Shown here piece after piece: positions 1 through 20,755 of a stretch of DNA of 20,755 bases (positions are counted from its first letter, which is position 1; every line of letters begins with the position of its first letter). The notes below the pieces were generated by a model. The model ran no database searches and was not told the origin of the DNA. It worked only from the letters and a program-made list of their open reading frames with translations. This DNA is from a virus. Position numbers and translations under genes: made by a program. The stretch covers positions 1-20,755 of the IMG/VR virus record IMGVR_UViG_3300050134_000024; one strand, given 5' to 3'.

Positions 1-588
1 ACTCGCCAGCGGCGTGCCTTTATTGTCGCGTTCGAACTGCCCCGGCGGCGCGGCCCCCAGCTGCGTCTCTTTCGCCCGAACCTGATCGCGCGCGTTGCGA
101 TAATCTTTGGCCCTGGCCTCATCGGTCATTTCCTTCGGCCGCTCCATCAGCATCATACCCTCTCGCAGAATCGTCTCGCCAGTATAGTTGGCTGGCATCA
201 GTTCCGGATGCCGTTTGCGTGGTACTGCTTCCCAGAACTTTCGAGCCAGATTGACGGCGTACGACGGGTCTTCTTTTCCCAGAATCGTGTGGGTGCGCCA
301 CTCGTACGACCAACCGTCTGGAATGATACGCGGGTCGATGTAGAACTTGTCCGTGCCTTCATCGAGCGACCCATGCTCACGCGCCTCGAGCATTCGCCGC
401 GCAGCGCGGGCGCGCGGGTCTTCCTCGCGCGTATCAGCGGCTTTGGCAGTGCTAGCGGTAGTAGTAGTAGATTCCGGATCATGCGCGACGCCAGCAAGCG
501 TTTCCGAAACTGCGGCGCTCACACCAGCATTTGGCAATGGCGCGTGCGGACCCGGACGGCGCTGCGGGATCGGTGTTTCAGTGCTCAT
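1..588 (-). CDS. Conserved phage structural-module protein, partial (C-terminus beyond left edge)
   Basis: The frame opens at an ATG at 588-586 and stays open for 196 codons to the window edge, so the C-terminus is missing. The start overlaps the stop of the scaffold-like gene as ATGA, which supports translational coupling. The N-terminal 60 residues are Pro/Ala/Thr-rich and look disordered. They are followed by a compact part with the stretch GWSYEWRTHTILGKEDPSY, and then by WEAVPRKRHPELMP. I have the impression that phage proteins with a Trp-rich core of this kind occur near portal and scaffold genes, but I cannot name a function. Its place in the head operon suggests a virion or head-assembly protein; this is inference. 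Codon use and GC match the neighbours. Confidence 0.75.
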   Translation of the reverse strand, partial: MSTETPIPQRRPGPHAPLPNAGVSAAVSETLAGVAHDPESTTTTASTAKAADTREEDPRARAARRMLEAREHGSLDEGTDKFYIDPRIIPDGWSYEWRTHTILGKEDPSYAVNLARKFWEAVPRKRHPELMPANYTGETILREGMMLMERPKEMTDEARAKDYRNARDQVRAKETQLGAAPPGQFERDNKGTPLAS

Positions 589-1568
589 TGCGGTGGCCTC
601 TTGCGCTCTTCGGGCGTCATGTTGTTCGCATATTTTTGAAACGCTTCAATGTCGGTTTTGCACTCTGGGAACATATTTTTTGCCATTTCCTGTTGCAGTG
701 GCCCAAGCGTTGCAGCCCCTGGTCGCTTTCCACTCGCGCCATTTCCGCTCCGACTGACTGGAGCGGCGGCCGGCGCGCTGCTGCGCCCTCCAGTTGGGCG
801 AGCGGCAGCGTCCGCCATTGGCGTTTCTGGATCATCGGCGTGTGGGGGCACAACAATTGCGGGCGCAGTAAGATCCAGCGTCTTTTCAATCGACGCGAAA
901 TAGCCGTCCGTATCGGCCTGATTGCCGCGGGCTACAGCGAGTTCGTGAGCAGCCATCATCTGGCGCTGTTTGTGTGGATCGCGCACGAACTCCGGGTGCG
1001 CGCGAATCCATTCCTGACTGCGCGGAAATTTCGGGCCGATGCTGGCCACCCACTGCTCGACTGGGTCTGCCGGGGCGCGCGCCGTGGGCTTCGGCGCGTT
1101 TTCGAGGCGGTTCTTGTGTGCCTCCATCTGCGCGAGCGCGGCGGATTTCGTAGACATCTCGCGCTGCGCCTTCGCAGCAGCCTTAAAGTCCTGCGCTGCC
1201 ATCGCATCAGCGTATTGGTTCTCCAGAACGTCGATCTGCTGGGTGGTCTGATCGATTGCACCCTTGATGAGGTCCAATTGACTGGTCTGAACCTCACCGC
1301 GGGCGCGCGCCTCGGCCTGCGCTGACTCATTGGCGCGCGCTTCGGCCGCAATGCGTGCATTGCGCTCGTTTTCTAGCTGTTTTTTGAGCTTATCAACACC
1401 GGCTTCTGGCGTTAGGACCGGTGCATCGCCGTTTTTTGATGCCAAATCAGCATCGACAACGACCGTGGGCTCGGAATCTGCGCCATTGGGCTTGTCGGTC
1501 GGTTTTTTGCCCGCAGCAGCATCGAGAGCGTCGATGTCGAGGGTGATTTCGTCGGTGGGAGTGCTCAT
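585..1568 (-). CDS. Probable scaffolding-like head-assembly protein
   Basis: About 327 residues, acidic and Ala-rich. From roughly residue 55 to 150 there is a long predicted coiled coil starting at VDKLKKQLENERNARIAAEA. A conserved-looking block follows (QEWIRAHPEFVRDPHKQRQM, then MMAAHELAVARGNQADTDGY), then a Pro/Ala-rich linker and a charged C-terminus. Length, coiled coil, and position downstream of a P22-type portal fit a scaffolding protein, which would shape the procapsid and then leave. That role is inferred from organisation, since there is no catalytic motif. A TTG at 1577 is in frame, but the ATG at 1568-1566 is the better start. It lies just after the stop of the GroES-like gene. 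The stop overlaps the next gene as ATGA. Confidence 0.7.
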   Translation of the reverse strand: MSTPTDEITLDIDALDAAAGKKPTDKPNGADSEPTVVVDADLASKNGDAPVLTPEAGVDKLKKQLENERNARIAAEARANESAQAEARARGEVQTSQLDLIKGAIDQTTQQIDVLENQYADAMAAQDFKAAAKAQREMSTKSAALAQMEAHKNRLENAPKPTARAPADPVEQWVASIGPKFPRSQEWIRAHPEFVRDPHKQRQMMAAHELAVARGNQADTDGYFASIEKTLDLTAPAIVVPPHADDPETPMADAAARPTGGRSSAPAAAPVSRSGNGASGKRPGAATLGPLQQEMAKNMFPECKTDIEAFQKYANNMTPEERKRPPQ

Positions 1569-1570
1569 GG

Positions 1571-2005
1571 CTACCAAATCATCCCTGGCTGAGGTACGCG
1601 CATTCGAATTTGATCATCGTAAACGAGCCGACAGGGCACAAAATCTTCCAAACTCAGCGCTCGCGGGTCGCTATTGATGTCCAGCGTCCACGTGTCTGAG
1701 GCTCGCACAACTACCCAGTCGTGCAATTGGATATCCAGGCCGTAATGCACGCCTGCATGGTCATCGTGGCGCACGAATTTGCACGCTTCACCGATCTTGA
1801 CGACCAGCCCGACCTTGCCCTGGTATCGATCTTCCTTGCGATTGTTGTGCGTGAGCACGATACCGCCGGCGGTTTTTTCCGGACGCATGTAAATCGCGAG
1901 CAAAACCTCGTTCTGCGCGATCTCCACATGCGATAAATCGCCGAGTTTATCGAGGATTTCGCGCTTCGGATCATATTCTGCTGGCTTGATGGCTGTGGCT
2001 GGCAT
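1571..2005 (-). CDS. Phage GroES-like co-chaperonin (Cpn10 fold)
   Basis: About 144 residues. Residues 33-65 follow the GroES pattern: an N-terminal strand (NEVLLAIYMRPEK), then TAGGIVLT at 45-52, which corresponds to the SAGGIVLT mobile loop whose hydrophobic tripeptide docks on GroEL, then a strand like the GroES ones that follow (YQGKVGLVVKIG). The second half (HDWVVVRASD) resembles the later GroES barrel strands. The protein is longer than a bacterial GroES (about 97 residues), with extra N- and C-terminal segments. It probably helps the host GroEL fold capsid protein, as T4 gp31 does; this is inference. An ATG at 2011 overlaps the previous stop but touches AGGA directly. The ATG at 2005 has AGGA six bases upstream, so I chose it. 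Confidence 0.72.
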   Translation of the reverse strand: MPATAIKPAEYDPKREILDKLGDLSHVEIAQNEVLLAIYMRPEKTAGGIVLTHNNRKEDRYQGKVGLVVKIGEACKFVRHDDHAGVHYGLDIQLHDWVVVRASDTWTLDINSDPRALSLEDFVPCRLVYDDQIRMRVPQPGMIW

Positions 2006-2007
2006 CG

Positions 2008-2214
2008 TCATTCCTGGTTGAGTTTGGTTTCTACTTCGCCGCAGTATTGATCGACGACGGCGTTGAGCATGGTGAGCCGACCGACATAGTTTTGATACTG
2101 AGCGTAGTCCTTCACGGCCATGCCGAGAGCAAGTTCAAGCGTCAACTTTTCGATTTCTTGAGTCAGACGTTTTTTCAGCTCGATCTCGAATCGGCTGCTA
2201 CCGGCGCTAAGCAT
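2008..2214 (-). CDS. Small helical protein of the head module
   Basis: A 68-residue protein, almost wholly predicted alpha-helical, with heptad-like Leu and Ile spacing (FEIELKKRLTQEIEKLTLEL). It contains one Cys and no recognised domain. It starts at the ATG 2214-2212, 12 bases after the stop of the GG-rich protein, without a strong ribosome site. Its TGA overlaps an ATG of the GroES-like gene as ATGA. Conserved position among head genes suggests a minor assembly or structural role, but nothing in the sequence defines it. Confidence 0.65.
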   Translation of the reverse strand: MLSAGSSRFEIELKKRLTQEIEKLTLELALGMAVKDYAQYQNYVGRLTMLNAVVDQYCGEVETKLNQE

Positions 2215-2226
2215 GCCGCGCGCCGG

Positions 2227-3252
2227 TTAGCCCCGCGCCGCGCGCTCAGCCTTCTCCAGTCGCCCAAGTCCGCCCCCTGCGCCAGCATCAATCGGATACG
2301 CACCTGGCTTTGCGAGTTTGCCGTCGTTGGCGCGTCCGCCAGTTGCTCGCTGCATCAGCGGTCCAGCTGGTGGGATGGCCTGTGCGCCCGGGGGCGGCAT
2401 CGGCGCGGTTCCTGCGGGAGGCATGCCCTGACCCATCCCCACCGGCGGCGCTCCCGGTGGCCGTATACCCGCAGGTGGCATCGGCATCGCCGGCTTCGGC
2501 TGTGGCTGCGTGATGATGATGTTGACGTTAGTGCCTTTTTTGGCGCGACCGCCGCCTTTGCGTGCGAGTCGACCAGCAACCGGCCGCGTGCCGTCGTTGA
2601 TCGCGCCGCCGCCTTTCTTGCCGACACGCCCACCGCCGCACTTCGCACAGGCGCAGCTCGGACCGTGAACCTTGCCGCCGTCCTTGCGCATCATGACGCC
2701 GGGTCGAATCCCGGGACGCTGCGGCGCGCCGGCCATTCCCGGACGCGCCACGCGCGGATCCGTGGCTGGCGGAATCGTCGCGCGCTGCTGCAGCCCCATG
2801 CGATCCTGCGGGCTCATCGCGCCGCCGATCATCTTGCCGATGCGGCCGCCAGACTTGCGCGACACGGCATCAGCCCAGTTCGGGAGCGCCAGACCACCCA
2901 TGTCCTTGTGAGCGCGGCCGCCTTTTTTGAAGCCGCCGACGTGTTTGGTGCCGTCGCGTTGCTCATTGGCTGCCTTGACGTCGCGGTTGATCAGGGAGTC
3001 GGCCGTGAGGGCGCGGCCGCCGTTGGCGCGTGGTTTGCGATCGGCGCGGGCAGGAGCGGATTCGCCGGCAACTTTGCCACCGCGTTTGAATTGGCGGCGA
3101 GAGATGGGGCGTTCGCCGGTCTGCACTCCCGCGTCCATCGGGCCGTCTGGGGCGTAGTTTGATGCGTCGACGCGCGCGTGAGGGTCGGAGCGAACGAGGC
3201 GTTCGACCTTTGACTTAGCCTTAGAGCGGGCTTCCTCGGACATTGTGCTCAT
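2227..3252 (-). CDS. Basic Gly/Lys-rich protein with repeated KxGG motifs
   Basis: A 341-residue, strongly basic, low-complexity protein. Short motifs of the type KRGGKV, KKGGRAH, RKSGGRIGK, RKDGGKVHG, KKGGGAI and RKGGGRAKK recur through its length. They are separated by Pro/Gly/Met-rich spacers, the longest being near residues 260-320 (PMPPAGIRPPGAPPVGMG). Around residue 215 a CACAKC cluster could bind metal. The start ATG at 3252-3250 has GAGG about eight bases upstream; a second in-frame ATG lies three codons later. I recognise the style of a phage head-module protein rich in GGK/GGR motifs but know no function. DNA binding inside the capsid is one guess from the charge. Confidence 0.68.
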   Translation of the reverse strand: MSTMSEEARSKAKSKVERLVRSDPHARVDASNYAPDGPMDAGVQTGERPISRRQFKRGGKVAGESAPARADRKPRANGGRALTADSLINRDVKAANEQRDGTKHVGGFKKGGRAHKDMGGLALPNWADAVSRKSGGRIGKMIGGAMSPQDRMGLQQRATIPPATDPRVARPGMAGAPQRPGIRPGVMMRKDGGKVHGPSCACAKCGGGRVGKKGGGAINDGTRPVAGRLARKGGGRAKKGTNVNIIITQPQPKPAMPMPPAGIRPPGAPPVGMGQGMPPAGTAPMPPPGAQAIPPAGPLMQRATGGRANDGKLAKPGAYPIDAGAGGGLGRLEKAERAARG

Positions 3253-3265
3253 GCGGGCCTCGCGA

Positions 3266-3709
3266 TCATTGTGCCGCCGAATCTACGCCGTTGGTGTCGT
3301 TTGGGAAATCCTGCTGGGCGCGGGGTGAGTTTGGGATTCTTGACGGATAGGCCGTCAGCCGAGAATACACGGCGAATAATGGAAACTCGCGAGGTGGTTT
3401 ACCCACGCCTGAAATTTCAGGCTCTATTCGCCAGACGACATGGCGATTTTCGCCTAGATAACCAAGCAACACTCTCTGATATTCGGCCTTGGCTTGCTCG
3501 ACAGTCCGCGCATATGTCACCGGTTGGTGGTGTGTGATGGCCGAATATGGAACCGGCCCGAAGAGCAGCAATTCAACGTAATCGTTTCCGAACTGATCAT
3601 ACCGCATCGGCGGTCCGGTCTCCCATGTAACGCCGTGACTCGTCAGGAACGCCTGAATCCACGCTTGGTCTGTGTCTTCGAAAATCTCCGGCGCAGCTCT
3701 AGACTTCAC
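3266..3709 (-). CDS. Hypothetical protein coupled to portal
   Basis: The longest frame starts at an ATG at 3727, but the ribosome site decides otherwise: GGAGG at 3720-3716 lies six bases before a GTG at 3709-3707. That GTG overlaps the portal stop as GTGA, giving a 147-residue protein beginning VKSRAAPEIFEDTDQAW. The middle is soluble and Tyr-rich (YVELLLFGPVPYSAITHH, then ARTVEQAKAEYQRVLLGYLG), and the C-terminus is polar. No domain was recognised. It sits between portal and the GG-rich protein in one transcription unit, so a structural or connector role is possible but unproven. Confidence 0.68.
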   Translation of the reverse strand: MKSRAAPEIFEDTDQAWIQAFLTSHGVTWETGPPMRYDQFGNDYVELLLFGPVPYSAITHHQPVTYARTVEQAKAEYQRVLLGYLGENRHVVWRIEPEISGVGKPPREFPLFAVYSRLTAYPSRIPNSPRAQQDFPNDTNGVDSAAQ

Positions 3710-6111
3710 TCCACACCTCCCAGCCATTTATTAATCGTTCCCATAATTCCCGTGGCCTTGCGCCCCGCGCTGGACGCATCCTTGGGGTCTTGGATGACTT
3801 CTTTGGCGAGCCCTATCGCCGCATCACGCTCGCGCGCCACGCGGTCCTGATCTCGATTCTGATTTTCCGTCGCCTGATCCTGCGCCTTCAATCCGACTTC
3901 GCGCTCGCGGGTATGGGCGTCGAGTAACTTCGCCTGCGCGCTCGCGATATCGAGCACCGACTCCGGCGGCTCTGCAGGCGCGCCAGCAGCGACGCCTTCC
4001 TGCTTTGGCGCGAACGCCCCCTGGGATGCCTTCGCTTGAACCTCGGCGGCCCTTGCGTTCGCCTCCGTAGCGCGCGCGCTGGCCTCCGTGGTTTTCGCAT
4101 CTGCGGCGGCTTTTTCGTTGGCCATCGTCGCCTGCATCTGCACCAGTTGTGGAGGCGGATTTGCGCGAGCCGCAGGCGGCACGAAGAATTCTTCCGGATT
4201 ACTCCACCCCATCGCGGCAAGTGCGGCCGTATGGATTTTGATCGGATCATATAGCGTTGGCGCCTGACCCTGCAGCTGCATGAGGCCCATAATCTTGAGC
4301 ATCCGCTGGCCGCTCGAACTGGTGTTCGGATCGGCCTGAGGCACCAGATCACAATTATCCAGTGCAGCTAAAAACTTCTGCTTGTCCCAAACCGTCTTTG
4401 ACTTGCAACCGCGGCAGTAAAATGATTCCGGATCCTCGCGAAACAGCTGTTTGAGCAGCTGAAATTCCTCGGCCTGCGCGCTGTGCATGCGCTTGTGGAC
4501 GGCGTTCATGACTTTGATCGCCTGATCGATCATCGCCATCACCGTACCAACCGGCACATCGGCGCGACCCTCGCCGACCTGAACCTCAGCGGTGCCGCCA
4601 ATGCGCCGCCCGGTCTCGGCCATGTTCTCGACCAGCGCCATCAGCGCCGCCATGCCCTGCGTCGAGTACGGCAGCGGCATCACGGCGTCCCGAATCGGCT
4701 GCCCATTGGTCTTGATCGGCGCGCCGCCTCCTGGGGGCACGCGGAAAATGTTGGTGTTCTGCCGCCCTCCGCCATCGGCCATCAAAAACCCCGGAAAATT
4801 CGCGAACATGCCGCAGTCGAGCATCTCGCGCCAAGCTGCGGTCACCGCATTGGTGGTGTTGCCCAGGATATGCACGAGCCCGATGTCGTAGAAGCCAAGG
4901 CCGGGGACGAACGGGTATTTGACGAATCGTTTGCGCGCTATCGGCAGCGGGTCGTCGTTCTCTCCAAAGTTACGCACTACCGCGAGCGTCTCGCGCGAGG
5001 ACTTATCGATCGTGACGACGTACGGAACCGCAAGCCCTGATGCCTTCTTATTGTGTTGATGCTCGAAACCTGCAATATCAAGCTCGCAATAGGTCTCGTA
5101 AATCTCGCGCTCACGATCCTCGGGGCGCAGCATGCCGCTGACGGTGATGCCCTGCTGTGCTCGCTCCTCCTCCTTCAGCGAATCGGACTGCGGCGTCACG
5201 GCATCACCGAGCGTGATATCGCGATAGACCCCCAGTATCTGCATGCGCCTGACGGTCGAGGGCTTCATCATCGAGCGGTGTGTGACACGCTGGGCATTCG
5301 CCAGATCGGTCGCGGAATTGTTGACGATCAGGTCATCGGCATCCACAGACTCAGAGACCGGGCGATTTCGCAGCGGGCACTTGTAGACTTTCTTGAAGCC
5401 GTCGCCGCCGAAGCCGGCCATCAGCAGCATGCGATCGGTGTCCGGGTAATACTCGGTCGCCACTGCGGTCAAGTAGTGGTTCATGTCCTGCTCAAGAGCA
5501 TTCGCCAACTGATCGCTATCGATGCCGGGTGAAGTCGAATCGTTTTTGATCTTGACCGGCCCATCCGTCGGCAGGAATTCGCTGCGTGCGTTAGCGTTGA
5601 ATCGCACCACGGCTTCGAGTAGCAGAGGGTGGCGTACCTTGCTCATGCCCTCCACCGGCGCCCCGTCACTCGCGCCCTGAACGTTCGGCAGTTCGATTTT
5701 AAGCCCCAGCAGCTTTATTCCCAGCGCGCGATCCTTGATCCATTCATCGCGCGAGTCGAGGTCTTCTTGGACTCCGCGCAAGAGATCCTCAGTGATCCTG
5801 GATAATTCGTCCTTGTCGATGCGTTCGGCGAGATTGTCGAACCATTCAGCCGGTTTGGCAGGCTCAGCGGGTCCACCCAGCGGCTTGCCGTCGAGCGAGA
5901 CTGTGACCGAACCGTCGCCGTGATCGATGCGGACGATGTTATTTTTGCCGTCGATGACTGGAGCGTCATCGCTATTCGCGATCTCGACTTGGACGTCGGC
6001 AGCTTCGGGTTGCGCTGGGTCTGAGGGAGGCACCAGGCGCAGGGATTGGTTGGGGGCTAGTCCTGCCATAGTCTCGCCATGAGCCACCGCTGCTGCCGAA
6101 TCCGCCGCCAC
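3706..6111 (-). CDS. Portal protein, P22-like family
   Basis: About 800 residues, the usual large size of P22-type portals, which form the dodecameric ring for DNA entry at one capsid vertex and bind the terminase. Recognisable parts are a middle domain with YPFVPGLGFYDIGLVHILG and a helical AAWREMLDCGMFANFPGF segment, then a long stretch with RRIGGTAEVQVGEGRADVPV. The last 150 residues are Ala/Glu/Gln-rich and likely coiled coil, reminiscent of the P22 portal barrel. A CRGC pair sits near residue 580. The frame begins with a GTG at 6111. An ATG fourteen codons later (6069-6067), after GGCGAG, may be the true start. The order terminase, portal, scaffold supports the call. Confidence 0.88.
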   Translation of the reverse strand: MAADSAAAVAHGETMAGLAPNQSLRLVPPSDPAQPEAADVQVEIANSDDAPVIDGKNNIVRIDHGDGSVTVSLDGKPLGGPAEPAKPAEWFDNLAERIDKDELSRITEDLLRGVQEDLDSRDEWIKDRALGIKLLGLKIELPNVQGASDGAPVEGMSKVRHPLLLEAVVRFNANARSEFLPTDGPVKIKNDSTSPGIDSDQLANALEQDMNHYLTAVATEYYPDTDRMLLMAGFGGDGFKKVYKCPLRNRPVSESVDADDLIVNNSATDLANAQRVTHRSMMKPSTVRRMQILGVYRDITLGDAVTPQSDSLKEEERAQQGITVSGMLRPEDREREIYETYCELDIAGFEHQHNKKASGLAVPYVVTIDKSSRETLAVVRNFGENDDPLPIARKRFVKYPFVPGLGFYDIGLVHILGNTTNAVTAAWREMLDCGMFANFPGFLMADGGGRQNTNIFRVPPGGGAPIKTNGQPIRDAVMPLPYSTQGMAALMALVENMAETGRRIGGTAEVQVGEGRADVPVGTVMAMIDQAIKVMNAVHKRMHSAQAEEFQLLKQLFREDPESFYCRGCKSKTVWDKQKFLAALDNCDLVPQADPNTSSSGQRMLKIMGLMQLQGQAPTLYDPIKIHTAALAAMGWSNPEEFFVPPAARANPPPQLVQMQATMANEKAAADAKTTEASARATEANARAAEVQAKASQGAFAPKQEGVAAGAPAEPPESVLDIASAQAKLLDAHTREREVGLKAQDQATENQNRDQDRVARERDAAIGLAKEVIQDPKDASSAGRKATGIMGTINKWLGGVE

Positions 6112-6147
6112 TCGTCCGCGTTCAACTCAATCCGATATCGCGGCCAG

Positions 6148-6408
6148 TCACCCATCGAGTTTCGCCCTCGGCGCCAGCGGCGCCACCTCATTTCGAATCA
6201 CCGCAGGCATGAATTCCTTGACGAATAACTGTAGTGCGCATGCTGCGGCCTCGTCATCGGTAGGCGCCGCAATCTTGTATTGCCGGATAAACGCATGCGG
6301 CGGCTCGCCGCGAACCGTCACCAGAAAATTGTACGGCCTGAACACGCGCGACAGCAGATCGACCGTGCACGTACACCTCGGCGCGGCATTCTGCGGCGAG
6401 AGGATCAT
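6148..6408 (-). CDS. Small hypothetical protein coupled to membrane peptide
   Basis: An open frame extends up to a GTG at 6576, but its first part overlaps the terminase end and a small membrane-peptide gene. The most economical start is the ATG at 6408-6406, which overlaps the stop of that peptide as ATGA. This gives 86 residues starting MILSPQNAAPRCTCTVDLL. The visible features are a CTC motif near the start, a basic and hydrophobic middle (RPYNFLVTVRGEPPHAF), and an Ala-rich helix (DDEAAACALQLFVKEFM). No known domain was recognised. It lies between large terminase and portal in the packaging operon. Confidence 0.55.
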   Translation of the reverse strand: MILSPQNAAPRCTCTVDLLSRVFRPYNFLVTVRGEPPHAFIRQYKIAAPTDDEAAACALQLFVKEFMPAVIRNEVAPLAPRAKLDG

Positions 6409-6473
6409 CGCTTCCAATCGGCCAGCAGCGTGTAGGTCGACCAGATCGCTATCGCTAGGAAAAACCAGGACAT
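6405..6473 (-). CDS. 22-residue single-span membrane peptide
   Basis: ATG at 6473-6471 is preceded by AGAGGA at 6483-6478, spacing four to five bases. The 22 codons encode MSWFFLAIAIWSTYTLL followed by a short polar tail ADWKR. This is one hydrophobic span with a basic end, and its TGA overlaps the next ATG as ATGA. A good ribosome site, coherent hydrophobicity and coupling to the next frame support expression. Against it, the stretch is short and could be chance within a longer overlapping frame. The function is unknown; its position right after the large terminase is notable. Confidence 0.42.
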   Translation of the reverse strand: MSWFFLAIAIWSTYTLLADWKR

Positions 6474-6544
6474 CGGATCCTCTTCGGGCCAGTACGCGGC
6501 CAATCATACCGCAAGTAAGAGCAGAAACCCTAGCGGTTGTCAAG

Positions 6545-8245
6545 CTAGACGGCGTACAAAGGCTCCTCGCGACCACGATATTGGCGGTCCTCTTCTACCT
6601 CGGCCTCGCGTTCTGCTTGGCGAACCAGCAACCCCATATCTCGAAGTTTGCGCAGCCCCATTGAGATCAAGTCGACAAATTCATCGTGTGCGGCGCGGGG
6701 AAACATCGCCGCTTGAACTATGACTTGATCCATCCAGGGACGTTCCGGGGCATAGATAATGCCTTCAGCGAATAGGTGCTGGACGCTGTACAGGCGTGCC
6801 ATTTTGTCCTGGCTTTTGGGATCGAACAATTCGACTCCAAATTTTTCGCGACTATACAGGCGCTGAATTTCTTGCGCGACCGAAATACCAGAAGCCTTGT
6901 TCTCAATCAGAAGCGTGTCAACTTTCATCTTGACGCAGGTCTTAGCGACCTTCTCTACCAGTTCGTGGAACTCCAAATGCTCGGTCCATGCCCACATGGC
7001 CATGACATGCGGCGCGAACTCCGAGTACGTCGAACTAGGGATCATCAACTCGCCATTCGGCCCCACGATGCGCGTGGTCTGCGCGTTAACGTCACCAGAA
7101 AATATTCCCCACACGATCATACCGCTCGGATCATTTTCCTGATTCGAGGTAAACGCGCTATCGAGACACGCTAAAATAAAATCCATGGGCGGAAACGAAT
7201 CTGGCTCCCATAATTTCCAAAAATCTCGCTTGATTATTCCGCCGCCTTTTGGCTCAGGCCGTTGTTGCAACTGGCCACATGCGCGCCATGGTCCCATCCA
7301 CGACTCAAGGCCTTTGACTTCTTCTTCGCCAAATCGCTCCGGCCAGAGCAGCTCGCCCTCGGCGTTTCTCGGATCACTCCAGCCAATCGGAGACACGTAA
7401 CTTTTGCGCCACGCCTCGAAACGCATCGGTAATACTAGCGTCGTCCATTCGCCTTTGTTTCTCGAAAGTAAATGCCCCGTGATGTCGCGTTCGCCAAGGC
7501 GCTGCTGGATATTAATGATCGCGCCTAGCTTTTGATTGTTTAAGCGCGTCCCCAACGTTCCTTCGAGCCAGTCGATAGTTCCATCAATAACAGCTTCCGA
7601 CTCAACCTCCCGCGCAGAATTTCCGTCATCGATCAAAATTACGTTTGAGCCGTCTCCAGTTGCACCCTTCGAGTCAATCGAAGTTATTAGCCGATAGCCC
7701 CCTTTGTCGTTGACGAACCTTTCCTTGGTATTTTGATCCACCTCTAAGGAGAACCTGTCGCCCCACTTTTGCGAATACCATTTCGACTCTATGACTTTGC
7801 GGCAGTGACGCGAGTCACGCAGAGACAGGCTGTCTTTGAACGATGCGTACAGAAATGAAACGCCTGGACCGCTTGTATGCGAAATATTTTGTTGAGCCCA
7901 GACCCACGCTGGTAGGGCGACTGAGCAAAGGCTAGATTTTTGGCAACGCGGCGGAATATTTATAATAAGCCGCTTGATCTGGCCATCGATAACAGCTTGC
8001 AAGTGCTCGGCGATTGCCTCAACGCACCAGCCCTCTACCCAAGGCGCGGAATCGAAGATGCGCCACGCTGAGCGCAGGAATAGGTAAAGCGAATCCTCGC
8101 AATCGGCGCGGTCGATGTCCGCGAGCTGCGCATCGACATCGACGCTGCGGGGATCGAATTCTTGGGGGTTGAAACTCACGCCGACAGTTTCTCGAAACCT
8201 CGTCGCCGATTCAACCGATTTATCAGCAGTCGAGACTGCGGGCAC
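6545..8245 (-). CDS. Terminase large subunit (packaging ATPase-nuclease)
   Basis: About 566 residues. The N-terminal ATPase shows a Walker A-like stretch RLIINIPPRCQKSS near residue 92-105 (families usually have PPRHGKS). It also has Walker B VILIDD near 202-207 followed by the expected acidic region, and an IINIQQRLGERDITGHLL segment typical of the coupling motif. The C-terminal RNase H-like nuclease shows ACLDSAF (first Asp), TLLIENKASG (Glu) and HDEFVDLISMGLRKLRD (last Asp). The enzyme translocates phage DNA through the portal and cuts it. The longest frame starts at TTG 8248, but that touches AGGGA. The GTG at 8245-8243 has AGGGA three bases upstream, so I chose it. Confidence 0.92.
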   Translation of the reverse strand: MPAVSTADKSVESATRFRETVGVSFNPQEFDPRSVDVDAQLADIDRADCEDSLYLFLRSAWRIFDSAPWVEGWCVEAIAEHLQAVIDGQIKRLIINIPPRCQKSSLCSVALPAWVWAQQNISHTSGPGVSFLYASFKDSLSLRDSRHCRKVIESKWYSQKWGDRFSLEVDQNTKERFVNDKGGYRLITSIDSKGATGDGSNVILIDDGNSAREVESEAVIDGTIDWLEGTLGTRLNNQKLGAIINIQQRLGERDITGHLLSRNKGEWTTLVLPMRFEAWRKSYVSPIGWSDPRNAEGELLWPERFGEEEVKGLESWMGPWRACGQLQQRPEPKGGGIIKRDFWKLWEPDSFPPMDFILACLDSAFTSNQENDPSGMIVWGIFSGDVNAQTTRIVGPNGELMIPSSTYSEFAPHVMAMWAWTEHLEFHELVEKVAKTCVKMKVDTLLIENKASGISVAQEIQRLYSREKFGVELFDPKSQDKMARLYSVQHLFAEGIIYAPERPWMDQVIVQAAMFPRAAHDEFVDLISMGLRKLRDMGLLVRQAEREAEVEEDRQYRGREEPLYAV

Positions 8246-8258
8246 CAATCCCTGTTAT

Positions 8259-8579
8259 TTACGCCGCACTCGGCGGAATCGGACCCGCGTAACCTGCATC
8301 ATCCATATTGAGCCGCTCGTTGAGCGCGGTCACGCCGCGCGAGAGCCAGCCCGCCAACTCAAGGCAACTCGAACGCTCACCCGCGCCACGCACCGCGACA
8401 TGACCGGTTGGGTAGCCGATCACCAGCACGACGGTCTTGACGGTCGGAATCTTCTCCAGTTGATCAGCCCACTCGCGTAGCTTGGCTGGACCGTCGATAA
8501 AGCTAACGCGCTTGATCTCGCGGAGGTTCCGGGCCTTAGTACCAATCAGCGCAAGATCGCCCGGAACGTCCACTTCCAC
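8259..8579 (-). CDS. Hypothetical protein between terminase subunits
   Basis: A 106-residue soluble protein starting at GTG 8579-8577, two bases after the previous stop; another GTG lies two codons later. Alternating hydrophobic stretches (TVKTVVLVIGYPTGHVAV) and an amphipathic helix (CLELAGWLSRGVTALNERL) suggest a small alpha/beta fold. No motif was recognised. It is co-transcribed with the packaging genes and lies directly upstream of the large terminase. Confidence 0.62.
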   Translation of the reverse strand: MEVDVPGDLALIGTKARNLREIKRVSFIDGPAKLREWADQLEKIPTVKTVVLVIGYPTGHVAVRGAGERSSCLELAGWLSRGVTALNERLNMDDAGYAGPIPPSAA

Positions 8580-8581
8580 GA

Positions 8582-9016
8582 TTACACCGTCAACTGCGGA
8601 TTACTCCCCACCCTACGTCCATCGCCACACTCGAGAAACCATTCGTGAGTGCGAAGAGACTGCTCGACGCGGACACGGCTGACGATGTAATCCTTTGGGC
8701 AATACTGAAGCGCGAGAGCGCCGATATTATCCTCCCAGTAGATTTGCGACACCCATAGATCACAACTCACGCCGTTCGGTTTGAGTTGCTCAACGGCCCA
8801 CGCGAGCGATGCGGCGCACAGGTCGGCACTGATTGGCAGCGTGTCGTACTGAATTGTTCCGGGCGGCAGCACTGGGCGCTCGGGAACTTCGATGTCGATG
8901 GTTTCCAGTGAGTCCGGGCTCAAGTCGATGGATACTGGATGCGCTGTACTGCTCAGCGCTACGCCATCACCGCCAGCCTTCGCGTTGCGCGTCATCGCTT
9001 TGTTTAGCAGGTTCAT
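8582..9016 (-). CDS. Hypothetical protein of packaging operon
   Basis: A 144-residue protein with an ATG at 9016-9014 that overlaps the preceding TGA as ATGA. The N-terminal 50 residues are polar. The rest has a Trp-rich pattern (LCAASLAWAVEQLKPNGVSC, then DLWVSQIYWEDN) with four cysteines overall, and ends in a polar strand region (THEWFLECGDGRR). No family was recognised. Tight coupling within the packaging operon shows it belongs to the phage. Confidence 0.65.
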   Translation of the reverse strand: MNLLNKAMTRNAKAGGDGVALSSTAHPVSIDLSPDSLETIDIEVPERPVLPPGTIQYDTLPISADLCAASLAWAVEQLKPNGVSCDLWVSQIYWEDNIGALALQYCPKDYIVSRVRVEQSLRTHEWFLECGDGRRVGSNPQLTV

Positions 9017-9267
9017 GTCGCTTCCGGCACACCGAGACCGTTCAGATAATCAGTCAGATTATGCAATGTATCCTTCCTCACTAATGGCCTATCGGCAGGT
9101 ATAACGATCCACGCCACAGCTTTCTCTGCGGGCGTAAATCCAGGGCCCATGATTCTGATTTCCGCAACGAGCGTCTCCTCGACAGTCTGGTTAGCTATCT
9201 CCAGCGCCTGCCCGATGCTGTTGTAGGCGAAAACAGTGACTATCGGTATGCGCAGTTCGGTCGCCAT
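9013..9267 (-). CDS. Small hypothetical protein after small terminase
   Basis: An 84-residue protein. The ATG at 9267-9265 has GGGGAG about five bases upstream, and it overlaps the small-terminase TAA as TAATG. The N-terminal half alternates strand-forming residues (ELRIPIVTVFAYNSIGQAL), followed by VEETLVAEIRIMG. A short C-terminal helix ends in Gly/Pro. No domain was recognised. The strong ribosome site and the overlaps on both sides support a real gene. Confidence 0.65.
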   Translation of the reverse strand: MATELRIPIVTVFAYNSIGQALEIANQTVEETLVAEIRIMGPGFTPAEKAVAWIVIPADRPLVRKDTLHNLTDYLNGLGVPEAT

Positions 9268-9995
9268 TATTGCTCCCCCTCCACGCCGCCCTCAATCAAC
9301 GGCACCACGCCAGTGCCCACCATCTCACCCTCTACCGGCCGGAGCAACGCTCGCTCGAGCACACCACGCATCAGCTGGCGGTCCTGCCAGGACATCTTAC
9401 TGGAGTCAATCAAATTACCCTTACCACTGCGATCATCCGTGACCTCCAGTTTCTGCGCAGGCGCTCGCCACTCCTCCCCGCCGCGGCGGTTCATCACTTC
9501 GACCGCAGCTTTCACCGCAACGCGATCGTTCGTAGAGGTCGCGATGCGCAGCAGATTCGCCGAGACCTGCGATACCACCTCGGCCGATCCGACCGCGTAT
9601 TCGTTGCCGTAATATAAACCCAAGTCGGCCTCGCTCATCTCCAGCAGCACGGCCACCACATCGCGCGGTATGCCCAGAGCTCCGAACGCCTTGGCCTGGC
9701 GCGCGAATGTCGCAGACGGGTGCTTGCCATCTGTGGCAAGCAGTTCGCGGCGCGCCGATCCCGTGCGCTCGATCTCAGCCATCTGATCGCGCCACCACTG
9801 GGCGAGCAGCACGCGGTCATCGGTCGGGCGCCGGGGAGCCGCCATGCCGCCTATGTTGATCTCTGCCAGCGCCTGTCTCGCACTCGCCCGCAGCGTTGCG
9901 TTACGGCTGGCATCATTCATCGTCGCCAGCAGCGCCTGAGCCCGCTCGGCTTCCTCGGCGGCGCGTTGGGCGCGGGCTTTAGGACGGCCGGCCAT
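9267..9995 (-). CDS. Terminase small subunit-like protein
   Basis: A 242-residue protein starting at ATG 9995-9993, with a basic, Ala-rich N-terminus (MAGRPKARAQRAAEEAERAQ). Residues 105-130 match the DNA-recognition HTH of many small terminases: ALGIPRDVVAVLLEMSEADL followed by GLYYGNEY, where families usually have GI...LGIS..TLRKHY..EL. The segment after it (VSANLLRIATSTNDRVAVKA, ending in RRGGEEWRAP) matches the helical oligomerisation part that usually ends in a Gly-Trp-Arg stretch. It would bind the packaging start site and deliver DNA to the large subunit. It is the first gene of the packaging block after a non-coding stretch with palindromes and G-runs. Confidence 0.75.
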   Translation of the reverse strand: MAGRPKARAQRAAEEAERAQALLATMNDASRNATLRASARQALAEINIGGMAAPRRPTDDRVLLAQWWRDQMAEIERTGSARRELLATDGKHPSATFARQAKAFGALGIPRDVVAVLLEMSEADLGLYYGNEYAVGSAEVVSQVSANLLRIATSTNDRVAVKAAVEVMNRRGGEEWRAPAQKLEVTDDRSGKGNLIDSSKMSWQDRQLMRGVLERALLRPVEGEMVGTGVVPLIEGGVEGEQ

Positions 9996-10074
9996 CAGGC
10001 TAACCTGATCACGACTGCGCCGGTAACGACATCGGCCAGCGAGCGCATGAACGGGCCGCGGGAGATTACGCAGG

Positions 10075-10095
10075 GATTATTGCGCCGCAACAATC
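10075..10095. repeat. 21-bp imperfect palindrome, possible operator or terminase site
   Basis: The arms GATTxTTGC and GCAAxAATC surround GCC, with one symmetric mismatch. It lies about 80 bases upstream of the small-terminase start on the minus strand. It could be a repressor or terminase-binding site, or a weak stem; the sequence alone does not decide. Confidence 0.4.
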
Positions 10096-10120
10096 GTGCC
10101 GGAATATTTGGATTGCGTTG

Positions 10121-10173
10121 AAGGGGGGCGCACCCGGCAGTACCTGGGACTCCGACCTGGCCAAAAGGGGGGC
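10121..10173. repeat. Paired G6 direct repeats
   Basis: AAGGGGGGC occurs at 10121-10129 and 10165-10173, with two copies of ACCTGG in the spacer (10142-10147 and 10155-10160). G-runs beside a small-terminase gene recall cohesive-end sites of tailed phages, but no cos sequence is recognised here. Confidence 0.35.
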
Positions 10174-10226
10174 TGGGAGGGGTCGAAATCGTGGGGAGAG
10201 TCGACGGATGGTTTAGGAGAAATACC

Positions 10227-10310
10227 ATGGGGTTAAGCCTCAGCCGTCGCTGGCTGTGCGTGGCGCTCGCGGTAGTCCCGCAGCCCAGCTCGCACCAGCA
10301 CAACCACTAG
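10227..10310 (+). CDS. 27-residue plus-strand small ORF with strong ribosome site (doubtful)
   Basis: AGGAGA at 10215-10220 lies six bases before ATG at 10227. The 27 codons start MGLSLSRRWLCVALAVV, resembling a short export leader with Arg-Arg then a hydrophobic run, and end in a polar His-rich tail. It lies antisense to the ribbon-helix-helix gene and no plus-strand gene follows. The ribosome site is the only real support, so chance is quite possible. Confidence 0.2.
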   Translation: MGLSLSRRWLCVALAVVPQPSSHQHNH

Positions 10311-10409
10311 GTTCGCCAGCGGCCGCACCTCACGCTGCGCTATTACGGCGAGCTCCTGGTGTAGATCGTCCTCGAGCCGCAGTGCAATCACTTTGCGTTC
10401 GCTTGGCAT
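10233..10409 (-). CDS. Ribbon-helix-helix (CopG/Arc-like) DNA-binding protein
   Basis: The ATG at 10409-10407 gives a 58-residue protein; the frame extends to a GTG at 10427. It has the ribbon-helix-helix layout: a short strand KVIALRLE, a helix (DDLHQELAVIAQREV), a turn and a second helix (LANLVVVLVRAGLRDYRERH). Such proteins dimerise and insert the paired strand into the major groove, often repressing their own promoters. A sigma70-like promoter with a short inverted repeat across its -10 lies upstream (10476-10514), which fits autorepression; this is inference. It sits between the nuclease and packaging genes and may control the late genes. Confidence 0.65.
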   Translation of the reverse strand: MPSERKVIALRLEDDLHQELAVIAQREVRPLANLVVVLVRAGLRDYRERHAQPATAEA

Positions 10410-10475
10410 GCGCGGAGCATAGCACACGAAGTTACTCGCGCAAGCTCGGATAGCTAGGGGCGCTAGTCCGTTTTA

Positions 10476-10514
10476 CATAATATACATTATGCGTAGTTTC
10501 GCCGTGGTGAACAA
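10476..10514 (-). promoter_or_regulatory. Candidate promoter and operator for the ribbon-helix-helix gene
   Basis: On the minus strand, TTGTTC (10514-10509) and CATAAT (10491-10486) are 17 bases apart. The -10 box is one arm of an inverted repeat CATAAT-ATAC-ATTATG (10476-10491). The surrounding 60 bases are AT-rich compared with the rest of the window. The palindrome over the -10 is a plausible operator for the downstream ribbon-helix-helix protein. Confidence 0.5.
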
Positions 10515-10532
10515 TTCAATGTAATCAGTATG

Positions 10533-10694
10533 TTACGTGTATTTAGGCTTAACTAATTGATTACAAAGAATATTCACAACTTGTTGTCCAAGCGTCACGG
10601 ATCGGCGGATACGACTTCGATGACGTCGAGGAGCAGTCTTTGCATCGCGCTCGGGCGCGCGGATAACTTTAACGCGCAGGCCGCGGCGCCTCAC
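10533..10694 (-). CDS. Possible 53-residue basic protein coupled to nuclease
   Basis: GTG at 10694-10692 overlaps the TGA of the nuclease gene as GTGA, and the frame runs 53 codons to TAA at 10535-10533. The product is very basic, with about a quarter Arg/Lys, and begins VRRRGLRVKVIRAPERDAKT. No domain was recognised and no clear ribosome site is present, so coupling would have to carry initiation. It is the only open minus-strand frame filling the space between the nuclease and the AT-rich promoter. It may equally be a chance frame in a GC-rich stretch. Confidence 0.33.
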   Translation of the reverse strand: MRRRGLRVKVIRAPERDAKTAPRRHRSRIRRSVTLGQQVVNILCNQLVKPKYT

Positions 10695-10960
10695 AGGCCG
10701 ACCGCGGCGAGGGCCTCAGCTATCGTGGTGACGATGGCATACTGCCCGCGCCAAGTGGCTCTGAGGCGTTTCTGGCGCGGTTTCAACGCCGACTCAGCAT
10801 AACCGGGCACCTTCACCTCCAACATGTAGTTTCGACCGGCACGCCCGACAAGGGCATCACACACGTCAGGCTCCTCGACGTCGCATCCAGCCTGCCGCAG
10901 CGCATCAATAATCTCGCGGTGATTGGCGTCCCGGCGTTTGGCATAGCGGTTGAGAGTCAT
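10691..10960 (-). CDS. Small PDDEXK-type phage nuclease (VRR-NUC/resolvase-like)
   Basis: The ATG at 10960-10958 follows AGGTGG by seven to eight bases and gives 89 residues; a GTG at 11005 is in frame but inside an inverted repeat. The order of motifs matches the common small phage nuclease: an N-terminal helix with RRDANHREIIDALRQAGCDV, then PDVCDALVGRAGRN with the catalytic Asp region, then MLEVKVPG with the E-x-K pair. A Gln-containing helix (KPRQKRLRATW) and a final strand with a helix (QYAIVTTIAEAL) follow. The usual G.PDLLVG is CDALVG here. Such enzymes cut branched or nicked DNA during replication and recombination. It follows the helicase gene in the replication block. Confidence 0.72.
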   Translation of the reverse strand: MTLNRYAKRRDANHREIIDALRQAGCDVEEPDVCDALVGRAGRNYMLEVKVPGYAESALKPRQKRLRATWRGQYAIVTTIAEALAAVGL

Positions 10961-10974
10961 TACCAAATCCACCT

Positions 10975-11064
10975 GCCGGGTTTGCCGGATTTCAACCCAT
11001 CGCACCGTATCGCGCGCGCGCGTGCGCTATACGGGGGAACAGGTAGGATCCCGGCAAACCCGGC
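10975..11064. repeat. Nested inverted repeat between helicase and nuclease genes
   Basis: An outer, perfect 14-bp inverted repeat GCCGGGTTTGCCGG (10975-10988) and CCGGCAAACCCGGC (11051-11064) encloses an inner one. The inner arms are CCGTAT at 11005-11010 and ATACGG at 11029-11034, with further GCGC pairing inside. In RNA this would be a strong branched stem. The right side of the outer stem on the mRNA ends about 14 bases before the nuclease ATG. No U-run follows, so a classic terminator is unlikely; control of nuclease translation or mRNA processing is possible. Confidence 0.6.
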
Positions 11065-11065
11065 A

Positions 11066-11077
11066 CATAAGCTTATG
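11066..11077. repeat. 12-bp perfect palindrome CATAAGCTTATG
   Basis: A perfect palindrome five bases past the helicase stop codon on the minus strand and next to the nested inverted repeat. It could be a protein-binding site, or chance. Confidence 0.35.
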
Positions 11078-11081
11078 CACA

Positions 11082-12518
11082 TTAGTTATATCGTTCCCAA
11101 TCGGTTTGGTCGTCCTCTCCAGGCTCGCGAGAAATCGTGTAATCGCGCAAGGATATTCCATTAAAAACAATGACTTTACCGCGAACGTCCATCGACCGTT
11201 TGAATCCATGTGAGATTAGTTGGTCTGCGAAAGCGTTGCGTCCTAGCGACGCTGCGGCATTTTTCTCACACCACTCCCGGTAGGAGCCATGCGCTGGGCC
11301 AAGTTTTATCATTCCTGTGCGCTCGCAGCATTCATTGATCCACTGCTCGACCGAATCCTCAGCCTCAAGGTAAGTGCTGGTTGACAGCAGAATCTCCGCA
11401 GGCGGTGCCAGGCCGGTCTTTTGCCATTCTTGGCACCCAACTAAGGCCCAAGCCAGGATCCCCCCGTATTCGGCCTCAAGCTTCTCCGAGAGTGCCGTAT
11501 CTCGCTCCGCTTCCGGTACTGTCACGTCGAACTCCACTAGGTGCATACGAGCCCGCATGGCCTCATCGACCGATCTCAGCCCAGGCTTGGTATTTCCGAT
11601 AATCAACAGGCTGTGAGACGGTTCGAACTCAAAAAGATCCTTGCCGATATAGCGCGCGCTGATCGGATCCCCGCCCGTCAAGCGCTTCAATCTGGCCTCA
11701 TTCCAACGCCTACCGGTGTCTATCTCTGACGCGACGACGAAGCGCGCGCCACGCAGTACGGCTATCTCGGTCGGATGCCGATCGTGGTGCGTCTCCATAA
11801 ATAGCTCGGCGCCGACCTCCAAGCCGTAGTCGCCGAGAGCGCGACGGAAAGCGTGGGCGAGAGTGCCTTTGCCGTTTCTGCCGCTCCCCCACCAAAATGA
11901 CAGCGCATGATCTCGGCTAGAGCCTGTCATCCCATACCCAAACAGGCGCTGCACGTAGGCTCGAATGCTTTCCAGCGGCTGGACTCTCCCTAGAGCGTTC
12001 AGGAACAGCGGACACGCTCCGCTGATCGCGGCAGTGGTGATTTTAGTGTGCAATTTCGCCGGATCGTGCGCCGATAATGTGCCGGTCCTGAGATCCATTT
12101 CACCGTTCGGGGTGTTGAGCACCCATGGGTTTGCATCCAGCTGCGATACGGCGACCGAATGCCGCGGATCGCTGCCGGCCAGTTTGGTGACGGCGTAGAC
12201 GGTCTGCGCGGAGCCCAAACGCTTGCGCAATGCAGAGCGTTGCGAGTCCGTCAGGCTCCTGGTGACGAAATGTTCTTCCAGAACATCACGGCACAGCCTC
12301 CTGGATAGATCGAAAACTCGGCGCTTCTCGTCGTGCGCCCACCGCTTACCGTCCCAGATAAGCCAACGGTCCCAAGTAGCCACGTAGCGCAATTCATGCT
12401 GATGCCGTTTGCTGAATCGCAGTGCCAGCTCATCGTCCGACAGCCCAGCTTGGGTAGCAGGCTCGCTCGCGAAAGAATCAACGCGGCTGAGCAGCTGCTC
12501 GATCGGAGCGACGGCCAT
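11082..12518 (-). CDS. D5/P4-type SF3 helicase (replication helicase)
   Basis: A 478-residue protein starting at ATG 12518-12516. The N-terminal half resembles the D5_N region (RWLIWDGKRWAHDEKR near 51-66, NPWVLNTPNGEMDLRTG near 130-146). The SF3 ATPase follows, with Walker A FWWGSGRNGKGT at about 208-219, Walker B RFVVASEID at about 259-267, and motif C HSLLIIGNTKP at about 302-312. The C-terminus has a winged-helix-like part. Such helicases form hexamers and unwind phage DNA. No primase catalytic domain is fused. It starts nine bases after the stop of the CHC2 zinc-finger gene, and the two probably act together. Confidence 0.9.
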   Translation of the reverse strand: MAVAPIEQLLSRVDSFASEPATQAGLSDDELALRFSKRHQHELRYVATWDRWLIWDGKRWAHDEKRRVFDLSRRLCRDVLEEHFVTRSLTDSQRSALRKRLGSAQTVYAVTKLAGSDPRHSVAVSQLDANPWVLNTPNGEMDLRTGTLSAHDPAKLHTKITTAAISGACPLFLNALGRVQPLESIRAYVQRLFGYGMTGSSRDHALSFWWGSGRNGKGTLAHAFRRALGDYGLEVGAELFMETHHDRHPTEIAVLRGARFVVASEIDTGRRWNEARLKRLTGGDPISARYIGKDLFEFEPSHSLLIIGNTKPGLRSVDEAMRARMHLVEFDVTVPEAERDTALSEKLEAEYGGILAWALVGCQEWQKTGLAPPAEILLSTSTYLEAEDSVEQWINECCERTGMIKLGPAHGSYREWCEKNAAASLGRNAFADQLISHGFKRSMDVRGKVIVFNGISLRDYTISREPGEDDQTDWERYN

Positions 12519-12527
12519 GAGGATCGG

Positions 12528-12953
12528 CTATGCCGGAATCGCTGCTAGAACATCATTGATTCTTCTGCCGGCTCTGCGCATGCGCTCGAGCGCGACATGG
12601 CTGAATCCTTGGTGTTCCATAGGCTGATCGGCCAGCAACGCAATGGTCCACATTTCGTGCTCGAGCAATCTCAGCGCCTCGCGATCGCTCATGCGGATGC
12701 GCAGCGGCTTCAAATAAACAGCCGTCAGGCGCTCTGGAAACAGATCACAGAACTCCATTCCCACAGCATCCAAAACGCTTTCCGTCTCACAGCCGGCGAA
12801 GCAGTGAATCAGTATTCTGCCGTCATCGGTCTCACGAATCGACAGGCTTGGCGTGCGATCCTCGTGAGCCGGACAGCAACTCATCCAGCGACTTGGCTTC
12901 GTCTGCTTCACTCGATCGAGGCGCCCTAAAAGTGTTTCTATTTGCTGGCTCAT
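12528..12953 (-). CDS. CHC2 zinc-finger primase-type protein
   Basis: A 141-residue protein with ATG at 12953-12951 and AGGA seven bases upstream. Residues 25-60 are a CHC2 zinc finger: CPAH at 27-30 and HCFAGC at 50-55, giving Cys27, His30, Cys51 and Cys55. This is the DNA-binding finger of bacterial and phage primases. The remaining part has helices (SDREALRLLEHEMWTIALLA) but no TOPRIM or AEP catalytic motif that I can see, so on its own it cannot be a full primase. Coupling to the SF3 helicase suggests a split primase-helicase unit. The catalytic subunit is either missing or elsewhere. Confidence 0.85.
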   Translation of the reverse strand: MSQQIETLLGRLDRVKQTKPSRWMSCCPAHEDRTPSLSIRETDDGRILIHCFAGCETESVLDAVGMEFCDLFPERLTAVYLKPLRIRMSDREALRLLEHEMWTIALLADQPMEHQGFSHVALERMRRAGRRINDVLAAIPA

Positions 12954-13001
12954 TACTTTGTCCTGTCAATTTATCGAGTTCTTTCAGGCCAAGTTTGCCG
13001 C

Positions 13002-13100
13002 CTAGGATTTTTTCTGGTCTATACCTGCGGAAGCGGCGCATAATGCCTGACCTCGGCCCTGGGCAAGTCGCGCGTGGCGCGCATATCCAACGGCTCTCAT
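13002..13100 (-). CDS. Possible 32-residue coupled small protein
   Basis: ATG at 13100-13098 overlaps the TGA of the HTH gene as ATGA, and 32 codons run to TAG at 13004-13002. The product begins MRAVGYARHARLAQGRG and is Ala/Arg-rich. No domain is visible. The coupling-style overlap and its place in a gap of the operon are the only support. Confidence 0.3.
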   Translation of the reverse strand: MRAVGYARHARLAQGRGQALCAASAGIDQKKS

Positions 13101-13294
13101 GGCTGAGTTTCCCCACTGAAGCGCTTTGGTCTCCAGCCCCCAGCAATCTTCGCCACGGTGCCGTAGGAGAGCCCGAGTCGCTCGGCCAGGGCTTGAGCAG
13201 TGAGGGCCTTGCGAGCAGCGACGGCCCGGCGTATGGCGCGTACGTCCGCTCTGCTGACCTTGGGCGGTCGGCCCATCATTCGCTGCGCCGGCAT
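13097..13294 (-). CDS. Small helix-turn-helix protein
   Basis: A 65-residue protein. The in-frame TTG at 13297 is less likely than the ATG at 13294-13292. After a GRPPKVSRADVRAIRRAVA stretch of the resolvase-HTH style, residues 33-50 form a clear helix-turn-helix: TAQALAERLGLSYGTVAKIA. The C-terminus is basic (GGWRPKRFSGETQP). It probably binds DNA as a phage regulator or a replication-origin factor. Upstream lies a promoter candidate with an imperfect palindrome (13308-13353). It is followed closely by the replication genes. Confidence 0.65.
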   Translation of the reverse strand: MPAQRMMGRPPKVSRADVRAIRRAVAARKALTAQALAERLGLSYGTVAKIAGGWRPKRFSGETQP

Positions 13295-13307
13295 CAATTC
13301 GTCTCTC

Positions 13308-13336
13308 TCGTATTATTATAGAGACTTCTACTACGA
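13308..13336. repeat. 29-bp imperfect palindrome over HTH-gene promoter
   Basis: The arms TCGTAxTA and TAxTACGA flank an AT-rich core. The span covers the -10 candidates TAGAAG (13330-13325) and TATAAT (13320-13315) of the minus-strand promoter, so it is a natural operator position. Confidence 0.42.
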
Positions 13337-13353
13337 ACTGGGGCGGCAGTCAA
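13325..13353 (-). promoter_or_regulatory. Candidate sigma70 promoter for HTH and replication genes
   Basis: On the minus strand, TTGACT (13353-13348) and TAGAAG (13330-13325) are 17 bases apart. A perfect TATAAT lies just downstream (13320-13315) but lacks its own -35 at normal distance. The promoter lies over the end of the preceding 59-aa gene and would start transcription shortly before the HTH gene. Confidence 0.4.
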
Positions 13354-13510
13354 CCTCCTCAAACCTCACCACGCAAATCTCCGACACCCGCAGCGGATGC
13401 CCTTCGGCCAGATCGCGGCTGGCGATGATCAGCGGCACGGGTGTGTGCTCGTTGGGGCGCTGGATCAGGAAGGCGTAATAAGTCACGGCCACAGTGCGCG
13501 CCACCAGCAC
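13331..13510 (-). CDS. 59-residue hypothetical protein between two HTH genes
   Basis: GTG at 13510-13508 is nine bases after GGAG, and a second in-frame GTG lies two codons on. The frame runs 59 codons to TAG at 13333-13331, which fills the gap between the two HTH genes. The product has ordered character: ARTVAVTYYAFLIQRPNEH, then PLIIASRDLAEGHPLRV, then EICVVRFEEVDC. This is a beta-rich pattern typical of a small folded protein. It starts 28 bases after the Cro-like gene stop on the same strand. No family was recognised. It is shorter than common gene-calling limits and may be missed by automatic annotation. Confidence 0.6.
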   Translation of the reverse strand: MLVARTVAVTYYAFLIQRPNEHTPVPLIIASRDLAEGHPLRVSEICVVRFEEVDCRPSS

Positions 13511-13538
13511 AGAATTTGTCTCCGCCTGTTAGGGTTTT

Positions 13539-13745
13539 TCACGACTGCATGAGCTCCGCCTCAGTCTCGGCCACCGGCACCAACTTCAGCCCGAGCCGCC
13601 GCAGTGTCTCCGTAGTCCCGCTCTCGCGCTTGCAATCTGCCAGCAGTCGCAAAACCGTGCGATTGATCCGCAGCGCCCGCGAGGCTTTCGTGACTCCGCC
13701 GTGTCTTTGGATGGCATCACGCGCTGCCCTTTGGACTATATTCAT
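13539..13745 (-). CDS. Cro-like helix-turn-helix regulator
   Basis: A 68-residue protein with ATG at 13745-13743. Residues 8-35 show an HTH of the Cro type: AIQRHGGVTKASRALRINRT followed by VLRLLAD. The typical C-terminal LRRLGLKLVP follows, seen in small regulators that read a short operator. It is the first minus-strand gene at the divergent region, where a phage switch regulator is expected. A TTGCAA/TAGTAA promoter is so close that the transcript may start at or next to the ATG, like the leaderless lambda cI message. Its partner regulator, if any, may be the second HTH gene. Which lysis/lysogeny role it has cannot be told. Confidence 0.68.
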   Translation of the reverse strand: MNIVQRAARDAIQRHGGVTKASRALRINRTVLRLLADCKRESGTTETLRRLGLKLVPVAETEAELMQS

Positions 13746-13855
13746 GCCTGCTATTACTACCGCATTCTCGCTGCCGTTGCAATGGGGTTGCGTGGCGCAC
13801 CGTTTCGTGTTAGCGTTCGGCTCAGGTTAAATCCACGCGCTGGAGCCATCCCATC
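13746..13855. promoter_or_regulatory. Divergent control region between the two gene blocks
   Basis: 110 bases separate the minus-strand regulator and the plus-strand block. Minus strand: TTGCAA (13782-13777) and TAGTAA (13759-13754) at 17 bases. Plus strand: a weak TTTCGT/GTTAAA pair at 17 bases, and GGAG ten bases before ATG 13856. GTTGCAATGG and GTTGCGTGG are near direct repeats that could be regulator sites. Confidence 0.5.
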
Positions 13856-14629
13856 ATGACCGACGAAGCAGAAACCGAACCGACCTGGTTCACCGACTCC
13901 AAAGGCAACCGCTGTAACGATAAATATTTCGGCTCCGCCGAAGCTGCGCAGGAAGCATTGATCTCGCTTAAAGATTGCGAGAACTGTGAAAACTGCTCGC
14001 GCTGCTCGGACTGCTCGGACTGCTCGCGCTGCTCGGGCTGCTCGGGCTGCTCGCGCTGCTCGGACTGCTCGGACTGCTCGGACTGCTCGCGCTGCTCGGA
14101 CTGCTCGGACTGCTCGCGCTGCTCTGGCTGCTCGGACTGCTCGCGCTGCTTGCGCTGCTCGGACTGCTCGCGCTGCTCGCGCTGCTTGCGCTGCTCGGAC
14201 TGCTCGCGCTGCTCTGGCTGCTCGGACTGCTCGCGCTGCTCGGGCTGCTCGCGCTGCTCGCATATCGCAAATCTATGGGATAAAAAAGGCCTCGTCGCTC
14301 AGCCAGTCGCTGGCGAGATCGGAGCGCCACCAGTTCCGCGCGTGGAAAATATCCACCAGAAAATTTTCGAGGCGGTCTCAATGCCGGGAGCGCTCGACAT
14401 GGGAACTTGGCACAAATGCGAGAAAACCCACTGCCGCGCCGGATGGATCGTCACGCTCGCAGGTGAGGCCGGTCGCAGGCTGGAGCGATTCCACAACACC
14501 GAACTGGCCGCAATGCTGATCTATTACGAGAGCGGCTACCACATCAATCCGGCACGCTTCTACGACAATAACGACCGCGCTCTGGCCGACATGAAGCGGC
14601 TGGCCGAAGAGTCGGCTGTCGCGCAGTAA
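13856..14629 (+). CDS. Cys-triplet repeat protein with conserved C-terminal domain
   Basis: A 257-residue protein with ATG at 13856 after TGGAG. Residues 1-40 form a polar head (WFTDSKGNRCNDKYFGSAEA). From Cys41 to Cys134 a cysteine occurs at every third position, 32 in a row, mostly as C-S-R, C-S-D or C-S-G. The C-terminal 120 residues form a separate domain with PVPRVENIHQKIFEAVS, then GTWHKCEKTHCRAGWIVTLA, then a Tyr-rich end. I have the impression that similar C-terminal domains occur in phage and bacterial proteins with DC.NC-type Cys repeats, but no function is known to me. The DNA is a 9-bp tandem array with alternating units, so length variation is likely. It is the first plus-strand gene. 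Confidence 0.78.
   Translation: MTDEAETEPTWFTDSKGNRCNDKYFGSAEAAQEALISLKDCENCENCSRCSDCSDCSRCSGCSGCSRCSDCSDCSDCSRCSDCSDCSRCSGCSDCSRCLRCSDCSRCSRCLRCSDCSRCSGCSDCSRCSGCSRCSHIANLWDKKGLVAQPVAGEIGAPPVPRVENIHQKIFEAVSMPGALDMGTWHKCEKTHCRAGWIVTLAGEAGRRLERFHNTELAAMLIYYESGYHINPARFYDNNDRALADMKRLAEESAVAQ
13976..14263 (+). repeat. 9-bp tandem repeat array encoding Cys-Ser-X
   Basis: About 30 units of TGCTCGxxC (GGAC, GCGC and GGGC variants, rarely CTGGC or TTGCG) follow two TGCGAGAAC-like starter units. Larger blocks recur, such as a run near 14107-14160 that reappears near 14187-14240, indicating segmental duplication by slippage or unequal exchange. Other frames and the opposite strand stay open through the array only because the unit has no stop. 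Confidence 0.9.
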
Positions 14630-14658
14630 TCATCAATCTTATACGGAGATTTTCAGCA

Positions 14659-14973
14659 ATGGCAAAGTCCTCAATCGCCCCGTTAACCGGCGCTGCCGTG
14701 CCCAAAACCCGCAAAGCCCGCGCAACCTCCCCGCGCCACTATCTAGTGATCCTCCACGGCAGCGACGGCCCGATGCTGGTGCTGGCCAAGACGCAGGCCG
14801 CAGCTCTGGATGCCGTGTGCAAGATTGGCGCGGCGAGCGATTCCGACCTGATCGCGGCTGGAAAGAGCGGCTGGGTGATCGTGGATACGCTGACCGATCC
14901 GAGGCAGTTGCGGGTGGATGATAAGGCGGCAAATGGGGCACAGACGGATGCGGCTGGGGCTGCGGCGCTGTGA
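14659..14973 (+). CDS. Hypothetical phage protein upstream of exonuclease
   Basis: A 104-residue protein, ATG at 14659 with GGAG ten bases upstream. A basic head (VPKTRKARATSPRHY) leads into a strand-helix-strand core (YLVILHGSDGPMLVLAKTQA, then GWVIVDTLTDPRQL). The C-terminus is Ala-rich and polar. This resembles small phage early proteins, but no domain was recognised. Its TGA overlaps the next GTG as GTGA, so it is coupled to the exonuclease gene. Confidence 0.68.
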   Translation: MAKSSIAPLTGAAVPKTRKARATSPRHYLVILHGSDGPMLVLAKTQAAALDAVCKIGAASDSDLIAAGKSGWVIVDTLTDPRQLRVDDKAANGAQTDAAGAAAL

Positions 14974-15833
14974 ATTCGGCCCCGCCAGCCATCCGGATAG
15001 AGTCGCGAGTGCCGCGCGCCGACTACGATGCTATCCATGGCGTGAGCATTACGCGTTTGAAAGAACTGCGGCGCTCGCCTCAGCACTATCAATACTCACT
15101 GACGCACCCGAAGACCTCCAACCCTCTGCGCCTTGGCATCGCTGCCCACATCGCCGTGCTGGAGCCGGATCGCTTCGCCGCCGAGTTTTCAGTGTGGGAG
15201 CGCACCACGGATGCTGGCGCGATGGCACCTCGCCGTGGGCAACATTGGGACGCCTTTTGCGAATCGCATCGCGGCCGCAAGATTCTGACGCCGGACGAAT
15301 GGTTCCTGTGCGAGCAGATCGCGGCCGCGGTGCATCGGGATGAACTGGCGATGAAGTATCTGGGCAGCGGCGACCCGGAGGTGACGTTACTGTGGCAGAC
15401 AGCCGAGCGCCAGTGCAAGGGCCGCGCCGATTGGATGACGACGCTCGAGGGCAAGCCGTACATCGTCGGGCTCAAGACGGCGCGCGATTGCCGCCCGTGG
15501 ATATTCGGTTCGCAGTGCGCGAAGCTGGCCTATCACCTACAGTTCGCTTTTTACGCCGATGGCTACGAGGCGATTACCGGGATACGGCCGGCGCTCGTTG
15601 AGATCGTGGTCGAGTCGTCCGCGCCCCACGCCGTCGCCGTGTACAAAATACCTGACGACGTGTTGGACCAGGGGCGCGAGGAATATGCTCACCTGTTGGA
15701 AGTGCTCGCGGAATGCGAACGCGACGATTCGTGGCCAGGGCCAGTCCCGCGCGAGGAATATTTGTCGTTGCCGACCTGGGCCTACGGCAGCGCTGACGAT
15801 GATGTGGAAGCACTCGGACTCGTAGGAGAATGA
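14970..15833 (+). CDS. RecE-like PDDEXK exonuclease family protein with altered active site
   Basis: A 287-residue protein starting at GTG 14970, overlapping the previous stop as GTGA. The motif order fits the RecE-type C-terminal nuclease family (PDDEXK, DUF3799): SITRLKELRRSPQHYQ at 26-41, LRLGIAAHIAVLEP with His60, CKGRADWM with Asp154, YIVGLKTARD at 164-173, and YHLQFAFYADGY with Gln191. Families normally carry IVDLKTT, with the Asp as a metal ligand; here it is Gly167 (codon GGG), while Lys169 stays. If family rules hold, cleavage may be weak or lost. The enzyme normally chews a 5' strand to start single-strand annealing recombination. An OB-like protein follows. Confidence 0.82.
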   Translation: MNSAPPAIRIESRVPRADYDAIHGVSITRLKELRRSPQHYQYSLTHPKTSNPLRLGIAAHIAVLEPDRFAAEFSVWERTTDAGAMAPRRGQHWDAFCESHRGRKILTPDEWFLCEQIAAAVHRDELAMKYLGSGDPEVTLLWQTAERQCKGRADWMTTLEGKPYIVGLKTARDCRPWIFGSQCAKLAYHLQFAFYADGYEAITGIRPALVEIVVESSAPHAVAVYKIPDDVLDQGREEYAHLLEVLAECERDDSWPGPVPREEYLSLPTWAYGSADDDVEALGLVGE

Positions 15834-15834
15834 C

Positions 15835-16275
15835 ATGAACGACGAACCGCGAAAACTCAAAAAGCCGAGCGTATACGACGAACTCTATCCCGGCCGCTTC
15901 ATCAAGGCCACCGAACTGCTCGGCAAAAAGGTCACGCTCATCATCAGCGATGTGGATATCGAGGAATTGCAGGGCGATGACGGCGCTAAAAAAATCAAGG
16001 CGATAATCTCGTTCAGGAACACCGAAAAAAAGCTGGTTGCCTGCAAGACCAATGGCCTTTGCATCCGGGAAATGTTCGGCAAAGAAATTGTTAACTGGAT
16101 CGGCAAGCGCATCACGCTGTTCGAGGATACCTGGAACGGCGAGCCTTGTACGCGTATCTGGGGCTCGCCGGACATTGCGGAGGAATTCGAGGTAACGGTC
16201 TCGCTGCCGCGGCGCCGACCGTTCAAAAAGACCATGCACAAAACCGTGGCGAGCACTCAGCAGGCCGCAGCATGA
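15835..16275 (+). CDS. OB-like phage protein next to exonuclease
   Basis: A 146-residue protein with TAGGAG six bases before ATG 15835, one of the best ribosome sites here. Its pattern is one I associate with a phage family found beside RecE-like nucleases: YPGRFIKATELLGKKVTLII, then a KKIKAIISF strand, KKLVACKTNGLCIREMFG, WIGKRITLFED and GEPCTRIWGSPDI. The chain of strands resembles an OB-fold, which would suit single-strand DNA binding or annealing; this is inference from pattern and place. The Lys-rich C-terminus (RRRPFKKTMHKTV) would fit DNA contact. Its stop overlaps the next ATG as ATGA. Confidence 0.7.
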   Translation: MNDEPRKLKKPSVYDELYPGRFIKATELLGKKVTLIISDVDIEELQGDDGAKKIKAIISFRNTEKKLVACKTNGLCIREMFGKEIVNWIGKRITLFEDTWNGEPCTRIWGSPDIAEEFEVTVSLPRRRPFKKTMHKTVASTQQAAA

Positions 16276-16688
16276 GCGCCGTGACTGCGCCAAACGAGCA
16301 GTTGTTGGCTGACATCGCGCGTAGCGCAATGCTGGCGATTGCCGAACCTCGGGACGACGCCGACGTGCTGCGCGCCTTCGTTCGAGCCTGTCGCCGCGCC
16401 GAGCATGAGGGCTATATGCGCGGCAATGCGGATGCGATGCGGATCATCCTGGGAGACGTACCCAGAGCGAATGATCTGGAGCCGCCATTCACCGCCGCCG
16501 AGATCGCGCAGGCTGGTGATGAGTCGAACCGAGAGAATGGCCGCCTGATCGCCGCCGCGCCGGATCTGCTGGTGGCGCTGCGCACCGTGCTCGCACAGAT
16601 ACAATCCAGACCGGAAGCGGCGATTGCGTTCCCGGACGATGACCTACTTCCCATCCACACCGCCATTGCCAAAGCCGAGGGAAAATGA
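16272..16688 (+). CDS. Phage protein with NGRLIAAAPDLL motif
   Basis: A longer frame opens upstream at 16146, but the ATG at 16272 overlaps the previous stop as ATGA and gives 138 residues. The C-terminal half shows the very common phage motif NGRLIAAAPDLLVALRTVL followed later by AIAKAEGK. The N-terminal half is helical (NEQLLADIARSAMLAIAEP). Proteins with this motif are widespread in tailed phages, usually among early genes, and have no known function. It is coupled on both sides. Confidence 0.7.
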   Translation: MSAVTAPNEQLLADIARSAMLAIAEPRDDADVLRAFVRACRRAEHEGYMRGNADAMRIILGDVPRANDLEPPFTAAEIAQAGDESNRENGRLIAAAPDLLVALRTVLAQIQSRPEAAIAFPDDDLLPIHTAIAKAEGK

Positions 16689-16948
16689 AAATCGCCCAAT
16701 ACAAATCCGTCGAGCACGGCTATCTGAGTATTTGCGATGCTGAGACATTCGACCGCGTACCCGAATACATCCGAGTCAGCGAGCATGTCGAGGTCGAGTT
16801 TCCAGCGTTACCGCCCGAGGATCTGGTAGCACAGGAAGTGGAAGCGCTCGACAAGGTGCGCGCCAACGTGGTCGAGGAATTCTGCGACAAGCTAGCGATC
16901 ATCGATCGCCGCAAGTCCGAACTGCTCGCGCTCACGGTGCAGGCATGA
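16685..16948 (+). CDS. Small phage early protein with C-terminal coiled coil
   Basis: An 87-residue protein, ATG 16685, overlapping the previous stop as ATGA. It has a short N-terminal strand region, then YIRVSEHVEVEFPALPPED, a pattern I know from phage early proteins. A heptad-like helix follows (AQEVEALDKVRANVVEEFCD, then KLAIIDRRKSELLALT). The function is unknown. The helix suggests oligomerisation or a partner. The stop overlaps the start of the HAF-repeat gene. Confidence 0.68.
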   Translation: MKIAQYKSVEHGYLSICDAETFDRVPEYIRVSEHVEVEFPALPPEDLVAQEVEALDKVRANVVEEFCDKLAIIDRRKSELLALTVQA

Positions 16949-18159
16949 GCCCCCGCACCCTCCTTCTCGCCCTCTTCTCCAGCATCGCGCACGCCCAGCA
17001 ATACACGATGACCGAGTTGCTGTCGCCAGAATCAGGCTCAACTGGTACGGCCGTCTACGGCCTCAATAATACTGGGCAAGTGGTAGGGCAGGCTTATTTC
17101 GGCGACAACAGCTCAGCTATCCTGTGGAGCGCCGGCATCGGCACCGCACTTCAAGAAGTCAATTTGAACAGCGTTCCGATGGCCGTGAATGCTGGGGGTG
17201 TTGCAGCAGGTTTTGGTTTCGGCAGCAGCGATGCGCAAGCGCTGACTTGGGCGCAGGGCGTTGCCACCACTTTGAATAATCCTAATACCGGATTTGACAG
17301 CGACGCCGAAGCCCTCGCTATCAACGATTCCGGACAAGCGGTCGGCTACGTCAATAATTCGGCGACGCAGAGCAATTACGCCGTGACTTGGATAGCGGGT
17401 GGCGCTATGCCGCTAGCTTCCAATGGAGCGGATGTTAGCGAAGCCGAAGGAATCAACAACACCGGGCTCATCGTAGGGTACGGTCTTTCAAACAGCACTG
17501 GCTTGGAGACTGCGATCGTTTGGGGCAATGGCGCCGCCGTTAATTTAAACTCCCTCGGAGGCACCCAAACCGAAGCGCTGGCGGTCAATGATGCTGGGGA
17601 GATTGTGGGTTGGTCTGATCTATCTCCAGGCGACACCACTACGCATGCCGTGAGTTGGACCTCGGGCCTCTTAACAGATCTCGGCACCCTAGGCGGCAGC
17701 GTGAGTGAGGCGCTGAGCATTAACGCATCAGGGCAGATCGTCGGTTACTCAAACGTTGGGGGAGATCCGGTCGACGCCTTGGGTAACGTTATTACTCACG
17801 CCGTGATCTGGAACGCTGGAGTTTTGGTGGATCTCAATACTGAGATTGATCCGGCCGTTGCGCTCTACGTTACGCTGACGAGCGCGAGCGGCATCAACGA
17901 CAGCGGACAGATAGCAGTGAACGGCATCGATACTCGCGAGCAGTATCCGACTGCTTATCTCATGACTCCCGTCGTGGCGCAGCTTTCCACGCCGGCAGTC
18001 GCGCCGACACCCACGCCCGCAGCCACGGCTGTTACCGCTGCCGTTGCTGCGGCTCCAGCTAAGTCTGGAGGCGGGGGCGCGTTGGACTGGCTATCGCTCG
18101 CTATACTTCTCGCCGTAGCCGCGCGCAAATTTCTACTTTTGGAGGGTTACATCGAATGA
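16945..18159 (+). CDS. Secreted HAF-repeat protein with GlyGly-CTERM-like anchor
   Basis: A 404-residue protein starting at ATG 16945 with ATGA overlaps at both ends. Residues 1-17 are a signal peptide (MSPRTLLLALFSSIAHA, cut before QQ). Residues 35-335 contain seven HAF-type repeats, with units of the form INDSGQAVGY...AVTWIAGG and a LGTLGGSVSEALSINASGQI copy. These form a beta-propeller-like surface module. A Thr/Pro/Ala linker follows. The last 31 residues are SGGGGALDWLSLAILLAVAA then RKFLLLEGYIE, a Gly-rich motif plus one span plus Arg-Lys, as in rhombosortase substrates. The terminal basic cluster is weaker than usual. A surface protein in a phage early operon suggests altered host surface or superinfection exclusion; this is inference. 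Confidence 0.8.
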   Translation: MSPRTLLLALFSSIAHAQQYTMTELLSPESGSTGTAVYGLNNTGQVVGQAYFGDNSSAILWSAGIGTALQEVNLNSVPMAVNAGGVAAGFGFGSSDAQALTWAQGVATTLNNPNTGFDSDAEALAINDSGQAVGYVNNSATQSNYAVTWIAGGAMPLASNGADVSEAEGINNTGLIVGYGLSNSTGLETAIVWGNGAAVNLNSLGGTQTEALAVNDAGEIVGWSDLSPGDTTTHAVSWTSGLLTDLGTLGGSVSEALSINASGQIVGYSNVGGDPVDALGNVITHAVIWNAGVLVDLNTEIDPAVALYVTLTSASGINDSGQIAVNGIDTREQYPTAYLMTPVVAQLSTPAVAPTPTPAATAVTAAVAAAPAKSGGGGALDWLSLAILLAVAARKFLLLEGYIE

Positions 18160-18383
18160 GCTACCCAATGACCGACCCAGACGTAATGCGAGACGACGCC
18201 ATAAAGGAATATCTCGACAGCATGTCCTTGGACACCGGCCATCAGATCGCTGGCTTCCAGAAGCTGTGCGATACGCTGGAGACCATCGGTGCAATACGCG
18301 AGCTGCGCAGATTGAATGCGAGGCCGTATCCGGTGCTGAGCGTGGCAGGCGAGCGACTGGAGGCGATGCAAAATGCAATCTGA
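18156..18383 (+). CDS. Small hypothetical protein after HAF gene
   Basis: A 75-residue, mostly helical protein. ATG 18156 overlaps the HAF stop as ATGA, with GGAGGG nine bases upstream. It contains LCDTLETIGAIRELRRLNAR and a PYPVLSVAGERLEAMQNAI end. No domain was recognised. Its ribosome site lies inside the HAF gene tail, so the two are co-expressed. Confidence 0.62.
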   Translation: MSYPMTDPDVMRDDAIKEYLDSMSLDTGHQIAGFQKLCDTLETIGAIRELRRLNARPYPVLSVAGERLEAMQNAI

Positions 18384-18780
18384 AGGATTGTTTGAGGCCG
18401 CTGTTGTCACCAGCCACACGCTGGTCTGCCCAGATGATGAGATCCCTCATTATCGCGGCAACTGCTTTTCCATCAAGACTGCCGACGAGCAGCACTTTCG
18501 GGTCGTGAACTTCAATTACGAAAATCTCGAGGAATTGCAGGCTGCGGGACTTAAGTTTCCCATCCAATGCCGCAAGCTCGGGGAAGGAACCGCTATCTTC
18601 CATGATCCTAGAATCGGTGAGCGCTGGTATTCGCGGCGATACTGTGAGGTGTGCTGCCCAGAGAGTCTGCTGCCAATCCCGCAGATTCAAAGCCATGAGC
18701 GCGATGTGATGCGAGGTGTCCGTAAGAAAGGCAACGGATGGATCCAAATCGACTTGCAAGCAAGGGCGGAATTTCCATGA
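18373..18780 (+). CDS. Cys-rich hypothetical protein
   Basis: A 135-residue protein. ATG 18373 overlaps the previous gene by 11 bases and follows GGAGG by about ten. The first half is strand-rich with TLVCPDDEIPHYRGNCFSI, and the second half has a CEVCCPE cluster (RRYCEVCCPESLLPIPQ). The six cysteines could bind zinc or form a redox site. There is no recognised family. Confidence 0.65.
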   Translation: MQSEGLFEAAVVTSHTLVCPDDEIPHYRGNCFSIKTADEQHFRVVNFNYENLEELQAAGLKFPIQCRKLGEGTAIFHDPRIGERWYSRRYCEVCCPESLLPIPQIQSHERDVMRGVRKKGNGWIQIDLQARAEFP

Positions 18781-18941
18781 ATGAACCTGAACGCTACCAT
18801 CCAGAAGTGCCGGACGATCCGTCAAGGACTGCCGACGAATTCACTCTGGAAAGCGACTTCCCGACGCCGGATGATTTTGAGCGGGCGTCGAGATTGAATG
18901 AACGGATCAACGACGAAGCCTTTTGGGAGTCATGGTTATGA
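18777..18941 (+). CDS. Small acidic hypothetical protein
   Basis: The longer frame starts at 18738, but the ATG at 18777 overlaps the previous TGA and gives 54 residues, acidic and Pro-rich at first (PEVPDDPSRTADEF), then helical with a C-terminal AFWESWL. GGCGGA is six bases upstream. No domain was recognised. Confidence 0.58.
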   Translation: MNEPERYHPEVPDDPSRTADEFTLESDFPTPDDFERASRLNERINDEAFWESWL

Positions 18942-19123
18942 TCTTCTACGCGTACATCATCAGTGCGATTGCGCTGTCGCTTGGCTTCGGAATATACGAA
19001 CTGGCGAAATTCATCGGCCGCGCGTTGCGCTTCAACGACACTGAAGTGCTGCCCGATCCGCATCCATCCACACAGCGCGAGCAGTGGCGGGAGTTTGCCG
19101 ATGCGATGAGAAGGAATGATTGA
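18938..19123 (+). CDS. Small membrane protein
   Basis: The frame extends to a TTG at 18923. The ATG at 18938 has GGGAG eight bases upstream and overlaps the previous stop as ATGA, giving 61 residues. Residues 2-26 form one hydrophobic span (MIFYAYIISAIALSLGFGIY). A soluble tail with TQREQWREFADAMRRND follows. Orientation is unknown; the short N-terminus and basic flank after the span suggest N-out. The role is not known. Confidence 0.62.
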   Translation: MIFYAYIISAIALSLGFGIYELAKFIGRALRFNDTEVLPDPHPSTQREQWREFADAMRRND

Positions 19124-19386
19124 GTCACAGCGGGCACGAGAATGTAGCCATGAATACACCACAGGGGAAACCACCAGCTTTGAACCCCGCGACGAGCCTG
19201 CAGGCAAGGCGCGACGGTCTGAGTGGCCTAACTTCCCCGCGCAGCGCGGTCCCTGTGGAGGGGCAAACATTGCCGGTATCCAATCCGGCCAGATCCCCTC
19301 CACAGGGCTGCGAGCATTGGTTTGATCGCAACGGCTACTGCGTCAAATGTGGCGCAGATGGCGGACCAGAGACTTACGGCCCATGA
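19120..19386 (+). CDS. Small protein with C-terminal zinc-binding-like motif
   Basis: A TTG at 19120 overlaps the previous stop and has AAGGA four to five bases upstream, giving 88 residues; an ATG at 19150 is an alternative start. The N-terminal two thirds are low-complexity and carry a long nested inverted repeat (19251-19307). The C-terminus has CEHWFDRNGYCVKCGAD, where Cys/His and CxxC could bind zinc, a pattern that recurs in small phage proteins. An overlapping frame from 19116 lacks such a motif and is rejected. Confidence 0.58.
   Translation: MSHSGHENVAMNTPQGKPPALNPATSLQARRDGLSGLTSPRSAVPVEGQTLPVSNPARSPPQGCEHWFDRNGYCVKCGADGGPETYGP
19251..19307. repeat. Nested inverted repeat inside a gene
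   Basis: CCCTGTGGAGGGG (19251-19263) and CCCCTCCACAGGG (19295-19307) are a perfect 13-bp inverted repeat. Inside it, GCCGG (19272-19276) and CCGGC (19285-19289) form a second stem around TATCCAAT. It is in frame with the host gene, like a REP-type insert or a strong mRNA stem. Confidence 0.65.
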
Positions 19387-19652
19387 CCGACGACTTCAAA
19401 GATGCTCCAGTATCTATTGGCGAGCGGCGCGCTTTGACTGGCGACGACTGCCATCGGTGGACGCCTCGCGAGTTACTGTTGAACATGCTGCGCGGGATCG
19501 ATGACGGTACTCTTGTGCCTGAGGGGATAGTCGTCTGCTACTTCTGTCATGAAGGCGAAGAAGTCAGGACAGGCATGCGGCGTTCCAAAACTACCGTAAT
19601 GGAAGCCGTTGCGATGATCGAGATTGCAAAAACCGATTTGCTACGCTTATGA
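19383..19652 (+). CDS. Small phage protein with CxxC, TPRE family-like
   Basis: ATG 19383 overlaps the previous stop as ATGA and gives 89 residues. The middle WTPRELLLNMLRGIDDGTLV, followed by VCYFCHEGEEVRTGM, resembles small phage proteins with a TPRE helix and a DG-rich second half. The final helix is AVAMIEIAKTDLLR. The YFCHEGEE site has one Cys pair only (VVCYFC). The function is unknown. Confidence 0.64.
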   Translation: MTDDFKDAPVSIGERRALTGDDCHRWTPRELLLNMLRGIDDGTLVPEGIVVCYFCHEGEEVRTGMRRSKTTVMEAVAMIEIAKTDLLRL

Positions 19653-19670
19653 CAATTATCGGAGCACTGT

Positions 19671-19898
19671 ATGAACGAAGACATTCCGCGCAAACACCCA
19701 TTCGAGGTGCCATGCAGTTCCTGCGGCGCTCCTATCGTGTGGTTTCGCACGAAGGCAGGTAAGAAGATGCCGGTGGACGCTGGCACAACAAAGCCGACTG
19801 ACGCGGAACACCAGTTGGACCTGAAGCGGCATGTTTCACACTTTGCGACTTGCCCGAATGCAGACCAGCGCCGACCGATGTACCTGACTGCGTTTTGA
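19671..19898 (+). CDS. Small phage zinc-finger-like protein
   Basis: A 75-residue protein, ATG 19671 with GGAG six bases upstream. It matches a common phage small-protein pattern: VPCSSCGAPIVWFRTKAGKK, then MPVDAGTT, and RHVSHFATCPNAD. The CxxC with the later HxxHFxxC is likely a zinc site. Such proteins are widespread in tailed phages of proteobacteria without a known role. Confidence 0.7.
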   Translation: MNEDIPRKHPFEVPCSSCGAPIVWFRTKAGKKMPVDAGTTKPTDAEHQLDLKRHVSHFATCPNADQRRPMYLTAF

Positions 19899-19918
19899 CC
19901 TGACAGGGAGATTTAGAC

Positions 19919-20134
19919 ATGGGAATGTTTACCAGAAGCGGACGCGACGCACTGCTAGCGACGATCATGGGAATGCTCGTCGGCAATGGATGGAAGGCTG
20001 ACGATATAGGCGGCATGGCGGATCGAATCGCTCGTCGAGAACAGCGGCGATTCTTCACTGGCGCAAAGATTCCGCGTAGCTGGCATTGTCAGGCCAGTCA
20101 CAAGCGACAGCGCCGACACACTGCTAACCTCTGA
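19919..20134 (+). CDS. Small basic hypothetical protein
   Basis: A 71-residue protein, ATG 19919 after AGGGAG with eight bases between. Two short helices (RDALLATIMGMLVGNGW, then DDIGGMADRIARREQRRF) precede a Lys/Arg-rich tail with one Cys and His pair (WHCQASHKR). No family was recognised. It is the last gene before the promoter at 20157. Confidence 0.58.
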   Translation: MGMFTRSGRDALLATIMGMLVGNGWKADDIGGMADRIARREQRRFFTGAKIPRSWHCQASHKRQRRHTANL

Positions 20135-20156
20135 CCTAAGAAGAATACGAAAGTTG

Positions 20157-20185
20157 TTGACAGTCGCAAGCGCTTGTGATTAGAT
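20157..20185 (+). promoter_or_regulatory. Promoter with palindromic spacer
   Basis: A perfect TTGACA (20157-20162) and TTAGAT (20180-20185) are 17 bases apart, with the ten-base palindrome CAAGCGCTTG (20167-20176) in the spacer. This is a good place for a repressor. The next ATG is 25 bases past the -10 box. Confidence 0.6.
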
Positions 20186-20210
20186 CGTGGCACATCAACC
20201 GGAGACCATA

Positions 20211-20755
20211 ATGGAAATCGAGATTACTGAGACCGTCGCCCGCAAAGTCTTGACCACCATTGACGCGGGGCTGGTCAAAGGTGTGGGCAATCCGGTGCCG
20301 GGGCAGATGTGCATTGAAGCCGTGGTCTGCTTCGCGCTTGGCCTGCCGCACGGCGATGATCCGGGCTGCGTTTCGCAGGGATTGCGCCGACTCAAGATTC
20401 GGCTGAACGATTCCAACTGGTCATCGAACAAGGCGCGCACCGCTGGCCTACGTCGTCTGGGTCTCGCTCAACTCGGAAGTGCGGGAGTGCTTGACGAAAA
20501 GAAATTCGGCAAACGCTGCGCGACGCTCGCGATTCGCACCTGCGTACCGCAGGCACTGCGCACTGCGGCAAGCCTCCAGAAAGGAGAGCGAAAGGAGAAA
20601 CTTCTGACGTTGGCTTCTTTATGCGAGACCGATCCTACGCGCGAGAACGCTTTGGCTGCTCGGGATGAGTGTCGCGCCTACGCCGCCGCCGCCGCCGCCG
20701 ACGCCGCCGCCGCCGCCTACGCCGACGCCGCCGCCTACGCCGCCGCCGCCGCCGC
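20211..20755 (+). CDS. Conserved phage protein with Ala/Asp/Tyr-rich tail, partial
   Basis: The frame opens at ATG 20211, after CCGGAGACCATA, and is still open at the right edge after 181 codons. The first 100 residues show the pattern of a widespread phage protein: KVLTTIDAGLVKGVGNPVPG, then MCIEAVVCFALGLPHGDDPG, then WSSNKARTAGLRRLGLAQLG. A mixed helix follows, then an Ala-rich tail (AYAAAAAADAAAAAYADAAA) made of GCC repeats with TAC and GAC interruptions. Its function is unknown. The tail may be a repeat-length variable rod. It has its own promoter with a palindromic operator candidate. Confidence 0.7.
   Translation, partial: MEIEITETVARKVLTTIDAGLVKGVGNPVPGQMCIEAVVCFALGLPHGDDPGCVSQGLRRLKIRLNDSNWSSNKARTAGLRRLGLAQLGSAGVLDEKKFGKRCATLAIRTCVPQALRTAASLQKGERKEKLLTLASLCETDPTRENALAARDECRAYAAAAAADAAAAAYADAAAYAAAAA
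20680..20755 (+). repeat. GCC-triplet repeat with GAC and TAC units
   Basis: GCC codons repeat to the window edge, broken by single GAC and TAC codons. The array encodes poly-Ala with Asp and Tyr and is prone to length change. The end is cut by the window, so its size is unknown. Confidence 0.85.

Follow-up and report, generated by a model that had tools for sequence, protein, structure and literature searches.

The 20,755-base IMG/VR contig analysed here (hereafter the window) carries, within an early-type operon of a tailed phage, an accessory gene for a HAF-repeat protein with a predicted Sec-type signal peptide, a putative seven-bladed beta-propeller and a C-terminal tail of the GlyGly-CTERM type, by which the infected bacterium probably fastens the propeller to its own surface. 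From this architecture and setting we infer, tentatively and a little short of calling it probable, that a phage-borne, Sec-exported propeller anchored at the surface of the host would alter adsorption and serve in superinfection exclusion.

The phage and the setting of the HAF gene

The window encodes a SU10-type portal, a large terminase, a P4-type primase and an exonuclease VIII-like protein, and as a 20.8-kb record it is probably a fragment. Its structural genes form a cluster on the minus strand (585-9995), in which the region 1571-2011 weakly matches a phage GroES-like co-chaperonin (phrog_3188, E 1.3e-5); a GroES is also annotated in the structural region of MW202675. The latter is the closest GenBank phage record (portal 65% identical), and a 70-kb sister contig, G001, shares 86% identity in the portal and 74% in the exonuclease. 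A host search through relatives of the portal returned nothing beyond phages that were environmental or distant and plasmids from intracellular symbionts. No integrase was found in the 20.8-kb window or its closest sisters, and the only repressor-like genes in the window are small.

The HAF gene is a genuine gene with an intact 404-codon frame (16945-18159, plus strand). Its placement in an early phage operon, proposed in the first-pass annotation, is borne out by the exonuclease VIII-like recombination gene upstream in the same operon (14970-15833; phrog_412, 1.5e-58), which is followed by a conserved gene for a 146-aa phage protein (15835-16275; 67-86% identical in five phage contigs) and by the immediate upstream neighbour of the HAF gene (16685-16948; phrog_2479, with homologues in G001 and L078). 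On the downstream side lie a 75-aa gene (18156-18383), a 135-aa phage gene (18373-18780; phrog_23380, with homologues in two other viral contigs) and a 67-aa gene (18738-18941), all on the plus strand. The ATGA overlaps that had been noted on both sides of the HAF gene are exact, at 16945-16948 and 18156-18159. In the product of the first gene of the plus-strand operon (13856-14629), which matches phrog_15341 and phrog_31265, x-Cys-Ser triplets (DCSRCSGCS...) are repeated in tandem over about 100 residues; other low-complexity tandem-repeat proteins are encoded near the same operon in sister contigs, namely DALDARDARD (L077), GSAV repeats (L079) and AEAQRRYYAANKDRV (L081).

The HAF gene is accessory cargo. 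The exonuclease gene and the gene for the 146-aa protein occur as a pair in five contigs, none of which carries a HAF gene. In contig L078, the genes before (2213-2509) and after (3227-3394, 49% identical to the 67-aa gene of the window) the corresponding slot both align with the window, and small unrelated genes stand between them in place of the HAF gene, which identifies the latter as cargo in a variable slot. A fragment of a host chromosome or a chimera is ruled out by the phage homologues that flank the HAF gene on both sides. The earlier proposal of a moron holds as far as this accessory status is concerned. In the strict sense, a moron is a gene with its own promoter and terminator; a consensus scan revealed no promoter-like site upstream of the HAF gene, and this result, together with the coupling at both ends, indicates a gene that relies on the operon rather than an autonomous moron. 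The same gene in related prophages, which had been put forward as a check, was searched for and found in no relative.

The GC content of the HAF gene is 58%, against 59% for the phage, but no other of the long, correctly framed genes has so atypical a synonymous codon usage (the frame 16276-16685 is out of register, and its value was disregarded). No close homologue of the protein was found in 84,980 species genomes, where the search returned eight loci with distant HAF proteins from other phyla, or by protein search in IMG/VR. Likewise, 50,697 GenBank phage records contained no relative at E 1e-3, the matches up to E 10 being at chance level, and a consensus HAF query of the collection gave a single match, at a contig edge.

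The propeller and its C-terminal tail

The encoded protein scores 79.2 bits (E 1.6e-22) against TIGR02913 (HAF_rpt), above the curated cut-off of 22.65, which confirms it as a HAF-repeat protein. Among the viral HAF proteins that were compared it has diverged furthest (79 against 120-240 bits), and it lacks the literal His-Ala-Phe tripeptide. Its match to PF11949 (DUF3466; E 2.8e-5, 23.3 bits) lies under the Pfam gathering score of 25.1, and by its sequence the protein is best described as a DUF3466 relative that is not filed as a member. As the first-pass annotation had it, seven repeats are recognisable by eye, and the structural model described below fits seven blades, although a DNA-level TIGR02913 search scores only three of the repeats strongly, on their own or together with adjacent ones.

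The N-terminus, MSPRTLLLALFSSIAHA (16945-16995), ends in AHA and reads by inspection as a Sec-type signal peptide with a predicted cut before QQ. It is followed by the repeat region (residues 18-344; 16996-17976), a flexible linker rich in Pro, Ala and Thr (residues 345-373; 17977-18063; pLDDT mostly below 60), a GlyGly-CTERM segment composed of an SGGGG motif, a hydrophobic helix and an Arg-Lys pair (residues 374-395; 18064-18129), and an atypical nine-residue C-terminal extension, FLLLEGYIE (18130-18156). The signal peptide and the Pro/Ala linker had both been recognised previously, and both stand; besides the tail, inspection and the propeller model gave no further membrane segment. AlphaFold2, given seven sequences from the window and the loci, returned a model of the HAF protein with a mean pLDDT of 80.5 and a pTM of 0.78, in which residues from about 18 to 344 are all-beta and a low-confidence helix spans 380-400. 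Foldseek searches with this model returned propellers, and VIA-align gave a Z score of 29.5 for the propeller region of CylK, about 23 for the propeller of integrin alpha4 and about 20 for the WD40 protein G-beta. Thus, the protein is confidently modelled as a seven-bladed beta-propeller followed by a disordered linker and a C-terminal helix. A search for a solved HAF relative gave only a weak match to MtxA (E 0.039). Sharing a propeller fold gives no information on the ligand, and we know of no ligand for HAF propellers.

The rhombosortase-style tail that had been proposed passes the TIGR03501 (GlyGly_CTERM) cut-off just barely: residues 376-395 of 404 score 16.3 bits, only 0.8 bits above the cut-off of 15.5, and a single-record search gave E 1.2e-5 in the same frame as the gene. 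The glycine motif, which is followed by ALDWLSLAILLAVAA, the hydrophobic length, the aromatic residue W382 and the pair Arg394-Lys395 are all in register with the model, of which positions 1-20 out of 22 are matched. Positions 21-22 remain unmatched; the pair is followed by FLLLEGYIE with its two Glu residues, and the terminal basic cluster is missing. Within the DNA for this extension, GGAGGG at 18141-18146 provides the next gene with its ribosome-binding site, nine bases ahead of the start, so that the unusual end of the protein appears to be the result of fitting into the operon. Without a basic end, processing of the tail could be impaired or lost altogether. Removal of the last five residues of VesB from Vibrio cholerae lowered its surface retention (PMC6219818), and GlyGly-CTERM motifs show appreciable differences, yet are interchangeable (PMC13393428).

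As controls, the C-termini of eight HAF proteins were scanned, of which six pass the PEP-CTERM cut-off and none matches GlyGly-CTERM; PEP-CTERM models do not match the window protein. Scans of 21 further viral records, 20 of which were reached via genes of this phage, gave no GlyGly-CTERM, the window protein having the only such tail among the relatives scanned, and a hydropathy and glycine scan of the relatives found no signal-plus-tail protein of comparable type. Because the 22-position model also matches by chance in control genomes (with matches at E up to 1 in five of the 14, and above the cut-off in one), we consider the GlyGly-CTERM call good, but not certain. A rhombosortase gene (TIGR03902) was found neither in this phage nor in eight relatives. 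Moreover, the gammaproteobacterial host that the tail had seemed to imply is not supported, as GlyGly-CTERM is found in beta- and deltaproteobacteria as well (PMC3237569).

HAF proteins with PEP-CTERM tails in other phages

A scan of 2.9 million viral contigs with two DNA patterns for HAF motifs yielded HAF genes in a clear phage context from four IMG/VR phages, one myophage and three temperate ones. In the myophage (L064/G036), recognised by its tail sheath (1.6e-130), endolysin and head genes, the HAF gene lies among the structural genes on the opposite strand. In the three others (L061/G037, L133/G045 and L134/G046, with an integrase present in G045 and G046), it comes after a CI-like repressor, opposite a CII-like activator, which is the classic location of lysogenic-conversion genes. 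Like the window protein, all four are phage cargo and predicted secreted HAF propellers (TIGR02913, 120-240 bits) with a C-terminal sorting tag; unlike it, all four carry PEP-CTERM tails above the model cut-off, that is, a tag of the exosortase class, and three are encoded beside a CI/CII switch. Mutual identity among the four is 42-54%, and their identity to the window protein is about 30%.

At E 1e-5, the myophage shares no protein with the three temperate phages except the HAF protein, matches of PEP-CTERM tails aside. Bacterial plasmids encode homologues that match at up to 48% over 77% of the protein, and no HAF relative of the PEP-CTERM type is encoded in the GenBank phage records of the collection. 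The four proteins may go back to a host HAF clade acquired several times, and not to a phage family. That unrelated phages repeatedly acquire HAF propellers tagged for the host's own sorting enzyme, be it rhombosortase or exosortase, and that these constitute an undescribed class of surface-remodelling cargo that exploits the sorting machinery of the host, is a proposal to which we give nearly even weight. HAF matches for which a phage context is not established (G040, G043, G044, L093, L128, L100, L111 and L124) are kept outside this argument; two contigs classed as viral encode further HAF proteins, with a PEP-CTERM tail at L139:10373-12967 (G040) and a VPLPA-CTERM-like tail below the cut-off at L140:7551-8651 (G044).

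Genes for second PEP-CTERM proteins of surface type were observed alongside the HAF-PEP-CTERM genes at L137:10077-10826 (G046), where it directly follows the CI-like repressor, and at L061:9802-10386. In G046, the two PEP-CTERM genes of the presumed lysogeny operon are separated by a phrog_4225 endonuclease (L137:8974-10047), a possible defence gene.

Possible roles at the host surface

VesB of Vibrio cholerae is cut by rhombosortase at its glycines and acquires a glycerophosphoethanolamine-type adduct at the newly made terminus; it reaches the cell surface by type II secretion (PMC6219818). In the same manner, the HAF protein would be exported via Sec during infection or in the prophage state, whereupon a host rhombosortase would cut next to the glycines and transfer the protein onto a lipid of the ethanolamine type, and type II secretion would carry it to the cell surface. 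The GlyGly-CTERM tag is portable, and crossing of the outer membrane needs a separate secretion signal (PMC13393428). VesB, the substrate of the rhombosortase RssP (PMC6219818, PMC13393428), resembles the window protein in its succession of signal peptide, passenger, disordered linker, Gly motif, hydrophobic helix and basic residues, but differs from it in having a protease as passenger, a chromosomal gene, proven processing and a basic C-terminus. The architecture also has cellular precedent in a DUF3466 (PF11949) protein of Shewanella baltica (YP_001555110.1; PMC3237569), in which a HAF-type repeat region and GlyGly-CTERM are combined on one secreted protein. This is the product of a bacterial chromosome, whereas the window protein is phage-borne, has an atypical end and scores below the gathering score of the family.

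The displayed propeller might then bind a surface structure and alter the surface of the infected cell, the most likely effect being less adsorption of competing phages, or less loss of progeny to infected cells and debris. The case for such superinfection exclusion, which would include the shielding against other phages suggested in the first-pass annotation, is circumstantial and draws on the early-type operon, the lysogeny-module position of HAF genes in other phages and the precedent of Llp from phage T5, a phage envelope protein in exclusion (PMC9586334). Llp is likewise phage-encoded and envelope-anchored, and it provides a superinfection-exclusion model from a lytic phage. It differs from the window protein in that it is small, N-terminally lipidated and periplasmic, acts on FhuA and has no sequence relation to it; moreover, its function is proven, whereas we infer that of the window protein. 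As there is no integrase in the window or its closest sisters, the comparison with lysogenic phages may not carry over.

The main rival to superinfection exclusion, in our view unlikely but deserving attention, is that the surface propeller benefits the host, helping infected cells or lysogens to aggregate, adhere or grow as biofilm, and does not serve to exclude phages. HAF proteins with PEP-CTERM tails in soil betaproteobacteria and other bacteria would agree with such a role, as would the second PEP-CTERM protein gene beside the HAF gene in G046 and L061, and floc formation in Zoogloea requires PEP-CTERM proteins (PMC9012009). However, a role at the time of infection fits better with the place of the window gene, an early operon of recombination type in a lineage in whose close members no integrase was found. 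Somewhat less probable still is a degenerate sorting signal, in which case the protein would stay C-terminally membrane-anchored in the periplasm or be freed by a general rhomboid such as GlpG, which is able to cut VesB without rhombosortase (PMC6219818). The borderline profile score, the two unmatched model positions, the lack of a terminal basic cluster and the origin of the extension in the overlap with the next gene all point in this direction, but the remaining elements of the tail are in register with the model, and natural motifs vary while remaining interchangeable.

We consider it improbable that a host gene was captured recently as a transient passenger from which the phage gains nothing. 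The absence of the gene from all relatives and its atypical codon usage would suit this view; an intact frame, coupled translation on both sides, a built-in ribosome-binding site for the downstream gene and the lack of a close homologue among the bacterial genomes searched argue against a recent capture, and the independent appearance of HAF cargo in other phages speaks for selection. A virion or tail-associated structural protein is highly improbable, since, although beta-propellers are present among the phage proteins of the viral fold library, this one has a signal peptide and a C-terminal sorting tag and is encoded outside the structural cluster, in the plus-strand operon.

The recurrence of HAF propellers with different surface tags looks like a recurring viral route to changing the host coat, and, if surface display by the host is true, phages would redecorate infected cells via the host's surface-anchoring enzymes. 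Our literature search yielded no publication on phage genes whose products are tagged for rhombosortase or exosortase. On the same condition, HAF propellers, which are widespread and have no known function, would become testable through phage adsorption assays. Besides, the sister contig G001 encodes a 456-aa protein (L036:14-1384) with a Ser-rich linker and a glycoside hydrolase-like domain recognised by eye (NEPFGD motif), which is possibly a surface depolymerase.
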